Assembly (NCBI RefSeq): GCF_014858005.1
Contig: NZ_JACYOT010000007.1
Location: 124,001-188,000, forward strand
Length of the DNA stretch: 64,000 nt
Direction of reading: 5' to 3'
Origin: Propioniciclava soli
GTDB taxonomy: Bacteria; Actinomycetota; Actinomycetes; Propionibacteriales; Propionibacteriaceae
The notes beneath the pieces are model-generated. The model made no database searches, had not been told where the DNA came from, and worked only from the letters and a program-made list of their open reading frames with translations. Made by a program: the position numbers and the translations under genes. Positions 1-64,000 of this stretch are shown here, piece after piece. Position 1 is the stretch's first letter. Every line of letters starts with the position of its first letter.

Positions 1-547
1 CAACCGACCACTGGTCGTGCTGGCCAACCTCTCGGGCTTCGACGGCTCCCCGGAGTCGATGCGCAACCTGCAGTTGGAGTACGGCGCCGAGATCGGCCGG
101 GCGATCGTGAACTTCGACGGGCCCATCGTGTTCTGCGTGATCTCGCGCTACCACGGCGGCGCCTTCGTGGTGTTCAGCAAGCAGCTGAACCCGTCGATGA
201 CGGTGCTGGCGATCGAGGGGTCCTACGCCTCGGTGATCGGCGGGGCGCCCGCGGCGGCGGTGGTGTTCGCCGGCGACGTCCGGACGCGCACCGCCGCGGA
301 TCCGCGCGTTGCCGATCTGGAGGCGCGGCTACGGACGGCGCGCGCGGAGGACAAGGCGGCGCTGCAGGTCGAGCTGGCCGACGCGCGCAAGGTCGTCCGG
401 GCGGAGAAGATCAGCGAGATCGCCGCCGAGTTCGACCGGGTGCACAACATTCACCGCGCCGTGGAGGTGGGGTCGGTGGATCGCGTGATCACCCCGGCCG
501 AGTTGCGGCCCGCGATCATCGCGACCATCGAGGGGCACCGGGGCTGA
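1..547 (+). CDS. Acyl-CoA carboxylase, carboxyltransferase C-terminal part (5' truncated by window edge)
   Basis: The reading frame is open from base 2, so the gene begins outside the window; about 181 residues are visible. The run RPLVVLANLSGFDGSPESM followed by GGAFVVFSKQLNP and a GGAPAAAVVF segment is typical of the C-terminal carboxyltransferase domain of biotin-dependent acetyl/propionyl-CoA carboxylases. This domain transfers carboxyl from carboxybiotin to the acyl-CoA. The charged helical stretch around positions 300-430, followed by a final DRVITPAELRP motif, resembles the tail of the large fused biotin carboxylase-carboxyltransferase proteins of actinobacteria. Whether this is the fused form cannot be judged from the visible part. 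The substrate (acetyl- or propionyl-CoA) is not decided by the sequence seen. Confidence 0.85.
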   Translation, partial: NRPLVVLANLSGFDGSPESMRNLQLEYGAEIGRAIVNFDGPIVFCVISRYHGGAFVVFSKQLNPSMTVLAIEGSYASVIGGAPAAAVVFAGDVRTRTAADPRVADLEARLRTARAEDKAALQVELADARKVVRAEKISEIAAEFDRVHNIHRAVEVGSVDRVITPAELRPAIIATIEGHRG

Positions 548-589
548 GCCGGCCTGGGGGGCTGGCCGCGGGCGGGGGCGTCCGGCCGC

Positions 590-595
590 TACGCT
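590..595 (+). promoter_or_regulatory. Candidate leaderless -10 hexamer TACGCT
   Basis: TACGCT lies 6 bases before the ATG at 602 and no Shine-Dalgarno sequence precedes that ATG. The same hexamer class and spacing recur before many genes in the window. Confidence 0.5.
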
Positions 596-601
596 GCCGC
601 C

Positions 602-2965
<2,364 letters not shown>

Positions 2966-2987
2966 GGCCCGCGGCGTCCCACGGCCG

Positions 2988-3290
2988 TGACCGTGTGTCC
3001 ACCCTGCGGTGGGGGCGCCTCCCTGCCCTTCGGACCGCCTCCCTGTCCTTCGGACCGCCTCCCTGTGCGAAACGCACGGCCCTGCCGTTGCAGCGCTGGG
3101 GAGGAGGGCTTCGAGCAGGGTGCCGTCGACAACGGCAGGGAGGCGAGCTGAACGACAGGGGCGTGGCGCCCTGGCGAAGCGTGGCTCTCCGGCGTGGGGC
3201 ACTTCCCCCGTCCGCCGTAGCGGTGCTCTTCCGGCACGGGGAGCCCCGCTACGGCAGGTTAGCGAAGTGGTCCCGGATGCGGGGCCGCGG
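2988..3290. repeat. Intergenic repeat copy R0 (20-bp-period CCTCCCTG / GGCAGGGAGG family)
   Basis: This 395-base gap (2966-3360) holds no gene. Three 20-bp units starting CGCCTCCCTG lie at 3016-3035, 3036-3055 and 3056-3075. They are followed by GCCCTGCCGTTGCA, a TTCGAGCAGGG stretch and an inverted ACGGCAGGGAGGCG near 3133-3147. The same arrangement (CCTGCCGTTG, then TTCGAACAGGGCGGCG, then GGCAGGGAGGCG) occurs at 58268-58410 and 59278-59444, and inverted at 49040-49107. This copy lacks the CACGTGG module of the other three. The rest of the gap (3150-3360) shows scattered short dyads such as CCGTAGCGGTG / CCCGCTACGGC. Confidence 0.7.
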
Positions 3291-3360
3291 CGGGGCCACA
3301 GAGCTGAGATCGGGCCAGCGTGATCGGAGCCGCCTGGCCCCCGAGCGGGATCGGCGCGGG

Positions 3361-4092
3361 TCAGGCTCCCGGCTGGATCGCCGCCAGCTCGGCGTCGATG
3401 GTCTCCGGGCCGAGGATGCCGACGCGGGTCGAGCGCACCACGCCCTCGGCGTCCACGAAGTAGTGCACGGGGATGCCGCGGACGCCGTACAGCGCGGAGA
3501 GCTGGCCGTCGGCGTCCGGGATCTGGCCGAACGTCAGGCCCATGCGCTGGGCGTAGGGGGCGACGGTGGCGCCCGGTTCGCCCATGTACACGGCGAGGAT
3601 CTCCGCACGCCCGTCGTGGGCGGCCTCGATGTCGGGCGCCTCGACGCGGCAGGGCGCGCACCACGTGGCGCCGAAGGTCAGCCACACCGGGGTGCCGCGC
3701 AGGGAGGCCAACGACACGGTGCGGCCGTCCAGCGTGGTCGCCGTGAAGTCCGGCGCCTCTTGGCCCACCGTCGGGGCGGGCCGGGCGTTGGCACCGGGGT
3801 CGACGCTGGCCGAGGACGGGGCGGGTGGCAGCAGCAGCCACACCCCGAGCACCACCACCGCCACGAACGCGGCCAGGTAGAGCAGCCCAGGGACGCCGCC
3901 GCGCGCGGTGCCGCTCCCCCCTGCGGCACCTCGCCCGGCACCGGTCACGCTTGCACCGGCCACATCGGCATCGGTCACACCGGCATTTCTCACCCCTCCA
4001 TCGGCCGGGCCCGCATCGGTCACACCGCGACCACCCGGCGGCCGGGGCACACCGGCCCGCGATCCGGCGTTCGCACCCTTGCGAGTCGGCAT
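3361..4092 (-). CDS. resA: Membrane-anchored thioredoxin-fold protein (ResA/TlpA family)
   Basis: The 243-residue protein has a long Gly/Ala/Val-rich N-terminal tail, one membrane segment at about 68-90, then a thioredoxin-like domain. That domain carries TLDGRTVSLASLRG, the redox motif WCAPC (Cys145 and Cys148) and the cis-proline region RGIPVHYFVD. Proteins of this family face outside the membrane and reduce apocytochrome c cysteines before heme attachment. The start codon overlaps the stop of the upstream ccsB gene (TGATG), which indicates translational coupling, and the gene closes the resB-ccsB-resA set. The five- and four-heme products of the neighbouring nrfA and nrfH are obvious clients. 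The low-complexity N-terminus is encoded by imperfect short tandem repeats around 3940-4030. Confidence 0.85.
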   Translation of the reverse strand: MPTRKGANAGSRAGVPRPPGGRGVTDAGPADGGVRNAGVTDADVAGASVTGAGRGAAGGSGTARGGVPGLLYLAAFVAVVVLGVWLLLPPAPSSASVDPGANARPAPTVGQEAPDFTATTLDGRTVSLASLRGTPVWLTFGATWCAPCRVEAPDIEAAHDGRAEILAVYMGEPGATVAPYAQRMGLTFGQIPDADGQLSALYGVRGIPVHYFVDAEGVVRSTRVGILGPETIDAELAAIQPGA

Positions 4093-5006
4093 CAGGCGTA
4101 GGCGTGCAGCCCGCCGAAGAACAGGTTGCCGTAGTAGGTGAACAAGATGGCCACGAAGCCGAGGATCAGCAGCCCGGCGGAGCGGTTGCCGCGCCAGCCA
4201 CGGGACACCCGCGCGTGCAGGTAGGCACCGTAGATGAGCCAGGTGACCAGGGAGGCGGTCTCCTTCGGGTCCCAGCTCCAGTAGCGGCCCCACGCGATGT
4301 CGGCCCACACGGCCCCCAGGATGATCATGATGGTGAGCATCGGGAACGTGATGACGACGGCGCGGTAGCCGATCTCATCCAACAATTCCTCACTGGGCAG
4401 CCCGCGCAGCTTCAGGTACGGGCGGATGAGGTAGAACACCGCCGCGCCGAACGCGACCGCCGCCGCGCCGTACCCCAGGATGGCCGTGGCGACATGCAGC
4501 GTGAGGAGCAGGTGGTTGTCGAGCGCCGGCATGAGCGGCACGGCCTCGGAGCCGACCGTGGCGGCGTACAGCAGCATCAGCACCGGCAGCGGCAAGATCG
4601 CCAGCGAGAGCGTGCGCAGCCGGTAGCGGTGGTTGAAGAACACGTACGCCAGCGTCATGCCCCAGGCGAACGAGCAGGCGAACTCGTACTGGTTCGCGAA
4701 CGGCGCGTGCCCCGTCGCGAAGGTCCGCGACGCCAGCCCGACGGTGAGCAGCACCAGCGAGATCTCGATGGTCCGGTCGGTGTACCACCCGAGCCCACGG
4801 CTGGGCGACTCCACCACGGCGGGGGACGCCGCGAGTCGCTCCGGTGCCGCGCCACCGGCCCCGGACGCCCCCACGAGCGCCGCCTCCTTGGCCGCTGCCT
4901 TTCGGGCCGCGGTGTTGCGGGTGAGGACGATGACGACGTTGCTGACCAGCGCCAGGGTGAGCAGCACCGTGGCCGCGGCGAGGCAGATGCGGGACAGTTC
5001 GAGCAT
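4092..5006 (-). CDS. ccsB: Cytochrome c biogenesis protein CcsA/CcsB (heme handling, WWD-type)
   Basis: The 304-residue polytopic protein contains the tryptophan-rich heme-handling motif WADIAWGRYWSWDPKE near residue 240, diagnostic of the CcsA/CcsB/ResC family. About eight hydrophobic segments are visible. With ResB it forms the system II synthetase that delivers heme across the membrane and ligates it to CXXCH motifs. The ATG at 5006 is preceded by a strong AGGAGGT. The gene starts 5 bases after the resB stop and its own stop overlaps the resA start. System II is the expected maturation route in actinobacteria. A charged linker rich in Ala/Lys separates the first membrane segment from the rest, as in other actinobacterial members. 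Confidence 0.93.
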   Translation of the reverse strand: MLELSRICLAAATVLLTLALVSNVVIVLTRNTAARKAAAKEAALVGASGAGGAAPERLAASPAVVESPSRGLGWYTDRTIEISLVLLTVGLASRTFATGHAPFANQYEFACSFAWGMTLAYVFFNHRYRLRTLSLAILPLPVLMLLYAATVGSEAVPLMPALDNHLLLTLHVATAILGYGAAAVAFGAAVFYLIRPYLKLRGLPSEELLDEIGYRAVVITFPMLTIMIILGAVWADIAWGRYWSWDPKETASLVTWLIYGAYLHARVSRGWRGNRSAGLLILGFVAILFTYYGNLFFGGLHAYA

Positions 5007-5011
5007 GGCGG

Positions 5012-6520
5012 TTACCTCCTGGGAGCGTCGGCCGGGTCGGCCAACTGGGCGGCGAGGGTGCGGATGGAATCCTGGAAGACCGAGTCGTGCCGGTCGGGGG
5101 ACGCGAAGGTGACGGTGGTGGTGCCGTCGTCGTTGGGGGTGACACGGGTCCACACGCGGTGGTGACGCAGGAACATCGTCCAGCAGGTGCCGATCATGAT
5201 CAGGGCCGCGCCGATCCACACCCACAGCGCCCCCGGATCGCGCGACACCATCAGGCCGGTGTACTGCGCCTCGCGCTCGAACGTGAAGGTCAGGTCGGCG
5301 ATCGTCGCGGTGGCACCGGGGGTGAGGAGCTGCGTGTCGATCGGGGTGTTGTCGGCGTCCAGGGCGTACACCTCGAGCTGCGCCTCACCGGGGCGGATGT
5401 CCGGCGTCACCTGCCCCGATGCCGGGGTGATGACGTAGAACACGAGGTTGCGGTCGGCCAGCTCGACGCGTCCGTAGCTGTACAGCTCGTCCGGCGTGGC
5501 GTACTGGAGCGGGATGCCCCCCTCGTGGACGACCGCGCCGGCGGCGTCCGTCACCGCGAACATGGCAGCGATGCCGAACGAGGCCTGGTTGACCGAGTAG
5601 CCGCCCCACCGGAGGGGGGTGTTGACCCGGACGTCCTGGTGGGCCACCTCCACCCCGTCGTGCCACAGCACCAGCTCGGAGACGTAGTCGGCCGGGCGGC
5701 CGTCGGGGTGGTAGGTGTCGGAGAACGCCCGCGCCTCGACCGCCAGCCCCGTGTCGTAGCCCACGGCGCGCGTGGTGCCGATCGTGACCGGAAAGTTGTT
5801 CAACTGCAGCCCGAACTGGCCCGTGATGAGGACGCCGGCGAGGATCACGACGAACGCGGTGTGCGCGATGATCGTGCCGACCGGGGCGAAACGGTTCTGG
5901 TCGGCGTAGAGCCGCCCCGGGGTGGTCTCGTCGGCCAGCACCCGGAACCGCCTGCCGCGCAACCGGGAACGCACCTGCTCGATCGCCTCGTCGCGCCCGA
6001 CGGGCAGGACGGCTGCCACGCTGAGGCGCGCCCGGTCGAAGAACGTGTCGCGCACGTGGACGCGCGGGTTCATCGACTGCTGCCACAGCAGCGGCATGCG
6101 GTGCGTGGTGCAGGCGATGATCGAAAGCACGAGCAGCGAGACGACCGTCACGAACGCCGGCGAGCTGAACATCGAGAAGATGCCCAGCACGGCCAGCGGA
6201 GTCGTCCAGCCGCGGAACGTGGGGCGCACGGTCTCCAGCCAGGACGCCATGAGCTCCGGGTCGCTGCGCACACCGTCGGGCGCTTGCGGGAACAGCACGC
6301 CCAGCAGCGTCAGCACCATCATCGCGAGGATCAGGAACAGGCCGAACCGCTTGTTGTGGAACAACCGGTAGATGCGGCGAGCGACCTCGCCGACCGAGAT
6401 GTCCGGTTCCCTGCCGTGGGGGCGGCGCACGACGAGATCGTCGGCGGTGTCGTCCACCGCGCGGTCGACCGGGTCGTCCGGGTCGACCGGCTGGCGTCGG
6501 GGGGAGGTGTCGATGCTCAT
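5012..6520 (-). CDS. resB: Cytochrome c biogenesis protein ResB (Ccs1)
   Basis: The 502-residue protein matches ResB/Ccs1. It has membrane segments near residues 60-85, 120-145 and 215-240, then a large extracytoplasmic domain, and a last segment near 450-470 (LWVWIGAALIMIGTCWTMF). It partners CcsB in heme export and attachment to c-type cytochromes. The ATG at 6520 is preceded by GAGGGGG. Upstream in-frame codons are rejected because they would overlap the TPR gene heavily. The gene lies 10 bases after the TPR protein gene and ends 5 bases before ccsB, so the four genes read as one operon serving NrfH/NrfA maturation. Confidence 0.93.
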   Translation of the reverse strand: MSIDTSPRRQPVDPDDPVDRAVDDTADDLVVRRPHGREPDISVGEVARRIYRLFHNKRFGLFLILAMMVLTLLGVLFPQAPDGVRSDPELMASWLETVRPTFRGWTTPLAVLGIFSMFSSPAFVTVVSLLVLSIIACTTHRMPLLWQQSMNPRVHVRDTFFDRARLSVAAVLPVGRDEAIEQVRSRLRGRRFRVLADETTPGRLYADQNRFAPVGTIIAHTAFVVILAGVLITGQFGLQLNNFPVTIGTTRAVGYDTGLAVEARAFSDTYHPDGRPADYVSELVLWHDGVEVAHQDVRVNTPLRWGGYSVNQASFGIAAMFAVTDAAGAVVHEGGIPLQYATPDELYSYGRVELADRNLVFYVITPASGQVTPDIRPGEAQLEVYALDADNTPIDTQLLTPGATATIADLTFTFEREAQYTGLMVSRDPGALWVWIGAALIMIGTCWTMFLRHHRVWTRVTPNDDGTTTVTFASPDRHDSVFQDSIRTLAAQLADPADAPRR

Positions 6521-6530
6521 CGCGTCCCCC

Positions 6531-7313
6531 TCACGGCGTGGTGGCCGGGGTCGGTTCGGACGCCGGCGGCGTGGGCGTCGGCGACCCGACGGCCTCGCTC
6601 GCCAGCAGGCGCTCGCGGTGCTCCTGGGCGGACGCCGCGATGTCCGATCCGGGTGCCAGCTCACTCACCCTCTCCCAGGCCGCCACAGCCCCCGTGACGT
6701 CCGGCGGATCCTGCGCCATGCGCGCGAAACCGAGGTTGAACCACGGGTGCGGGCTGATGGGTGAGATCTCCGCGGCCCGCTGCCACTGCGCCTCGGCGTC
6801 CGCGACGCGGTTCACGTTGAAGTACGCCACGCCGAGCACCAGGCGGGAGTCGAGGTCGTTCGGCTGCTGCTCCACGAAGCGCTCCAGCCAGGTGGCCGAC
6901 TCGGCGAACTGCTCGCCGCGGAAGTAGACGTCGGCCAGGGTCCGCATGCTCACCACGTCGGACGGATCGGCCTCGACCTTGGCGGTGAGAGCCGCCACCT
7001 GGGCCTCGTCCAGCGCCGGGGTGGTCGGGGCTGCCGCCGGCATCGCCGTCGTCTGGGCGATGTCGGGGTGACCGTCGGGCAACTCGGCCGCGGCCGGTGC
7101 CGGGTCACCCATCGTCCAGACGGCGAAGCCCAGCCCCACCGCGAACGCGAGGCCGGTCAGCATCAACAGCGCCTTGCGCGGGCGTCGCCGCACGCTCGAG
7201 CGCGTGGGTGGATCGGTCGTCGTCGCGCCGTCTGCGGCGGAATCGGCGGGGTCATCGACAGGGATGGCCTGGCCTTCGGCGACCGATTCGTTCGAGGATT
7301 CTCGGACCATCAT
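6531..7313 (-). CDS. Membrane-anchored TPR protein (NrfG/CcmH-like)
   Basis: About 260 residues: an acidic N-terminus, a basic patch RRRPRK, one membrane segment (LLMLTGLAFAVGLGFAVW), then three tetratricopeptide-like repeats (residues about 120-225, for example LADVYFRGEQFAESATWL and LVLGVAYFNVNRVADAEAQW), and a Pro/Thr-rich tail. TPR proteins of the NrfG/CcmH type bind apocytochrome and help heme attachment, and the gene is first in the resB-ccsB-resA operon, so the same role is inferred here. Two adjacent ATG codons (7313 and 7310) follow GGAGGGG; the second has the better spacing. The upstream region carries a GGGGTACAA motif shared with nrfH. Confidence 0.75.
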   Translation of the reverse strand: MMVRESSNESVAEGQAIPVDDPADSAADGATTTDPPTRSSVRRRPRKALLMLTGLAFAVGLGFAVWTMGDPAPAAAELPDGHPDIAQTTAMPAAAPTTPALDEAQVAALTAKVEADPSDVVSMRTLADVYFRGEQFAESATWLERFVEQQPNDLDSRLVLGVAYFNVNRVADAEAQWQRAAEISPISPHPWFNLGFARMAQDPPDVTGAVAAWERVSELAPGSDIAASAQEHRERLLASEAVGSPTPTPPASEPTPATTP

Positions 7314-7388
7314 TCCCCTCCGTACCGGATGTCCCTCCAGTCTCGGCGAGCGGGTGTGGGCGAACCATCCCGCCGGCGGCATGATTCC

Positions 7389-7405
7389 GGCACAGCGGGG
7401 TACAA
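7389..7405 (-). promoter_or_regulatory. Candidate shared regulatory site GGCACAG/GGGGTACAA upstream of the TPR-resB operon
   Basis: On the plus strand the stretch reads GGCACAGCGGGGTACAA. It lies about 76-95 bases upstream of the TPR gene start. The related pair GGGGTACAA and GGGGCACAA lies the same distance upstream of nrfH (9578-9598). A common operator for the two operons is inferred, perhaps for the adjacent NarL-type regulator. Confidence 0.4.
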
Positions 7406-7411
7406 CGAGGA

Positions 7412-7447
7412 GGACCCCACCCCTACCCAACGGTAGGGATGGGGTCC
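7412..7447 (-). terminator. Strong hairpin after nrfA
   Basis: GGACCCCA..CCCTACC (7412-7427) pairs with GGTAGGG..TGGGGTCC (7432-7447). This gives a 15-bp stem with one mismatch and a CAAC loop. It lies 36 bases past the nrfA stop and no U-tract follows. It separates nrfHA from the TPR-resB operon. Confidence 0.75.
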
Positions 7448-7482
7448 GGACGGGAGCCCGGGTCCGAGGCGGGCTTCCGGCT

Positions 7483-8997
7483 CTAGGGGGTCGCCGAGGC
7501 CGTCTCGGGGGCGGCCGGATGGGTCGGCGTCGGCGAGGCGGGCGGCGGGGTGTAGGGCGGCACCGGGGCCGGTGTCGGAGCGCCGGCGGCCGGGTAGGTC
7601 TGGCCCAGCAGGGCCAGCTGGCCGCGGCGGGCGGCGTCCGTGGCGTCGGCGAGCAACCGGTTGGTGTACGCCGGGGCGTGGAAGCCGTGGCTGTTCTCGC
7701 TGACCACGTAGTCGACGAAGAACTGCGCCTTGCGCTGGTAGGCCCAGGCCTCCTCGATGCGTGCCTGGTCGGTGCCGTTGGTGCGGGCCGTCTCGATGTC
7801 CCCGATCAGCTGGACGAGGGCGTCGAAGGCGGTGTCCTTGACGTGTTCGTAGCGCTCCTGGATGCCGCCGACGCGCTCGCGCATCTCCTGCTCGGTCACC
7901 GCGTGGCAGGTCAGGCAGCTGGAGTTGATGGACGCGTCCGAGCGCATCGGGCTGGCGACCTGGTGGTCGGTGATCTTCATCGCGCCCTCGCGCTGGTACG
8001 GCATGTGGCAGTCGACACACGTGACGCCGGACTGGGCGTGGACGCCCTGGCTCCACGTCTCGAAGTCGGGGTGCTGCGCCTTCACGACCGGGGCGCCGGT
8101 GAGGCGGTGGGTGAAGTCGGAGAACTCGTTCTCGTCGTAGTACTGCAGGGCGTCGTCGGCCGTCAGGCCGTGGTCCCACGGGAAGGTGAGGGTCTTCCCC
8201 TCGCCGGCGAAGTAGTACTCCACGTGGCACTGGGCGCACACGTACGCCCGCATCTCCTGGGCGGTGGCCTGCGTGTTGACGTCGTAGTCGCGGATGCCCT
8301 GGCCCGCCTTGTACTCCTTGATGCCCGCCACGAACGCGGGGCGGGTGACGCGGAGTTCCATCGTCTTCGGGTCGTGGCAGTCGATGCAGGCCACGGGGTG
8401 CTGGGCGAACTGGGTGGCCTCGTTGTAGGGCGTCCGGTTCATGATGGCCCACCCCTCGTCGGGGTCACCGTCGCCCATGGTGTTCACGATCTCGGGCAGG
8501 GAGGCGTGGCAGTTCAGGCAGGCGCCGGGCTGGTTGAACTGCGTGACGCGCTGCACGAGACGCTGGTCCTCCAACATGTACGCGTGGCCGCGGGGCCGGT
8601 TGTACTCGACGGAGAACGCGTAGCCCTGCCACATCGTCACCATGCGGGGGTCGTTCTCGAGCTTGCTCTGGGTCTTGACCGTGCGCGGATCCTCGGCGGT
8701 GGGCTCCCGGGTGACGGTGTTGGCCGGATCCATCTCCTGCGTCCGCAGCCAGCCCTCGTACTGCAGCGGGTAGTTCTGGCCCCAGACCTGCGGGTCGTAC
8801 GTCTCGTCGGTCAGCTCGACGACCTGGAAATAGGGCTGCTGCGCCTCCGTCTGGCGCGTGAAGATGTTCACCAGCAGCGCCAGGACGCCGACGGCGATGA
8901 CGCCGCCCAGCACGATGACCAGGGCGAGCAGACCCCACTTCGGGCGTCCGCTGCGCGGAGTCGACTTCTCATCAGTGGCGGCGGTGGCCATCGTCAT
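7483..8997 (-). CDS. nrfA: Ammonia-forming pentaheme cytochrome c nitrite reductase NrfA
   Basis: The 504-residue protein reduces nitrite to ammonium with six electrons. Five heme motifs are visible: CLNCH (160-164), CIDCH (204-208), CAQCH (254-258), CVDCH (327-331) and CLTCH (361-365). The NrfA-diagnostic KXQH motif is present as KAQH at 306-309, and CHVEYYF supplies the conserved active-site tyrosine region. The first, catalytic, heme site has histidine where most NrfA proteins have lysine (CXXCK). An uncleaved membrane anchor at about 22-45 replaces a cleavable signal, fitting a Gram-positive without periplasm. The ATG overlaps the nrfH stop (TGATG). The C-terminus is a Pro/Thr-rich tail of about 45 residues. 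Electrons come from quinol through NrfH. Confidence 0.95.
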   Translation of the reverse strand: MTMATAATDEKSTPRSGRPKWGLLALVIVLGGVIAVGVLALLVNIFTRQTEAQQPYFQVVELTDETYDPQVWGQNYPLQYEGWLRTQEMDPANTVTREPTAEDPRTVKTQSKLENDPRMVTMWQGYAFSVEYNRPRGHAYMLEDQRLVQRVTQFNQPGACLNCHASLPEIVNTMGDGDPDEGWAIMNRTPYNEATQFAQHPVACIDCHDPKTMELRVTRPAFVAGIKEYKAGQGIRDYDVNTQATAQEMRAYVCAQCHVEYYFAGEGKTLTFPWDHGLTADDALQYYDENEFSDFTHRLTGAPVVKAQHPDFETWSQGVHAQSGVTCVDCHMPYQREGAMKITDHQVASPMRSDASINSSCLTCHAVTEQEMRERVGGIQERYEHVKDTAFDALVQLIGDIETARTNGTDQARIEEAWAYQRKAQFFVDYVVSENSHGFHAPAYTNRLLADATDAARRGQLALLGQTYPAAGAPTPAPVPPYTPPPASPTPTHPAAPETASATP

Positions 8998-9503
8998 CAG
9001 TCCCTTCCGTGACCGACGCCCGCGTGGCAGGACAGGCAGTCGATCTGTTGGTCATCGGTGCGCAGGGCGCGGATGTCGTGCGTCATCGTGTCGTGGCACG
9101 TCAGGCAGGCTTCCTGGGTGATCTGCCGGTTGTGGTCGCGGATGTGCATGTTCATCGGGTAGTCGCCCGTCGTGAACTTCAGGGCGTGCCAAAAACCGTT
9201 GTCGGCCTTGTTCACGTAGTAGTAGACGACGTTGTCGTGGGGGGAGTGGCAGTCCTGACACGTCGCGGCATTGGCGTGGACGCCGCGGCTCCAGCGGTCG
9301 TACTGGCCGTTCATGGCGTGGCACTGGTTGCAGGTCTCGGCCTCGTGGCCGAAGTAGTTCAGGCCTCCGGCGTAGCCGAACGTGAAGATGAGGATGCCGA
9401 CGAGGATGCCCGTGAGCCCGGCCACCAGCGGCAGGAACCAGCGCCAGGACGCACCGATGGCGTCCCGGATCCAGCCCAGCGTCGCTGTGACGGCCCTGCG
9501 CAT
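8997..9503 (-). CDS. nrfH: Tetraheme quinol dehydrogenase NrfH
   Basis: The 168-residue membrane-anchored cytochrome has one N-terminal membrane segment (residues 22-45) and four heme motifs: CNQCH (58-62), CQDCH (82-86), CLTCH (133-137) and CLSCH (156-160). This is the NapC/NirT-type electron donor that oxidises menaquinol and feeds NrfA. The ATG at 9503 is preceded by GGAGGAGG. The gene overlaps nrfA by one base, so the two are translationally coupled. It follows the two-component genes on the same strand after a 150-base gap that holds a candidate promoter and operator. Confidence 0.95.
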   Translation of the reverse strand: MRRAVTATLGWIRDAIGASWRWFLPLVAGLTGILVGILIFTFGYAGGLNYFGHEAETCNQCHAMNGQYDRWSRGVHANAATCQDCHSPHDNVVYYYVNKADNGFWHALKFTTGDYPMNMHIRDHNRQITQEACLTCHDTMTHDIRALRTDDQQIDCLSCHAGVGHGRD

Positions 9504-9577
9504 GGCTCCTCCTCCCGTCGACAGATGTCCCCTCCCGGCCATCCTTGCCCGCCCCCGGGGCGTCAACCATCCCGCCT

Positions 9578-9606
9578 GGGGTACAAAAGGGGCACAACGG
9601 AGATAC
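9578..9606 (-). promoter_or_regulatory. Candidate nrfHA promoter/operator with GGGGTACAA and GGGGCACAA repeats
   Basis: Direct repeats GGGGTACAA (9578-9586) and GGGGCACAA (9589-9597) lie 75-95 bases upstream of the nrfH start. A possible -10 (TGTATC on the minus strand) lies at 9601-9606. The same GGGGTACAA occurs at the matching distance upstream of the TPR-resB operon. Confidence 0.4.
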
Positions 9607-9614
9607 AGCGGTCG

Positions 9615-9668
9615 GTGCCAGCGGCGCCAGCGGCGCCAGCGGTTCGAGCGGTGTCAGCGGTGCCAGCG
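9615..9668. repeat. Six 9-bp tandem repeats (consensus GYGCCAGCG)
   Basis: Six consecutive 9-base units such as GTGCCAGCG and GCGCCAGCG run across the 3' end of the response-regulator gene (stop at 9654) into the nrfH upstream region. The length may vary by slippage. Confidence 0.7.
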
Positions 9669-10343
9669 GCGGCGGGGCAGACCGATCCCGTGCCGGACGA
9701 CGTAGGTGGCGGCCTGGATGCGGTTGTCCATGTCGAGCTTGGCGAGCGCGTTGTGCACGTGGTTCTTCACGGTGCCCTCCGTGATCGACAGGCGCACGCC
9801 GATCTCCTTGTTCGACAACCCGTCGGCCACCAACCGCAGCACGTCCAGCTCGCGCTGGGAGAGGGCGGGACCCTCGGCGTCCGCCCGCTCCGGACGCGGC
9901 GGCGGCGTCCCCGCGCGCACCGCGGCGAGCAGGCGTCCGACCAGGGCCGAGGACACCGGGTTCTCGTTGCGCATCGCGGCGCGGATCAGGTCGAACAGCT
10001 CGGCGGGGGCCAGATCCTTCAGCAGGTAGCCGTGGACGCCGAGGCGGACCGCCTCCAGCAGGTGGTCGTCGTCCTCGCTGACGGTCAGTATGACGACGCG
10101 CGTCTCCGGCAGCGCCGCCAGGATGCGGCGCGCCGCCTCGATGCCGTCCATCACCGGCATCTCCACGTCGAGCACCGCCACATCGGGCTTCAGCGCCAGC
10201 GCCGCCTCGACCGCGAGCAGGCCGTTGCTCGCCTGCCCGACGACCTCCAGGTCGGCCTCCTCCTCGATGAGCTGGGCGATGGCGCGGCGGAAGAGGATGA
10301 GGTCGTCGGCCAACAGCACGCGAATGGGGTCGGGGGCCGTCAT
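9654..10343 (-). CDS. LuxR/NarL-family response regulator
   Basis: The 229-residue protein has a receiver domain with the acidic pair Asp13-Asp14, phosphoacceptor Asp59 in VLDVEMP and a conserved lysine in GYLLKD. A C-terminal LuxR-type helix-turn-helix carries LSQRELDVLRLVADGLSNKEI and EGTVKNHV. It should be phosphorylated by the kinase whose stop codon overlaps its start (ATGA). It lies immediately upstream of nrfH on the same strand, so control of nitrite ammonification is the obvious role, in the manner of NarL or NreC. Direct evidence for the target sites is limited to the shared GGGGTACAA motif upstream of nrfH and of the TPR-resB operon. Confidence 0.9.
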   Translation of the reverse strand: MTAPDPIRVLLADDLILFRRAIAQLIEEEADLEVVGQASNGLLAVEAALALKPDVAVLDVEMPVMDGIEAARRILAALPETRVVILTVSEDDDHLLEAVRLGVHGYLLKDLAPAELFDLIRAAMRNENPVSSALVGRLLAAVRAGTPPPRPERADAEGPALSQRELDVLRLVADGLSNKEIGVRLSITEGTVKNHVHNALAKLDMDNRIQAATYVVRHGIGLPRRRWHR

Positions 10344-11311
10344 GCGCTCAGCACCTCGGGCAGCACCTGCGCGGCGGGCACCGTGACGACGACGGTGGTG
10401 CCGCGGCCCGGCGCGGAGGTGACGGTGAGGCGTCCGCCGAAGCTCTCGGCCCGCTCGCGCATGGCCGCCAGCCCGTAGCCGTGGCCGTCCTGCGGGCACG
10501 CGGCCAGCGGGGTGAAGCCGCAGCCGTCATCGGTCACGGTGAACGTCGTCTGCGGGGCGGTGCTGCGCACGGTGAGGGTGGCGCGGGTGGCGTCCGCGTG
10601 TTTGCGGACGTTGCTGAGTGCCTCCTGGACGATCCGGATGACCTGCACCTCGGCGTCGGGGGTGAGGGCGAGGCCGGGGGCGTCGGCGTCCAGTGCGGTG
10701 GGGACGCCGGAGAGGCGGGTGTAGCGCTGCAGGTAGCTCTCGAGGTGGTCGAGCAGGGCCGGGCGGGGCTGGTGGGAGTCCTTGAGGTCGAGGATGGCCT
10801 CGCGGACGTCGTGGTAGCCGTCGGAGCACAGTTCGGCGAGCTCGCCGATGTCACGCGAGAGGCGGTCGGAGCCGCGCACCTCCGCGCGAGCGGCCAGCGC
10901 CTGCAGCTTGAGGTGGGCGACGCCCAGCACCTGGGCCAGCGAGTCGTGGAGCTCGCGGGCGATGCGGTCGCGCTCGGTGAGGGCGGCCGTGTGGCGTTCG
11001 GCGTCCACGCGGCGCTGGGCCTGGGCCTGGGCCAGCTCCTCCTCACGGAGCAACACCTCCGCGTGGGCGCGTCCGATCAACCGGTACATGAACCAACCGA
11101 AACCGGCGGCGGCGACCACCATGACCAGCCCGACGACGTTGAAGCCGTGCTCGTGCCCCACGGTCTGAGCGACGAAGGGGTAGCCCGCGATCACGAGGGC
11201 GATGAAGACGACGGGGGCGACCATCCCGAGCAGGCGCAGGTTGCGCAACCGGTCCTCGGACGCGGTGCGGAGCGGGTGGTGCGGGCGCGCGGTCAGGTTC
11301 GGCGCCGACAT
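10340..11311 (-). CDS. NarX/NreB-type sensor histidine kinase
   Basis: The 323-residue protein has two membrane segments (about 27-48 and 57-76) separated by only a few residues. A short coiled-coil stretch follows, then a HisKA_3 dimerisation domain with the phosphorylated His122 in ERDRIARELHDSLAQ. The HATPase_c domain has the N box EALSNVRKHA and G box DDGCGF. It lacks the periplasmic ligand domain of enterobacterial NarX and any PAS or FeS domain, so the signal is probably sensed in or at the membrane; what it senses is not visible. The ATG at 11311 follows GAGGAGG. The pair with the response regulator and the position upstream of nrfHA imply control by nitrate, nitrite or redox state. 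Confidence 0.9.
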   Translation of the reverse strand: MSAPNLTARPHHPLRTASEDRLRNLRLLGMVAPVVFIALVIAGYPFVAQTVGHEHGFNVVGLVMVVAAAGFGWFMYRLIGRAHAEVLLREEELAQAQAQRRVDAERHTAALTERDRIARELHDSLAQVLGVAHLKLQALAARAEVRGSDRLSRDIGELAELCSDGYHDVREAILDLKDSHQPRPALLDHLESYLQRYTRLSGVPTALDADAPGLALTPDAEVQVIRIVQEALSNVRKHADATRATLTVRSTAPQTTFTVTDDGCGFTPLAACPQDGHGYGLAAMRERAESFGGRLTVTSAPGRGTTVVVTVPAAQVLPEVLSA

Positions 11312-11405
11312 CGCGACCTCCTCGAGTTGCGGTGTGCTGGCCGAGCGACCCCCGGACCGAGTCCCTCCCGCACGAGTCTAGGAAGAATGGGGCGCGGATG
11401 CGGGC

Positions 11406-11428
11406 AATCCGTCGTATGGCAACGGATT
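11406..11428. promoter_or_regulatory. Inverted repeat AATCCGT-N9-ACGGATT
   Basis: A perfect 7-bp dyad lies between the divergent kinase gene and the beta-lactamase-fold gene. A TAGCGT -10-like hexamer follows at about 11445-11450 toward the plus-strand gene. It may be an operator. Confidence 0.35.
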
Positions 11429-11496
11429 TCGTCGGCCCCGCCCGATAGCGTCGTGTGCGACGGCACGGACGCCGAGAACGACACGAAGGAGTGGTC

Positions 11497-12651
11497 ATGG
11501 CTCTGCAGCAGCTCGACACGACACGGCACGGTGCCCTGCGGGGGGAGGTGGACGAGCGGGTGGTGGAGATCGCGGACACCGTGGCCACCCACCTGGGCAC
11601 GGATCCAGACCTCTCGGTGCAGGTCGCGGCCTTCCACGACGGGCAGAAGGTGCTCGACGTCTGGGGCGGGCCGCACCTGGGTGAGGATTCCCTGATCGTG
11701 CCGGCCTCGGTGTCGAAGAACGCCATCGGTGTGGCCGTCGGACTGTTGGTGGAGCGTGGTGCGCTCGGGCTCGACGACCTGGTGGCCGACCACTGGCCCG
11801 AGTTCGCCGCCCGCGGCAAGGGGGCCGTGACCGTGCGGCAGCTGCTCTCCCACCAGGCCGGGCTGCCGTTCGCGACGGATCCGCCGCTGACCTGGGACGA
11901 CCTGCTGGACCCCCACCGCGCCGCCCGGGTGTTGGCGGCGCAGCGGCCACAGTGGGCGCCGGGCAAGGCGTTCGGCTACCACGGGGTCACCATCGGTGAC
12001 CTGGCCGGGGAGCTGGTGTACCGCGTGACCGGCCAGACGTTGCAGGAGTTCCACGAGGCCGAGGTGCGGACGCCATTCGGCACCGAGTTCTTCCTCGGGC
12101 TGCCGGCGGGAGCCGAGGAGCGCCTGGTGGCGCCCCTGCCCATGATTCCGCCGGTGGCGGCCGGGGGCGCCGACGGCCCCGGCCCGGACCGCGGGCGGTT
12201 GTACTGGGTCGACCCGGTCGGGGACCCCATCGACATCGTCCGGGACGAGCGCTCCTGGCGCTTCGGGCACGCCGCGGTGTCCGCGACCGTGTCGGCGCGC
12301 GGCATCGCCGGGCTGCTGGCGTCCGCGGTGACGGGCGTGGGGGAGCGGCCCGCCCTGTGGTCGGCCGACACCGTGGAGCAGATGGCCCAGTTGCAGTGCC
12401 GCGGCTACGACGAGGTGTTGGGGCTGCCGGACCGGGCCCACTCGATCGTGTTCCAGAAGCAGTCGGCCACCTTCGCGTGGGGCGGCCCGCGCTCGTTCGG
12501 CCACGACGGGGCCTTCGGCTGCCTCGGCTGCGTCGACCCCGACACCGGCGTCGCGTTCGGCTACACCATCGCCCGCGGGCCGTGGCCCGGTGGTGCCGAC
12601 CCTCGGGCCGTCCGGCTGGCCCGGCGCCTGGGGCTGCTGCTGGCGCGCTAG
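11497..12651 (+). CDS. Serine beta-lactamase-fold hydrolase (EstB/class C family)
   Basis: The 384-residue protein belongs to the beta-lactamase/transpeptidase-like family. The nucleophile motif SXXK is present as SVSK in PASVSKNA (about residue 70), the domain signature QLLSHQAGLPF follows, and a Tyr-His (FGYHGVT) replaces the YXN motif, as in EstB-type esterases. No signal peptide is visible, so a cytoplasmic esterase or amidase is more likely than a secreted antibiotic-degrading enzyme; the substrate is unknown. The ATG at 11497 is preceded by GAAGGAG. It stands alone between the divergent nitrite-sensing kinase and an MFS transporter on the same strand. Confidence 0.8.
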   Translation: MALQQLDTTRHGALRGEVDERVVEIADTVATHLGTDPDLSVQVAAFHDGQKVLDVWGGPHLGEDSLIVPASVSKNAIGVAVGLLVERGALGLDDLVADHWPEFAARGKGAVTVRQLLSHQAGLPFATDPPLTWDDLLDPHRAARVLAAQRPQWAPGKAFGYHGVTIGDLAGELVYRVTGQTLQEFHEAEVRTPFGTEFFLGLPAGAEERLVAPLPMIPPVAAGGADGPGPDRGRLYWVDPVGDPIDIVRDERSWRFGHAAVSATVSARGIAGLLASAVTGVGERPALWSADTVEQMAQLQCRGYDEVLGLPDRAHSIVFQKQSATFAWGGPRSFGHDGAFGCLGCVDPDTGVAFGYTIARGPWPGGADPRAVRLARRLGLLLAR

Positions 12652-12661
12652 GGTCTGCGGG

Positions 12662-12692
12662 GGCCACGTGGCCAGAAGAGGGCCACGTGCCC
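12662..12692. promoter_or_regulatory. Twin CACGTG palindromes upstream of the MFS gene
   Basis: GGCCACGTGGCC and GGCCACGTGCCC have centres 19 bases apart, just before the ribosome-binding site of the gene at 12706. They are candidate operator half-sites or a short hairpin. Confidence 0.35.
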
Positions 12693-12705
12693 GAAGGGGG
12701 CGAGC

Positions 12706-13926
12706 GTGACACCACGGCAGACGACACGCGGGGCCTGGCTGGCGGTCGTCGCGGTGGTGGCGGTGTCGCTCAACCTGCGCCCCGGTGCCACGGTGGTGGG
12801 GCCGCTCATGGCCGAGATCCTGGCCGATCTGGGCCAGGGGTCGACGTGGGGTGGCCTGCTCACCGCGATGCCGGGGTTGTGCTTCGCCGCGTTCGGGGCG
12901 CTCGCCGTCGGCCTGGCCGTCCGCGTCGGGCTCAACCGCGCCCTGTGGCTGGGCGCCGCGGTGACGGCCGTCGGGCTGCTGGCGCGGGCGTTCGTGCCGG
13001 ACGCCGCCGCCTTTCTGGCGTTCACCGCGCTCGGTTACGCGGGGATCGCCGTGGGCAACGTGTTGCTGCCCGGGTTCATCAAGCGCCGATTCCCGGGGCA
13101 CGTTGCGGGGATGATGACGCTCTACAGCTGCCTGCTCGCCGTGGGGGCGACGCTGGCCAGCGCGGCGGCGGTGCCCCTCGCGTCCGTGCTGCCGGGGCAG
13201 TGGCGCGGGTCGCTCGCCGTGTGGGGTGGGGTGGCCGCGCTCGCCGTCGTGCCCATGCTGGCGGTGGCGCTCACCGAGGGCTCGGCGCGCGTCCGTGGCC
13301 CGCGCCCCGAGCGTGGCCCCTCGCTCGTGCGGTCGCGGCGCGCGGTGGCCCTGGGCATCTTCTTCGGCGTCCAGTCCATGCAGGCCTACACCCAGTTCGG
13401 GTGGGCCGCGCAGATGTACCGCGACGGGGGCGTCGACGCCGCGGACGCCGGGTTGCTGGTGTCGCTCATCGCGTCGTTCGGCATCGTGACCGGGCTGGTC
13501 ATGGCCACGGTGGTGGAGCGGGTGCGTGACCTGCGCGGCGTGGTGGTCGCGCTCGGCGTCCTGCTGGTGGTGGGGTACCTCGGCATCCTCTACGCGCCCA
13601 CGACGGTGCCGTGGCTGTGGGCGGTGTCGCTCGGGCTGTCCGGGGCGGCGTTCCCCATGGCGCTGGCGCTCGTCACCGCCCGATCGCGCGACCCGCACGT
13701 CACCGCCCGGTTGTCCGCCTTCGGCCAGAGCATCGGGTACGCCCTCGCGGCCCTCGGCCCGTTCGCGGTCGGCGTCATCCACGGTCGGACGGGCAGCTGG
13801 ACCCTGCCCCTGTGGTTGCTCATCGGCAGCGCCGTGGTGATGGTCGCGGCGGGGTTGGTCGCCTCCGCGCCCGGCGACGTCGATGACGACCTCTCCGGTG
13901 TGCCCGGGCGTGCCCCCGGCCGCTAG
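12706..13926 (+). CDS. MFS transporter, CynX/NimT-like
   Basis: The 406-residue protein has about twelve hydrophobic segments. It opens with SLNLRPGATVVGPLMAEI, the N-terminal signature of the CynX/NimT (cyanate/nitroimidazole) branch of the major facilitator superfamily. A GTG start at 12706 follows GAAGGGGG. The substrate cannot be read from the sequence; relatives are mostly poorly characterised exporters or anion carriers. It begins 54 bases after the beta-lactamase-fold gene, but two CACGTG palindromes lie in that gap and suggest separate control. Its 3' end comes 10 bases before the crtU start. Confidence 0.8.
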   Translation: MTPRQTTRGAWLAVVAVVAVSLNLRPGATVVGPLMAEILADLGQGSTWGGLLTAMPGLCFAAFGALAVGLAVRVGLNRALWLGAAVTAVGLLARAFVPDAAAFLAFTALGYAGIAVGNVLLPGFIKRRFPGHVAGMMTLYSCLLAVGATLASAAAVPLASVLPGQWRGSLAVWGGVAALAVVPMLAVALTEGSARVRGPRPERGPSLVRSRRAVALGIFFGVQSMQAYTQFGWAAQMYRDGGVDAADAGLLVSLIASFGIVTGLVMATVVERVRDLRGVVVALGVLLVVGYLGILYAPTTVPWLWAVSLGLSGAAFPMALALVTARSRDPHVTARLSAFGQSIGYALAALGPFAVGVIHGRTGSWTLPLWLLIGSAVVMVAAGLVASAPGDVDDDLSGVPGRAPGR

Positions 13927-13929
13927 GTT
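13924..13929 (+). promoter_or_regulatory. Candidate leaderless -10 hexamer TAGGTT of crtU
   Basis: TAGGTT ends 7 bases before the GTG at 13937. It overlaps the stop codon region of the MFS gene. No Shine-Dalgarno sequence is present. Confidence 0.45.
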
Positions 13930-13936
13930 GGACCCC

Positions 13937-15454
13937 GTGAGCCAGCAGCAGAACGTTCCCGGACGCGACCGGCGCGCGGTGCGCATCCCCGGCCCCCGGG
14001 GCACGCAGATCGTCTCCGGGGAACGGCACGTCGCCGTGGTCGGCGGTGGCATCGCCGGCATCGCGGCCGCGACGGTGCTGGCCGAGCGTGGGGTGCGCGT
14101 CACGTTGCTCGAGGCGTCCGAGAGGCTCGGTGGCCGCGTGGCCGCGTGGGAGCTCGGGGACGGGCGCACGATGAGCCGCGGCTTCCACGCGTTCTTCCGG
14201 CAGTACTACAACCTGCGCGCCCTGCTGCGACGCGCCGATCCCGGGTTGAGCCGCCTCCTGCCGGTTGAGGACTACCCGCTGCGGCGTCCGGACGGCGTCA
14301 CCGACACGTTCGCCGGCCTGCCGTTGACGCCGCCGCTGTCGGTCGCGGCGTTCGCGCTCCGCAGCCCCACGTTCACGCTGCGCTCGCTGACGAAGGTCGA
14401 CGTGCCGGCGGCGCTGGAGCTGCTCCAGGTGCGCTTCCCGGGCACCCACGAGCGCTACGACGGGGAGTCCGCCGGGGCGTTCCTGGATCGCCTGCGGTTC
14501 CCGCCCGCGGCGCGTGACCTGGCCCTGGAGGTGTTCGCCCGCTCGTTCTTCGCCGACCCGCAGGATTTCTCCGCCGGCGAGCTCGTGGCCATGTTCCACA
14601 CCTACTTCATGGGGTCGGCGGAGGGGCTGCTGTTCGACGTCCCCGACGACGACTACGACACCGCCCTGTGGGGTCCGCTCGGGACGCACCTGGCCGCGCT
14701 GGGGGTGACGGTGCGGACGTCCGCGCCCGTCAGCGCGCTGGTCGTGGAGGAGGGACGCGCCGGCGTCCGCGTCGGCGAGGAGCAGGTCGACACCGACGCC
14801 GTCGTGCTGGCCACCGATCCGCGCGCCGCCCGCGCCCTCGTGGCCGGCCTGCCCGACGACGGGCACCTCGGCGCCTGGCAGGACGCGGTGGCCGCCACCC
14901 GCAACGCCCCGCCGTTCGTCGTGCTGCGGCTGTGGCTGGGCCAGCGCGTGGACGCCGAGCGCCCCGCCTTCCTGGGCACGAGCGGGTTCGGGCCGCTCGA
15001 CAACATTTCGGTGCTGGAACGGTTCGAAGCGGGGGCCGCCACGTGGTCGGCCGAACACGGCGGCTCGGTGGTGGAGCTGCACGCCTACGCGTGCGACGCC
15101 GAGGTGGCCCTGGAGCCGGCGGCCGCCGAACGAGTCGCCGACGCCCTGCTCGCCGAGTTGCACCGGGCGTTCCCCGAGACTGCAGCGATGAGCGTGGTGG
15201 AGCGCGAGCTGCTGGTGCGCGACGACTGCGTGGTCATCGGCCCCGACCAGCCGTGGGCCGAGCGGCCCGGCGTCCGGACGCCCGCGCCGCGGCTGGTGCT
15301 CGCGGGCGACTGGGTGCGCTGCGACCTCCCGGTGGCGCTCATGGAGCGCGCCGCGACCACGGGCTTCCAGGCCGCGAACGCGCTGCTGGACGGCTGGGGC
15401 GTGGCGGGTGAGGACGTCTGGACCGTCCCCCTCACCGGCGTGCTGGCCCGCTGA
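13937..15454 (+). CDS. crtU: CrtU-like carotenoid FAD oxidoreductase (aromatic end-ring synthase family)
   Basis: The roughly 505-residue flavoprotein has a Rossmann motif VAVVGGGIAGIAAATVLAE. It also has the stretch MSRGFHAFFRQYYNLRALL, a hallmark of actinobacterial CrtU (beta-carotene desaturase/methyltransferase making isorenieratene). FARSFFADP and SAEGLLFDVP and the C-terminal LVLAGDW flavin motif also fit. CrtU converts beta-rings to aromatic phi-rings by desaturation and methyl migration. The GTG at 13937 is chosen because TAGGTT lies 7 bases before it and the upstream extension overlaps the MFS gene. It converges on the crt operon. No lycopene cyclase, which would supply its usual substrate, is found in the window, so the actual substrate is open. 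Confidence 0.75.
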   Translation: MSQQQNVPGRDRRAVRIPGPRGTQIVSGERHVAVVGGGIAGIAAATVLAERGVRVTLLEASERLGGRVAAWELGDGRTMSRGFHAFFRQYYNLRALLRRADPGLSRLLPVEDYPLRRPDGVTDTFAGLPLTPPLSVAAFALRSPTFTLRSLTKVDVPAALELLQVRFPGTHERYDGESAGAFLDRLRFPPAARDLALEVFARSFFADPQDFSAGELVAMFHTYFMGSAEGLLFDVPDDDYDTALWGPLGTHLAALGVTVRTSAPVSALVVEEGRAGVRVGEEQVDTDAVVLATDPRAARALVAGLPDDGHLGAWQDAVAATRNAPPFVVLRLWLGQRVDAERPAFLGTSGFGPLDNISVLERFEAGAATWSAEHGGSVVELHAYACDAEVALEPAAAERVADALLAELHRAFPETAAMSVVERELLVRDDCVVIGPDQPWAERPGVRTPAPRLVLAGDWVRCDLPVALMERAATTGFQAANALLDGWGVAGEDVWTVPLTGVLAR

Positions 15455-15487
15455 TCGGTCCGTCGCGGGCTGTGCCGGGCGGCGTGC

Positions 15488-16378
15488 TCAGGCGCGGGCG
15501 CCTGCGGTGGGTGGCCCCAGGGTGAGGCTGCGGAGGGTCACGCCCAGTCTCTCCGCCGTCGGCACGCGGTGGCGTCCGGAGAACACGTCGTAGCCCGACG
15601 CCTCGATCCGATCCAGGATGCGCCGGTAGAGCACCAGCGCCGTGCCCACGCAACGCCGCGACGCCGGTGGCAGCATGCCCAGGCCGGGTTCCGCCTCGGT
15701 GTACAGGGCCCGGTTGCGCGCCACCTGTTCGGCCATCATGGCCTGCCAGGCCGCATCCGGACGCCGCCGCCACGGGTCGGCGCCGTGCCGGGCGAGGTCG
15801 TCCTGGGGGACGTAGACGCGGCCGCGGTCGAGATCCTCGGCAACATCGCGCAGGAAGTTCGTGAGCTGGAAGGCCAGGCCGAGCGCCCGGGCCGGGGCCT
15901 TGGCGTCCGGGGTGTACGGCTCGAGCACCGGCAGCATCATCTCTCCGATGACCGCGGCCGAGCCCTCCATGTAGCCGTCGCGCAGCTCCGGCCACGTGGC
16001 CCAGGTCGTGCGGGACAGGTCGAGCGCCATCGCGGCGAAAAACCGCTCGAAGCACTCCGGGTCGGTGCCGCGGCGCCGGATCGAGTCGACGATCGCCGCC
16101 ATCACCGGCTCGTCGGCATCCCCCGCGGTCAGCGAGGCGAAGAAGTAGGACGCGAACGCCGACAACCGCTCTGCCGGATCGCCGGGCAGGTCGAGCGGCA
16201 GCGCCACCTTCTCCGGCTCGTCCACGATGTCGTCGGCCAGCCGGCACAGGGCGTACACGGTGTGCACGTCGCGCCGCTGGCCGGGCGGCAGCAGGCGTGC
16301 CCCCCACCAGTAGGTGGTGCCGTGGGCACGGGTCAGCCGGGCGCAGGCGGCGTAACCGGCGTTGAGATCTGCGCTCAC
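15488..16378 (-). CDS. crtB: Phytoene synthase
   Basis: The 296-residue protein belongs to the squalene/phytoene synthase family. Two aspartate-rich motifs bind the diphosphate: LADDIVDE and DVAEDLDRGRVYVP. It joins two GGPP molecules to give phytoene, the first committed carotenoid. The GTG start at 16378 overlaps the crtI stop as GTGA, so it is translationally coupled as the last gene of the idi-crtE, crtI, crtB operon. Length is normal for bacterial CrtB. Upstream in-frame sequence is rejected as it lies wholly inside crtI. Confidence 0.93.
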   Translation of the reverse strand: MSADLNAGYAACARLTRAHGTTYWWGARLLPPGQRRDVHTVYALCRLADDIVDEPEKVALPLDLPGDPAERLSAFASYFFASLTAGDADEPVMAAIVDSIRRRGTDPECFERFFAAMALDLSRTTWATWPELRDGYMEGSAAVIGEMMLPVLEPYTPDAKAPARALGLAFQLTNFLRDVAEDLDRGRVYVPQDDLARHGADPWRRRPDAAWQAMMAEQVARNRALYTEAEPGLGMLPPASRRCVGTALVLYRRILDRIEASGYDVFSGRHRVPTAERLGVTLRSLTLGPPTAGARA

Positions 16379-17856
16379 CGCAGCAGCTCCCTCACTCGTT
16401 CGGCGGCGAGCTTGCCCGAGATCAGCACCATCGGAATCCCGACGCCCGGCGTCGTCCCCGAGCCGGCGAACACCAGCCCCGGCACGCGGCCGTCCACGTT
16501 CTTGGGCCGGAACGGCCCCGTCTGGCCGAACGTGTGCGCCAGCGCGAACGGCGTGCCCGCCGCCATGCCCTGGGCCTCCCAATCCGGCGGCGTCACCAGC
16601 TTCTCGGTGACGATGTCGGTGGGGTAGCCCGCCTCGCGGAGGAACTGCAGCATCCGCTCGCGCAGACCGGGGGTCTCCTTTGCCCAGTCGATCCGGCCGA
16701 CCGCCAGGTTGGGCACCGGCTCGAGCACGTACAGCGTGTGGCAGCCCTCGGGCGCGGCTGCCGGATCGTCGATCGACGGGACGGCGACGAACCGCGACGG
16801 ATCGGCCATCGGACGCCCTCGCACCAGCAGGTCGTCGAACGCCTCGTCCCACGCGGCCCCGAAGTGGATGTTGTGGTGGCCCACGTGCTCGGGCAATGCG
16901 CCGCGGACGCCGAGGTGCCACACCATCGCCGATGGCGAGAACGACCCCTTCCGAGCGGCGCGGGGGGCCTTGAGCTCGGGCAGCAGCTCGGCGTAGGCCG
17001 TCGGCAGGTCGGCGGTGACGACCACGGCGTCCGCCGCCACGACCTCACCGGACGCCAGCGACACCCCGGCGGCGGAGCCGTCGGCGTTGCGGACCACCCG
17101 TTCGACGGTCGCGTCGTAACGCACGGTGCCACCGGATTGGGCGACGGCATCCGCCATGCCGCGGGGCACGGAGTGCATACCGCCGACGGGGAAATAGGTG
17201 CCCTCGATGGAGTCCATGTGGGCGATCACGGCGTACAGGGCCAGCGCCTGGGCCGGCGCGAGCCCGGCGTACATGGCCTGGAAGCTGAAGGCCTTGTGCA
17301 ACCGCTCGTCGTCGAACCAGCTGGCGATCTGCGGGCCGAGGCGTCCGAAACCGCGCAGGCCCAGCAGCTGGAGGGCGGCGACGGGGTGGCGCAGCAGGTC
17401 GAGCGGCGTGTCGAAGTTGGCATCGATGAAATGGGGCAGCTCGACGTCGTGGAGCGCCTTCAGCCACACCACGAAGCGGTCGAAGGCGGCCGCGTCCTTG
17501 GCGCCGCACTCCCTCTCGATCTCCGCCCGCATGGCCGCGTGACCGTGCCGGATCAGCAACCGCGACCCGTCGGCGTAGAACGTGTGGTAACCGGGGTCGA
17601 GCAGCTTCAGCTCGACGTGATCGGACGCCGTCCGCCCCACCGCGGCGAACGCCTCCTCCAACAGATTCACCATGGTGAACACGACCGGCCCGGTGTCGAA
17701 CCGGAACCCGTCCTGGCTCCACGTGCCGTTGCGGCCGCCGGGCACGGAGGCCCGCTCCAGCACCGTCACCCGATGCCCGTCGCCGAGCAGGTGCAGGGCC
17801 GCGGCGAGCCCGGACAGCCCGGCCCCGACCACCACGACATGCGCCGGGCCGCTCAT
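16375..17856 (-). CDS. crtI: Phytoene desaturase
   Basis: The 493-residue FAD enzyme begins with HVVVVGAGLSGLAAALHLL (dinucleotide-binding motif) and PGGRNGTW. It ends with GTTPGVGIPMVLISGKLAAERV, the CrtI-type bacterial phytoene dehydrogenase C-terminal signature. It introduces double bases-conjugated bonds into phytoene to give lycopene or an intermediate. The ATG at 17856 overlaps the stop of the upstream fusion gene (ATGA), and its own stop overlaps the crtB start. Product extent (neurosporene or lycopene) cannot be read from the sequence. Confidence 0.93.
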   Translation of the reverse strand: MSGPAHVVVVGAGLSGLAAALHLLGDGHRVTVLERASVPGGRNGTWSQDGFRFDTGPVVFTMVNLLEEAFAAVGRTASDHVELKLLDPGYHTFYADGSRLLIRHGHAAMRAEIERECGAKDAAAFDRFVVWLKALHDVELPHFIDANFDTPLDLLRHPVAALQLLGLRGFGRLGPQIASWFDDERLHKAFSFQAMYAGLAPAQALALYAVIAHMDSIEGTYFPVGGMHSVPRGMADAVAQSGGTVRYDATVERVVRNADGSAAGVSLASGEVVAADAVVVTADLPTAYAELLPELKAPRAARKGSFSPSAMVWHLGVRGALPEHVGHHNIHFGAAWDEAFDDLLVRGRPMADPSRFVAVPSIDDPAAAPEGCHTLYVLEPVPNLAVGRIDWAKETPGLRERMLQFLREAGYPTDIVTEKLVTPPDWEAQGMAAGTPFALAHTFGQTGPFRPKNVDGRVPGLVFAGSGTTPGVGIPMVLISGKLAAERVRELLR

Positions 17857-19556
17857 GCGTCCCGCCAGGCGATCGTGCGGGCGGCCTCGGTGAGCCCGGC
17901 CACGCCGGCCCGGGTCAGCGCGCCCTCGGCGAGGGCGGCCAGGGCCGCATCGTGGGCCTCGGAGATCAGACGCTCCACCTCGTCGGCCACGCCGAACGTC
18001 CGCAGCGCGGTGGCGAGCGCGGCGGCGTCCGCCTCGCTGAACTCCGGCGTGCCCAGCCGCGCCAGGCGGGCGGCGTCCGGGCCGGTCAGCCGGCTCTCGG
18101 CGAGACTCACCAGCACCGTCGCCTTGCCCTCCCGGAGGTCGTCCCCGGCTGGCTTGCCCGTGCGTTCGGGATCCCCCCACACGCCGAGGGCGTCGTCGCG
18201 CAACGCGAACGCCCGGCCGATGTGTTGGCCGTAGCGCTGCAGGGCCGCGCTGGCGTCCGGGCCGGCCTCGGCAGCCAACGCACCGAACGCGAGCGGTCGC
18301 TCGATCGTGTACCGGCCCGACTTGAGGCGCGCCACCTGCTCGGCGTGGGCGCGGTCGCGCCGCCCGGCGGCCGCGCCGGTCAGGTCGGCGCGCTGCCCGG
18401 CGATCAGCTCGACGCACAGGTCGTACCACAGGCCGCGCACCGGCCCGGGCAGGCCGTCGGCCAGCCGGTCGGCGAGCGCATGGGCGAGGTCGCCGAGCAG
18501 GATCGCCAGGTTGCGCCCGAATGCCTCGGCGTCACCGCGGGCGTCCGCAGCCCGGTGCCACGCCGCCGCCTGGACGTGCGCGGACGCATGCCCGCGGCGG
18601 GCGTCGGAGTCGTCCATCACGTCGTCGTGCACGAGCGCGAAGAGGTGCAGGGTCTCCAGGGCGGCCGCCACCCGCACCATCGTGGCGTGCGCGGCGCTCT
18701 CCGGCCGCCCGCCCGCCGCCACGAACCCCCAGTGCGTCATCGCGACGCGGATGCGCTTGCCCTGACCGACGAGGAGGGACCCGAGCCAGGCGGTCAGGTC
18801 GCCGGGAACGACGTCCACCCCGATGCCCGCCAAGTGGTGCTCCCAGGCGGCGGACAGGTCGGCGAGCTCGGTGCGCAGCAGCCGGTCGACCTCGGCGATG
18901 GTGGCCGCCAGGTCGTCGGCCCCGTCCGCCGTCGGGCAGGCGCGGTTGCGCACCAGCGGCACGAGGGCGGGTACCTGCAGCGCAGCCCAGGGGCTGTACA
19001 CCTGCGGGGTGGCGAGGACGGCGGCGGCGAACTTGTCCCAGTCGATCCACGCCCACTCGGCCACCTCGGCGGGGTCCGGCGCGGGGATGTCGTCGATGAC
19101 GAAGCCGGCGTAGACGGGGCAGATCTCGTTCTCGACGATCCCGGACGCGTCGGTGGCTCGGTAGCGGAACTCGGGCAACAGCGGGGTGAGCGGGCCGACG
19201 GCGAGCCCCAGCTCCTCCCGGATGCGGCGGCGGGCGGCGTCCTCGAGGCCCTCACCGGGACGGGGGTGGCCGCAGCAGGAGTTCGTCCACACGCCGGGCC
19301 ACGTCTTCTTGCCCAGGGCGCGGCGGGTGACCAGCACCTCGCCGCGCGTGTTGAACAGGTAGGTGGAGAAGGCCAGGTGCAGGGGGGTGTCGGCGGTGTG
19401 AACCATCGTCCGGTCCGCCCGGCCGTGCGGGGTGCCGTCGTCCTCGACCAGGATGACATCGTCGGTCCACCCGGTGTCAGGTGGCGTCCGACCCGAGGTT
19501 GGGCCGGTGCGGGGCTCAGCCATGTGTCGTCCCGGTCTGTCGTAGGAGTCGTGCAT
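17853..19556 (-). CDS. Fusion of isopentenyl-diphosphate isomerase (type 1) and geranylgeranyl-diphosphate synthase
   Basis: The open frame encodes 567 residues with two complete enzymes. Residues about 30-200 are a Nudix-type Idi with active-site Cys95 in TNSCCGHPRPGE and the catalytic glutamate in NEICPVYAG. Residues about 212-567 are a trans-prenyltransferase with first aspartate motif DDVMD (311-315) and second DDALG followed by GKPAGDDLREGKATVL. The linker (200-225) has no methionine and no ribosome-binding site, so two separate genes are unlikely. The fusion would isomerise IPP to DMAPP and elongate it directly to GGPP for CrtB. The start is uncertain: ATG at 19556 lies 10 bases after a TATCAT hexamer, and ATG at 19523 has no Shine-Dalgarno. 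Confidence 0.88.
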   Translation of the reverse strand: MHDSYDRPGRHMAEPRTGPTSGRTPPDTGWTDDVILVEDDGTPHGRADRTMVHTADTPLHLAFSTYLFNTRGEVLVTRRALGKKTWPGVWTNSCCGHPRPGEGLEDAARRRIREELGLAVGPLTPLLPEFRYRATDASGIVENEICPVYAGFVIDDIPAPDPAEVAEWAWIDWDKFAAAVLATPQVYSPWAALQVPALVPLVRNRACPTADGADDLAATIAEVDRLLRTELADLSAAWEHHLAGIGVDVVPGDLTAWLGSLLVGQGKRIRVAMTHWGFVAAGGRPESAAHATMVRVAAALETLHLFALVHDDVMDDSDARRGHASAHVQAAAWHRAADARGDAEAFGRNLAILLGDLAHALADRLADGLPGPVRGLWYDLCVELIAGQRADLTGAAAGRRDRAHAEQVARLKSGRYTIERPLAFGALAAEAGPDASAALQRYGQHIGRAFALRDDALGVWGDPERTGKPAGDDLREGKATVLVSLAESRLTGPDAARLARLGTPEFSEADAAALATALRTFGVADEVERLISEAHDAALAALAEGALTRAGVAGLTEAARTIAWRDA

Positions 19557-19583
19557 TCTGGCCCAGATGATACCAGTGGGCCC
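19557..19583 (-). promoter_or_regulatory. Candidate crt operon promoter with overlapping dyad
   Basis: A minus-strand TATCAT (19567-19572) sits between arms TGGCCCA (19559-19565) and TGGGCCC (19577-19583). The dyad covers the -10, as expected for a repressor site. Relatives' carotenoid operons are often controlled by MarR- or MerR-type regulators, but none is encoded here. Confidence 0.4.
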
Positions 19584-19690
19584 AATATGTTCGCGGACGC
19601 CCCGCTGACAAGGCGTCCTTCTCGATCACCGCTGCCCGCGCTCCGGGTGCGGGGCGCCTGGGCAGCCATCGGGTCTGGCAGGCTTGGGGG

Positions 19691-20515
19691 GTGAGTTCCT
19701 TCTTCCCGACCCGTGACCACGCGGGGGACGCCTGGTTCCGCCTGGGCCGCATCGAGATGACCACGACGAACGTGGCCGTGCTCGTGGGGGCCGTCAGCAT
19801 GCTGGTCACCTTGTTCGTGCCCGGGCTGGGCGCGGCGCTGGCGTACGTGCCGTCCCAGGTGCTGCTGGGCCAGGTGTGGAGCCCGTTCACGTGGCCGCTG
19901 GCGAACGGCTTCGACCTGTGGGGCGTGCTCTCCCTCTTCATGCTCTGGTACTTCGGCAACGACCTCGAACGCATGGTCGGGCGGCGCTCGATGCTGTGGC
20001 TGCTGGTCGGAATCTGGGGGTCCCTGACCCTGACCACGACGCTGCTGGGTCTCCTGGCCACCGACAGCATGCTGGCGGGGCTGCGGATGATCCAGTTCAG
20101 CGTGCTGCTGGTGTGGATCGCCGAGTACCCCCAGCGTCGCTTCCTGTTCAACATTCCGGCGTGGATCTTCGGGGCGGTGCTGGTGGCGCTGCAGGTCTTG
20201 CCCCAGCTCGCGGCCGGCCAGTTCGGCTCGCTGCTCAGCTTCCTGCTCAGCCTCGTGCTCATCGCCGTGGTGGCCCGGCGGGTGGGGCTGCTGGGGGAGC
20301 TCGCTTGGATCCCCGGGCGCGGGCGTCCGCGCGCGTCCCGGCCGGCGCCGGCGCCGAAGCCGTCGCGCGCGCAGCAGCGTCAGACGCGACGACGGGTGTC
20401 GGACGACGAGCGGATGGACGAGCTGCTGGGCAAGATCAGCGCCCAGGGCATCCACGCGCTGTCGAAGTCCGAACGGGCCGAGCTGGAGAAACTTCGGGAG
20501 CGTCGCCGGCGCTGA
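19691..20515 (+). CDS. Rhomboid-family membrane protein lacking catalytic residues (pseudoprotease)
   Basis: The 274-residue protein has six hydrophobic segments and rhomboid landmarks: the L1-loop motif WYFGNDLERMVGRR, and YPQRRFLF with IPAWIFGAVLVALQ. The GXSG serine motif expected in segment 4 is replaced (GLRMIQFSVLL). The segment-6 histidine of the GH-GG motif is replaced by glutamine (GQFGSLLSFL). It should therefore bind membrane proteins but not cleave them. The C-terminus carries a conserved DERMDELLGKISAQGIHALSK block like the small domain (DUF6576-like) found behind other bacterial rhomboids. The GTG at 19691 has CAGGCT 6 bases upstream and no Shine-Dalgarno. It is divergent from the crt operon. 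Confidence 0.8.
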   Translation: MSSFFPTRDHAGDAWFRLGRIEMTTTNVAVLVGAVSMLVTLFVPGLGAALAYVPSQVLLGQVWSPFTWPLANGFDLWGVLSLFMLWYFGNDLERMVGRRSMLWLLVGIWGSLTLTTTLLGLLATDSMLAGLRMIQFSVLLVWIAEYPQRRFLFNIPAWIFGAVLVALQVLPQLAAGQFGSLLSFLLSLVLIAVVARRVGLLGELAWIPGRGRPRASRPAPAPKPSRAQQRQTRRRVSDDERMDELLGKISAQGIHALSKSERAELEKLRERRRR

Positions 20516-20557
20516 CCCCGGTGCCGCCCGACGTGCTGGTGCTCGTCGTGCTGGGTT

Positions 20558-21436
20558 TCAGCGTGCCTGGGCGTTGGAGTCGTCGGGCTGCAGGGCCAGC
20601 TCGCCGCGGCGAATGGCGAGGAGCAGTTCCCCCACACGCACCAGGCGGGGAATGGTGATGATCAGCAGGCCGCCGACCATGTTGGCCGGGATCACCCACG
20701 CGAACCAGGCGAGCCAGTCCGCGTAGCTGTAGTCCCAACCGGCGTGCATCGCCGCGAACATGATGATCGAGTTGAGCGCGCCGTGCAGCATCCCCATGCC
20801 CACCACGAGCATGCCGCTGATCAGGGCCATGACCATGCCCGCCACGTCATTGTCCGTGCCCTGCTGCATCCGCGTGATCAGAGTGATGGTCGACCCGGCG
20901 AGCACCGCGAGCGCCACCGCCGCCGGCCAGGGCCGGTCGACGACGTAGGCCTCTGCCGTGGAGATGAAGACGTCGTGGTAGTGGGGAAAGGCGATCACCA
21001 GCAGCCAGGTGAAGAACCAGCCGCCGGCGAGGTTGGCGAGCAGGGTCACCAGCCACAGGCGCGCGAGCTGGAGCAACGTGCCCTGGCCGGCGACGATCGC
21101 GTTGATCGGCATGAGGAACTCCTCGGTGAAGAGCTCGCTGTGGGCCATCTTCAGCGCGATCAGGCCGACCCCGAAGGCCATGCCCGCCAGCAGCTGGGAG
21201 CCGGTGGCGTCCTTGACCAGCACCATCGCCATGATTCCGAGCCCGATGTCGATGCCGCCGAACAGCCCGGTGACCACCAGGGCCCGCCACGTGCGGTTGA
21301 GTCGTTCGGCGCCGGTCAGGGCGGTGTCGCGGGCCTCGGCGACCAGGGCGTCCTCGACGGGGGCGTCGGAGTCGCCGTACTCGCGGCGTCGTTGCTCGGG
21401 GTCGCCGTCATCGTGCAGCACGTTCAAGTCGGTCAC
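20558..21436 (-). CDS. Formate/nitrite transporter (FNT) family channel
   Basis: The 292-residue protein shows six membrane segments and FNT-type signatures (MAFGVGLIALKMAHSELFTEEF and HGALNSIIMFAAM). The protein would pass small monovalent anions such as nitrite, formate or hydrosulfide. In a window with NrfHA, nitrite movement is an attractive role but the gene is 11 kb away. The acidic N-terminus (about 50 residues) precedes the first membrane segment. The GTG at 21436 is chosen because TAGACT lies 7 bases upstream; the extension upstream to 21487 would run into the inverted-repeat element. It is divergent from a cytochrome P450 with a shared regulatory region. Confidence 0.85.
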   Translation of the reverse strand: MTDLNVLHDDGDPEQRRREYGDSDAPVEDALVAEARDTALTGAERLNRTWRALVVTGLFGGIDIGLGIMAMVLVKDATGSQLLAGMAFGVGLIALKMAHSELFTEEFLMPINAIVAGQGTLLQLARLWLVTLLANLAGGWFFTWLLVIAFPHYHDVFISTAEAYVVDRPWPAAVALAVLAGSTITLITRMQQGTDNDVAGMVMALISGMLVVGMGMLHGALNSIIMFAAMHAGWDYSYADWLAWFAWVIPANMVGGLLIITIPRLVRVGELLLAIRRGELALQPDDSNAQAR

Positions 21437-21443
21437 GCCGCGG

Positions 21444-21449
21444 AGTCTA
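21444..21449 (-). promoter_or_regulatory. Leaderless -10 hexamer TAGACT of the FNT gene
   Basis: TAGACT on the minus strand lies 7 bases before the GTG start. The inverted-repeat arm at 21481-21498 lies 31 bases further upstream. Confidence 0.5.
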
Positions 21450-21480
21450 GGCCGCCGCGATGGGGGTGGGCGGCACCGAT

Positions 21481-21560
21481 TCCACACGATTCCAGCACGG
21501 GATCACCCGGGAGGCGCGCGCAGGTGGCGTGAACGCCAACGTGTGCTGGAATCGTGTGGA
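21481..21560. promoter_or_regulatory. 18-bp perfect inverted repeat with 44-bp spacer between FNT and P450 promoters
   Basis: The left arm (21481-21498, TCCACACGATTCCAGCAC) and right arm (21543-21560) are perfect reverse complements, extending to 22 bp with one mismatch. The left arm is 31 bases from the FNT -10 and the right arm 30 bases from the P450 -10. Each arm includes two ATTCCA copies 10 bases apart. The placement matches an activator site serving both promoters. Confidence 0.7.
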
Positions 21561-21590
21561 TTCGGCCCGGCCGGGCCACGAGGCTCTGGG

Positions 21591-21596
21591 TAGGCT
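21591..21596 (+). promoter_or_regulatory. Leaderless -10 hexamer TAGGCT of the P450 gene
   Basis: TAGGCT lies 6 bases before the ATG at 21603. There is no Shine-Dalgarno sequence. Confidence 0.5.
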
Positions 21597-21602
21597 CGGC
21601 GC

Positions 21603-22949
21603 ATGACGACGACGCCGCGGATTCCGGGTCCGGCCCCGCTCTCGGTGCTGCGCGGCCTGTCGCGCCGCGGCTTTCTCGATGAGATGGGTCACCAGTGGCG
21701 CACCCACGGCGACACGTTCGCGGTGCGCCTGGGGCCGCAGTCGATGGTGCTGGTGGTCCACCCCGATGCCGTGCGTGACGTGCACCTCACCCGGCGCCGC
21801 AGCTTCGACAAGCGCAAGTCCTACGACGGGGTGCGCCGCTACCTGACGGGTGACGGTCTGATCGCGAGCACCGGAGAGTTGTGGAAGCGGCAGCGGAAGC
21901 TGATGGCGCCGTTCTTCACACCCCGTGCGGTGCAGACGTACGCCGACCTGATGCTCGCCGATGCCGACCGGGTCGTGTCCCGCTGGCGGGGGTTGGCCGC
22001 CTCGGGGGTGACGGTGGACATGGGCGAGGAGATGATGGAACTGACGGCCTCCATCATCCTCCGTGCCGTGTTCAGCACGGCCGCTGAGGAGGACATCGTC
22101 CGGCTCAAGAGCCGCGTCGAGACCATGATCAGGTACACGACGCGGCGCGCCGTCCTCCCCGTTCCGGACTGGGCGCCGACCCCGGCCAACCGACGCTACC
22201 GGGAGGCGCGCGACGAGGTGCACGCCTACATCGACGACCTGATCGCGCAGCGGCGAGCCCGCGAGGCCGCCGGAGAGCCGGTGCCCGACGACCTCCTGGG
22301 CCACCTCATGGCGGCCCGTGATTCCGACGGCGGCGCGATGGGGGAGTCGCTGCTGCGCGACGAGGCGATCACGATGTTCTTCGCCGGCCACGAGACCACC
22401 GCCCGCACCCTCGCCGCCGCCTGGGCGGCGCTGGCGGCCCACCCCGACGTGGCCGACCGGCTCCACGCCGAGCTGGATGCCGAGTTGGGGGAGGGCCCGG
22501 TGACCCTCGAGGCGCTCAAGCGGCTGCCCTACACCTTGCAGGTCACCAAGGAGGTGCTGCGCCTCTACCCCGCGGCACCGTTCTACATGCGCGACGCCGT
22601 GGAGCCGGTGGAGATCGGTGGGTGGGATCTGACCCCCGGCACCGCCGTGATGCTCACCCCCTACTGGACCCACCGCCACCCCGATTTCTGGGGCGATCCC
22701 GAGCGTTTCGACCCCGACCGGTTCACCCCCGAGGCGGAGGCGACGCGGCATCCCCAGGCCTACTTCCCGTTCGCCACGGGCGAGCGGGTGTGCATCGGCA
22801 ACCACTTCTCGCTGCTCGAGTCCCACCTGCTGCTCGCCGTGCTCGCGCGCCGGTTCGCGCCGGTCGTGGTGGGGGACCCGCCGCGCTGGCTGATGGCGGG
22901 CGTGCTGTCGCCGGAGGGCGGCCTGCCGACGGTGATCCGGGAGCGCTGA
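21603..22949 (+). CDS. Cytochrome P450
   Basis: The 448-residue protein has the I-helix oxygen-binding motif FFAGHETTART, the K-helix EXXR as EVLRLYP, and the heme loop FATGERVCIG with the cysteine ligand at residue 397. The sequence style (FYMRDAVEPVEIGGWDLTPG, DPERFDPDRF) is that of the CYP102/CYP4-like branch rather than the typical small bacterial P450s. No reductase or ferredoxin gene lies nearby, so its electron donor and substrate are unknown. It heads an apparent operon with a GntR regulator 3 bases downstream and a racemase-fold protein. A role in fatty-acid or terpenoid/carotenoid oxidation is possible; the crt locus lies 2 kb upstream. Confidence 0.92.
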   Translation: MTTTPRIPGPAPLSVLRGLSRRGFLDEMGHQWRTHGDTFAVRLGPQSMVLVVHPDAVRDVHLTRRRSFDKRKSYDGVRRYLTGDGLIASTGELWKRQRKLMAPFFTPRAVQTYADLMLADADRVVSRWRGLAASGVTVDMGEEMMELTASIILRAVFSTAAEEDIVRLKSRVETMIRYTTRRAVLPVPDWAPTPANRRYREARDEVHAYIDDLIAQRRAREAAGEPVPDDLLGHLMAARDSDGGAMGESLLRDEAITMFFAGHETTARTLAAAWAALAAHPDVADRLHAELDAELGEGPVTLEALKRLPYTLQVTKEVLRLYPAAPFYMRDAVEPVEIGGWDLTPGTAVMLTPYWTHRHPDFWGDPERFDPDRFTPEAEATRHPQAYFPFATGERVCIGNHFSLLESHLLLAVLARRFAPVVVGDPPRWLMAGVLSPEGGLPTVIRER

Positions 22950-22952
22950 GCC

Positions 22953-23321
22953 GTGCTCAGCATCGACCCCGGGTCGGCGACGCCTCCCTTCGAGCAGATC
23001 AGGGCGCAGGTCACCGCGCAGCGCGCCTCCGGGGAGTTGACCGCGGGCCAGCGGTTGCCCCCGGTGCGCCACCTCGCATCGCAACTGGGGGTCGCCCCCA
23101 ACACCGTGGCCCGCGCCTACCGCGAGCTCGAGGCCGCCGGGGTCATCGAGACCCGCGGCCGCCACGGGTCGTTCGTGCTCGGTACCGGGGCATCCGCCGA
23201 GAAGGAGGCCCGGGCAGCCGCCGAAGCGTACGCGGCGCGCCTGCGTGCGCTGGGGCTGACCGCCTCGGACGCGATCCGCTTCGTCGAGGACGCGTTTGGG
23301 CCTAGGCTCGGCACATCATGA
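22953..23321 (+). CDS. GntR-family regulator (YtrA-like, short)
   Basis: The 122-residue protein is almost entirely a winged helix-turn-helix: PPFEQIRAQV, then LPPVRHLASQLGVAPNTVARAYRELEAAG and a wing with GRHGSFV. A short C-terminal helix replaces a full effector domain, as in the YtrA subfamily, which often controls adjacent transporter or stress operons. The GTG start at 22953 lies 3 bases after the P450 stop, and its stop overlaps the next ATG (ATGA). It probably autoregulates this operon; the effector is unknown. Confidence 0.88.
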   Translation: MLSIDPGSATPPFEQIRAQVTAQRASGELTAGQRLPPVRHLASQLGVAPNTVARAYRELEAAGVIETRGRHGSFVLGTGASAEKEARAAAEAYAARLRALGLTASDAIRFVEDAFGPRLGTS

Positions 23322-23956
23322 CCACCATTGGCTTCCTGCACACGTCACAACAGCACGTCGAGACCTTCGACGCCTTGGTCAACGAGGCGAACCCCGACGT
23401 CCAGACGATCCACCACGTCGCCGCCAACCTGCTCACCCTGGTGCGTCAGGCCGGTGCCGAATCCGTCGCCGACGAGGTCGCCGCCGAACTCGAAGAGCTC
23501 GCGGCCCAGGGCGCCAACGTGATCGTCGTCACGAGCCCCGCCATCGCTGGCGTCGCCGAGCGGGTGGACGTCGGCATCCCCGTGCTGCGTGTCGACCGTC
23601 CGGTGGCCTTCGACGCCGTCCGCGCCGGTCGCCGGATCGGCGTCGTGGCAGCGTTGGCCTCCGCCCTCGTGCCCACGACCGAGCTGCTGCAGCAGGAGGC
23701 GAAGGCCGCCGGCGTCGAGATCGAGATCGTGCCGGTCATCGTCGCCGGCGCGTGGATCTCCTTCGAGCAGGGCGAGGAGGACGAGTACGCCCGCGACGTC
23801 GCCAAGGCCACCATCGAACTCGCGGAGCGCACCGACATCGTCGTGCTCGCCCAGGCCAGCCTCATGGGCGCCACCCAGTACCTGCCCGACGACCTCCCGG
23901 TGCTCGTCAGCCCGCGGAAGGCCGTCGCGGTCGCCCTGGAGAAGGCCGGCGCATGA
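23318..23956 (+). CDS. Asp/Glu racemase-fold protein lacking catalytic cysteines
   Basis: The 212-residue protein opens with MTTIGFLHTSQQHVETFDAL and has the two-domain Asp/Glu/hydantoin racemase layout. Where racemases carry their first catalytic cysteine (CNT or similar) this protein has VTSPAIAGV, and where the second is expected it has LAQASLMGA. No cysteine is present at either position, so it is unlikely to racemise amino acids by the usual two-base mechanism. It may be a relative of the maleate isomerase/arylmalonate decarboxylase superfamily or a binding protein. The start overlaps the GntR stop (ATGA), and a TAGGCT hexamer lies 9 bases upstream, so it may also have its own promoter. 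Confidence 0.65.
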   Translation: MTTIGFLHTSQQHVETFDALVNEANPDVQTIHHVAANLLTLVRQAGAESVADEVAAELEELAAQGANVIVVTSPAIAGVAERVDVGIPVLRVDRPVAFDAVRAGRRIGVVAALASALVPTTELLQQEAKAAGVEIEIVPVIVAGAWISFEQGEEDEYARDVAKATIELAERTDIVVLAQASLMGATQYLPDDLPVLVSPRKAVAVALEKAGA

Positions 23957-24005
23957 CGCCGGCAGGGCCCCACACCCAGCCGTTGTCGGTCGCCATTCGC
24001 GTGCC

Positions 24006-24212
24006 ATGACCTTTCGCACGGGCGACCATGTCTCCTGGAACACCCCGCAGGGGAAGACCTCCGGCACGGTGGTCGAGAAGCGCACCTCGGATTTCCAGTT
24101 CGAGGGCCAGAAGTTCACCGCGAGCGACGACGACCCGGCCTACGTCGTTGAATCCGACTCCTCCGGCAAGCAGGCGGCGCACAAGGAATCCGCGCTGTCG
24201 AAGAAGGAGTGA
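24006..24212 (+). CDS. Small DUF2945/TUDOR-domain protein
   Basis: The 68-residue protein reads MTFRTGDHVSWNTPQGKTSG and continues GTVVEKRTSDFQFEGQKFTA, then DDDPAYVVESDSSGKQAAHK. This is the DUF2945 (hypervirulence-associated TUDOR) pattern, a small SH3-like barrel of unknown function. The ATG at 24006 is the first codon that keeps the conserved start. It lies 3 bases before the next small gene, and the two are probably co-transcribed. Confidence 0.8.
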   Translation: MTFRTGDHVSWNTPQGKTSGTVVEKRTSDFQFEGQKFTASDDDPAYVVESDSSGKQAAHKESALSKKE

Positions 24213-24215
24213 GCC

Positions 24216-24521
24216 GTGGCGACACCACCCAAGGGCGTGCAGGAGGCCGCGGCGCGGGCCGTCCGTTGGATTGACGAGGGCCGAGCCGGCCGCAATTTCA
24301 CCGACGTCGGCCGTGACCGGGCGCACCAACTCGCCCACGGCGAGGACGTGAGCGATGAGGACCTGACGAAGATGAAGGCGTACTTCGCCCGCCATGCCGT
24401 CGACCGTGACGCCGAGGGCTTCCGTGGCGGCGAGGAGGGCTTCCCCTCGCCCGGGCGGGTGGCCTGGGATGCGTGGGGCGGCGACGCCGGCCGACGCTGG
24501 GCCGAGCGCGAAGCGGGCTGA
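24216..24521 (+). CDS. Small conserved protein with C-terminal SPGRVAWDAWGGDAG motif
   Basis: The 101-residue acidic and tryptophan-bearing protein begins with GTG at 24216, 3 bases after the DUF2945 gene. Its C-terminal block FPSPGRVAWDAWGGDAGRRW recurs as a short tail in phage and bacterial proteins of unknown function. The N-terminal half is helical (VQEAAARAVRWIDEG, DLTKMKAYFARHAVD). I do not assign a function; pairing with a TUDOR-like protein suggests a nucleic-acid-linked or stress role, which is inference. Confidence 0.65.
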   Translation: MATPPKGVQEAAARAVRWIDEGRAGRNFTDVGRDRAHQLAHGEDVSDEDLTKMKAYFARHAVDRDAEGFRGGEEGFPSPGRVAWDAWGGDAGRRWAEREAG

Positions 24522-24824
24522 CGCCGACCGAGTCGCTCAGGCGTCGGTTCCGGCGAGGAGGCTGACCCTCCCGGTGTCATCGCTGCCGGGGGCCGACGCA
24601 ATGGTCACGTGCGGTGTTGGTGGCACCGCGATGCCGCGCCTGCGACGGGAGTCCTGAGTTCGCCAGTGCCTGCCACTCCTCCCGCAGCCACCGCTGGGAA
24701 CGTGGTCGAGCAGCAACGCGAGGGAGTGAAGTGGCACGGCCAGCAGCCTAGGAGGGCGCTCGGACGCGCACGACAGCACGCTGCCTGTGCACACTGGGGG
24801 TGGTTCCACTTCTGGGAGGTTGGC
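24522..24824. other. Intergenic region without recognised feature
   Basis: About 300 bases lie before the antiporter gene. I see no tRNA, riboswitch or repeat. A CCTAGGAGG stretch at about 24748 could hold a -10-like hexamer. Only the GGGAGG ribosome-binding site at 24814-24819 is convincing. Confidence 0.5.
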
Positions 24825-26393
24825 GTGTTGGACGCCCTCGCGGCACACCCGCTGCTCGTGTTGATGATCACGATCGCGCTCGGTGGCCTGTTCGGTCAGA
24901 TCCCGTTCGGCCCGGTGCGGTTCGGCGCCGCCGGGGCGCTGTTCATGGGGCTGGTGGTGGGTGCGCTGGATCCGCGCTTCGGCCAAGGGCTCGAGCTGGT
25001 GAAATCGTTGGGCGTCGTGTTGTTCTGCTACACCGTCGGCCTGGCCGCCGGCACGACGTTCCGCTCCGACCTGCGCCGCCAGTGGCACCTCATGGTGGCG
25101 GGAACGGCGGGGCTGGTGGTCATGGCCGTCGGCGGCGCCCTGCTCGCGGCGGCTCTCGGGCTGACGCCGGCCCACGTCGCCGGGTTGTACGCCGGCGTCC
25201 TCACCTCGCCCGCCATCGACACCGCCATCGCGGTGACGGACGCCAGCCCCGACACCCTCGTCGGGTACGCGCTCGCCTACCCGACGGGCGTGGTGGTCGG
25301 GATGGTGCTGGTGGCCCTGTTGGTGGGACGCCGTTGGCCCGGACGCCGCGACGCCCCCTCGCTCGCCGAGGCGGGCCTGGTGGCGCGCAGCGTCCGCGTC
25401 GAGCGCGCGACGGAACTCACCGAGATTCCCGGCTACGCCGCGCAGGCGATCAAGCTCAGCTACCACGAGCGCGACGGCGACATCCGCGTGCTCGCGCCAG
25501 GGCAGGCGCTGCGGCCGGGTGATCGGGTGCTGTGCGTCGGCGCGCCGGACGACGTGGCGCGTGCCGCCGCCGTCCTCGGGCACACCAGCACTCGGAAGCT
25601 GACCCACGACCGCCGCGACGTCGACTTCCGCCGCTTCGTCGTCTCCAACCCGGCGCTCTTCGGGCGCACCGTGGCCGACCTCAACGTCACCGGCGCGCTC
25701 GAGGGCATCGTCACGCGCGTGCGGCGCGGCGACATCGACATGCTCGCCCGCGACGACCTCATCCTCCAGCCCGGGGACCGCGTGCTCGCCGTGGTGCCGC
25801 GCGCCCAGCTCGAGGGTGCGGCGACGTTCTTCGGCGACTCCGAGCGGCGGGTGTCGCAGCTGGACGCCCTCTCCCTCGGCGTGGGCATCTGCCTGGGGCT
25901 GCTGGTCGGCTACGTGACCGTGCCGCTGCCGGGCGGCCTGCAGTTCGGGCTCGGGGCCGCGGCCGGGCCGCTCGTCGTCGGCATGGTGCTGGGCGCCCTG
26001 CACCGCACCGGCCCCGTCCGCTGGGACCTGCCCCACGCCGTCAACGCCACCACGCGGCAGGTGGGGTTCATGGTGTTCCTGGCCAGCGTCGGGTTGGCGT
26101 CCGGCACCTCGTTCGTGCAGGACGCGTTCACCCTGACCGGGCTGAAGGTCGTGGGGCTGGCGGGCCTGGTGCTCGTCCTCGGCGCGGCCGTGCTCGTCGG
26201 CGCCGGACGCCTCCTCGGCCTCTCCGCCCAACGCACCGCCGGCGCCCTGACCGGTTTCATCGGGCAGCCGGCGATCCTCGCCTACGCCAACAGCCGGGTC
26301 AACGACGAGCGCATCGACTCGGCCTACGGCGCGCTCTTTGCGCTCGGAACCATCGTGAAGATCCTGCTGGTGCAGCTCATCGTCGTGCTGTGA
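24825..26393 (+). CDS. AAE-family putative transporter (YidE/AspT-like) with two TrkA-C domains
   Basis: The 522-residue protein has two five-to-six-segment membrane halves flanking two RCK_C/TrkA-C domains (about residues 190-340: DIRVLAPGQALRPGDRVLCV and DIDMLARDDLILQPGDRVLA). This is the architecture of the aspartate:alanine exchanger family. Its halves share the motif GVLTSPAIDTAIA / GFIGQPAILAYA. The GTG at 24825 is preceded by GGGAGG with 5-base spacing; longer starts lack membrane character. The transported compound is not evident; relatives include AspT, dicarboxylate and unknown carriers. It stands alone. Confidence 0.85.
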   Translation: MLDALAAHPLLVLMITIALGGLFGQIPFGPVRFGAAGALFMGLVVGALDPRFGQGLELVKSLGVVLFCYTVGLAAGTTFRSDLRRQWHLMVAGTAGLVVMAVGGALLAAALGLTPAHVAGLYAGVLTSPAIDTAIAVTDASPDTLVGYALAYPTGVVVGMVLVALLVGRRWPGRRDAPSLAEAGLVARSVRVERATELTEIPGYAAQAIKLSYHERDGDIRVLAPGQALRPGDRVLCVGAPDDVARAAAVLGHTSTRKLTHDRRDVDFRRFVVSNPALFGRTVADLNVTGALEGIVTRVRRGDIDMLARDDLILQPGDRVLAVVPRAQLEGAATFFGDSERRVSQLDALSLGVGICLGLLVGYVTVPLPGGLQFGLGAAAGPLVVGMVLGALHRTGPVRWDLPHAVNATTRQVGFMVFLASVGLASGTSFVQDAFTLTGLKVVGLAGLVLVLGAAVLVGAGRLLGLSAQRTAGALTGFIGQPAILAYANSRVNDERIDSAYGALFALGTIVKILLVQLIVVL

Positions 26394-26477
26394 CGTGGCC
26401 GCCGGACGGCCCCGAGGCGTTGCCGGCGGGCCATCTGGGGGGCGCCGCGGCGTCACCTGGTGGACGCCCGCGGCTGG

Positions 26478-26483
26478 CAGGTT
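26478..26483 (+). promoter_or_regulatory. Candidate leaderless -10 hexamer CAGGTT of ugd
   Basis: CAGGTT lies 6 bases before the GTG at 26490. Confidence 0.4.
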
Positions 26484-26489
26484 CGCCCC

Positions 26490-27656
26490 GTGGGCACGCG
26501 GATCACGGTCGTCGGGTTGGGGTACGTCGGGCTGGCGGTGGCCGTGCTGCTCTCACGGCGTCACGCCGTGACGGCCCTCGACATCGATCCTGGCCGCGTG
26601 GCTGAGGTGAATGCCGGAGTCAGCCCGTTGGACGACGCCGACCTCAGCGCCGCGCTGGCCGGGGGCGGCCTCGCGCTCACCGCCACCACGGACGCCGCGG
26701 CCGCCTACGCGGATGCGGAGTTCGTGGTCATCGCGACCCCCACCAACTACGACGACGAGATCGGCGCGTTCGACACGACCTCGGTGGAGGCGGTGCTGGA
26801 GGCGTCCGGGGTGAACCCGGGGGCGGCGGTGGTGGTGAAGTCGACGGTGCCGGTGGGGTTCACCGAGCGGATGCGCCGGCGCCACCCGGGGCGGGAGATC
26901 TTGTTCAGCCCGGAGTTCCTCCGCGAAGGGCGTGCGCTGGAGGACAATCTCCACCCGAGCCGGATCATCGTGGCCGACCCGGGGCCGGCGGCCGAACGGT
27001 TCGCAGGACTGCTCGCCGAGGCGGCGTTGAACGACCCGCCGGAGCTGGTGACGCGGGCGTCCGAGGCCGAGGCGATCAAGCTGTTCGCGAACGCCTACCT
27101 GGCCATGCGGGTGGCGTTCTTCAACGAACTCGACACCTATGCGTTGCAGCGGGGGCTGGACACGCGGGCGATCATCGACGGGGTGGGGCTCGACCCGCGC
27201 ATCGGCGTCCATTACAGCAACCCGTCGTTCGGGTACGGCGGCTATTGCCTGCCGAAAGACACCCAGCAGTTGTTGGCGAACTACCAGTTCGTGCCGCAGA
27301 ACCTCATCCGGGCCATCGTGGATTCCAACACGACCCGCAAGGACGTCATCGCCCACGACATCGTGACCCGCGATCCGGGCGTGGTGGGCATCCATCGGCT
27401 GGCGATGAAGGCGGGGTCGGACAACATCCGCGAGTCCTCGGTGCAGGGCATCATGAAGCGGCTGAAGGCGAAGGGGATCCCGGTCATCGTGTACGAGCCG
27501 CTGATCGAGGAGGCGGAGTTCTTCCGCTCCGAGGTGGTCCGCGATCTCGGGGAGTTCAAGCGGCGGGCCGACCTCATCGTGGCGAACCGGATGACGGACG
27601 AGCTCGCCGACGTCGCCGAGCGCGTCTACACCCGCGACCTGTCCGGGAGCGACTGA
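26490..27656 (+). CDS. ugd: UDP-glucose 6-dehydrogenase
   Basis: The 388-residue NAD-dependent enzyme has the Rossmann motif ITVVGLGYVGLAVAVLLS. The substrate region is STVPVGF and FSPEFLREGRAL, the helix AEAIKLFANAYLAMRVAFFNE is conserved, and the nucleophile Cys253 lies in GYGGYCLPKDTQQL. It oxidises UDP-glucose twice to UDP-glucuronate for surface polysaccharide or similar products. The shorter family length and the KDTQQL motif are typical of Ugd rather than of UDP-ManNAc dehydrogenases. The GTG at 26490 is preferred over that at 26460 because a -10 hexamer lies 6 bases before it. No glycan cluster surrounds it. Confidence 0.9.
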   Translation: MGTRITVVGLGYVGLAVAVLLSRRHAVTALDIDPGRVAEVNAGVSPLDDADLSAALAGGGLALTATTDAAAAYADAEFVVIATPTNYDDEIGAFDTTSVEAVLEASGVNPGAAVVVKSTVPVGFTERMRRRHPGREILFSPEFLREGRALEDNLHPSRIIVADPGPAAERFAGLLAEAALNDPPELVTRASEAEAIKLFANAYLAMRVAFFNELDTYALQRGLDTRAIIDGVGLDPRIGVHYSNPSFGYGGYCLPKDTQQLLANYQFVPQNLIRAIVDSNTTRKDVIAHDIVTRDPGVVGIHRLAMKAGSDNIRESSVQGIMKRLKAKGIPVIVYEPLIEEAEFFRSEVVRDLGEFKRRADLIVANRMTDELADVAERVYTRDLSGSD

Positions 27657-27772
27657 CCCGATCGGCCGGGCCCGAACCGGCTGGGGCGGCGTCCGGCGTG
27701 CGTGAGACGCCCGGTGGCGGGGCCGGACGGGAGAGTAGCTTGTGCGCCGCACGTCGTCCCGAAAGGACCCCC

Positions 27773-29338
27773 ATGTCCACCCAATCGGCCGCCCCGGCCC
27801 GGGAGCAGTTCTCCGGGCAGTACGGCTTCCTGATGTCCGCGATCGGCTCCGCCGTCGGCCTGGGCAACATCTGGCGCTTCCCCGGCGTCGCCTACACCAA
27901 CGGGGGCGGCGCCTTCCTGATTCCGTACCTGGTGGCCCTGCTCACCGCCGGCATCCCGATCCTGATGTTGGACTACGCGCTCGGCCACCGCTATCGCGGT
28001 TCGGCCCCGGCGGTGTTCCGTCGGCTGGGCAAGAAGTTCGAGTTCGTCGGCTGGCTGCAGGTGGCCGTGTGCGTCGTCATCATGAGCTACTACGTGGTCG
28101 TGCTGGCCTGGGCGGCGTCCTACGTCGGATTCTCGACCACCGTCGCGTGGGGAGACGACCCGGCCGGCTTCTTCACCGGCGAATACCTGAACGTCAGCGA
28201 TCCGGCCTTCACCCTGCAACTCGACTGGGCCGTGTTCTGGCCCGTGGTGGTGTTGTGGGTGCTCGTCTTCGCCGTCATGGCCGGACGCGTCAGCCGCGGC
28301 CTGGAGCTCGTCAACAAGTTCGCCATCCCGGCGCTGCTGCTGATGTTCCTCACTCTCGTGGTGCGCGCCCTGTTCCTGCCCGGTGCGCTGGAGGGGCTGA
28401 ACGCCTTCTTCACCCCCGACTGGGCGGCGCTGGCGAACCCGGCCGTGTGGGTGGCCGCGTACACGCAGATCTTCTTCTCGCTCTCCGTGGCGTTCGGCAT
28501 CATGCTCACCTATTCGAGCTACCTGAAGGCCCGCTCGAACATGGTGCCCACCGGCCTGGTGGCCGCCTTCGCCAACAGTTCTTTCGAGCTGCTGGCCGGG
28601 TTCGGGGTGTTCGCGACCCTCGGGTACATGGCGCACACCCAGGGTGTCGCCGTGGCGGATCTCGACAGCATCGCCGGCGTCACCTTGTCGTTCATCACGT
28701 TCCCGCAGGTCATCGGCACGATGCCCGGTGGGCCGCTGTTCGGCATCATGTTCTTCGGATCGCTGTTGCTCGCCGGATTCACGTCCCTGGTGAGCATTCT
28801 CGAGGTGATCGTGGCGGCCGTGCGCGAGAAGTTCGCGCTCAGTCGGCCGGCGGCCGTGGGCCTCGTGATCGGGGCGGGGGCCATCGGTTCGGTGGTGCTG
28901 TTCTCCACCACGAACGGTCTCAACGCCCTCGACATCGTCGACGCCTTTGCCAACAACATCGGCATTCTCACCGGCGCGGTGCTGGAATGCATCGTCGTCG
29001 TGTTCCTGGCCCGCAAGCTGCGCGAACTGCAGCTGCACCTGAACCAGGTCTCCACCCTGCGGCTGGGGGACTGGTGGCGCTGGGCCGTGGGCATCCTGAA
29101 CCCGATCGTGCTGCTGTACGTCCTGGTCGTCACGGTCTTCCGGTACGCGACGGTGGGCTACGACCCGGCGTCCTACCCCGCGTCGTTCAACGCCCTGTTT
29201 GGGTGGGGCACCGTGGTGTTCATCCTCGCCGTCGCCGCGGTGGCCACGGCGATGACGTGGCGCACGCCGGTGGACCGGTTCACCCCGGTGCCTCTCGATG
29301 ACCCGGCCCGCCCTGTCGGAAGGGGGGTGTCCGCATGA
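27773..29338 (+). CDS. NSS-family sodium-dependent amino-acid transporter (MetP-like)
   Basis: The 521-residue protein has twelve membrane segments and the neurotransmitter:sodium symporter N-terminal signature SAIGSAVGLGNIWRFPG, with NGGGAFLIPYL. The unwound segments for sodium and substrate are recognisable (FFSLSVAFGIMLTYSSY). In corynebacteria a transporter of this type, MetP, needs a tiny partner, MetS, to import methionine and alanine. Here the next gene, overlapping by four bases, encodes such a partner, so methionine/alanine uptake is inferred. The ATG at 27773 follows GAAAGGA. Confidence 0.9.
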   Translation: MSTQSAAPAREQFSGQYGFLMSAIGSAVGLGNIWRFPGVAYTNGGGAFLIPYLVALLTAGIPILMLDYALGHRYRGSAPAVFRRLGKKFEFVGWLQVAVCVVIMSYYVVVLAWAASYVGFSTTVAWGDDPAGFFTGEYLNVSDPAFTLQLDWAVFWPVVVLWVLVFAVMAGRVSRGLELVNKFAIPALLLMFLTLVVRALFLPGALEGLNAFFTPDWAALANPAVWVAAYTQIFFSLSVAFGIMLTYSSYLKARSNMVPTGLVAAFANSSFELLAGFGVFATLGYMAHTQGVAVADLDSIAGVTLSFITFPQVIGTMPGGPLFGIMFFGSLLLAGFTSLVSILEVIVAAVREKFALSRPAAVGLVIGAGAIGSVVLFSTTNGLNALDIVDAFANNIGILTGAVLECIVVVFLARKLRELQLHLNQVSTLRLGDWWRWAVGILNPIVLLYVLVVTVFRYATVGYDPASYPASFNALFGWGTVVFILAVAAVATAMTWRTPVDRFTPVPLDDPARPVGRGVSA

Positions 29339-29496
29339 CCCCCGTCGCGCTCGTCATGATGATCGTCGCGATCGTCATCATCTGGGGAGGCCTGGTGTTC
29401 TCCACCGTCTTCCTGATCGTCCGACCGCTCTCGGCCGAGCCGCACCCGCTCGACGACCACGACTACGACCGGTACCCGCCGGAGTACGAGGTCTAG
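29335..29496 (+). CDS. metS: MetS-like small subunit of the NSS transporter
   Basis: This 53-residue protein has one membrane helix (VALVMMIVAIVIIWGGLVF) followed by a short acidic tail rich in Asp and Tyr (DDHDYDRYPPEYEV). Its ATG overlaps the stop of the transporter gene (ATGA), so the two are co-translated. Small single-helix partners of this kind (MetS) are required for activity of MetP in Corynebacterium. It is short enough to be missed by usual length cut-offs. Confidence 0.8.
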   Translation: MTPVALVMMIVAIVIIWGGLVFSTVFLIVRPLSAEPHPLDDHDYDRYPPEYEV

Positions 29497-29499
29497 GCT
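29494..29499 (+). promoter_or_regulatory. Candidate leaderless -10 hexamer TAGGCT
   Basis: TAGGCT overlaps the metS stop codon (TAG). It lies 8 bases before the ATG at 29508. Confidence 0.4.
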
Positions 29500-29507
29500 C
29501 CGGTGCC

Positions 29508-30254
29508 ATGAGTGACGCCCGCACGCTGCTGGACGCCGCCCGGCGGGTCCTGTTCGTCCACGCCCACCCCGACGACGAGACCCTCGCCACGGGCGGGCTG
29601 ATCGCGGCGCTGGCCGAGCGCGGCGTCACCATCGCCGTGCTGACCGCCTCCCGGGGCGAGCAGGGCGAGCTGGTGCCGGGGTCGGTGCCCGCCGGGGTGG
29701 ACCTCGTGACCCACCGGGAAGCGGAGGTGGCGGCGGCGTGCCGCGCCCTCGGCGTCCGGCGTCACGCCTTCCTCGGCGACCCGGGGGCGCGGGCCGCCGG
29801 ACGCGAACCGCGTCGCTACACCGATTCGGGCATGGTGTGGCTGGGCCAGGCGGAGACGGTGGCCGGCCCGGGTGCCTCCGCAGGGCCGGACGCGCTCAGC
29901 CTCGCCGATCCTGCTGAGGTCGCCGCCGACATCGCGGCCTACGCCCGCGACTTCTTGGCCGATCTCGTCGTGTCCTACGACGACGGCGGTGGGTACGGAC
30001 ACCCCGACCACGTCGCCCTCGCGGCACCCAGCCGGGCCGCTGCGGCCGAGGTTGGAGTGCCGTTCCTGGAGGTCGCCTCGGAGGTGGGCGCGGCGGGCTG
30101 GACCGTGAGGACGCCCGATCAGCTCGGGCGGGTGCAGCAGGCGCTAGCCCACCACGCCAGCCAGGTGACGGTGCAGGGTGCCGACGTGATCCATGTCGGC
30201 GGGCAGCGCCAGCCGATCCAGCTGGCGTTCACCCTGCGGGTGCCCGGCTCCTGA
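29508..30254 (+). CDS. PIG-L/LmbE family zinc deacetylase
   Basis: The 248-residue protein has the PIG-L zinc motif HAHPDDETLATGG near the N-terminus and the second zinc motif GHPDH near residue 166. Family members remove N-acetyl groups from sugars: MshB in mycothiol synthesis, its paralog Mca, or antibiotic-linked enzymes. Mycothiol is plausible for an actinobacterium and the size fits MshB-like members, but the specific role is not fixed by context. A -10 hexamer lies 8 bases upstream of the ATG. Confidence 0.82.
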   Translation: MSDARTLLDAARRVLFVHAHPDDETLATGGLIAALAERGVTIAVLTASRGEQGELVPGSVPAGVDLVTHREAEVAAACRALGVRRHAFLGDPGARAAGREPRRYTDSGMVWLGQAETVAGPGASAGPDALSLADPAEVAADIAAYARDFLADLVVSYDDGGGYGHPDHVALAAPSRAAAAEVGVPFLEVASEVGAAGWTVRTPDQLGRVQQALAHHASQVTVQGADVIHVGGQRQPIQLAFTLRVPGS

Positions 30255-30313
30255 GCCGGTGGGCCGGGCCTGGGCGGGGCCGTCCACCGACGGTTGGCCG
30301 CCTCGCCACGGGC

Positions 30314-31993
30314 TCAGACCAGGGCGTCGCGCAGCACGTCGAGGGGCAGCGAGCCGAGATTCAGCGCGCGGGTGTGGAACTCCTTGAGGGAGAACTCCTC
30401 ACCGCGGGCCTGGGCGGCGGCCGTGGCGTCCGCCCGGATCTGTTCCCAGAGGCGTTGACCCACCTTGTAGCTCGGCGCCTGGCCGGGCCAGCCGACGTAG
30501 CGGTTCAACTCGAAGCGCAGGGAGGCCTCGTCCATGTTCACGTTGTCGGTGAGGAGCTGCCAGGCCTTGTCGTAGTCCCAGGTGCCGCCGCCGTAGCGAG
30601 CGAAGGCGGGCTTGCCGAGGTGCACGCCGAGGTCGATCACCACCCGCGTCGCGCGGAGGCGTTGGGCGTCGAGCATGCCGAACCGGTCGCCCGGGTCGTC
30701 CAGGAAGCCGAATTCTTCCATGAGGCGCTCGGCGTAGAGCGCCCAGCCCTCGCCGTGGCCGGAGAGCCAGCACACCTGGCGGCGCCAGCGATTGAGTTCG
30801 TCGGCGTTGTGGACGGCCTGGCCGACCTGCAGGTGATGGCCGGGAACGCCCTCGTGGTAGACGGTCGTCTTCTCGCGCCAAGTGTTGAAGGCGGTGACAC
30901 CGGCCGGGACGCTCCACCACATGCGGCCCGGGCGCAACCAGTCGTCCGTGGGGCCGGTGTAGTAGATGCCGCCGCTCTGGGTGGGCGCGATGCGGGCCTC
31001 GATGGTGCGCATGCGCTCGGGGATGTCGAAGTGGACGCCGTTGAGGGCCTCGACGGCCTCGTCGGCGGTGGTCTGCATCCAGCGCTGGAGGGCGTCGGTG
31101 CCGTGCAGGGTGCGGGTGGGGTCGGCGTCCAGGGCCGCCACGGCGTCGGCGACGGAAGCGTCCGGGCCGGCGATCTCGCGGGCCAGGGACTCCTGCTCGG
31201 CGGTGATCCGGGCGAGCTCCTCGACCCCCCAGTCGTAGGTCTCGTCGAGGTCGACCGTGGCGCCGACGAAGTCGCGCGAGGCGCGGGAATACCGCTCGCG
31301 TCCGGCGGCGTCGTCGGCTCGCGCGTGGGGGGCGAGCTCTTCGCGCAGGAAGGTGGCCAGGGTGCCGTAGGCGTCGCGCGCCGCGGCCGCGCCGTGGGTC
31401 AGATCTGCGACGAGGGCGTCGGCGGGCTCGGCGGCGTCCGGCCGGGCGCTGGCGATGAACGACGTGAAGAAAGAGGAGTCGGGGTCGGCGAGCCCGGTGG
31501 CTTCGGCGATGCCGAGCTCGACCTGACGGATCGCGGGCACCGTCCCGCGCCGCACGCCGTCGGCCAGGCAGGCGGCGTAACCGGAGAGCGCGTCGGGCAG
31601 GGCGGCCAGGCGCGCGGCGATGGCGGCCCACTGGTCGGAGGTGTCGGTGGGCATGAGGTCGAAGATGTCGCGCAGGTCCTGCAGCGGGGAGGCGATGTTG
31701 TTGAGGTCGGCGAGGTGGTCACCGGCCTCGTGACGCTCGAGCTCAAGGCCGAGGCGGTCCCTCATGGCGGCGACGGTGACCTCGTCCACGGCGTCGGCGG
31801 GGGTGAGCCGGTCGAGCGTGGCGAGGGTCTCGCGGTTGAGTCTGGCCAGGGCGTCATGGGCGTCGGGGGAGCAGTCGTCGAGGAGATGGTCGTGGCCGGG
31901 CACGCCCAGGTGCGTCGCGAGGATGGGGCTGAGCTCCACCAGCCGCGCGGTGTGGTCGTCGGCCAGATGGTCGATGGCGGTGCGTTCTCTCAC
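30314..31993 (-). CDS. DUF885-family zinc metallopeptidase
   Basis: The 559-residue protein has the DUF885 signature with the zinc motif HEGVPGHHLQ (an HEXXXGHH variant) in the C-terminal half. The later stretch GHGEGWALYAERLMEEFGF, with its glutamate ligand, and WDYDKAWQLL also fit. No signal peptide is seen, so it is probably cytoplasmic, acting on peptides. The GTG at 31993 is chosen because TAGCGT lies 7 bases upstream and there is no Shine-Dalgarno; longer starts enter the neighbouring Nudix gene. It lies 10 bases downstream of the Nudix gene on the same strand. Confidence 0.85.
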   Translation of the reverse strand: MRERTAIDHLADDHTARLVELSPILATHLGVPGHDHLLDDCSPDAHDALARLNRETLATLDRLTPADAVDEVTVAAMRDRLGLELERHEAGDHLADLNNIASPLQDLRDIFDLMPTDTSDQWAAIAARLAALPDALSGYAACLADGVRRGTVPAIRQVELGIAEATGLADPDSSFFTSFIASARPDAAEPADALVADLTHGAAAARDAYGTLATFLREELAPHARADDAAGRERYSRASRDFVGATVDLDETYDWGVEELARITAEQESLAREIAGPDASVADAVAALDADPTRTLHGTDALQRWMQTTADEAVEALNGVHFDIPERMRTIEARIAPTQSGGIYYTGPTDDWLRPGRMWWSVPAGVTAFNTWREKTTVYHEGVPGHHLQVGQAVHNADELNRWRRQVCWLSGHGEGWALYAERLMEEFGFLDDPGDRFGMLDAQRLRATRVVIDLGVHLGKPAFARYGGGTWDYDKAWQLLTDNVNMDEASLRFELNRYVGWPGQAPSYKVGQRLWEQIRADATAAAQARGEEFSLKEFHTRALNLGSLPLDVLRDALV

Positions 31994-32003
31994 TCCATGC
32001 ACG

Positions 32004-32471
32004 CTACCGCGTCGGGGAGGGGAGACCCGGTGTCGGGCCGGTGTCGACGAGCCCAAGCGCCCAGTCGAGCACCTGCTCCGTGGGCAACGCCGCCAGCTCG
32101 CCTCGGGAGAACCACGCGGCGCGCAGCGTGGAGCCACCGACCTCGTCGGTGAGCTGCCCGCCCGTGATGGTGGCGCGGGAGAGGAAGCGCACCAGGCGCA
32201 GCGGGCCGTCACCGGGGGCGATGCGGTCGTCGGCAGTGAGGTGAATGACCGTCACCCCGAGAAGTTCAGCCGGCTCGACGTCGAAACCGGTCTCCTCGCG
32301 CACCTCGCGGATGGTGGCCTCGTGGATCTGCTCGTTCCACTCGACCCCGCCGCCGGGCAGACCCCAGTGGGGTTCGATGCCGCGTTCGGGTGCACCCTGC
32401 CAGAGGGTGAGCAGCACCATGCCGTCGCGTTCGATCCAGGCATAGGCGCCGAGCCGGGCTTCGGTGATCAT
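32004..32471 (-). CDS. Nudix hydrolase
   Basis: The 155-residue protein has the Nudix box pattern GX5EX7REUXEEXGU, seen as GGGVEWNEQIHEATIREV then REETGF. It would hydrolyse a nucleoside diphosphate linked to another moiety; the substrate cannot be told. The ATG at 32471 follows an AGGAT stretch that could be a weak Shine-Dalgarno or a -10. It is followed closely by the DUF885 peptidase gene. Confidence 0.88.
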   Translation of the reverse strand: MITEARLGAYAWIERDGMVLLTLWQGAPERGIEPHWGLPGGGVEWNEQIHEATIREVREETGFDVEPAELLGVTVIHLTADDRIAPGDGPLRLVRFLSRATITGGQLTDEVGGSTLRAAWFSRGELAALPTEQVLDWALGLVDTGPTPGLPSPTR

Positions 32472-32528
32472 GGTCCATCCTGACACCTCGTCCGGGGCGG
32501 GGTGACCCACCCCTGTTCATGGTCGCGT

Positions 32529-32577
32529 CCTTCCCCCGCTGTGCCCTTTCCCCGCTGTGCCCCTTCACCGCTACGCC
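32529..32577. repeat. Three 16-bp tandem repeats (TTCCCCCGCTGTGCC type)
   Basis: Three consecutive 16-base units, such as CTTTCCCCGCTGTGCC, lie in the 130-base gap between the Nudix and DUF559 genes. The third unit is degenerate. Confidence 0.55.
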
Positions 32578-32601
32578 CCCTGTCAGGAGTGCGATGGCCG
32601 G

Positions 32602-33594
32602 TCACCTCGCACGCTCGGGGTGGTTGCGCACTGGCTGGGGGGCCCGCGGGTGACGAGCCGTGGGCACCGGCACCCCGAGCAGCAGGGCGCGTTGGCGCAC
32701 CATGGTGCTCACGAAGGCGGCGAACTCTGCCGGATGGTGGAGGACCCAGGCCGCAGCGACGCGCACCACCTGCCAGCCGTGGCGGCCCAGGTCCACGTCG
32801 CGGGCGCGATCGGCCTCGAAGGCGCTGCGCGAACCGTGGTGGGCGTAGCCGTCGATCTCGATCCCGAGGGAGAGGGAGCCGAAGGCGACGTCCAGCTGGG
32901 CGAACACGCCCGGGCTGCGCTCAACGGGAAGGTTGGCCGACCAGCCGGTCACGCCGCACGCACGCAGGGCGACGTGCCCGGCACGCTCGGCCGGCGACCA
33001 CGGCTCGTCGCGCGAGTCGTGCAGCAAGGCGCGCACCGTGTGGTTGCCGCGGGTGGGGTGGCGGAGCAGGGCAGCCCAGAGGGCGCGCAGGGGAACGCGG
33101 CGCCGCAGGGCGTCGTCGAGGGAGGCGCCGTCGCCGCCGCGGGCCAGGTCGACAGCGGTCAGCGCCGGTGAGGTGCACCGCACGGCGGGGCCGGCGGCTC
33201 CGGTGGCAGCCGGGCCGAAGGGGTCGAGGGCGGTGTGGACGTCCTCGGGGTGGATGCGGCGGCGCGTGAGGCGGTAGCCGCGCGGCTTGCTCTGGATGCG
33301 GCGGCTGGCGGCCACCAACTCCTCACCGGGCTCGGGCTCGCGCCACCCCAGCGCCACGGCGGCCGACCGCTCCAGCAGGATCGCATCGGGGTCGGCGATG
33401 AGGAGCGCGAGCACCTTCACGCCGAAGCCGGCGGCGTGGCTGGGTGTGGTGTAGATGCCCCGCAGCACGGCGACCAGCTCGCCCCGCTGTCTGGCGGCAC
33501 GGATGTGCCAGGCCAGCTGGGGATGGTTCCGCCCGACCACCACGCCGGATCCGTCGGCCAAGGCTTGCGCAAGAGCTTCCTTCACACCTGGCAC
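32602..33594 (-). CDS. AbiEi-like winged-helix plus DUF559 (Vsr-fold) endonuclease-like protein
   Basis: About 330 residues. The N-terminal part (HPQLAWHIRAARQRGELVAV then LRGIYTT) resembles the antitoxin-like winged helix of AbiEi proteins. The C-terminal part is a DUF559 restriction-endonuclease-like domain: LDVAFGSLSLGIEIDGYAHH, then DLGRHGWQVVRVAAAWVL, with the acidic D/E and EIDG residues of the fold present. Such proteins occur in many copies in actinobacterial genomes and their role is unknown. Candidate GTG starts lie at 33594 and 33585; GAATGT, a poor -10, lies 7 bases before the latter. An 80-bp inverted-repeat element (33626-33705) lies just upstream. Confidence 0.75.
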   Translation of the reverse strand: MPGVKEALAQALADGSGVVVGRNHPQLAWHIRAARQRGELVAVLRGIYTTPSHAAGFGVKVLALLIADPDAILLERSAAVALGWREPEPGEELVAASRRIQSKPRGYRLTRRRIHPEDVHTALDPFGPAATGAAGPAVRCTSPALTAVDLARGGDGASLDDALRRRVPLRALWAALLRHPTRGNHTVRALLHDSRDEPWSPAERAGHVALRACGVTGWSANLPVERSPGVFAQLDVAFGSLSLGIEIDGYAHHGSRSAFEADRARDVDLGRHGWQVVRVAAAWVLHHPAEFAAFVSTMVRQRALLLGVPVPTARHPRAPQPVRNHPERAR

Positions 33595-33625
33595 ATTCGG
33601 CCCGCTGGCCCGCCATCTGTCACCG

Positions 33626-33705
33626 TCCACAGGAAGCCAGCACAACCGGCGCAGTTGATCGTTTCAAGGGGTAGCGGGAAGCATCGTGCGCTGGATTCCT
33701 GTGGA
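33626..33705. repeat. Second 18-bp inverted repeat with 44-bp spacer, upstream of the DUF559 gene
   Basis: The left arm (33626-33643, TCCACAGGAAGCCAGCAC) pairs with the right arm (33688-33705) in 16 of 18 positions. The spacer is 44 bases, the same as at 21481-21560, and the left arms of the two elements match at 15 of 18 positions. The outer ends add TTGTCCACAG-like sequence. The rest of the gap to 33942 shows no gene. Confidence 0.65.
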
Positions 33706-33942
33706 CAACCGGGGTCATCGGCACGGCGCCTCCCCTCGATGGCCCCCACCGGCGCGGCCGGGCGACTGTCCGGATCGGTCCGCACGGTCTGTCGTGGGCC
33801 AGCGTCGCCAGACCGTCAGGTGCCGCGGGATCAAGCGCCGCTTCCGCGGGGGGTCTCAGACCGCGCGCCCGGCAGGTTAACGCTCGCCGAACGGCGCGCG
33901 CCCCCGGCGGCCCCTGCCGTGGCCACCTGCCACGATGGCCCC

Positions 33943-34653
33943 ATGACCATGGTCTGGGCCCACCGCGGCGCGAGTGGCTACGCCCCCGAGAACACCCTGC
34001 CCGCGATCGAGATGGCCCTCGAACAGGGCGCCGACGCCATCGAGATCGACGTCCAGCTCACCCGCGACGACGAGGTGGTTGTGATCCACGACGAGACGCT
34101 CGAGCGCACCACTTCGGGCAACGGCTGGGTGGCCGACCACAGCCTTGAGGCCCTGCGTGCGCTCGACGCCTCCGCCGGCGACGAGCGGTACCGGGGTACC
34201 CGCGTTCCCACCCTGCAGGAGGTGCTTGACCTCGCCGGCGATGCGATCGTCAACGTCGAGCTCAAGAACACCCGCATGCGCTACCACGGCCTGGAGGAGC
34301 GCGTTCTCGCCATCGTCGCGGAGCTGGGGGCCGCTGACCGGGTGGTGGTCTCGTCGTTCAATCACTACTCGCTGCGTCACCTGCTCCACCTGGGCACCCC
34401 ACTCCCGTTGGGCGCGCTGTACTCCGACCCTCTCTTCCAGCCCTGGAAGTACGCACGCCGGTTGGGTGCCACCGCCCTGCATCCGCCGCTGCGCGCGACG
34501 CGACGCAAGCTCATCGACGCGTGCCACGACCTCGGCATGCCGGTTCACGTCTGGACGGTCAACGAGCCCGACGACATCAAGAAGATGGCCAAGGTGGGCG
34601 CTGACGCCGTGATCACCAACTACCCCAATCTGGCACGGTCGATCATCGGGTGA
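33943..34653 (+). CDS. Glycerophosphodiester phosphodiesterase (GDPD family)
   Basis: The 236-residue protein has the GDPD motifs WAHRGASGYAPENTLPA, EIDVQLTRDDEVVVIHDETLERTT, and the later NVELK and HVWTVNEP. The active site residues His in HRG, Glu-Ile-Asp and His in IHDE are present. It would cleave glycerophosphodiesters to glycerol 3-phosphate and an alcohol, in the cytoplasm since no signal peptide is seen. CACGAT lies 6 bases before the ATG, so the transcript is probably leaderless. Confidence 0.92.
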   Translation: MTMVWAHRGASGYAPENTLPAIEMALEQGADAIEIDVQLTRDDEVVVIHDETLERTTSGNGWVADHSLEALRALDASAGDERYRGTRVPTLQEVLDLAGDAIVNVELKNTRMRYHGLEERVLAIVAELGAADRVVVSSFNHYSLRHLLHLGTPLPLGALYSDPLFQPWKYARRLGATALHPPLRATRRKLIDACHDLGMPVHVWTVNEPDDIKKMAKVGADAVITNYPNLARSIIG

Positions 34654-34678
34654 TGGTGCCGCGAGCGCCCCGGCCTGA

Positions 34679-35332
34679 TCAGCGGTCCAGCCCGATGAAC
34701 CGGCGCATGGGCTCCACGCCGGCCACGGAGATCGGTTCGCCGCGGACGAAGTCCTCCCGCAGGAGCAACAGGCGTCGGTTGGACGCGGCGTCACCGCGCC
34801 GCGACTGCCACGTCACCCCGTTGTCCTTGTAGCCCAGTTTCTCGCTGACCCGCAGCGAGGCCGCGTTGTCGGCGAAGGCCGCGGACGTGATGAACTCGAA
34901 GTCCAGGTGGTCGAAGAGGAATGCGCACATGGCCTGCCGCATCGCCGTGCCGATCCCCCGGCCCTGGAAGCGCGAGCCCAGCCACGAGCCCGTCTCCCCG
35001 TAACGCAGGGTGAGGAAGTCCTGCGTCGCCACGCCCTGGACGCCGACCACCTCGCCCTCCCACCGCACGCAGAGGTCCAACGCCCAGGCGTCCTGCGACC
35101 ACGTCGCCATGCCGCGCCACCACCACTGGAGATAGTTCAGCGGCAGCTCGTCCTCCGGGGCATCCGTCCAGGGGAAGGCGAAGGGCATGAAGTGGCGGGG
35201 GTGGACGCCGCCCCGCACCACGCCGAGCAGGGCGAGCACCTCGGCGTCGCCGATCCCGCACAGCTCCAGCGGGCCGCACGTGATGCGCAGCCCCAGCGGG
35301 GGGAAGATCTCGGCCAAGCGAGGGTCGCTCAT
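34679..35332 (-). CDS. GNAT-family N-acetyltransferase (RimJ/RimL-like)
   Basis: The 217-residue protein has the acetyl-CoA loop QGRGIGTAMRQAMCAFLF (Q/RXXGXG/A) and the terminal SLRVSEKLGYKDNG motif typical of the RimJ/RimL branch. Substrates of such proteins are N-terminal amines, ribosomal proteins or small molecules and cannot be inferred. The ATG at 35332 is used. It converges on the phosphodiesterase gene, with 25 bases between the stops. Confidence 0.85.
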   Translation of the reverse strand: MSDPRLAEIFPPLGLRITCGPLELCGIGDAEVLALLGVVRGGVHPRHFMPFAFPWTDAPEDELPLNYLQWWWRGMATWSQDAWALDLCVRWEGEVVGVQGVATQDFLTLRYGETGSWLGSRFQGRGIGTAMRQAMCAFLFDHLDFEFITSAAFADNAASLRVSEKLGYKDNGVTWQSRRGDAASNRRLLLLREDFVRGEPISVAGVEPMRRFIGLDR

Positions 35333-35448
35333 GGCCTGAACGTCCCACAACCCGCGCCACGTCGCAAGGCCGCGCTGCGTGGCAGGATGGTCGTGCCGCT
35401 CAGCCCGCTGCTGCGGGCTGCCTGCTCGATCTCGCCAGGAGGACCCGC

Positions 35449-35991
35449 ATGAACGACATCTTCGGACGCCTCGACCCGCTGCCCGCCCGCGAGCATCCAG
35501 AACTCCTCGCCGAGCCCGTGGCCCGCGCGCTGGCCGGGCAGGCGCCCAGCGCCGTGGTCGCCCCGATCGACCCGCAGTTCGCCGACACCGAGGCGCTGTG
35601 CGCCGAGTACGGCATCCCGCTCGAGGCCAGCGCCAACGCCGTCGTCGTGCGCGGCACGCGGGCGGGGGTCGAGCGGTTCGCGGTCTGCATGACGTTGGCC
35701 CACCGCCGTGTGGACGTGAACGGCGTGGTCCGCCGCCGGCTGGACGCCCGCAAGGCGAGCTTTGCCCCCATGGACGTCGCGGTCGAGGCCACCGGAATGG
35801 AGTACGGCGGCATCACCCCGGTGGGGGTCCCGCAGGACTGGCCCGTCTGGGTCGATGCCGCCGTCGCGGAGGCCAACTGGTTGTGCATCGGCTCGGGGAT
35901 CCGCGGCTCGAAACTCTTCCTGACCGCGACGGATCTCCTCGCGCTGCCGGGCGCCGAGCGCGTCGAGAATCTCGCCCGCGACGCGGGCTGA
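35449..35991 (+). CDS. YbaK/EbsC-family aminoacyl-tRNA deacylase-like protein
   Basis: The 180-residue protein has the YbaK/ProRS-editing fold: AEYGIPLEASANAVVVRGTR, then RRRLDARKASFAPMDVAVEATGMEYGGITPVGVP. The conserved lysine of the family is probably that in ARKASF, and GGITPVG is the substrate-binding loop. Relatives clear mischarged tRNAs such as Cys-tRNA(Pro). The ATG at 35449 follows AGGAGG. Confidence 0.85.
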   Translation: MNDIFGRLDPLPAREHPELLAEPVARALAGQAPSAVVAPIDPQFADTEALCAEYGIPLEASANAVVVRGTRAGVERFAVCMTLAHRRVDVNGVVRRRLDARKASFAPMDVAVEATGMEYGGITPVGVPQDWPVWVDAAVAEANWLCIGSGIRGSKLFLTATDLLALPGAERVENLARDAG

Positions 35992-36008
35992 CGCGCTCGG
36001 CGCGGGGC

Positions 36009-36365
36009 TCACCAGCCCCCGCCGCCACCGCCGCCGTTGCCGCGCCCGGCGCGGACCTCGTCGGCGTCCAGCTGTTCGGGCTCGCCCACGGGGCCGCCCT
36101 CGGCGATCATGCGCTTCTCGGCGGGAGAGGGGACGTCACCGTCCGGGTCGGTCGCCCCGCCGTCGGTCAACTCGTCGCTGGGGGCATCGGATTCGTCGTC
36201 GTCATCGTCCGAATCCTCATCGTCGGAGCCGCCATCCGAGCCGCTCTCATCGGAGTGCAGCATCTTCTGCGCCTTCTCGTCGGAGACCGGTCCGTCGACC
36301 TGGGTCTCGCCGAAGCCGGAGGAGATGTCGCCGCCGTCCTTCTTCTTCTCGTCCTGATCGCTCAT
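36009..36365 (-). CDS. Small highly acidic Gly/Asp-rich protein
   Basis: The 118-residue protein has an N-terminal lysine cluster (DQDEKKKDGG), then an Asp/Ser-rich low-complexity stretch (DDEDSDDDDDESD) and ends in GGGGGGGW. The ATG at 36365 follows GAAGGA. I do not recognise a family; similar acidic small proteins with conserved KMLHSDES-type segments are common in actinobacteria but uncharacterised. It may be largely disordered. Confidence 0.6.
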   Translation of the reverse strand: MSDQDEKKKDGGDISSGFGETQVDGPVSDEKAQKMLHSDESGSDGGSDDEDSDDDDDESDAPSDELTDGGATDPDGDVPSPAEKRMIAEGGPVGEPEQLDADEVRAGRGNGGGGGGGW

Positions 36366-36451
36366 GGGAGGTCCTTCCTGCATCGGTGAATCCGGGCGCA
36401 GCCCACCCTAGTCAGCGGATCGATGCCGGCACAGTCCCGGGTGTGACCAAG

Positions 36452-36484
36452 ATACTTGTGGTGCAAGGTACCCGGTTGTACCGT
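36452..36484 (+). promoter_or_regulatory. PadR gene promoter with overlapping dyads
   Basis: A -35-like TTGTGG (36456-36461) and -10 TACCGT (36479-36484) are 17 bases apart. The ATG starts 6 bases later. Dyads TACTTG...CAAGGTA and GGTAC-N6-GTACC overlap the promoter. They are likely sites for autorepression. Confidence 0.5.
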
Positions 36485-36490
36485 GGTTCC

Positions 36491-36829
36491 ATGAGCCGAC
36501 CCGATCCACGCGCCACCCAGCTCCGCCGCGGTGTCGTCGAGCTCGCCGTGCTGGGGCTGCTCGCCGACGGGCCGCGGTACGGCCAGCAGATCGTCGACGA
36601 GCTCGCCGGCCTGCCGGGCCTGGCCCTCACGGCCGGCACGGTGTACCCCCTGGTCTCCCGCCTGCTCAAGGCGGGGGAGATCGCGTCGACCTGGCAGGAG
36701 TCCCCGGTCGGGCCGCCCCGCAAGTACTACCGCCTCACCGCGTCCGGGCGGGCCTCCCTGGCCTCCCAGACGGCCGCGTGGCGCCAAGTGCGCGATGCGG
36801 TCGATCACATCCTGAAGGAGTCCCGATGA
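36491..36829 (+). CDS. PadR-family transcriptional regulator
   Basis: The 112-residue protein has the PadR winged helix (RRGVVELAVLGLLADGPRYG; AGTVYPLVSRLLKAGEI; GPPRKYYRLTASGRASL). It is expected to repress its own operon, and dyads overlap its promoter. It is co-transcribed with the DUF5808/DUF1648-type protein and CPBP protease through ATGA and GTGA overlaps. The inducing signal is unknown; PadR genes paired with membrane proteins often respond to small lipophilic molecules. Confidence 0.9.
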   Translation: MSRPDPRATQLRRGVVELAVLGLLADGPRYGQQIVDELAGLPGLALTAGTVYPLVSRLLKAGEIASTWQESPVGPPRKYYRLTASGRASLASQTAAWRQVRDAVDHILKESR

Positions 36830-37731
36830 TCACCTCGTTCACCGATCTCACCCCGGCCACCCGTGGCGCTGCGCTCGCCTGGCTCGACGCCGCCACCGCT
36901 CCCCTCGACCCCGAGCTGGCGGACGCCGTCCGTGACGAGTTGGCCGCGGCCCTGTGCGCCGAACTGAACCCCGAGGCCACCCCCGCGGACGTCGCCGCGT
37001 TCGCCGCAGCCGTCGGCCCGGTCGGCGGCGAGGAGGGTGACGATCGGCCCGGCACACACCCCGGGGTCGGAACCTTCGCCGGCATCCCCTACGACGTCCG
37101 GCCCCCGACGGTCGATCGGCTCAAGCGTGCCTGGTGGAACCCGGCCAGCGACCGCCTCTGGAGCCCGCGGGTCTTCGGCGCCGGGTGGGATCTCAACGCC
37201 GGTGCACTGGCCGTCCGCCTGGGCCTGATCGAGCCCGATGCCGAGGATGAGCCCTTCACCCACACCCCCGACGCCGCGCTCACCGCCGGTGCCGCCGTGC
37301 CGCTGGCCCTGGCGGCATCGGTGGTGGCGCACTACGCCGTCCGCGGCCGGTCGCTCCCGGCCGAGCTGCCCGCCCACTGGAACCTCTGCGGCACGCCCGA
37401 CCGCTGGACGCCGAAGCGCCGCGCCGCGACCACCGATCTGGCTCTCGCGGTGACCGCTGCCGGGGCGGCGGTGGCAGGGGTCGCGGGCCGCCGGCCCCGC
37501 CCGATGCGCGCCGGGACGCTCGCCGCCACCTCCGGGGCCGCTGCGCTGGCCGCCGGCCTCACCGTGGCACGCAGCCTGCGCGGTGGGTGGTGGATCGGGC
37601 CGGGCCTGGCCGCGCTGGTCCTCGGAGCCCCGGCGGCCGTCCTGGTCGGCCTCGCCCGCGCCGGACGCGCCGGTGAGCAACGTCGCGACCTCGGCCGAGG
37701 CGGCCTCGGCCGGCGGGGCGGCGCGGCGTGA
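36826..37731 (+). CDS. Membrane protein with DUF5808- and DUF1648-like segments
   Basis: The 301-residue protein has a soluble helical N-terminus (about 1-90), as in the HAAS-type proteins that partner PadR regulators. It then carries AWWNPASDRLWSPRVFGAGW (DUF5808-like) and the LPAHWNLCGTPDRW motif of DUF1648, with at least three membrane segments. Its ATG overlaps the PadR stop, so the pair is a PadR-regulated membrane module. Function is not known; DUF1648 occurs in SdpI-type immunity proteins. Confidence 0.7.
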   Translation: MITSFTDLTPATRGAALAWLDAATAPLDPELADAVRDELAAALCAELNPEATPADVAAFAAAVGPVGGEEGDDRPGTHPGVGTFAGIPYDVRPPTVDRLKRAWWNPASDRLWSPRVFGAGWDLNAGALAVRLGLIEPDAEDEPFTHTPDAALTAGAAVPLALAASVVAHYAVRGRSLPAELPAHWNLCGTPDRWTPKRRAATTDLALAVTAAGAAVAGVAGRRPRPMRAGTLAATSGAAALAAGLTVARSLRGGWWIGPGLAALVLGAPAAVLVGLARAGRAGEQRRDLGRGGLGRRGGAA

Positions 37732-38660
37732 CGCGGGTCGTGTGGCGCCGCGTCGCCCTGTTCTACGGCATCGCCCTGGCGGGCCCCGTTGCCATCGCGC
37801 TCCTGGTGCTCGCGACCGGTCAGCAGTGGGGCGCCGGGCCGGTCACGATGCTGCTCGGGGCGGTCACGATGCTGGTCCCGCTCCTCGCGGGCTGGGTCAC
37901 CGAGCGTGTGGCCGGACGCCCCCACCTCCTCACCCGGGGGTGGGCAGCGTTCAAGACGCGGCCCGGAATCGCGATCGCCCGCATCGTCGGGTGGGCCGCG
38001 CTGGTCTACGCCGCCGTCGTGGCCGCGCTGTTCGGCGTCGCGGCGCTGGGATCATCGCTCGCCGTGCCCGGCATGGGCCGGTGGGCCACCCCGGCCGAGG
38101 TGGGGGATGCCATCGCCGCCCTCGCCCCGGTGGGTTCCACCACCCCGCCCGAGCTTGCTCTGCCCGTCGGCGTCCTGGTGGCCCTCGCGATCGGCCAGGG
38201 CCTCCTCGCCGGACTCACCGTCAACGCCGTGTTCGCGTTCGGCGAGGAGTACGGCTGGCGCGGCGTCCTGGCCGAGGAGCTCGCGCCCTTGGGCCGCGTC
38301 CGGGCGACGCTGCTCACCGGCATCCTGTGGGGGCTGTGGCATGCGCCGCTGATCGCCCTCGGCCACAACTACGGTGCCGACTGGGGGTGGGGCGTCCCGC
38401 TGTTCTGCGCGATCACGGTGCCGTTGGCCTTCCTCCTCACCTGGGTGCGGGAGCGGTCGGGGTTCGTCTGGGCGGCCGCGATCGTGCACGGCGCGTTCAA
38501 CGGGGTGGCCGGCATCTTCATGTTGGTGCTGGTGGACGCCCACCGGCTGGTCGCGCCGCCGGTCGGGTTGGCGGCGGCGCTGGCCCTGGGGGTGGTCGCG
38601 GCGGCGCTGTGGGCCGTCCCGAGGCGCTCAGGCGGGCAGGATCAGTCGGCCAGGCCGTAG
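37728..38660 (+). CDS. CPBP-family intramembrane glutamic protease
   Basis: The 310-residue membrane protein carries the Abi/CPBP motifs EEYGWRGVL (EEXXXR), the histidine region [13 protein letters not shown], and HGAFNGVAG. Family members cleave prenylated proteins or act as bacteriocin self-immunity proteins. The GTG at 37728 overlaps the previous stop (GTGA). Together with the DUF1648-like protein, the SdpI/CPBP combination hints at peptide-toxin immunity, which is inference. Its 3' end overlaps the convergent upp gene by 19 bases. Confidence 0.87.
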
Positions 38661-39283
38661 AGCCGGTCGCCGGCGTCGCCGAGGCCGGGCACGATGTAGC
38701 CGTGCTCGTTGAGGCGCTCGTCGACGGCCGCCACCACGAGGGTGCAGGGGACGCCGACGGGGTCAACCAGGCGGCGCATGTTGTCGATGCCCTCCGGGGC
38801 GGCCAGCAGGCAGATGCAAGTGATGTGGTCGGCGCCGCGATCGACGAGGAACTGCACGGTGCCGCCGAGCGAGCCGCCCGTGGCGAGCATCGGGTCGAGC
38901 ACGTAGCACTGGCGGCCCGAGAGATCCTTCGGCAGCCGCTCGGCGTACGTGAACGGCTCCAACGTCTCCTCGTCGCGCACCATGCCGACGAACCCGACCT
39001 CGGCGGTCGGCATGAGCTTCATCATGCCCTCGAGCATCCCGAGGCCCGCGCGCAGGATCGGCACGACCAGGGGCACCGGGTGCGACAGCTGGATGCCCCG
39101 CGTGGTGGTGACGGGCGTCGTCACCTCGACGGTGTCGACCCGCACCTCGCGGGTGGCCTCGTACGCGAGCAGCGTGACGAGCTCCTCCGCGAGGGCGCGG
39201 AAGGTCGGCGAGTCGGTGTCGACGTCCCGGAGGAGTCGGACCTTGTGGGCGACCAGTGGGTGATCGGCGACGATGAGTTCCAC
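38642..39283 (-). CDS. upp: Uracil phosphoribosyltransferase
   Basis: The 213-residue enzyme has the UPRTase pattern: [28 protein letters not shown], and the PRPP-binding loop [11 protein letters not shown], with the C-terminal [16 protein letters not shown] for uracil. It makes UMP from uracil and PRPP (pyrimidine salvage). The GTG at 39283 lies 6 bases after AAGAAT on the minus strand. The tail overlaps the CPBP gene on the opposite strand. Confidence 0.96.
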
Positions 39284-39360
39284 AGGTGCATTCTTGCAGA
39301 TGACCACCGTGCGAAGCGGGGCCGAGTCTGACACGATGGGCTGTGCCGGAAGGGGGCGCC

Positions 39361-40014
39361 ATGCCAGATCGTGACGACGAGTACGACGCCGAGCTCGCCG
39401 AACGCGGTGACGATCGCGCCGGGCTCGACGACGTCGATCTCGATCCGTTGACCGACGCCGCCGACGACCTCGACGAGGACGATGACGACGACGACGTGGA
39501 CGACGAGGACGAAGACGACGACTACCCCGACGACGCCACCGAGGACGAGATCGACCTGGTCGTAGCGCTCTACCGCGAGGAGGGCGTGCCGAGCGCGCTC
39601 GCGCTGCCGGTGGAGCTGGCCAACGATCTCGACGGGCTGATCGAGGAGCTGCGCCGCGTGCCCGGTGATGCCGGCGCGGTCGGCGTCGTGGCGATCGAGA
39701 ACGAGTTCTTCGTGTTCGTCCGCGTGCGCGGCAAGGTCGTGCAGGTGCTGTTGAGCGACTCCTTCGCGGCCCACGACTGGCCGATCGCGCGGGACGTGGT
39801 GGACTTCCTGGCCCTCGACCTGCCCGAGGACGAGGACGACTCCGAGCCCATCGGCGACCTCGATCTGTTCGCCGACGTGGGCGTCTCCGAGCTGGAGGTC
39901 GAGGCCTTGTGTGAGGATCTCGACTCCGAGCCGTTGGAGGTCGTGGAGGCGATCGCCGAGAAGCTCGGCTACGCCCAGCCCTACGACCGGGTGGCGGCCG
40001 AGTTCGACCTGTGA
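39361..40014 (+). CDS. tRNA adenosine deaminase-associated protein
   Basis: The 217-residue protein has a very acidic N-terminal third ([15 protein letters not shown]) followed by a folded domain ([56 protein letters not shown]). This matches the actinobacterial family encoded beside tadA. Its stop overlaps the tadA GTG start. The role is unknown but the linkage to tadA is widespread in actinobacteria. The ATG at 39361 follows GGAAGGGG. Confidence 0.88.
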
Positions 40015-40475
40015 CGGGCGGCCGCCGCTGGCAGCCGGCGATGGCGCGGGCGTTGGACGCCGCCCGCGCGGCCGGGGCGGCCGGTGACGTGCCGATCGGC
40101 GCCGTGTTGGTCGGCCCCGACGGCGTCGAGCTGGCCGTGGCCGGCAACGAGCGCGAACAGACCGGCGACCCCACCGCCCATGCCGAGATGCTCGTGCTGC
40201 GCCGGGCCGCGCCGGCACTGCGCGACGGGTGGCGCCTGGCCGACTGCACGCTCGTGGTCACGCTCGAGCCCTGCGCCATGTGCGCCGGTGCGCTGGTCAA
40301 CGCCCGGGTGGGGCGGCTGGTGTTCGGCGCGTTCGATCCCAAGGCGGGGGCCGTGGCGTCCCTGTTCGACCTCGTCCGCGACCCCCGGCTCAACCACCGC
40401 GTCGAGGTGGTCGCCGGGGTCGAGGCGGACGCCTGCGCCGCGGTCCTGCAGGACTTCTTCGCCGGCCATCGCTGA
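40011..40475 (+). CDS. tadA: tRNA-specific adenosine deaminase
   Basis: The 154-residue enzyme has the zinc-deaminase motifs HAEM and PCAMCAGAL, and [10 protein letters not shown] typical of TadA. It converts A34 to inosine in tRNA-Arg(ACG), allowing decoding of CGN codons. The GTG at 40011 overlaps the upstream stop (GTGA). A serine tRNA gene follows 92 bases downstream. Confidence 0.95.
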
Positions 40476-40567
40476 CTGCGACGGGAGACGTGGGCGGCGT
40501 CGGTCTCGCCGGCCCCCACGCCTGCCCGATTGGCCCCCACCGGGGATCGCGCGCTAGCCTTTTCCGC

Positions 40568-40656
40568 GGTGGCGTGTCCGAGCGGCCGAAGGAGCGCGCC
40601 TCGAAAGCGCGTGTGGGTTCTGCCCACCGTGGGTTCAAATCCCACCGCCACCGCCA
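40568..40656 (+). tRNA. tRNA-Ser (anticodon CGA)
   Basis: The acceptor stem GGTGGCG pairs with CGCCACC (40646-40652). The anticodon stem-loop CGCGC-CTCGAAA-GCGCG gives anticodon CGA, reading UCG. A long variable arm (TGTGGGTTCTGCCCACC) marks a class II tRNA, and the T arm is GTGGG-TTCAAAT-CCCAC. The terminal CCA (40654-40656) is encoded. Confidence 0.97.
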
Positions 40657-40662
40657 CGGGTG

Positions 40663-40703
40663 AAGGCCCTGAAGCCGCAGGTCAGACCGGGTTTCAGGGC
40701 CTT
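40663..40703 (+). terminator. Rho-independent terminator after tRNA-Ser
   Basis: AAGGCCCTGAA (40663-40673) pairs perfectly with TTCAGGGCCTT (40693-40703). A short T-run follows. It ends the tRNA transcript. Confidence 0.85.
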
Positions 40704-40815
40704 TCGCCTCTCACCGTCCGACCCGTTGCCCCTCGACCTCGACGGGCCGACGCCGGCGCCCGTCGTCGCCGGACTGTCACACGGCACCGATATCCTCCGC
40801 CCAAGGAGGGTCGCG

Positions 40816-42312
40816 ATGAGCCTGGACGACATGTTGCTCTTCGGAGCCGCCGTGGTCGTCGCCGCGGCGCTCGCCGCCCGGCTGGGCTCGCGCCTCGGGT
40901 TGCCGTCGCTGCTGTTGTTCCTCGGGCTCGGCATCGCCCTGGAGGTGGTCGGCGTCCGCATGACCGACGCCGGCCTCGCCCACGCCCTCGGCTTCGCCGC
41001 CCTGGTGTTCATCCTGGCCGAGGGCGGGTTGACGACCCGCTGGGTCGACATCCGCGGCTCGCTGACCGTGGCAGGCCTGCTCGCCACGGTTGGGGTCGGC
41101 ACCTCCATCGGGCTGGTGGCCCTGTTCTGTCACCGCGCCCTGGGGATCGACTGGCCAAACGCCGTGCTGATCGGCGCCATCACGGCGCCCACCGACTCGG
41201 CGGCGGTGTTCTCCGTGCTGCGCGGGCTGCCCCTCCCGGCGCGGGTGCGCGCGGTGCTGGAGGGGGAGTCGGGCCTCAACGACGCCCCCATCGTCCTGCT
41301 CGTGGCGGCGGCGACCGCGTGGTCGCTCGGCGAATTGCCCGAGGCCGGCCCGGCGGCCCTCGCCGGCACCATCATCCTGGAGCTGGCCGGGGGCATCGCG
41401 TTCGGGGCGGTGATCGGCTACCTCGGCGTCCGGCTGCTGCGCTCGGTGGCGCTGCCGGCGTCCGGGCTGTACCCCCTGACGATCATGGCCGTCGTCGTGC
41501 TCGCGTACGGCTTGGGCGTGGTGGCGCACGTGTCGGGATTCGCGGCGGTCTACGTCGCCGCCGTGCTGCTCGGCAACGGCCACCTGCCACACCGCAACGC
41601 CACCCGGTCGTTCGCCGAGGGTGTGGGCTGGATCGCGCAGATCGGCCTGTTCGTCATGCTGGGCATGCTCGCCAGCCCCGAACGGCTGACCTGGCGGATG
41701 GTGGGCGAGGGGCTGCTGATCGGCACGGTGCTCACCTTCGTGGTGCGGCCGATCTCGGTGGCCGTCTGCGCGACGTGGTTCAAGGTGCCGTGGCGCGAGC
41801 AGGCGTTCATCGCCTGGGCCGGGCTGCGCGGTGCGGTGCCGATCATCATGGCCACCGTCCCGCTGGCCGCCGGCGCACCCGGCGCCGAGACGATCTTCGA
41901 GGAGGTGCTGGTCTTCGTCGTCGTCTTCACGTTGCTCCAGGCGCCCAGCCTGCCGTGGGTCGCCCGCGTGCTCGGCATCACCGGGGACGACTCCGGCGCC
42001 GACATCGAGGTCGAGGTCGCCCCGCTCGACCGCGCGCAGGCCGATTTCATGACGATCCGTGTGCCGGAGGCCTCGCGGCTGCACGGCGTCACCATCAAGG
42101 AACTGGGGCTGCCGAAGTTCACCGTCGTCGCCGTGATCATGCGCGACGGACGCCCCATCTCCCCGGTGCCGCTCGACCGGATCTGCGAGGGGGACGAACT
42201 CATGGTGGTGGTGCCGGCGCGGCAGCGGGACGCCGTCGAGCACCTGTTCGGCGCCATCGGACGCGGCGGCCGGCTGGCCCGGTGGGCGGAGGAGGGGGAC
42301 GACGGGGACTGA
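40816..42312 (+). CDS. CPA1-type Na+/H+ (or K+/H+) antiporter with TrkA-C domain
   Basis: The 498-residue protein has about twelve to thirteen membrane segments of the CPA family, with LIGAITAPTDSAAVFSVLRG and EGESGLNDAPIVLLV (conserved acidic ion-binding region). A C-terminal TrkA-C (RCK_C) domain, about residues 405-480, carries IKELGLPKFTVVAVIMRDG and PLDRICEGDELMVV. This is the NhaP2/CvrA layout, for cytoplasmic cation and pH balance, with the RCK_C part regulating by ligand. The ATG at 40816 follows AAGGAGG and a TATCCT hexamer lies at 40791-40796. Confidence 0.9.
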   Translation: MSLDDMLLFGAAVVVAAALAARLGSRLGLPSLLLFLGLGIALEVVGVRMTDAGLAHALGFAALVFILAEGGLTTRWVDIRGSLTVAGLLATVGVGTSIGLVALFCHRALGIDWPNAVLIGAITAPTDSAAVFSVLRGLPLPARVRAVLEGESGLNDAPIVLLVAAATAWSLGELPEAGPAALAGTIILELAGGIAFGAVIGYLGVRLLRSVALPASGLYPLTIMAVVVLAYGLGVVAHVSGFAAVYVAAVLLGNGHLPHRNATRSFAEGVGWIAQIGLFVMLGMLASPERLTWRMVGEGLLIGTVLTFVVRPISVAVCATWFKVPWREQAFIAWAGLRGAVPIIMATVPLAAGAPGAETIFEEVLVFVVVFTLLQAPSLPWVARVLGITGDDSGADIEVEVAPLDRAQADFMTIRVPEASRLHGVTIKELGLPKFTVVAVIMRDGRPISPVPLDRICEGDELMVVVPARQRDAVEHLFGAIGRGGRLARWAEEGDDGD

Positions 42313-42322
42313 CCCCACCACG

Positions 42323-42847
42323 TCAGCCCTCGCTGTTCACCACCGTGATCTGGGCGAGGCATGCCTGCTCGTCGGGCAGCGGCGCGCTGAACGTGACGCC
42401 CGTCGCGGCCACGGGCTGTTGGGCGCCGATGATGACGTCCACGGTGGCGTTGTCGCGACCATCGGCGCGGAACGGGATGTCGGTGAACGCCTGCCGCACG
42501 AGCACCACCTCGGGGGCCTGCTCGGAGCTGCCGACCACCTCGGAGACCTCATGGTCGGTGGTGGGGGCGTTCGTGGTGCGGTAGACGTTGAAGCCGTCGG
42601 CGCGCAGCAGGGCGGCGAGGCGGCGGGCCAGGCCGCTGGTCGGCGTCCCGTTCAACACCTGCACGTAGACGCGATCGGGCGTCAGCTCGGGGCCGACGTT
42701 GGTCGCCACGCAGGCGGGCAGCGCACGTTCTTCGATGGGCTCGCGCACGGCGTCCCACGCCCAGCTGGCCGCCCACGCGACGAACGCGACGAGCAGCAGC
42801 AGCGTGACGGGCGTCTTCAGTGCCCGCACCACGGTCTGCGCGTCCAT
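42323..42847 (-). CDS. LytR_C-domain membrane-anchored protein
   Basis: The 174-residue protein has one membrane segment (VTLLLLVAFVAWAASWAW) and a C-terminal LytR_C domain. The domain shows RVYVQVLNGTPTSGLARRLA and LLRADGFNVYRTTNAP, and VVLVRQ. This domain follows LytR-CpsA-Psr glycopolymer ligases or stands alone in actinobacteria; a cell-envelope role is inferred. The ATG at 42847 follows GAGGGGAG. The next gene is 32 bases away on the same strand. Confidence 0.83.
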   Translation of the reverse strand: MDAQTVVRALKTPVTLLLLVAFVAWAASWAWDAVREPIEERALPACVATNVGPELTPDRVYVQVLNGTPTSGLARRLAALLRADGFNVYRTTNAPTTDHEVSEVVGSSEQAPEVVLVRQAFTDIPFRADGRDNATVDVIIGAQQPVAATGVTFSAPLPDEQACLAQITVVNSEG

Positions 42848-42879
42848 TCGGTCTCCCCTCGGCGTCGCGTCGGGCCAGC

Positions 42880-43173
42880 TTAGGCGAGTTCGAGGACGCG
42901 GGCGTGCACCGACTGGCGCTGCTGCAGCGCGGCGCGCAGGGTGCGGTGGAGGCCATCCTCGAGATAGAGGTCGCCCTGCCAGGCCACCACGTGGGCGAAC
43001 AAGTCGCCGTAGAAGGTCGAGTCCTCCTCCAGGAGGGCCTCCAGGTCGAGCCACCGCTTGGTGGTGACGAGCTGGTCGAGCCGCACCTGTTGGGGCGCGA
43101 TCTGGGCCCACTGCCGGTGGGTGTACCCGTGGTCGGGGTAGGGGCGCTCCTCACCCACGCGCTTGAAGATCAC
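42880..43173 (-). CDS. Small conserved actinobacterial protein with DGLHR motif
   Basis: The 97-residue protein begins VIFKRVGEERPYPDHGYTHR and continues with APQQVRLDQLVTTKRWLDL, FYGDLFAHVVAW and YLEDGLHRTLRAALQQR. The DGXHR motif resembles the nucleotide-binding motif of the ParB/sulfiredoxin fold. Proteins of this kind usually lie next to LytR_C genes in actinobacteria and are sometimes labelled VapB-like antitoxins, which I do not support from sequence alone. The GTG at 43173 has TAGACT 7 bases upstream, so it is probably leaderless. Confidence 0.7.
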   Translation of the reverse strand: MIFKRVGEERPYPDHGYTHRQWAQIAPQQVRLDQLVTTKRWLDLEALLEEDSTFYGDLFAHVVAWQGDLYLEDGLHRTLRAALQQRQSVHARVLELA

Positions 43174-43202
43174 GCCTGACAGTCTAGGCCCATGCGCGGC
43201 GT

Positions 43203-43208
43203 TACCCT
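43203..43208 (+). promoter_or_regulatory. Leaderless -10 hexamer TACCCT
   Basis: TACCCT lies 6 bases before the ATG at 43215. The divergent small gene has its own TAGACT at 43181-43186, so two leaderless promoters sit within 45 bases. Confidence 0.5.
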
Positions 43209-43214
43209 TGGGCC

Positions 43215-44795
43215 ATGAGTGACGCCCTCGAGGCCATCCGGGCCGGTTACACGTTCGACACCCCGTCCGTCGAGCTCGGGGTGCTCGTCGACGACGGCGC
43301 CCCGGTGCCCGACGTGCCCATCCGGTTGTCACTGTCGATGTTGAACCGCCACGGCCTGGTGGCGGGCGCCACCGGCACGGGCAAGACCAAGACCCTGCAG
43401 CTGATGGCCGAGCAGATCAGCGCGGCCGGCGTCCCGGTGTTCGCCGCCGACATCAAGGGCGACCTGTCCGGCCTCGCGGCGCCGGGGGAGACCTCGGAGA
43501 AGCTGCTCGCCCGGACGCAGGCGATCGGGCAGGACTTCACCCCCCAGGCATGCCCGGTCGAGTTCTACGCCCTCGGTGGCGAGGGCGTCGGCATCCCGCT
43601 GCGCGCCACGGTCAGCTCGTTCGGCCCCTTGTTGCTGAGCAAGGTGCTGGGGCTCAACGACACCCAGGAGAGCACGCTCAGCCTGGTGTTCCACTACGCC
43701 GACACCCAGCGGCTCCTCCTGCTCGACCTCAAGGACCTCGGCGAGCTGCTGGCGTTCCTCACTTCCCCGGAGGGCAAGCAGGAGCTCTCGGGCCTGGGCG
43801 GGGTGAGCAAGGCGACGGTCGGGGTGATCCAGCGCCAGCTCAGCGCGCTCGCGGCCCAGGGCGGCGACACGTTCTTCGGCGAGCCGGAGTTCGACACCGC
43901 CGACCTGCTGCGCGTCGACGCGGACGGCCGCGGGCTCATCTCCCTGCTCGAGCTGCCCGACCTGGCGAGCCGGCCCGCGCTGTTCTCGACGTTTCTCATG
44001 TACCTGCTCGCGGAGCTCTACCAGGAGCTGCCCGAGGCCGGCGACCTCGACCGGCCCAAGCTGGTGTTCTTCTTCGACGAGGCGCACCTGCTGTTCGCCG
44101 ACGCGTCCAAGGCGTTCCGCGCCTCGGTCGAGCAGACGGTGCGCCTCATCCGCTCCAAGGGCGTCGGGGTGTTCTTCGTCACCCAGACGCCGCGCGACGT
44201 GCCCGAGACGGTGCTCGCGCAGCTGGGCAGTCGCGTCCAGCACCAGCTGCGGGCCCACACGCCCAACGACGCGAAGGCGCTGCGGGCCACGGTGAACACC
44301 TACCCGAAGACGGAGTACGACCTCGCCGAGCGCCTTCAGGCTCTCGGCATCGGCGAGGCCATCATCACCGTGCTCAACCCCGACGGCGCGCCCACGCCCG
44401 TGGCCTGGACGCGCATGCGCGCACCCCAGGCGTCCATGCAGCCGTGGGAGGCCGCGACCATGGCGGCCGCCGTCGCCGCGTCACCGCTCCAGGCCACCTA
44501 CGGCACCGCGGTCGACCGCGAATCGGCCTACGAGGTGCTGAAGGCCCGGCTCGACGCCGGCGCCCAGGCCGCGCGGCGCGAGGAGGAGGAGCGGACCCGC
44601 CGGCAGGAGCAGGAAAGGGCGGACGCCGCGGAGCGGGCAGCCGATCGGACGGCCGAACGTGCCGCCCCGCGCTCGCGGCGGCAGGAGAAGTCGCTGTTCG
44701 AGCAGATCACGTCCAACACGATGGTGCGCCAGATGGCCCGGACGGCCGCGCGCGAGATCACCCGGTCGATCTTCGGCACGGGTCGACGGCGGTGA
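43215..44795 (+). CDS. HerA-like/DUF853 ATPase
   Basis: The 526-residue protein has Walker A GATGTGKTKTLQ at about residues 51-62, ADIKGDLSGLAAPG, the Walker B LVFFFDEAHLLFADASKAF, and FFVTQTPRDVPETVLAQLG. These are the marks of the DUF853/HerA-FtsK family. Such cytoplasmic ATPases are thought to be DNA pumps or helicases of unknown pathway. The C-terminus is a charged Arg/Glu-rich coil. Leaderless start at 43215. Its stop overlaps the start of an SDR gene (GTGA). Confidence 0.85.
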   Translation: MSDALEAIRAGYTFDTPSVELGVLVDDGAPVPDVPIRLSLSMLNRHGLVAGATGTGKTKTLQLMAEQISAAGVPVFAADIKGDLSGLAAPGETSEKLLARTQAIGQDFTPQACPVEFYALGGEGVGIPLRATVSSFGPLLLSKVLGLNDTQESTLSLVFHYADTQRLLLLDLKDLGELLAFLTSPEGKQELSGLGGVSKATVGVIQRQLSALAAQGGDTFFGEPEFDTADLLRVDADGRGLISLLELPDLASRPALFSTFLMYLLAELYQELPEAGDLDRPKLVFFFDEAHLLFADASKAFRASVEQTVRLIRSKGVGVFFVTQTPRDVPETVLAQLGSRVQHQLRAHTPNDAKALRATVNTYPKTEYDLAERLQALGIGEAIITVLNPDGAPTPVAWTRMRAPQASMQPWEAATMAAAVAASPLQATYGTAVDRESAYEVLKARLDAGAQAARREEEERTRRQEQERADAAERAADRTAERAAPRSRRQEKSLFEQITSNTMVRQMARTAAREITRSIFGTGRRR

Positions 44796-45511
44796 CGGCG
44801 CCGGCAGCGGGGCGGCGCACCGTCCTGGTCACCGGTGGGACGCGCGGCATCGGCCGCGCCATCGTCGCCGCCCTGGCGCCGGGCTGGCGGGTGCTGGTCG
44901 GCGGCACGGACGCCGACGCCGTCGCCCGGGTGGTCGCCGAGGTGGCCGCGGAGTGCCCGGACGCCGCCGGTTTCGTCGCCGATCTGGCGGACGCCGACGC
45001 CACGGCCGCCGCCGCGGCGGGCATCGACCGGCTGGACGCCGTCGTCCACAGCGCCGGGGTGCTCGCGTACGGGCCGGTGGCTGAGGCGTCCCGGGAGGAG
45101 TGGCGCCGCGTCCTGGAGGTCAACGTCGTGGCCGTCGCCCACCTGACCGGGGAACTGCTCGGGGCGCTGCGGGCGGCGCGCGGCCACGTCGTCGTGATCA
45201 ACTCCGGTTCGGGGTTCAACGCCGGGGCGGGCTCGGGGGTCTATGCGGCGTCCAAGTTCGCGGTGCGGGCGTTCGCGGACGCCCTGCGCGCCGACGAGCG
45301 GGGCCGGATCCGGGTGACGTCGGTGCACCCCGGCCGGGTCGCGACCGACATGCAGGTGGCGCTGCGCGAGGCCGAGGGCGAGACGTACCGCGCCGAGGAC
45401 TATCTCACCCCCCAGGCCGTCGCCGACGCTGTCGCCGGCGTGCTGGCGTCCGAGGCGTCCGCGTCGGTGGACACCCTGTCGATCCGGCCGTCGGGGCTGG
45501 CGTCCGACTGA
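44792..45511 (+). CDS. Short-chain dehydrogenase/reductase
   Basis: The 239-residue protein has the SDR cofactor motif VLVTGGTRGIGRAIVAAL. The catalytic triad region is Ser in VVINSGSGF and Tyr/Lys in GVYAASKFAVR. The substrate is unknown. The GTG at 44792 overlaps the end of the HerA-like gene, but a functional tie between the two is not obvious. Confidence 0.9.
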   Translation: MTAPAAGRRTVLVTGGTRGIGRAIVAALAPGWRVLVGGTDADAVARVVAEVAAECPDAAGFVADLADADATAAAAAGIDRLDAVVHSAGVLAYGPVAEASREEWRRVLEVNVVAVAHLTGELLGALRAARGHVVVINSGSGFNAGAGSGVYAASKFAVRAFADALRADERGRIRVTSVHPGRVATDMQVALREAEGETYRAEDYLTPQAVADAVAGVLASEASASVDTLSIRPSGLASD

Positions 45512-45703
45512 AGGGGCCTCCAACCACACCGAACGCCCGCGCGGTGGCGCCGATGCGCCTAGGATCGGGGGGCAACAAGGCCGTTCCCGCGGCGAACCCG
45601 CCCGCACATCGACGTTCCGCGTCTCCCCCGCCCCGCACCGCGAGGGGCGACGCCGAGGGCGTCCGCCCGGGTGGGGCCGAGGGACCAGACGAAGGAGTCT
45701 CAC

Positions 45704-46705
45704 GTGGACAGACGCACGTTCCTGGCCCTCGCCGGCGGGGCCGGAGCCGCCGCGGGGCTGGCGGGGTGCACGCCCCTCATCGGCTCCCCGGAGGAGGGGA
45801 AGGTGATGATCTTCTCCCTCAACCAGACCACGGACCACCCGTCATACGCCGCGCTCAACGCGTGGAACGACGACCTGGCGGCGGTCACGGGTGAGCGGTG
45901 GGGGATCGACGTGTACGCCAACGCCACCCTGGGCGGCCAGCAGGAGGTGGTGATGCTGGTGGGCGACGGCGCGGTCGACATGGCCGTGATCTCCGGCACC
46001 GCCCTGGAGAATCTGAACCCCGACTACCGCACGATGAACCTGCCGGGCGTCTTCGACGGCATCGATCACCAGGTCGCCGTCACCAACAACCTCGCGATCA
46101 TGGGCGAGCTGTACTCCTCCCTGGAGGAGTCGCACGGCATCACGGTGGTCGGCATGTTCACCCAGGGCGCGCGCAACCTGTACACGACTGCCCCCGTCGA
46201 GACGCCCGAGCAGCTTTCCGGCATGCGGATTCGCGTGCAGGAGTCCGACGTGGCGATCGACATGATCAACGCGATGGGTGGCGCGGCGACGCCCATGCCG
46301 TACGGCGAGGTGTACACGGCGCTGCAGTCCGGCATCCTCGACGGCGCCGAGAACAACGAGGTCTCCTACGTCACCCAACGTCACCTGGAGGTGGCGCGGC
46401 ACTACACGCTGACCGCCCACCAGGTGGGCCTCGATTTCATCGTCGTGCACAGCGGTCTGCTGGCCGGCATGCGGCCGGCGGACGCCGAGGCATTCCGGGC
46501 GTCGTGGCTGCGCGCGTCCGCGAATCACACCCAGCTGTGGAAGGACGAGACCGCGGCGGCGACGGAGCAGATGCTCGCCGAGGGCGTCACGATCCACGAG
46601 ATCGACCGCACGCCGTTCGTCGAGCGTCTGCAGCCCGTGGCCGAGCGCTACCTGACCAGCGACGTCGCCCGCAGTCTGTACGAACGCATCCGGCAGGAGG
46701 CCTGA
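45704..46705 (+). CDS. TRAP transporter substrate-binding lipoprotein (DctP family)
   Basis: The 333-residue protein has a twin-arginine-type start RRTFLALAGGAGAAAGLAGC with a lipobox (LAGC), so it is a membrane-anchored lipoprotein. The DctP domain has AISGTALENLNPDYRTMNLP, and GMRIRVQESDVAIDMINAMG followed by GGAATPMPYGEVYTALQSG. In DctP proteins the arginine in RIRV forms the salt bridge with a carboxylate substrate. It is first in a dctPQM operon. The GTG at 45704 follows GAAGGAG. The particular acid is unknown. Confidence 0.92.
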   Translation: MDRRTFLALAGGAGAAAGLAGCTPLIGSPEEGKVMIFSLNQTTDHPSYAALNAWNDDLAAVTGERWGIDVYANATLGGQQEVVMLVGDGAVDMAVISGTALENLNPDYRTMNLPGVFDGIDHQVAVTNNLAIMGELYSSLEESHGITVVGMFTQGARNLYTTAPVETPEQLSGMRIRVQESDVAIDMINAMGGAATPMPYGEVYTALQSGILDGAENNEVSYVTQRHLEVARHYTLTAHQVGLDFIVVHSGLLAGMRPADAEAFRASWLRASANHTQLWKDETAAATEQMLAEGVTIHEIDRTPFVERLQPVAERYLTSDVARSLYERIRQEA

Positions 46706-46706
46706 G

Positions 46707-47363
46707 ATGGAAGCAGTGAAGCGCGCGCTCGACACGGTGTTGGGGTGGTTCTGCATCGCCCTGTTCACCGCGCTCGTGGCGGTGGTGAGCTGGCAGGTGT
46801 TCACCCGCCAGGTGCTCGCCTCGCCCTCGACCTGGTCGGCGGTCGCCGCGCAGTACATCTTCGTGTGGCTGGCGCTGTTCGGCTCCGCCTACGTGTTCGG
46901 GGAGCGCGGCCACATCGCGATCACGTTCATCATCAACCGGTTCGGCCGCTCCGGACGCCGCGGCGTCGACATCTTCGTCCAGCTCTGCACGCTGGCCCTG
47001 GGGATCTTCGTGTTCGTCTGGGGTGGGCTGCGGGCCGTCGGCATCACGTGGGACCAGAACGTCTCGGGCCTGCCCTTCACGGTCGGCCAGATGTTGATCG
47101 CGCTGCCGGCCGCCGGCGTCCTGGTCGTGTTCTACGCGGTCTACTACCTGGTGGAGCTGTTCTCCGGGCGCGAGTTGGAGCCGGAGCCGGTCGATCCGGA
47201 GGGCAGCGTCCGCGGCATCGAGGATCTGGACGAGCCGTCGATCGCCCCCGCCCCACCCCGGGAGGACCCTCACCATCCGGGGCCGGTGACCGGCCCCGGC
47301 CGAGGCGGACGTGGGACGCCCCGCGACGCGTCCGGAGCCACCGCAGCGCCGAAGGAGAACTGA
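46707..47363 (+). CDS. TRAP transporter small permease (DctQ family)
   Basis: The 218-residue protein has four membrane segments of the DctQ type in its first 155 residues (VVSWQVFTRQVLASP; WLALFGSAYVFGERGHIAIT). A Pro/Glu-rich cytoplasmic tail of about 60 residues follows, longer than usual. It links the DctP-DctM complex. It starts 1 base after the dctP stop and ends 1 base before the dctM start. Confidence 0.9.
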   Translation: MEAVKRALDTVLGWFCIALFTALVAVVSWQVFTRQVLASPSTWSAVAAQYIFVWLALFGSAYVFGERGHIAITFIINRFGRSGRRGVDIFVQLCTLALGIFVFVWGGLRAVGITWDQNVSGLPFTVGQMLIALPAAGVLVVFYAVYYLVELFSGRELEPEPVDPEGSVRGIEDLDEPSIAPAPPREDPHHPGPVTGPGRGGRGTPRDASGATAAPKEN

Positions 47364-47364
47364 C

Positions 47365-48678
47365 ATGTCCGCCGCCCTGCTCGCGGGGATCATCCTCGTC
47401 GTCTGCATCGTCGTCACCCTGGCCCTCGGCGTCCCGATCTCGGTGTCGGTCGGGCTGTCGAGCTTCCTTGCGCTGGCCGCCGTGCTGGGCGCCGAGAGCG
47501 CCGTGTTCGTCGGCAGCCTGCAGATGTTCACCGGCATCAACTCGTTCACGTTGCTGGCGATCCCCTTCTTCATCCTGGCCGGATCGCTGATGAACTCCGG
47601 CGGCATCGCCGGGCGCCTGATCGACGCGGCGAAGGTGCTGGTGGGCAAGATGCCCGGCGGCCTCGCGGCCACGACCGTCGTGTCGAACGCGTTGTTCGGG
47701 TCGGTGTCGGGGGCGGCGGTCGCGTCGTGCGCGGCGGTCGGCAAGGTGATGATCCCCCGCATGGAGGCCGACGGCTACTCGCGTCCGTTCGCGACCGCGA
47801 CCACCGTGGCGTCCGCCCCGTCGGGCATGCTGATCCCGCCGTCGAACACGCTGATCGTGTACTCGCTGGTGTCGTCCACCTCCATCGCCGCGTTGTTCAT
47901 GGGCGGCTACGGGCCGGGCATCGTCTGGATGTTCGCCTGCTTGGCGGTGGTGGGGTGGTACGTGTTCCGCAAGCCGGAGCTGCGCGCCGCGAAGAGCCAC
48001 GAGAAGCTGACCCTCGCGGTCGCGCTGCGGGCGCTGTGGCGGGCCGTCCCGTCGCTGCTGATGATCGTGATCGTGATCGGCGGCATTTTGACGGGCGTGT
48101 TCACCCCGACGGAGTCCGCCGTGATCGCGGTGCTGTACTCGCTGGTGCTGGGCTTCCTCTACCGCGAGATCACGCTGGCTGACCTGCCGGCCATCATCCT
48201 GGACGCCACCCGCACCACGACCATCGTCATGCTGCTCATCGGCGTCAGCTCGATCATGAGCTGGGTGATGAGCTACTCGAAGATTCCCGAGGGGGTCGCA
48301 AACGGCATCCTGGGCCTGACCGACAACCCGACGGTCATCCTGATCCTGATCATGGTGATCCTGCTGATCCTCGGCACGTTCATGGATCCGACCCCGGCGA
48401 TCCTGATCTTCGGACCCATCTTCCTGCCGATCGTCTCCGAGCTCGGGATCCACCCCGTCCACTTCGGCATGATGATGGTGTTCAACCTGTGCCTCGGCAC
48501 CATCACCCCACCGGTGGGCACGGTGCTGTTCGTCGGGGCCCGCGTTGGCGACATCGCGGTGGAGCCCGTGGTGCGCCAGCTGCTGCCGTACTTCGCGGCC
48601 CTGGTGGTCGGGCTCTTCCTGGTGGTGTTCGCTCCCGGACTGTCGATGTGGCTGCCGGAGCTGATGGGTCTGGTCTGA
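47365..48678 (+). CDS. TRAP transporter large permease (DctM family)
   Basis: The 437-residue protein has about twelve membrane segments and DctM motifs such as GSLMNSGGIAGRLIDAAK, FGSVSGAAVAS and LCLGTITPPVGTVLFVG. It carries substrate with sodium as the driving ion. The ATG at 47365 follows GAAGGAG. The R1 repeat array begins about 48 bases past its stop. Confidence 0.94.
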   Translation: MSAALLAGIILVVCIVVTLALGVPISVSVGLSSFLALAAVLGAESAVFVGSLQMFTGINSFTLLAIPFFILAGSLMNSGGIAGRLIDAAKVLVGKMPGGLAATTVVSNALFGSVSGAAVASCAAVGKVMIPRMEADGYSRPFATATTVASAPSGMLIPPSNTLIVYSLVSSTSIAALFMGGYGPGIVWMFACLAVVGWYVFRKPELRAAKSHEKLTLAVALRALWRAVPSLLMIVIVIGGILTGVFTPTESAVIAVLYSLVLGFLYREITLADLPAIILDATRTTTIVMLLIGVSSIMSWVMSYSKIPEGVANGILGLTDNPTVILILIMVILLILGTFMDPTPAILIFGPIFLPIVSELGIHPVHFGMMMVFNLCLGTITPPVGTVLFVGARVGDIAVEPVVRQLLPYFAALVVGLFLVVFAPGLSMWLPELMGLV

Positions 48679-48726
48679 CCTGCGCCGCTTCGGACGCCGC
48701 CCAGTTGGGCTGAGTGGGGGGCGGGG

Positions 48727-48996
48727 CTCACGTGGCGCAGCTGGCGACCACTTGGCGCAGTGGAGCTCACGTGGCGCAGCTGGCGATGACGTGGCGCAGT
48801 GGACCTCACGTGGCGCAGCTGGCGATGACGTGGCGCAATGGAGCTCACGTGGAGGGTCTTGCACGGGCCCCCAGGTGAGTGGCACTGCGCCAGGTGGAGT
48901 TGGGGTGCGCCAAGTGAGCAGCACGGCGCCACGTGGAGTTGGGGTGCGCCAGGTGAGCAGTACGGCGCCAGGTGGAGTTGGGGTGCGCCAGGTGAG
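48727..48996. repeat. R1: palindromic satellite of 39-bp units (3 + centre + 3 inverted)
   Basis: Three 39-bp units starting CTCACGTGGCGCAG lie at 48727-48765, 48766-48804 and 48805-48843. The 36-bp centre (48844-48879) has arms CTCACGTGG and CAGGTGAG. Three 39-bp units in the opposite sense (ending GCGCCAGGTGAG or similar) lie at 48880-48918, 48919-48957 and 48958-48996. Units vary at a few positions. The centre is the reverse complement of the centre in the copies at 58139-58174 and 59148-59183. No known mobile-element gene is present. Confidence 0.85.
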
Positions 48997-49107
48997 CTGC
49001 ATGGCGCGAAGTGGGGGTGCGGCGTCCTGTCTCACGACAGGGAGGAGCAGCGCGGACAGGGCGGCGTCCACAACAACAGGGACGCGACGGCAACGGCAGG
49101 GAGGCGT
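48997..49107. repeat. R1 continuation: 20-bp-period module, inverted orientation
   Basis: The stretch contains GACAGGGCGGCGTCCACAAC and CGACGGCAACGGCAGGGAGG. These are the reverse complement of the 20-bp units at 58268-58347. It runs directly into the truncated binding-protein gene. A small dyad CCTGTC-TCAC-GACAGG lies at about 49026-49041. Confidence 0.75.
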
Positions 49108-49112
49108 CAGCA

Positions 49113-49674
49113 TCAGCAGTACTACCAGTCGTTCTTCACCGAAGGGCTGGCCAACACCGCACCCACGTCCGGCACCACGGAGGCCGACTTCGTCTCCGGC
49201 GCCGTGCCGATGTTCATCTCCGGGCCGTGGATGATGTCCTCGGTCGAGAACCTCGGCGGCGAGGGCTTCGCCGACCAGTACGCGGTGGCTGAGATGCCGA
49301 CCAAGGTGACGAACGCGTCCTTCATCGGCGGTTCCAACCTCGCAGTGTTCAGCGCGAGCGAGAACCGGGACGCGGCCTGGAAGCTGGTCGACTACCTCAC
49401 CCAGGAGGAGACCCAGATCGAGTGGTTCGACATGACCTCGGACCTGCCGTCGGTCCAGTCCGCTTGGGACGACGCCGCCCTGCAGTCCGATGAGAAGCTC
49501 GCCACGTTCGGCGCGCAGCTCGAGACGGCCTACGCGCCGCCGGCGATCCAGACGTGGGAGCAGGTCGCGAACGCCTTCGATGCCGAGGTCGAGCGCGTCA
49601 CGATCACGGGGTCGGACGCCGCCGCAGGCCTGTCCGCCCTGCAGCAGGAAGCCACCTCGATCGGCATGGGCTGA
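49113..49674 (+). pseudogene. 5'-truncated sugar ABC transporter substrate-binding protein
   Basis: Only the C-terminal part (about 187 residues) of a family-1 extracellular solute-binding protein is present. It starts at YYQSFFTEGLANTAPTSG and includes FVSGAVPMFISGPWMMSSVE, FIGGSNLAVFSASENRDAAW, and a terminal GLSALQQEATSIG. Intact members are about 420 residues with a lipoprotein signal, none of which is seen. Upstream of base 49108 the frame runs into the R1 repeat. An open frame from an ATG at 48838 would add only repeat-encoded residues and no export signal. The next two permease genes look intact. Loss of the 5' half implies that uptake by this transporter is broken or uses another binding protein. 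Confidence 0.85.
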
Positions 49675-49679
49675 TCGGA

Positions 49680-50618
49680 ATGGCCGCCTCCGCTCCCGCA
49701 GCCGCGGGGGCCCCGCGCAAGCCTCGCTCGCGTTCCGTCACCCGGCGGAACGCGAGCGAGGCCCGGGCGGGCCTCCTGCTCGCGACACCGTTCCTGCTGC
49801 TCTTCGCGGTCTTCACCGTGTGGCCGGTGCTCCAGTCGATGTTCATGAGCTTCACCGACACCCGGATCACCGACATCAGGACGCCCTTCGCGGTGAACTT
49901 CGTCGCCTTCGACAACTACGCCCAGGCGCTCAGCGACCCGGTGTTTCGCCGGGCCGCGCTCAACACCGCGATCTTCGTGGTGGTCGGCGTCCCCCTCACC
50001 ATGGCCGCCGGTCTGGCCGCCGCCGTGGCGCTCGACAAGGGCATCACCCGCTTCCGCAGCGTGTTCCGCATGGGCTTCTACACCCCGGTCGTCACGAGCA
50101 TCGTCGCCGTCGCCGTCGTGTGGCGGTTCCTGCTCGAACCCGATCGCGGGCTGGTCAACAACGTGCTGGCCTGGGTGGGCCTCGACGGGCCGAACTGGCT
50201 CGGCGACACCCGCACGTCGCTGCTGTCCCTCATCGTCATGGCGGTGTGGCGCAACTTCGGCACCAGCATGATCATCTTCCTGGCCGGCCTGCAGGCGGTG
50301 CCGTGGTCGCTGCACGAGGCGGCGATGCTGGACGGGGCGTCCCCGTGGCGCCGCTTCCTCAACGTGACCCTGCCGATCCTGCGGCCCACCTTGTTGTTCG
50401 TCATGGTCACCACCACGATCGGCTATCTGCAGTTCTTCGAGGAGCCGTTCGTGATGACCCAGGGCGGCCCGCTCAACTCGACGCTGTCGGCGTCCATGTA
50501 CACCTACCAGCAGTTCGGCTTCGGCAACTACGGCCTGGCCGGCGCGATGGCGTACCTCACGTTCCTCGTGATCGTGGTCGTGACGATCATCCAGTTCCGC
50601 ATCACCCGGGAGTCATGA
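49680..50618 (+). CDS. ABC sugar transporter permease (MalF-like)
   Basis: The 312-residue protein has six membrane segments and the EAA motif EAAMLDGASPWRRFLNVTLP used to contact the ATPase subunit. A basic N-terminal tail of about 35 residues precedes the first segment. It is 5 bases after the binding-protein remnant and overlaps the next permease gene. Bases 49721-49762, inside this gene's tail, form a 17-bp perfect hairpin. In context the import of beta-1,2-gluco-oligosaccharides is inferred. No ATPase gene is in the cluster, so a shared MsiK-type ATPase is expected. Confidence 0.92.
   Translation: MAASAPAAAGAPRKPRSRSVTRRNASEARAGLLLATPFLLLFAVFTVWPVLQSMFMSFTDTRITDIRTPFAVNFVAFDNYAQALSDPVFRRAALNTAIFVVVGVPLTMAAGLAAAVALDKGITRFRSVFRMGFYTPVVTSIVAVAVVWRFLLEPDRGLVNNVLAWVGLDGPNWLGDTRTSLLSLIVMAVWRNFGTSMIIFLAGLQAVPWSLHEAAMLDGASPWRRFLNVTLPILRPTLLFVMVTTTIGYLQFFEEPFVMTQGGPLNSTLSASMYTYQQFGFGNYGLAGAMAYLTFLVIVVVTIIQFRITRES
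49721..49762 (+). promoter_or_regulatory. 17-bp perfect hairpin in the 5' end of the permease gene
   Basis: GCCTCGCTCGCGTTCCG (49721-49737) pairs perfectly with CGGAACGCGAGCGAGGC (49746-49762) around an 8-base loop. It lies 41 bases after the ATG. Its position just behind a binding-protein gene resembles the hairpins that limit readthrough into permease genes. Confidence 0.6.
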
Positions 50619-51439
50619 TGCAGCGCACCCGTGCCCGAGCCTGGCTCTACGTCGTGCTGACGATCTTGTTGCTGATCGTCATGACGCCTTTCCTCTGGAT
50701 GGTTCTCGGCAGCCTCAAGTCCCAGGCGGAACTCCTCCAGGTGCCGCCCACCTGGCTGCCCGAGAATCCCTCGCTCGACAATTTCACGCGCCTGTTCGAC
50801 CGGCTTTCCTTCGGTCGCTACTTCTTCAACTCCACCTTCGTGGCGGTGTGCGTGACGGCGGGCAACCTGCTGTTCTGCTCGATGCTCGGCTACGCCCTGG
50901 CCCACCTCAGTTTCCCGGGCAAGAAGATCATCTTCGGCGCCGTGATGGGCACCCTGATGATTCCGGGCCTGGTCGTGTTCATCCCGCAGTTCGTGCTCGT
51001 GGTGAACCTCGGCCTGGCCGACACCCTGGCCGCGCTGATCCTGCCGTTCCTGGTGGGGCCGTTCGGCGTCTTCCTCATGCGGCAGTTCTTCCTCGGCCTG
51101 CCGCGCGACCTGCTGGAGGCCGGCCGCATCGACGGGGCGAGCGAGCTCGGGATCTTCTTCCGCATCTTCCTGCCCCTGGCCGGCCCGGCCATGGCGACCC
51201 TGGGGATCCTCACGTTCCTCGCGTCCTGGAACAACTTCCTCTGGCCGCTGGTGGTCGCCGCCACCGAGCGCACCTACACCCTGCCCGTCGCCCTGGCGCT
51301 GGTCTCGACGGGGCAGAACCAGACGGACTACGGCCTGCTCCTCGCGGGTGCGTGCGTCGTGGTCCTGCCCATCCTGCTGGTGTTCCTGTTCTTCCAGCGC
51401 TTCTTCATCGAGGGCATTGCCAGCACCGGCATCAAGTGA
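50615..51439 (+). CDS. ABC sugar transporter permease (MalG-like)
   Basis: The 274-residue protein has six membrane segments, the start MMQRTRARAWLYVVLT, FLWMVLGSLKSQ, and the EAA loop EAGRIDGASELGIFFRIFLP. It pairs with the MalF-like permease whose stop its ATG overlaps (ATGATG, 50615 or 50618). It ends 42 bases before a secreted glucanase gene of the same operon. Confidence 0.93.
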   Translation: MMQRTRARAWLYVVLTILLLIVMTPFLWMVLGSLKSQAELLQVPPTWLPENPSLDNFTRLFDRLSFGRYFFNSTFVAVCVTAGNLLFCSMLGYALAHLSFPGKKIIFGAVMGTLMIPGLVVFIPQFVLVVNLGLADTLAALILPFLVGPFGVFLMRQFFLGLPRDLLEAGRIDGASELGIFFRIFLPLAGPAMATLGILTFLASWNNFLWPLVVAATERTYTLPVALALVSTGQNQTDYGLLLAGACVVVLPILLVFLFFQRFFIEGIASTGIK

Positions 51440-51480
51440 TCCCACCCATCCGCACGCAGTCACATCAAAGGAGACAGACA

Positions 51481-53006
51481 TGAGTGCACTCCTCACCCGC
51501 CGCACCCTGCTGGGCGCCGCCGCCGGCGCGGGCGCAGCCATGGCGCTCGGCGGGACGCCGGCGTCCGCCAACCCCGGGGGCCGTGGCCGTCCGGGCCGCC
51601 ACGACGCCCAGCTGATGCGGTGGGCGTCCGACACCTGGACCTCGATCGCCGCCATGGCCGACGAGAGCACCGGGTTGGTGGCCGACAACATCGACGCCGA
51701 CCTGACGACGCGCAGCGGCTACACCTCGCCGACCAACATCGGCGGGTACCTGTGGAGCTGCGTCGTGGCCCGCGACCTGCGCATCATCAACCCCGGTGAG
51801 TGTCGTCGGCGGATCGCGCGCACGCTCGCGACGCTGGATCGGATGGAGAAGCACGAGCCCAGCGGCATGTTCTTCAACTGGTACGACGAGGCGACCGGCG
51901 ACGTCCTGCGGGTGTGGCCCGACGACGGCAACGCGGTGCACCCCTTCGTCTCCAGCGTGGACATGGGGTGGCTCGGGGCGGCGCTCTACCTGGTCGCCCA
52001 GGCCGATTCGTCGAACCGCAAGGCGGCGCTGCGCCTGTACGACGCCATGCGGTGGGACATCTTCTACGACCGGGGCTGGTGGCGGCCCGGCGGTGCCAAC
52101 TATGGCGGTTTCTGGGTGGAGGATCCCGGCCGCTCGGACGCCGGCCTGCTGCCGCCGACGACCGGTGAGGGTCCCGATCTGTGGTACCACGTGGGCCACC
52201 ACTACGACACGGCGATCTCCGAGGCGCGCATGGTGAACTACCTCGGCATCATCCGGGGCCAGATCCCGCCCGAGGCCTACTTCGCCACCTTCCGCACCTT
52301 CCCGCCGGACTGGGACTGGCAGGAGATGCCCCCGGTCGGGCAGCGGGAGGAGTACGTGGGCATCCCCGTCTACGAGGGGGCCTACACCTACCGCGGCATG
52401 CACGTGGTGCCCGGTTGGGGCGGCTCGATGTTCGAGGAGCTCATGCCGGATCTGTTCGTGCCCGAGGCGGCCTGGGCGCCGAACAGCTGGGGCCAGAACC
52501 ATCCGCTGCACGTGCGGGCCCAGCGCGAGCACGGTCTGGACGACGCCCGCTACGGCTACTGGGGCTTCTCGCCGTGCTCGAACCCCGCCGGCGGGTACCG
52601 CGAGTACGGCGTCGACGCCCTCGGCCTGAACCCGGACGGCTACTTCTCCGACCAGGAGCGCACCAACTACGACTGGCGCAACCCGCCCACGGCGTACGGC
52701 GACGGGGTGGTGACGCCCCATGCCGCCTTCCTTGCCATGATGTACGAGCGGGACGCCGCCATCGCCAACCTCACCCGGTTGGAGGCGAACTTCGACGCCT
52801 ACGGCCCCGGCGGCTTCCACGATGCCGTCGCCGTGCGCAGCGGCCAGGTGGCCCACCGGCACCTCTCGCTCGACCAGTCAATGATCATGGGTGCGCTGGG
52901 CAACGTGATCCGGCCCGACGGCATGCGGCGCTGGTTCGCCACCACCGAGGTGGAGCGCGCGCTCCGCCCCGTGATCGGCCTCGAGTCGTTCAGCGCGGAG
53001 GCCTGA
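51481..53006 (+). CDS. Secreted GH144-like endo-beta-1,2-glucanase candidate (glycoamylase PF10091 domain)
   Basis: The 508-residue protein has a twin-arginine signal (TRRTLLGAAAGAGAAMALGG then TPASA) and a mature alpha/alpha-barrel of the glycoamylase/GH144 kind. Visible are TSPTNIGGYLWSCVVARDL, MFFNWYDEATGDVL, VSSVDMGWLGAALYLVAQ, and the later GYWGFSPCSNPAGGYREYGVDALG. Characterised GH144 enzymes cut beta-1,2-glucan endolytically. Assignment to this family rests on the context: a GH3 beta-glucosidase, a GH94 phosphorylase and an ABC importer follow the same arrangement as known beta-1,2-glucan loci. The ATG at 51481 follows AAAGGAGA. Confidence 0.75.
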
Positions 53007-53007
53007 G

Positions 53008-54840
53008 GTGAGCGCGAGGCCGACCGGAACCGCCACGCCCGCCTGGCGTGACCTGAACCACAACGGGCGCATGGATCCCTTCGAGGATCCGTCGCTCGGC
53101 ATCGAGGAGCGGGTGGACGACCTCCTGCCGCGCCTCAGCGCTGAGGAACTGGTCGGCCTCCTGTTCCACACCGTCATCGAGTGCGGGCCCGACGGCACCC
53201 TGCTGGACGGGCCCGGACGCATCGCCAAGTCGGCCACCCGCGACGTCGTCGTGGGCAAGGCGATGAACCACTTCAACGTGCACGCGCTGGCCGACGCGCG
53301 CACGGCGGCGGCGTGGAGCAACCGGCTGCAGGAGCTGGCCTGCGAGCAGCCCCACTCGATTCCGGTGACCATCTCCACCGATCCCCGGCATGCGGCGGCC
53401 CAGAACGCGGGCACGTCGTGGGCGTCGGTGTTCTTCTCCCAGTGGCCCGACCCGATGGGGCTGGCGGCACTGGACGACCTCGAGCTCATCGGCACCTACA
53501 ACGACATCGTCCGGCGGGAGTACGTCGCGGTCGGCATCCGCGCCGCGCTCCACCCGACGGCCGATGTGGCGACCGAGCCGCGCTGGGGCCGGCAGCGCGA
53601 GACGTTCGGCCAGGACTTCGCCCGGGCCACCGCCTTCACCCGAGCGGCGGTGCGGGGGCTGCAGGGGGAGGCGCTGGGGCCCGGCTCGGTCAGCGCGACC
53701 ACCAAGCACTTCCCCGGCGGCGGCCCGCAGGCCGGCGGTGAGGACGCCCACTTTCCCTACGGCCGCGACCAGGTGTACCCCGGCGGCCGGTTCGCCGACC
53801 ACCTCGAGCCCTTCCGGGCCGCCATCGCGGCGGGGACGGCGGCGATCATGCCGTACTACGGGCGTCCCATCGGGCTGAGCATCGACGGCGAGGCGATCGA
53901 GGAGGTCGGCTTCGGCTACAACCGGCAGATCCTCACCGGGTTGCTGCGCGAGCAGCTGGGGTACGACGGCGTCATCCTGAGCGACTGGGAACTGGTCAAC
54001 GACAACCACGTGGGCGATCAGGTGCTGCCCGCCCGCGCCTGGGGCGTCGAGCACCTCGACCCCGCCGAGCGCATGCTGCGCCTGCTGGACGCCGGCATCG
54101 ACCAGTTCGGCGGCGAGGAGTGCACCGACCTGTTGCTCGCCCTGCTGGCCGAGGGACGCGTCACGCGCGAGCGCCTGGAGGCGTCCGCCCGGCGGTTGCT
54201 GCGGGTGAAGTTCGCGCTCGGCCTGTTCGACGACCCGTTCGTGGACGTCGACGCCGCCCCGGGCCTCGTTGGGGCCCCGGACGCCGTGGCCCTCGGGCTG
54301 CGGACCCAGGCGCGCTCGGTGGTGCTGGCCGCCGTGGGCGACGCGCTGCCGCTGCGCGCCGGGGTGCGGGCGTACTGCGAGGGGCTGGACGCCGCCGCGG
54401 CGGCCGGGCACGTCACGGTCGTCGAGCGACCCGAGGACGCCGACGTCGCCCTCGTCCGGCTCCGGGCGCCGTTCGAGCCGCGGTCCGACCTGTTCCTGGA
54501 GCAGTGGTTCCGCGCGGGGAGCCTCGACTTCCCTCCCGGCCTGGCCCACCGGCTCGGTCGGATCGCCGCCCACTGCCCCCTCGTGGTGGACGTCTCCGCC
54601 GACCGCCCGGCGGTCTGCACCCCGCTGCTCGCCGTGGCGGACTCCCTGACCATGACGTTCGGCGTCTCCGACGCCGCCTGGCTCGATGCCGTCACCGGGC
54701 GCGTGCCCCCGGAGGGACGCCTGCCGATCGACCTCCCGTCGTCGATGGACGAGGTCCGGGCGTCGGCCGAGGACGTCCCCGGTGACACCCCCCACGCGCT
54801 CTTCCGTGCCGGGCACGGGCTCCGACTCCCCACGAGGTGA
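53008..54840 (+). CDS. GH3 beta-glucosidase-like hydrolase
   Basis: The 610-residue protein is of the GH3 family, with catalytic nucleophile Asp326 in the conserved GVILSDWELVNDN. The substrate pocket is formed by EPRWGRQRETFGQD and the KHFPGG loop (KHFPGGGPQAGGEDAHF). No signal peptide is seen, so it acts in the cytoplasm on imported oligosaccharides. In Listeria a GH3 enzyme beside a 1,2-beta-oligoglucan phosphorylase and a sophorooligosaccharide-binding protein has beta-glucosidase activity on sophorose; the same role is inferred. The GTG at 53008 lies 2 bases past the previous stop. Its stop overlaps the GH94 start (GTGA). Confidence 0.88.
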   Translation: MSARPTGTATPAWRDLNHNGRMDPFEDPSLGIEERVDDLLPRLSAEELVGLLFHTVIECGPDGTLLDGPGRIAKSATRDVVVGKAMNHFNVHALADARTAAAWSNRLQELACEQPHSIPVTISTDPRHAAAQNAGTSWASVFFSQWPDPMGLAALDDLELIGTYNDIVRREYVAVGIRAALHPTADVATEPRWGRQRETFGQDFARATAFTRAAVRGLQGEALGPGSVSATTKHFPGGGPQAGGEDAHFPYGRDQVYPGGRFADHLEPFRAAIAAGTAAIMPYYGRPIGLSIDGEAIEEVGFGYNRQILTGLLREQLGYDGVILSDWELVNDNHVGDQVLPARAWGVEHLDPAERMLRLLDAGIDQFGGEECTDLLLALLAEGRVTRERLEASARRLLRVKFALGLFDDPFVDVDAAPGLVGAPDAVALGLRTQARSVVLAAVGDALPLRAGVRAYCEGLDAAAAAGHVTVVERPEDADVALVRLRAPFEPRSDLFLEQWFRAGSLDFPPGLAHRLGRIAAHCPLVVDVSADRPAVCTPLLAVADSLTMTFGVSDAAWLDAVTGRVPPEGRLPIDLPSSMDEVRASAEDVPGDTPHALFRAGHGLRLPTR

Positions 54841-57800
54841 CCGCCATGCTGCCCGAAATTCCCTCCCCGACCACCGGCGCTCCGACGATCAGGGCGTCGT
54901 TCACGCAGGCCGGGGCGCTGGCGTCCCTCACGGCCGACGACCTGAGCCTCGTGCAGTACCCGGCCAGCGATCACGAGGCCGGCCCCCACCAGGTGTGGTT
55001 GCGGGTGCGGCGCGACGATGGCACCGATCCGCTGCCGCTGACCGGGCCGGCGTGCGGGGGGCGGATCCGGCGCAGCAACGACGGTGTGGTGCTGGCCGGC
55101 GACCACGGCGGCGTGGCCTGGACGCTGACCTGGCGGCAGCCCGCCCCGGGGGTGTTCGGGTGGGTGGTGGGCCTGGTCAACAGGGGTGCCGACCCCGTCG
55201 TGGTGGACGCCGTGTGGACCGTGGATGCCGCCCTCACCGAGCTGGACGCCCTGCAGCGCAGCGAGAACTACGTGGCTCAGTACCTCGACGTCACGCCGCT
55301 GACCGACGCCGAGGGGTTCGCGCTGGCCGTCCGACAGAACATGCCGGGCGCCGTCCACCCCTGGCTCGCGGTGATGGCATCGGTGCCCGTGGTGGGGTGG
55401 TGCACCGATGCGCTCCAGTTGCGGGGGGCCGTGCCGGGCACCGGGCTCGACCTCACCCGCGACCTGCCCGGCCAGCGGCTCCAGCACGAGCACACGCTGC
55501 TCGGCCTGCAGACCGAGCCGGTCACGCTGGCGCCGGGAGCGTCGGCGATGCTCTGCTTCGGCGGCCTCGCGGTGGCCGACCACCCGGAGCGGTCCTCCGA
55601 CGCCGACCTGCGGGTCGTGCGCACCGCGCTGGAGGACGCCCTGTTCGCGCCCCCGCCGGAGGCGGCGCCCGAGTTTGGGGGAGCGGGGACGGACGGCCCG
55701 GACGCGCCCCACGCCCTCGACTCCCTCGACACTCCGGACCCCCTCGACCCCCTCGACCCCCTCGACCCCCTCGACACTGGCGAGGAACCCGTGGGGACCA
55801 CGCTGTTCAGCCCCGTGACCTTCGCGCACGGCGAGGACGTGCCCGATGAGGAGTTCGCGGCCTGGGCCGGGGATGCCGAGCTCGAGACGGACGCCGATGG
55901 CCGGCCCTGGGCGGCGCTGTCGGGCCGCCGTCACGTGGTGCGGGGAACCAAGGAGCATGCCGTGCTGCGGCCGCACGGGCACGTGCAGCGCGTCGCGGCC
56001 GGACCGATGCCCACCGACCTCACGGTCGCCTCCACCGCCTGGATGGCGGGCACGTTCGCCGCGCAGGTGACGGTGGGTCACGCGTGCGCCGCCCCGCTGG
56101 TGTCGGTGCGCCGCAGCTACCTCGGGCTGACCCAGGCCGAGGGCGTCCGGATCTTCGTGCGCGACGGCGGCGCCTGGCGGCTGTTGGGCGTCCCCAGCGC
56201 GTGGGCGGTGGAAGACGAGCGCTGCACCTGGTGGTACCGCTGGGGCGGCCGGCTGCTGGTGGTGCGCTCAGAGCTGGGCTTGGCGGGGTTGACGGTGTCG
56301 ATCGAGGTGGCGGAGGGCGACCCGCTCGACCTGCGGCTCTTCGCCCGGGCGAGTGGCGGCGACGTGATCCGCACCGAGGAGAGGGCCACCGCGCTCACCC
56401 ACACCGTGGCGTTCGACGATGAAGCGGGCCACCGGGACGCCCCCGCGGAGACCGGTGCGGCGTGGCCGACCGTCACGCTGGCGTCCGACGACGTCGGCGC
56501 CCAGCGGTTGAATCGCATGCTCCCCTGGTTCACGGACAACGCGCTGGTGCACTACCAGGCACCGCGTGGGTTGGAGCAGTTCACCGGCGGGGCGTGGGGA
56601 ACGCGCGACGTGTGCCAGGGCCCGGTCGGCCTGTTCGTGGCGACCGGCCGGTGGGACGTGCAGCGCGCCGTGCTGCTCGCCACGTTCGCGGCGCAGCAGG
56701 ACAACGGCGACTGGCCGCAGTGGTTCCAGTACCTGCCCAGCCACGCCGGGCCGGGGTACCGGGAGAGCCACGGCGACGTCGTCTACTGGCCGCTGCTGGC
56801 GCTCGGGGAATACCTGACGGCAACCGGCGACGGCGGGATCCTGGACGAGGAGGTCGGCTGGGTGGCCGACGACGCGCTGGCGCCGGCGTCCAGCGTGCGG
56901 GCGCACGTCAAGGCGGCGCTGGGCCACCTCGCGGGCGAGCGCTCCGCCGATCCGCGGCTGCCGGCCTACGGGCACGGCGACTGGAACGACGCGCTGCAGC
57001 CGGCCAGCCCGGCGTTGGCGCGCTCGATGGTGTCGGCGTGGACGGCCACGCTGGAGATCAAGGCACTGCGCGCCCTGGCCGACGGGCTGCGGGCCGCAGG
57101 TCGGGCGACCGACCCTGCGGTGGAGCAGGCGACGGTGCAGGCGTCCGCCACGGCCGACGCGCTGCGCGAGCGGCTCGTCGTCGACGGCGAGCTGTGCGGA
57201 TACGCGGTGGCGAGCGACGACGGTCTGGAGCCGCTGGTGCACCCCGCGGACACCCGGACCGGGCTGCGGCATGGGTCGCTGCAGATGATCCATGCGCTGG
57301 CCGACGAGCTGTTGATGCCCGAGGAGGCCTCGGCGCACCTGGCCGTGATCGACGAACACCTCGACGGGCCCACCGGCATCTACTTGTTCGACCGGCCGGT
57401 GGAGTACTACGGCGGCGAGACCCACACGTTTCTGCGGGCCGAGGCGGCGTCGTTCTGGGGCCGCAAGATCGGGTTGATGTACATGCACGCGCACATCCGC
57501 TGGGTGGAGGCGCTGCTGCGCCTCGGCCTCGCCGAACGGGCCTGGGCCGCGCTGCAGCTGGTGCTGCCGCAGGGGTTGCGGGCGGCAGTCCCCGGGGCGG
57601 TGCCGATGCAGTCGAACTGCTATCACTCGTCGGTGGACGCCCTGTTCCCGGATCGCTACGCGGCCCAGGACGAGGCCGAGCGGTTGTTCGACCCGACGTT
57701 CGGTTTCGCCGGGGGCTGGCGGGTGTACTCGTCGGGCTCGGGGCTGGTGCTCCGGCTGGTGACCGAGGGATTCCTCGGGATGCGGGTGGTGGCTGACGGC

Positions 57801-58064
57801 CTGGAGCTGGATCCGGTGCTGCCCGCGGCGCTGGACGGGCTGGTGGCGACGGTTCCGCTGGGGGACCGCACGGCCCGGGTGACCTACCGCGTCCGCGCCC
57901 CGGGCTGCGGTGTGGGGCGGGTGGAGATCAACGGCCGCGTGGTGTTCCCGGCGGACGGGACCGCTCCGGTTGAGCGGAGGTACCGCGCCGGAGGCGTCCG
58001 GATCTCCCGCGACGCCTGGGGTGACGGCGACCTCGCCATCACGATCGAGGTCGGCGCGAGCTGA
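54837..58064 (+). CDS. GH94 glycoside phosphorylase, candidate 1,2-beta-oligoglucan phosphorylase
   Basis: The 1075-residue protein has an N-terminal beta-sandwich region and a C-terminal (alpha/alpha)6 barrel with the GH94 motif GDWND (residues 714-718, Asp as catalytic acid). FWPLLAL-like and TRDVCQGP substrate motifs and a GGETHTF loop also fit. Length fits the 1,2-beta-oligoglucan phosphorylase branch (over 1000 residues) better than cellobiose phosphorylases (about 800). It would phosphorolyse beta-1,2-glucan oligomers to glucose 1-phosphate. A low-complexity insertion of repeated LDP units (DNA 55723-55785) is present. GTG at 54837 or ATG at 54846. Confidence 0.85.
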   Translation: MTAMLPEIPSPTTGAPTIRASFTQAGALASLTADDLSLVQYPASDHEAGPHQVWLRVRRDDGTDPLPLTGPACGGRIRRSNDGVVLAGDHGGVAWTLTWRQPAPGVFGWVVGLVNRGADPVVVDAVWTVDAALTELDALQRSENYVAQYLDVTPLTDAEGFALAVRQNMPGAVHPWLAVMASVPVVGWCTDALQLRGAVPGTGLDLTRDLPGQRLQHEHTLLGLQTEPVTLAPGASAMLCFGGLAVADHPERSSDADLRVVRTALEDALFAPPPEAAPEFGGAGTDGPDAPHALDSLDTPDPLDPLDPLDPLDTGEEPVGTTLFSPVTFAHGEDVPDEEFAAWAGDAELETDADGRPWAALSGRRHVVRGTKEHAVLRPHGHVQRVAAGPMPTDLTVASTAWMAGTFAAQVTVGHACAAPLVSVRRSYLGLTQAEGVRIFVRDGGAWRLLGVPSAWAVEDERCTWWYRWGGRLLVVRSELGLAGLTVSIEVAEGDPLDLRLFARASGGDVIRTEERATALTHTVAFDDEAGHRDAPAETGAAWPTVTLASDDVGAQRLNRMLPWFTDNALVHYQAPRGLEQFTGGAWGTRDVCQGPVGLFVATGRWDVQRAVLLATFAAQQDNGDWPQWFQYLPSHAGPGYRESHGDVVYWPLLALGEYLTATGDGGILDEEVGWVADDALAPASSVRAHVKAALGHLAGERSADPRLPAYGHGDWNDALQPASPALARSMVSAWTATLEIKALRALADGLRAAGRATDPAVEQATVQASATADALRERLVVDGELCGYAVASDDGLEPLVHPADTRTGLRHGSLQMIHALADELLMPEEASAHLAVIDEHLDGPTGIYLFDRPVEYYGGETHTFLRAEAASFWGRKIGLMYMHAHIRWVEALLRLGLAERAWAALQLVLPQGLRAAVPGAVPMQSNCYHSSVDALFPDRYAAQDEAERLFDPTFGFAGGWRVYSSGSGLVLRLVTEGFLGMRVVADGLELDPVLPAALDGLVATVPLGDRTARVTYRVRAPGCGVGRVEINGRVVFPADGTAPVERRYRAGGVRISRDAWGDGDLAITIEVGAS
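55723..55785 (+). repeat. 9-bp tandem repeat (CCCTCGACC) inside the GH94 gene
   Basis: Near-identical 9-base units encode a PLDPLDPLD stretch at about residues 296-316. They keep the frame, so copy-number change would alter length without frameshift. Confidence 0.8.
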
Positions 58065-58095
58065 CGCTGTTCCGCGCTCCACCGGGGCGCGTCGC

Positions 58096-58410
58096 ACGAT
58101 CACGTGGCGCAGTTCACTGGCACGTGGCGCGGGGGAGCTCACGTGGCGGCCCGTGCAAGGCCCTCCACGTGAGTCGCGCTGCGCCACGTGGTGTTGGGGT
58201 GCGCCAGGTGGCTCGAGAAGTGACTCGGAGGGCGCCGACACGCACACTCCGGACTCGAGTGCGCCGGCGTCCCTGCCGTTGCCGTCGCGGCCCTGCCGTT
58301 GGCGTCACGTCCCTGCCGTTGTGGATGCCGCCCTGTCCGTGTTGCTCCCCCCTGCTGTTGCAACGGCAGGGGGGTTGGTTTCGAACAGGGCGGCGACGCC
58401 GACGGCAGGG
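58096..58410. repeat. R2: CACGTGG module plus 20-bp-period module
   Basis: CACGTGGCGCA-type copies lie at 58101, 58121 and near the centre. The centre 58139-58174 (CTCACGTGGCGGCCC....GGAGG-like arms) is followed by GCGCCACGTGG and GCGCCAGGTGG. Five 20-bp units with core CCCTGCCGTT start at 58268, 58288, 58308, 58328 and 58348, ending in the palindrome CCTGCTGTTGCAACGGCAGG. It lies between the GH94 and peptidase E genes and holds no gene. Bases 58121-58407 are about 90% identical to 59130-59376. Confidence 0.85.
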
Positions 58411-58419
58411 GGGCGCGGG

Positions 58420-59052
58420 TCACACGAGTTCCGTCACGTCACCGTCCATGACCAGAGCCTGCCCGTCGCGCAACCCCCAGAACGGCTGGCCGGCGCGCGC
58501 GTAGGCGGAGGCGACCTCGCCCAGCACCACCGATTCGGGATGGGTGGGCGTGTCGAGATGGGGCACGACGGGCCGATCGAGGATCCCCAGCCCGTCGAAG
58601 CGCACCTCGCCGTAGGCACGCTCGCAGTCGCTGACGGGGTCGCACTTCTCCAGGCCTCGTAGCGACGGCGCCAGCACGCAGGGCCCGGCGCTGAAACCGG
58701 CGTAGACGAGCCGGTCGTCTGCCAGCGCGTGGACGAGCGCCTCGTCGGCGCCCGAGCGGGCCATCGCCATGCGCAGCGTGAACACGTTGCCGCCACGCAC
58801 CCACACGAAGTCGACCCCGGCAAGCCGCGCGGCGAGCTCGTCACTCCGGGTCACCCGCAGGTCCAGATCGACGGCGTCGAGGCCGAGCGAGCGCAGCGCG
58901 GCCACCTGCGCGGAGAGGTCCCGGCGACGCCGGTCCTCGTCGTGTCCGTCCAGCGCGTTCATGATCACCGCTCCGCGTCCGTCCCCACGCACCAGCCCGG
59001 TGAGGCGCTCGGGGTGGTCACCGAGTTGGTAGGAGGAGAGGTAAAGACGCAT
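58420..59052 (-). CDS. Peptidase S51 family protein (dipeptidase E / cyanophycinase-like)
   Basis: The 210-residue protein has the S51 nucleophile motif YAGFSAGPCVLAPSLRG (GXSAG) and the pattern WVRGGNVFTLRMAM. Dipeptidase E-type enzymes cleave Asp-X dipeptides in the cytoplasm. Its ATG at 59052 has GATACT 6 bases upstream. It is the only gene between two direct copies of the repeat (R2 and R3), facing opposite to the GH94 gene. Confidence 0.88.
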   Translation of the reverse strand: MRLYLSSYQLGDHPERLTGLVRGDGRGAVIMNALDGHDEDRRRRDLSAQVAALRSLGLDAVDLDLRVTRSDELAARLAGVDFVWVRGGNVFTLRMAMARSGADEALVHALADDRLVYAGFSAGPCVLAPSLRGLEKCDPVSDCERAYGEVRFDGLGILDRPVVPHLDTPTHPESVVLGEVASAYARAGQPFWGLRDGQALVMDGDVTELV

Positions 59053-59086
59053 CGGCCCAGTATCCCCACGTCCGCCCGCTCGCGAC

Positions 59087-59444
59087 GTTCACCTGGCGCA
59101 TTTCACGTTCACGTGGCGCACGTCCTTGACACGTGGCGCGGGGGAGCTCACGTGGCGGCCCGTGCAAGGCCCTCCACGTGAGCCGCGCTGCGCCACGTGG
59201 GGTTCGGGTGCGCCAAGTGGCTCGAGAAGTGACTCGGAGGGCGCCGACACGCACACTCCGGTCTCGAGTGCGCCGGCGTCCCTGCTGTTGTGGGCGCCGC
59301 CCTGTCCGTGTTGCTCCCCCCTGCTGTTGCAACGGCAGGGTGGTTGGTTTCGAACAGGGCGGCGACGCCGAGGGCAGGGAGGCGCCCGCGACGGCAGGGA
59401 GGCGACGCCGAGGGCAGGGAGGCAGCGACCACGGCAGGGAGGCG
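59087..59444. repeat. R3: CACGTGG module plus 20-bp-period modules
   Basis: The same order as R2: CACGTGGCGC copies (59110, 59130), centre 59148-59183, then three CCCTGC-type 20-bp units at 59278, 59298 and 59318. Four 20-bp units with GGCAGGGA cores follow at 59361-59380, 59381-59400, 59401-59420 and 59421-59440. R2 has two more CCCTGCCGTT units than R3, an exact 40-bp difference. There is no gene in 59053-59512. Confidence 0.85.
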
Positions 59445-59512
59445 GACACCCCGGGGGAGGGGGGTGCTGACAGGGTCTGGCGCGGCCCGGGATCAGGCCG
59501 TTGAATGGAGGC

Positions 59513-59908
59513 ATGACTGAGTTCGAGCAGATGTTCCCCACCGGCGAGCCCAACGACGCCTACGCACAGTACTTCTCCGGTCAGAGCTACCTGGCCCCCT
59601 TGGCCAGCGGTGACGCCAACGTCAACAACGTGACGTTCGAACCCGGGTGCCGCAACAACTGGCACATCCACCACGGTGCCCAGCAGGTGCTCATCTGCAC
59701 CGCGGGAACGGGCTGGTACCAGGCCGAGGGCGAGCCGGCGCAGGAGCTCCAGCCCGGCACGGTCGTGACCGTTCCGGCCGAGGTGAAGCACTGGCACGGC
59801 GCCGCGGCGGGCAGCTGGTTCTCCCACCTCGCCGTCATGGTGCCGAAGGACGACGCCTCCAACGAGTGGCTCGAGCCGGTCAGCGACGAGGAGTACGACG
59901 CCCTCTGA
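59513..59908 (+). CDS. Cupin-domain protein
   Basis: The 131-residue single-cupin protein has the metal-binding motif NNWHIHHGAQQVLICTAGTG and the second motif PAEVKHWHGAA. Such proteins are often encoded with carboxymuconolactone decarboxylases or act as small metal-dependent enzymes; the function here is unknown. The ATG at 59513 follows GGAGG. It stands alone. Confidence 0.88.
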   Translation: MTEFEQMFPTGEPNDAYAQYFSGQSYLAPLASGDANVNNVTFEPGCRNNWHIHHGAQQVLICTAGTGWYQAEGEPAQELQPGTVVTVPAEVKHWHGAAAGSWFSHLAVMVPKDDASNEWLEPVSDEEYDAL

Positions 59909-60008
59909 CGCCACCCTCGGACGCCGGCCGCCCAGCCGCCCTCGGACGCCACCTGCAGTCGCCCCGCCGCCCCCGCCCCGGCAACCCGGTGCGCGCACGT
60001 CACCCTGA

Positions 60009-60037
60009 TTGACCCGGTTCCGGCGCCGGGATAGCGT
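60009..60037 (+). promoter_or_regulatory. Sigma-70-like promoter TTGACC-N17-TAGCGT
   Basis: TTGACC (60009-60014) and TAGCGT (60032-60037) are 17 bases apart. The ATG of the ABC gene lies 9 bases after the -10, so the transcript is nearly or fully leaderless. Confidence 0.6.
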
Positions 60038-60046
60038 GGGTCGGCC

Positions 60047-61888
60047 ATGCGTGACTTCCCGCCCGAGGTGGACGCCTCGGATTCTCCTCCCACTGCGAAC
60101 CCCAGCCGCTTCCTCGGCCAGATGGCCGCCGAGCAGGCTGGGGTGCTCGCGTGGACGTCGGCGCTGCTCGTCGCGTGGCAGGTGCCGAGCGTGGTGTCGC
60201 CGTGGTTGCTGGGCCGGGCCATCGACACCGGCGTCATCGACCGCGACATGTGGGCCACGCTCGGGTGGGCGGGCCTGCTGTTGCTCGCGATCCTCATCGG
60301 GGCGGCCGGCGGCATCCTGCAGCACACGATGGTCGTCCGCAGCTGGCTCATCGCGCTCTACGCCACCCAGAAGCGGGTCGGTCGGACGGCGGGGCGGCTC
60401 GGGCACGTTCTCGGACGCCGCGTGCCGACCGGGGAGGTGCTGTCGGTCAGCTCCTCGGACTCCGACACCTTCGGCGCCACCCTCGAGGTGCTGGCCCGGC
60501 TGATCGGCTCGCTGGTCGCGTTCGGGTTGGTGTGTGCCCTCATGTTCACCACGTCGCCGCTGCTGGCAACGGTCGTTCTGCTCGTCTCGCCGCTGATGCT
60601 CGCGGCGTCCCTCCCCGTGCTGCGCCCGCTCAGCCGGGCCCAGCGCGCCGAGCGCACCCAGAACGCCGAACTCACCAGCCAGGCCACCGACATCGTCGCC
60701 GGCCTCCGCATCCTGCGCGGCATCGGCGGCGAGGCCACCTTCGGCGCCAACTACCGCACCCAGAGCCAGCGCGTGCGGTTCCTCGGCGCGGCGGTCGCCA
60801 CGTGGCAAGGCGTGGTCGAGGCCATCTCGGTGCTGCTCTCCGGGGCACTCCTCGTGCTGCTCGTCTGGCTCGGCACGCACGAGCTCGCGGCCGGACGCCT
60901 CACCGTCGGCCAGCTGATCAGCTTCGTCGGCTACGCCCTCTACATGCTGTTCCCCCTCCAGACGTTCTTCGACTTCGCCCAGAAGTGGATCGCCGGCCGC
61001 GTCGCCGCCGCCAAGTCCGCCACCCTGTTCGCCCAGCCGTCGCCGTGGCGCCCCACCGGGAGGCCGGTCTCCGCCCACCCGACGCTGCGCGACGCGGCGT
61101 CCGGCGTCGTCGTCGAGCCGGGTCGGTTCCTCGGTGTCGTCTCCGCCGATCCGGACGCCGCCGCCGCCCTGGTCGATCGGCTCGGCCGCTACCTGCCGGC
61201 CGGCGCGCCGTCCGAAGAAGAAGAGGACGTCGACGAACTCACCGGACGCGCCCGCCGGCGCGCACTGGCCGCGCGCGCCACCCGTCGCGACGAGATCGCC
61301 CGGGCGGACGACGAGCGTGCGGCCCAGGCCTGGGGGGTCACGGCGGACGGCCTCGACCTCGCCGACGCCGACTTCGCGAGTCTCCGCGAACGCATCCTCG
61401 TGTCCGACACCTCTTCGATGCTGTTCGCCGGCACCCTGCAGGAAGCCGTCGACCCGTGGGGCACCCACACGCGCGCCGAGGCCGAGGCGGCGCTCGTCGC
61501 CGCCTGCGCCGAGGACGTCTTCGAGGCCCTCCCCGGCGGGTGGCAGGGCCGGATCGACGAGCGCGGCCGCGGCCTGTCCGGCGGCCAGCGGCAACGGGTC
61601 GTCCTCGCCCGCGCGCTGGTGGCGGACGCCGACGTGCTCTGCCTCGTCGAGCCGACCTCGGCCGTGGACGCCCACACCGAGGCCCGCATCGCGCCCCGGC
61701 TCGCCGCGCACCGGCAGGGCCGCACCACGGTCGTCACGACGGTGTCGCCGCTGGTGCTCCACGCCGTCGACGAGGTGGCCCTGCTCGTGGACGGCCGCGA
61801 GGTGGCCCGCGGCACGCACACCGACCTCTGGCAGCGCGACGACTACCGCCGCATCGTGGCCCGTGGGGAGGAGGGTGACGATGACTGA
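60047..61888 (+). CDS. ABC exporter half with degenerate ATP site (lacks Walker A)
   Basis: The 613-residue protein has a six-segment type IV ABC exporter domain (about 30-320), then an ATPase domain in which key parts are lost. The Walker A position reads GVVSADPDAAAALV instead of GXXGXGKST, the Q loop lacks Gln (VSDTSSMLF), and Walker B is LCLVEPTSAVD without the first Asp. The H loop lacks His (VVTTVSPLVL). The signature LSGGQRQRVVLARAL is intact. A charged insertion (EEEEDVDELTGRARRRAL) sits inside the nucleotide domain. It pairs with the next gene, which overlaps by 8 bases; the two would form one intact ATP site. The exported compound is not known. Confidence 0.88.
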   Translation: MRDFPPEVDASDSPPTANPSRFLGQMAAEQAGVLAWTSALLVAWQVPSVVSPWLLGRAIDTGVIDRDMWATLGWAGLLLLAILIGAAGGILQHTMVVRSWLIALYATQKRVGRTAGRLGHVLGRRVPTGEVLSVSSSDSDTFGATLEVLARLIGSLVAFGLVCALMFTTSPLLATVVLLVSPLMLAASLPVLRPLSRAQRAERTQNAELTSQATDIVAGLRILRGIGGEATFGANYRTQSQRVRFLGAAVATWQGVVEAISVLLSGALLVLLVWLGTHELAAGRLTVGQLISFVGYALYMLFPLQTFFDFAQKWIAGRVAAAKSATLFAQPSPWRPTGRPVSAHPTLRDAASGVVVEPGRFLGVVSADPDAAAALVDRLGRYLPAGAPSEEEEDVDELTGRARRRALAARATRRDEIARADDERAAQAWGVTADGLDLADADFASLRERILVSDTSSMLFAGTLQEAVDPWGTHTRAEAEAALVAACAEDVFEALPGGWQGRIDERGRGLSGGQRQRVVLARALVADADVLCLVEPTSAVDAHTEARIAPRLAAHRQGRTTVVTTVSPLVLHAVDEVALLVDGREVARGTHTDLWQRDDYRRIVARGEEGDDD

Positions 61889-63833
61889 CCGCACCGCAGT
61901 GGTCGGCGCCGCCGACGAGCTGCTGCCCGGGTCCGCCGCGACCTGGCGGCAGGAGCCGGAGGCCGCGCGCATCCCCGCGTCCCTGCACGTGGACCGCACC
62001 CTGCCACCCCGGCACCGCCTCGACCGGTGGGTCGCACGGCACCGCGAGCGGCAAGACCATGCGCGCGCCGTGTTCGCCGCCTCACGCAACCCCGAGCGCG
62101 GGTTGCCGGTGGCACGCATGCGCAGCGCCCTCGGCTTCATCGGATCCCTGCTGGGCACCCGCCGGCTGGGCGTGACGGCCATGATCGTGTTCAACGCGCT
62201 GGCCGCCGTGGCCGCGCTGGTGATCCCGCGTCTGCTGGGCGATCTCGTCGACGACGCGACCGGCGGCGGCGCCACGCTCCGCGAGACCGACACAGTGCTG
62301 CTGTTCGTCCTCGGCGTCGTGCTGGCGCACGGGGTGCTCACGTTCGCGGCCCGGCGGGCGTCGGCGGTGGTGGGGTACGACCTCCTGGCGGCCGCGCGCG
62401 AGCATGTCGTCGAGACGGTGCTGCGCCTGCCGCTGGGCAAGGTCGAGGCGGCCTCGAGCGGCGACCTGATCACCCGCATCACGTCCGACGTCAACAAGAT
62501 GAGCAACGCGGTGCGTTGGTCGCTGCCCAACCTCATGACGTCGGCCACGATGGTCGCCCTCACCGTGGTCGCGCTGCTGCTGAACTCGCCGCTGCTGACG
62601 CTGCCCTTGGTCCTGAGCGCAGTGATGCTGTTCTTCTCCGTGCGTTCCTACCTGAAGCGGGCCATCGCGGGCTACATCACCGAGTCGGCGACCTACTCGC
62701 GCATCAACGCGACCGTCACCGAGACGGTGGAGGGGGCGCGGACCGTCGAGGCGCTGCGCCTCGCCGCCCACCGCCAGCAGCGGCTGGACGACGACATCGC
62801 CGAGTCGTCCCAGGCCGAGCGTTACACGATGAGCCTGCGGAACCTGCTCTTCATCTGGCTCGACTTCGCCTTCCAGGTGCCGCTGGTGTTCGTGGTGCTC
62901 CTCGGCACGTGGGGCTACAGCGAGGGCTTGGTCACCGTGGGCCAGATCACCACGGCGGCCATCTACCTGCAGCAGCTCGTCTCACCGATGGACCGCCTCA
63001 TCCAGGTGCTGGACCACCTCCAGGTGGGCATCGCGGCCACCTCGCGTCTGCTCGGTGTCGCCGAGGTGCCGGACGACCGCACGCCCGGGGAGGTCACGCC
63101 CGCGGCGTCCGATCTCGTGGGCCGCGACCTGCGGTTCGCCTACCGCGAGGGCCACGACGTGCTGCACGGCGTCGACGTGGCGCTGCGCCCGGGGGAGCGG
63201 TTGGCGATCGTCGGGCCCTCCGGCTCGGGCAAGTCGACGCTCGGACGCCTCCTCGCCGGCATCAACCGGCCGCGGACGGGCGCGGTGACGGTCGGCGGCG
63301 TCGACGTCATGGACCTGCCGCTACCCGTGTTGCGCGGCGAGGTGTGCCTGGTGTCGCAGGAGCACCACGTGTTCGTCGGCACGCTGCGCGACAACATCGT
63401 GCTCGCCCGCGAGGGCGCGGCCACCGACGCCGACGTCCGCGCCGCGCTCGCCGCGGTGGATGCCCAGGGCTGGACCGACCGCCTGCCCGACGGGCTCGAC
63501 ACCCGCCTCGGGCAGGGCCGGACGGGGCTGACGCCGGCGCAGGCCCAGCAGGTGGCCCTGGCCCGGCTGGTGCTGGCCGACCCGCACACGCTCGTGCTGG
63601 ACGAGGCGACCTCGCTCATCGACCCGCGCACCGCCCGTCACCTCGAGGGCTCCATGGCTGCCCTGCTCAGCGACCGCACGGTCGTCGCCATCGCGCACCG
63701 CCTGCACACCGCGCACGACGCCGACCGCATCGCGGTGGTCATCGACGGCCGGATCGCCGAGCTCGGCTCCCACGACGACCTGTTGGCCGCCGACGGCGAG
63801 TACGCCCACCTGTGGCGCACCTGGCGGAGCTGA
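61881..63833 (+). CDS. ABC exporter half with intact Walker motifs but degenerate signature
   Basis: The 650-residue protein has a six-segment exporter domain and an ATPase domain with intact Walker A GPSGSGKST, Q loop VSQEHHVF, Walker B TLVLDEATS and H loop AIAHRL. The signature is LTPAQAQQ instead of LSGGQ. This is exactly complementary to its partner, so in the heterodimer only the site formed by this Walker A and the partner LSGGQ is catalytic. An N-terminal tail of about 85 residues precedes the first membrane segment. The ATG at 61881 follows GGAGGAGGG. Confidence 0.9.
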   Translation: MTDRTAVVGAADELLPGSAATWRQEPEAARIPASLHVDRTLPPRHRLDRWVARHRERQDHARAVFAASRNPERGLPVARMRSALGFIGSLLGTRRLGVTAMIVFNALAAVAALVIPRLLGDLVDDATGGGATLRETDTVLLFVLGVVLAHGVLTFAARRASAVVGYDLLAAAREHVVETVLRLPLGKVEAASSGDLITRITSDVNKMSNAVRWSLPNLMTSATMVALTVVALLLNSPLLTLPLVLSAVMLFFSVRSYLKRAIAGYITESATYSRINATVTETVEGARTVEALRLAAHRQQRLDDDIAESSQAERYTMSLRNLLFIWLDFAFQVPLVFVVLLGTWGYSEGLVTVGQITTAAIYLQQLVSPMDRLIQVLDHLQVGIAATSRLLGVAEVPDDRTPGEVTPAASDLVGRDLRFAYREGHDVLHGVDVALRPGERLAIVGPSGSGKSTLGRLLAGINRPRTGAVTVGGVDVMDLPLPVLRGEVCLVSQEHHVFVGTLRDNIVLAREGAATDADVRAALAAVDAQGWTDRLPDGLDTRLGQGRTGLTPAQAQQVALARLVLADPHTLVLDEATSLIDPRTARHLEGSMAALLSDRTVVAIAHRLHTAHDADRIAVVIDGRIAELGSHDDLLAADGEYAHLWRTWRS

Positions 63834-63882
63834 GCCCGTCGGGTCAACGGTCAGCGGTCGACGGAGCTGACGGCGACCGGTG

Positions 63883-64000
63883 TCAGCGGATGCGGACGGC
63901 GTGGATCTTCGCGTCGTAGCCGGCGAACACCATCGTGTCGCCGAAGACGCTGGGGGTGGACTCGATGTTGTTGCCGTCGGCGACGTCGAGGGTCGCGACG
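63883..64000 (-). CDS. PQQ-like beta-propeller protein, C-terminal fragment (cut by window edge)
   Basis: The minus strand encodes about 38 residues up to the stop at 63883-63885. Visible is VADGNNIESTPSVFGDTMVF, then AGYDAKIHAVRI. This is one blade of a PQQ/BamB-type repeat protein. The start lies beyond the window edge. It converges on the ABC exporter genes. Confidence 0.6.
   Translation of the reverse strand, partial: VATLDVADGNNIESTPSVFGDTMVFAGYDAKIHAVRIR

What the first reader, a model, noticed from the sequence alone, without database searches (positions are those of the whole stretch)
48727..48996. Perfectly ordered palindromic satellite: three 39-bp units, 36-bp centre, three inverted 39-bp units
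Seen directly: unit boundaries fall at exactly 39-base steps on both sides of a 36-base centre that is itself near-palindromic (CTCACGTGG ... CAGGTGAG). Every unit carries two TGGCGCA or TGCGCCA blocks about 20 bases apart, so motifs repeat on one face of the helix. Variation within units suggests selection on the layout rather than a recent duplication. No gene, transposase or CRISPR spacers are present. It could be a binding platform for a nucleoid or segregation protein, a hairpin RNA, or a recombination hotspot. I know of no described element with this form.
Basis: seen in the sequence. Interest (0 to 1): 0.8.

Follow-up and report, generated by a model that had tools for sequence, protein, structure and literature searches.

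The report
Dispersed inverted arrays of 20-bp sites
The palindromic block is one of some 40 copies of a non-coding element scattered between genes of this bacterium, each built from short conserved sites about 20 bases apart that point inward to a fixed centre, and a sister species carries its own version with different letters, which hints at a fast-changing DNA-binding system or a new sort of selfish repeat.

Summary
In detail: three 39-bp units, a 36-bp centre, three inverted 39-bp units. It is not unique. The 39-bp unit is a local dimer of a ~20-bp unit: an 11-bp site (CACSTGGCGCA) plus ~9 loosely conserved bases. The block belongs to family A: at least 41 loci by my hand count in this 3.8-Mb genome, none found in 12 congeners. 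In 39 aligned elements the innermost sites are 48 bp apart in 38, and 171 of 207 unit steps are exactly 20 bp. Sites are conserved, spacers only weakly. The arms are not copies of each other, and variable columns show no compensatory pairing. Elements lie between genes, seldom between divergent ones; the two sites that could be compared are empty in relatives. The same genome has family B with the same plan in other letters; congener G005 has family D likewise. Best reading: lineage-specific nucleoprotein arrays for an unidentified sequence-specific DNA-binding protein. Main rival: a selfish dispersed palindromic repeat (BOX/REPIN-like). No protein, binding or function is shown.

The parts
48727..48843 (+). 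Left arm of the family-A element: three 39-bp units = six ~20-bp sites (CACSTGGCGCA + spacer) pointing to the centre
48844..48879 (.). Centre (36 bp) of the family-A element, near-palindromic with TGCA in the middle; conserved in 38 aligned elements
48880..48996 (-). Right arm: three inverted 39-bp units = six sites
48997..49014 (-). Decayed further unit of the right arm
   Evidence: TRF right array 48871-49014
49038..49119 (-). Half of a family-B element (20-bp CAGGGAGGCG-type units), ending where the truncated binding-protein gene begins
   Evidence: (C63:173038-173119)
58105..58206 (.). Second family-A element (centre 58138-58173)
58262..58425 (.). Family-B element next to it
59094..59215 (.). 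Third family-A element (centre 59147-59182)
59277..59423 (.). Family-B element next to it
3036..3163 (.). Family-B element; no A element was found beside it
   Evidence: (C63:127036-127163)

Best explanation
The block is a member of a dispersed, lineage-specific, non-coding element family made of phased protein-binding sites. SHOWN: a fixed near-palindromic centre; inward-pointing 11-bp sites at ~20-bp (about two helical turns) steps on both sides; loosely conserved spacers of fixed length; unit number varying per arm; residence between genes with few elements between divergent genes; no match in 12 congeners; a second family in this genome and a third in a sister species with the same plan but other letters. 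INFERRED: an unidentified sequence-specific DNA-binding protein nucleates on the dyad centre and fills the phased sites outward, making a nucleoprotein patch past gene ends (roadblock, insulator or nucleoid anchor). Arms lengthen by local tandem duplication, and selection on binding keeps the sites better than the spacers. Each lineage has its own site because protein and site co-evolve.
For: Core-anchored profile of 38 elements: innermost site near-invariant (one two-state position), flanking 9-bp spacers 0.1-0.7 bits per position. 285 sites in 39 elements, 171 of 207 steps exactly 20 bp, 48 bp between innermost sites in 38 of 39. Site match falls outward from the centre: 10.63, 10.26, 10.04, 8.95, 8.72, 8.36 of 11 for units 1-6, random best-of-three 5.00. 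Opposite arms not copies of each other. No compensatory pairing at variable columns. Exact solitary sites are not in excess: 4 in 400 kb (2 of them in one A element) against 2.6 expected. Families B and D repeat the plan, with weaker site/spacer contrast. Divergent gaps avoided: 6 of 37 against 28 of 67 gaps of 150 bp or more.
Against: No protein was identified and no binding, expression or phenotype data exist. 20 bp is slightly under two turns of 10.5 bp. Site profiles are ascertained by the motif itself (less so). The outward decay may partly reflect array ends scored as units (a score of 6 or more arises by chance in 0.31 of random places). Absence from 12 congeners fits a selfish repeat as well. 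D sites are less sharply bounded than A sites, and D arms are often very unequal. The two elements of L050 share one gap, so the 6 divergent elements are 5 gaps.
Confidence: 0.42

Rival explanations
1. A selfish dispersed palindromic repeat (BOX-, REPIN- or MITE-like) that spread in this lineage by an enzyme acting in trans; the sites are the enzyme's recognition sites.
For: Lineage-specific amplification, empty sites in relatives at 2 of 2 comparable loci, clustering of A with B (7 of 41 A loci within 1 kb of a B locus, 0.7 expected if uniform and at most ~3.6 if both confined to intergenic DNA, a rough figure), as reported for BOX/RUP/SPRITE (PMC3049150, passages).
Against: No Y1/RAYT transposase found in the genome. 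Spacers of different elements are unrelated, so elements are not recent whole copies. The centre, not the ends, is the fixed point, and I saw by eye no terminal repeat or target duplication in the one site I compared with its empty relative (L045 against L283), which is too diverged for a firm judgement.
Confidence: 0.33
2. A bidirectional RNA hairpin at gene ends (terminator or 3'-end stabiliser).
For: Very stable fold: RNA z -11.2, DNA z -9.5. Convergent gaps somewhat enriched (12 of 37 vs 10 of 67, P 0.046) and 14 of 19 tandem cases nearer the upstream stop (hand count; P 0.064). Many core columns are invariant and pair.
Against: No compensation at variable columns; halves of one core pair less than shuffled halves. 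No terminator-like site in 48600-49250; no 8-nt stretch with 6 or more T within 60 nt after 39 cores on either strand, 0 of 78, a weak test since background is 0.3%. Six of 37 elements lie between divergent genes.
Confidence: 0.15
3. A by-product of replication slippage at a hairpin, with no recognised site.
For: Adjacent units share spacers (0.517), so local duplication occurs; a palindrome is a plausible stalling point (general knowledge).
Against: Slippage copies sites and spacers alike, yet mainly the site and the spacing are shared between loci.
Confidence: 0.1

Closest known systems
BOX elements of Streptococcus pneumoniae (boxA-boxBn-boxC)
   Same: Dispersed, modular, with a variable number of tandem modules, foldable, often clustered with other repeat families (PMC3049150, passages)
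   Different: In BOX the variable module lies between end modules; here the centre is fixed and single and both arms vary. BOX is reported to have terminal inverted repeats and target duplications (passages); I saw neither here, on one weak comparison. boxB is longer than 20 bp (recalled).
REP / REPIN / BIME (RAYT-linked)
   Same: Palindromic, high-copy, families differing between species (PMC3733652, PMC3116915, passages)
   Different: No Y1 transposase found in the genome; GTAG near only 1 of 39 cores; inward-pointing phased arms with unlike spacers are not described in the passages I saw.
parC-type centromeres bound by ParR (e.g. pSK41, 20-bp direct repeats) and iterons
   Same: Tandem ~20-bp protein sites that build a nucleoprotein superstructure (recalled; the paper searches gave only listings)
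   Different: Those are one locus per replicon beside par or rep genes (recalled); here some 40 chromosomal loci, and 20 flanking proteins examined (of about 76) include no partition or mobile gene.
Foldback (FB) elements of Drosophila
   Same: Inverted arrays of short tandem units round a centre (recalled)
   Different: Eukaryotic, much longer, transposing (recalled); no homology is claimed.

Membership tests
REP/REPIN | RAYT/Y1 transposase in the genome | tested here: not met
   PF01797: 0 matches at E 0.01 in own genome; the same search found it in 6 of 14 named control genomes
REP/REPIN | GTAG (or CGTC) tag at one end of the palindrome | tested here: not met
   GTAG or CTAC within the core and 20 bp on each side in 1 of 39 elements; CGTC not counted
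BOX | End modules round a variable number of internal modules | tested here: not met
   Centre fixed, arms variable: 1-8 sites left, 1-7 right
BOX / MITE | Terminal inverted repeats and target-site duplication | tested here: inconclusive
   Two loci printed beside their empty relatives, one compared by eye; too diverged for a duplication to be judged; outer ends decayed
Intrinsic terminator | Hairpin followed by a T-tract | tested here: not met
   0 terminator-like sites in 48600-49250; 0 of 78 core sides with 6 or more T in 8 (background 0.3%)
Structured RNA | Compensatory changes in stems | tested here: not met
   0 of 8 variable column pairs pair more than shuffled (lowest P 0.18); invariant columns cannot be judged; no Rfam match at gathering score in the window
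CRISPR array | Same-direction repeats of ~21 bp or more with unique spacers of similar length, beside cas genes (recalled) | tested here: not met
   11-bp sites, ~9-bp spacers, two inverted arms; cas genes not searched
parC/iteron-type protein-binding array | A cognate protein binds the repeats | not testable with these tools
   No binding data; site/spacer pattern only

The most novel reading that the evidence does not exclude
A fast-turnover class of chromosomal nucleoprotein elements within one genus: species carry dozens of centre-plus-phased-arm arrays written in their own site, kept by a rapidly co-evolving DNA-binding protein, comparable to centromere or hotspot motif turnover in eukaryotes but in bacteria.
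Probability: 0.22. Interest if true: 0.85.

Novelty: new variant of a known kind. Interest (0 to 1): 0.6.

Why it matters
Known short dispersed repeats of bacteria are mostly hairpins or mini-transposons (recalled, and passages). Here the conserved thing is an inward-pointing, ~20-bp-spaced set of sites round a fixed centre, with other letters in each of three families (two in one genome, one in a sister species). If a protein reads them, the genus gives a natural series for how a DNA-binding protein and dozens of genomic sites change together, and the test is simple: pull down the protein with a short array. If instead they are selfish, they are a new architecture of dispersed repeat that shapes gene ends and rearrangements.

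Tried and rejected
Assembly artefact: rejected for family A (39 elements, different flanks, unlike arms). Family B does lie within 200 bp of several contig ends (C4:57, C15:57, C63:84, C54:405797 of 405848), so the junction at 49119/49120 could still be a mis-join.

Inverted duplication as origin: rejected, arms are not copies.

Known insertion-sequence end: not excluded formally; no Y1 transposase, no transposase among 20 flanking proteins of about 76, no match in plasmids or phages at E 1e-5, none in viral contigs with an exact two-unit pattern with a 9-bp spacer.

REP, Rfam RNA, terminator: see membership test. Weak G009 hit to B: no array there on reading the stretch. Two-unit pattern elsewhere: 6 of the other 197 family genomes and 10 of the other 390 order genomes, 1-4 matches each. 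I viewed the six family ones: three single pairs (G168, G171, G214), a three-unit 21-bp array (G115), a longer 21-bp array (G140), and in G114 a small inverted array whose sites point outward round an A-tract, the reverse of the plan here. The five further order genomes were not viewed. Shared B/D centre pattern: matched G000 and G158 only; the pattern I wrote did not fit D, so it is uninformative. 22-bp arrays in G001 and G011 are one-directional; opposite-strand arrays lie roughly 0.9-1.3 kb off in L264 and L332 but share no centre, so I did not count them as this plan. G008 gave only 60 kb of sample.

Naming the species failed: the one genome-contig scan used a transporter gene and returned other genera; a high-GC actinobacterium is inferred only.

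Full report
THE OBSERVATION. The block at 48727-48996 is exactly as described: three 39-bp units, a 36-bp centre, three inverted 39-bp units. Ten of twelve heptamer blocks are exact and two read GGCGCCA. In 1000 dinucleotide shuffles of the surrounding 1.8 kb no window of 262 bp held more than 3 exact heptamers; the real one holds 10.

IT IS A FAMILY. BLAST of the block against its own genome gives 100 matching pieces (40 of 76 first-look candidates scored); merged by hand they are 41 loci (list), a lower bound. Most show the same anatomy: sites pointing inward to a conserved centre. At 39 of the 41 I could place the centre (48 raw places, 9 with 10 or more mismatches dropped as chance); the two left out (L028, L032) have sites but no recognisable centre. 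The 39 hold 285 sites (8 or more of 11 letters); 171 of 207 steps are 20 bp and 22 are 19 bp; the innermost sites are 48 bp apart in 38 of 39. The 39-bp unit of this locus is a dimer of the general ~20-bp unit.

WHAT IS CONSERVED. In 38 elements laid on the centre, the innermost 11-bp site CACSTGGCGCA is nearly invariant, while the 9-bp spacers next out carry 0.1-0.7 bits per position. Sites fade outward, though part of that is array ends being scored. Spacers of neighbouring units in one arm are alike (0.517), those of opposite arms are not (0.333, against 0.354 between elements), so arms grow by local duplication and were not made by inverting one another.

HAIRPIN OR SITE. The block folds very stably as RNA or DNA, as any such layout must. 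But at columns that vary, pairing is not kept: columns 19/82, 28/73, 31/70, 38/63 and 42/59 pair no more than shuffled; 30/71, 45/56 and 48/53 pair less; spacers pair less (107 of 342 against 125, sd 8). Columns 45/56 and 48/53 show that the middle is an asymmetric 16-mer met in either orientation (the orientation I gave some elements is arbitrary), so the deficit there reflects a conserved asymmetry and not necessarily selection against pairing. Invariant columns cannot be judged. No T-tract was found.

WHERE IT SITS. With a codon-usage gene caller, 38 of 39 elements do not overlap a gene (the exception may be a mis-called start); of 37 with both neighbours, 19 are tandem, 12 convergent, 6 divergent (the 6 are 5 gaps). 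Against gaps of at least 150 bp in 400 kb of the same genome (29 tandem, 10 convergent, 28 divergent; with at least 250 bp 19, 6, 14) divergent gaps are avoided (P 0.009) and convergent ones mildly preferred (P 0.046). Flanking proteins are ordinary: 20 examined of about 76, among them a GroEL-type chaperonin, pyrophosphatase, PheT, acetate kinase, RsmB.

WHO HAS IT. The core matched 1 of 57 genomes, its own. The two-unit pattern occurs 89 times here and in none of 12 congeners (two of them only ~72% complete); 7 of 198 family genomes (own included) and 11 of 391 order genomes (own included) have any, the others 1-4 times. Flank proteins of the 39 elements were compared with 400-kb samples of G001 and G005. 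Four loci had both nearest neighbours in one sampled stretch; in two (L038, L044) these lie 8.0 and 4.6 kb apart there and say nothing; in the other two they are neighbours and the site is empty: 63 bp between the matched parts of an OsmC-like and an acetyltransferase gene in G005 instead of 267 bp here, and 36 bp in G001 instead of 763 bp. No plasmid, phage or viral-contig match.

THE SAME PLAN IN OTHER LETTERS. The same genome has family B: 20-bp units around CGCCNCCCTGCCGTT, a centre around GTTGCAAC, inverted arms. My hand list has 33 places (two of them 140 bp apart; only 40 of 186 candidates were scored), and no congener match but one weak hit in G009 without an array. Of 22 B clusters printed, 20 have arms of both directions; one of the other two starts at a contig end. 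In three of three cases B lies beside A in this window, and 7 of 41 A loci have B within 1 kb. Congener G005 has family D: units near GACGAGCCGCCCCCGYTTGN at 20 bp, 112 matches in 35 clusters, none in the 12 other genomes; its arms are often very unequal. Its centre comes in versions: CAGTTGCCCCC..TGCA..GGGGGCAACTG-like at 4 of 30 loci by a pattern that demanded GCA, and CGTAGGAACG-like middles in most of the elements I printed. So TGCA is the middle of most A and B centres but only of some D centres. G001 and G011 have 22-bp direct arrays without inverted arms round a centre. The plan is thus seen in 2 of 5 genomes of the genus sampled (own included; G008 by 60 kb, G011 by 180 kb).

MECHANISM. 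Conserved site, loose spacer, fixed step and inward orientation are what arrays of protein sites look like; conserved pairing is not seen where it could be. I therefore favour an unknown DNA-binding protein that assembles from the centre outward; the main alternative is a selfish repeat whose enzyme reads the sites. Neither the protein nor any effect is shown.

LITERATURE. I read passages of PMC3049150 (BOX), PMC3733652 (tagged REPs) and PMC3116915 (REPINs), and only listings otherwise. From titles and abstract starts, none of the ten searches listed an element of this plan; they cover open-licence PMC papers only.

Noticed in passing
49120-49674: A sugar-type ABC binding-protein gene lacks its first half and begins exactly where a family-B array ends; a relative's first half finds only this fragment and other binding proteins at 23-30% identity in the genome. 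Element-linked deletion or a mis-join.
   Followed up: partly
L056:3240-3310, also L029, L038, L044: Family C: a 56-bp palindrome (GGCATTTGGACCCGAGGAAATGGCGCCAT and its complement), at least 40 loci at 89-100% identity, own genome only among 13 of the genus (40 of 49 candidates scored); one copy lies about 20 bp from an A element (L056).
   Followed up: partly
58105-58425 and 59094-59423: A 210-aa gene (58420-59052, minus strand; family not searched) lies between two near-identical A+B pairs, as if the pair had been duplicated.
   Followed up: no
L267:1-1137 (G005): About 55 units of 20 bp with several centres in ~1.1 kb before a gene.
   Followed up: no
L332:17592-17826 and L333:11607-11779 (G011), L264:11431-11508 (G001): 22-bp direct arrays with motif near GCCGAGGACTTCGG, no inverted arms round a centre.
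   Followed up: partly
L081 (G140): A 21-bp direct array of CACGTGGCGCA-like units beside CCCTGAGCCTGTCGAAGGG.
   Followed up: no
L079 (G114): A small array of TGGCGCA-type sites pointing outward on both sides of an A-tract.
   Followed up: no
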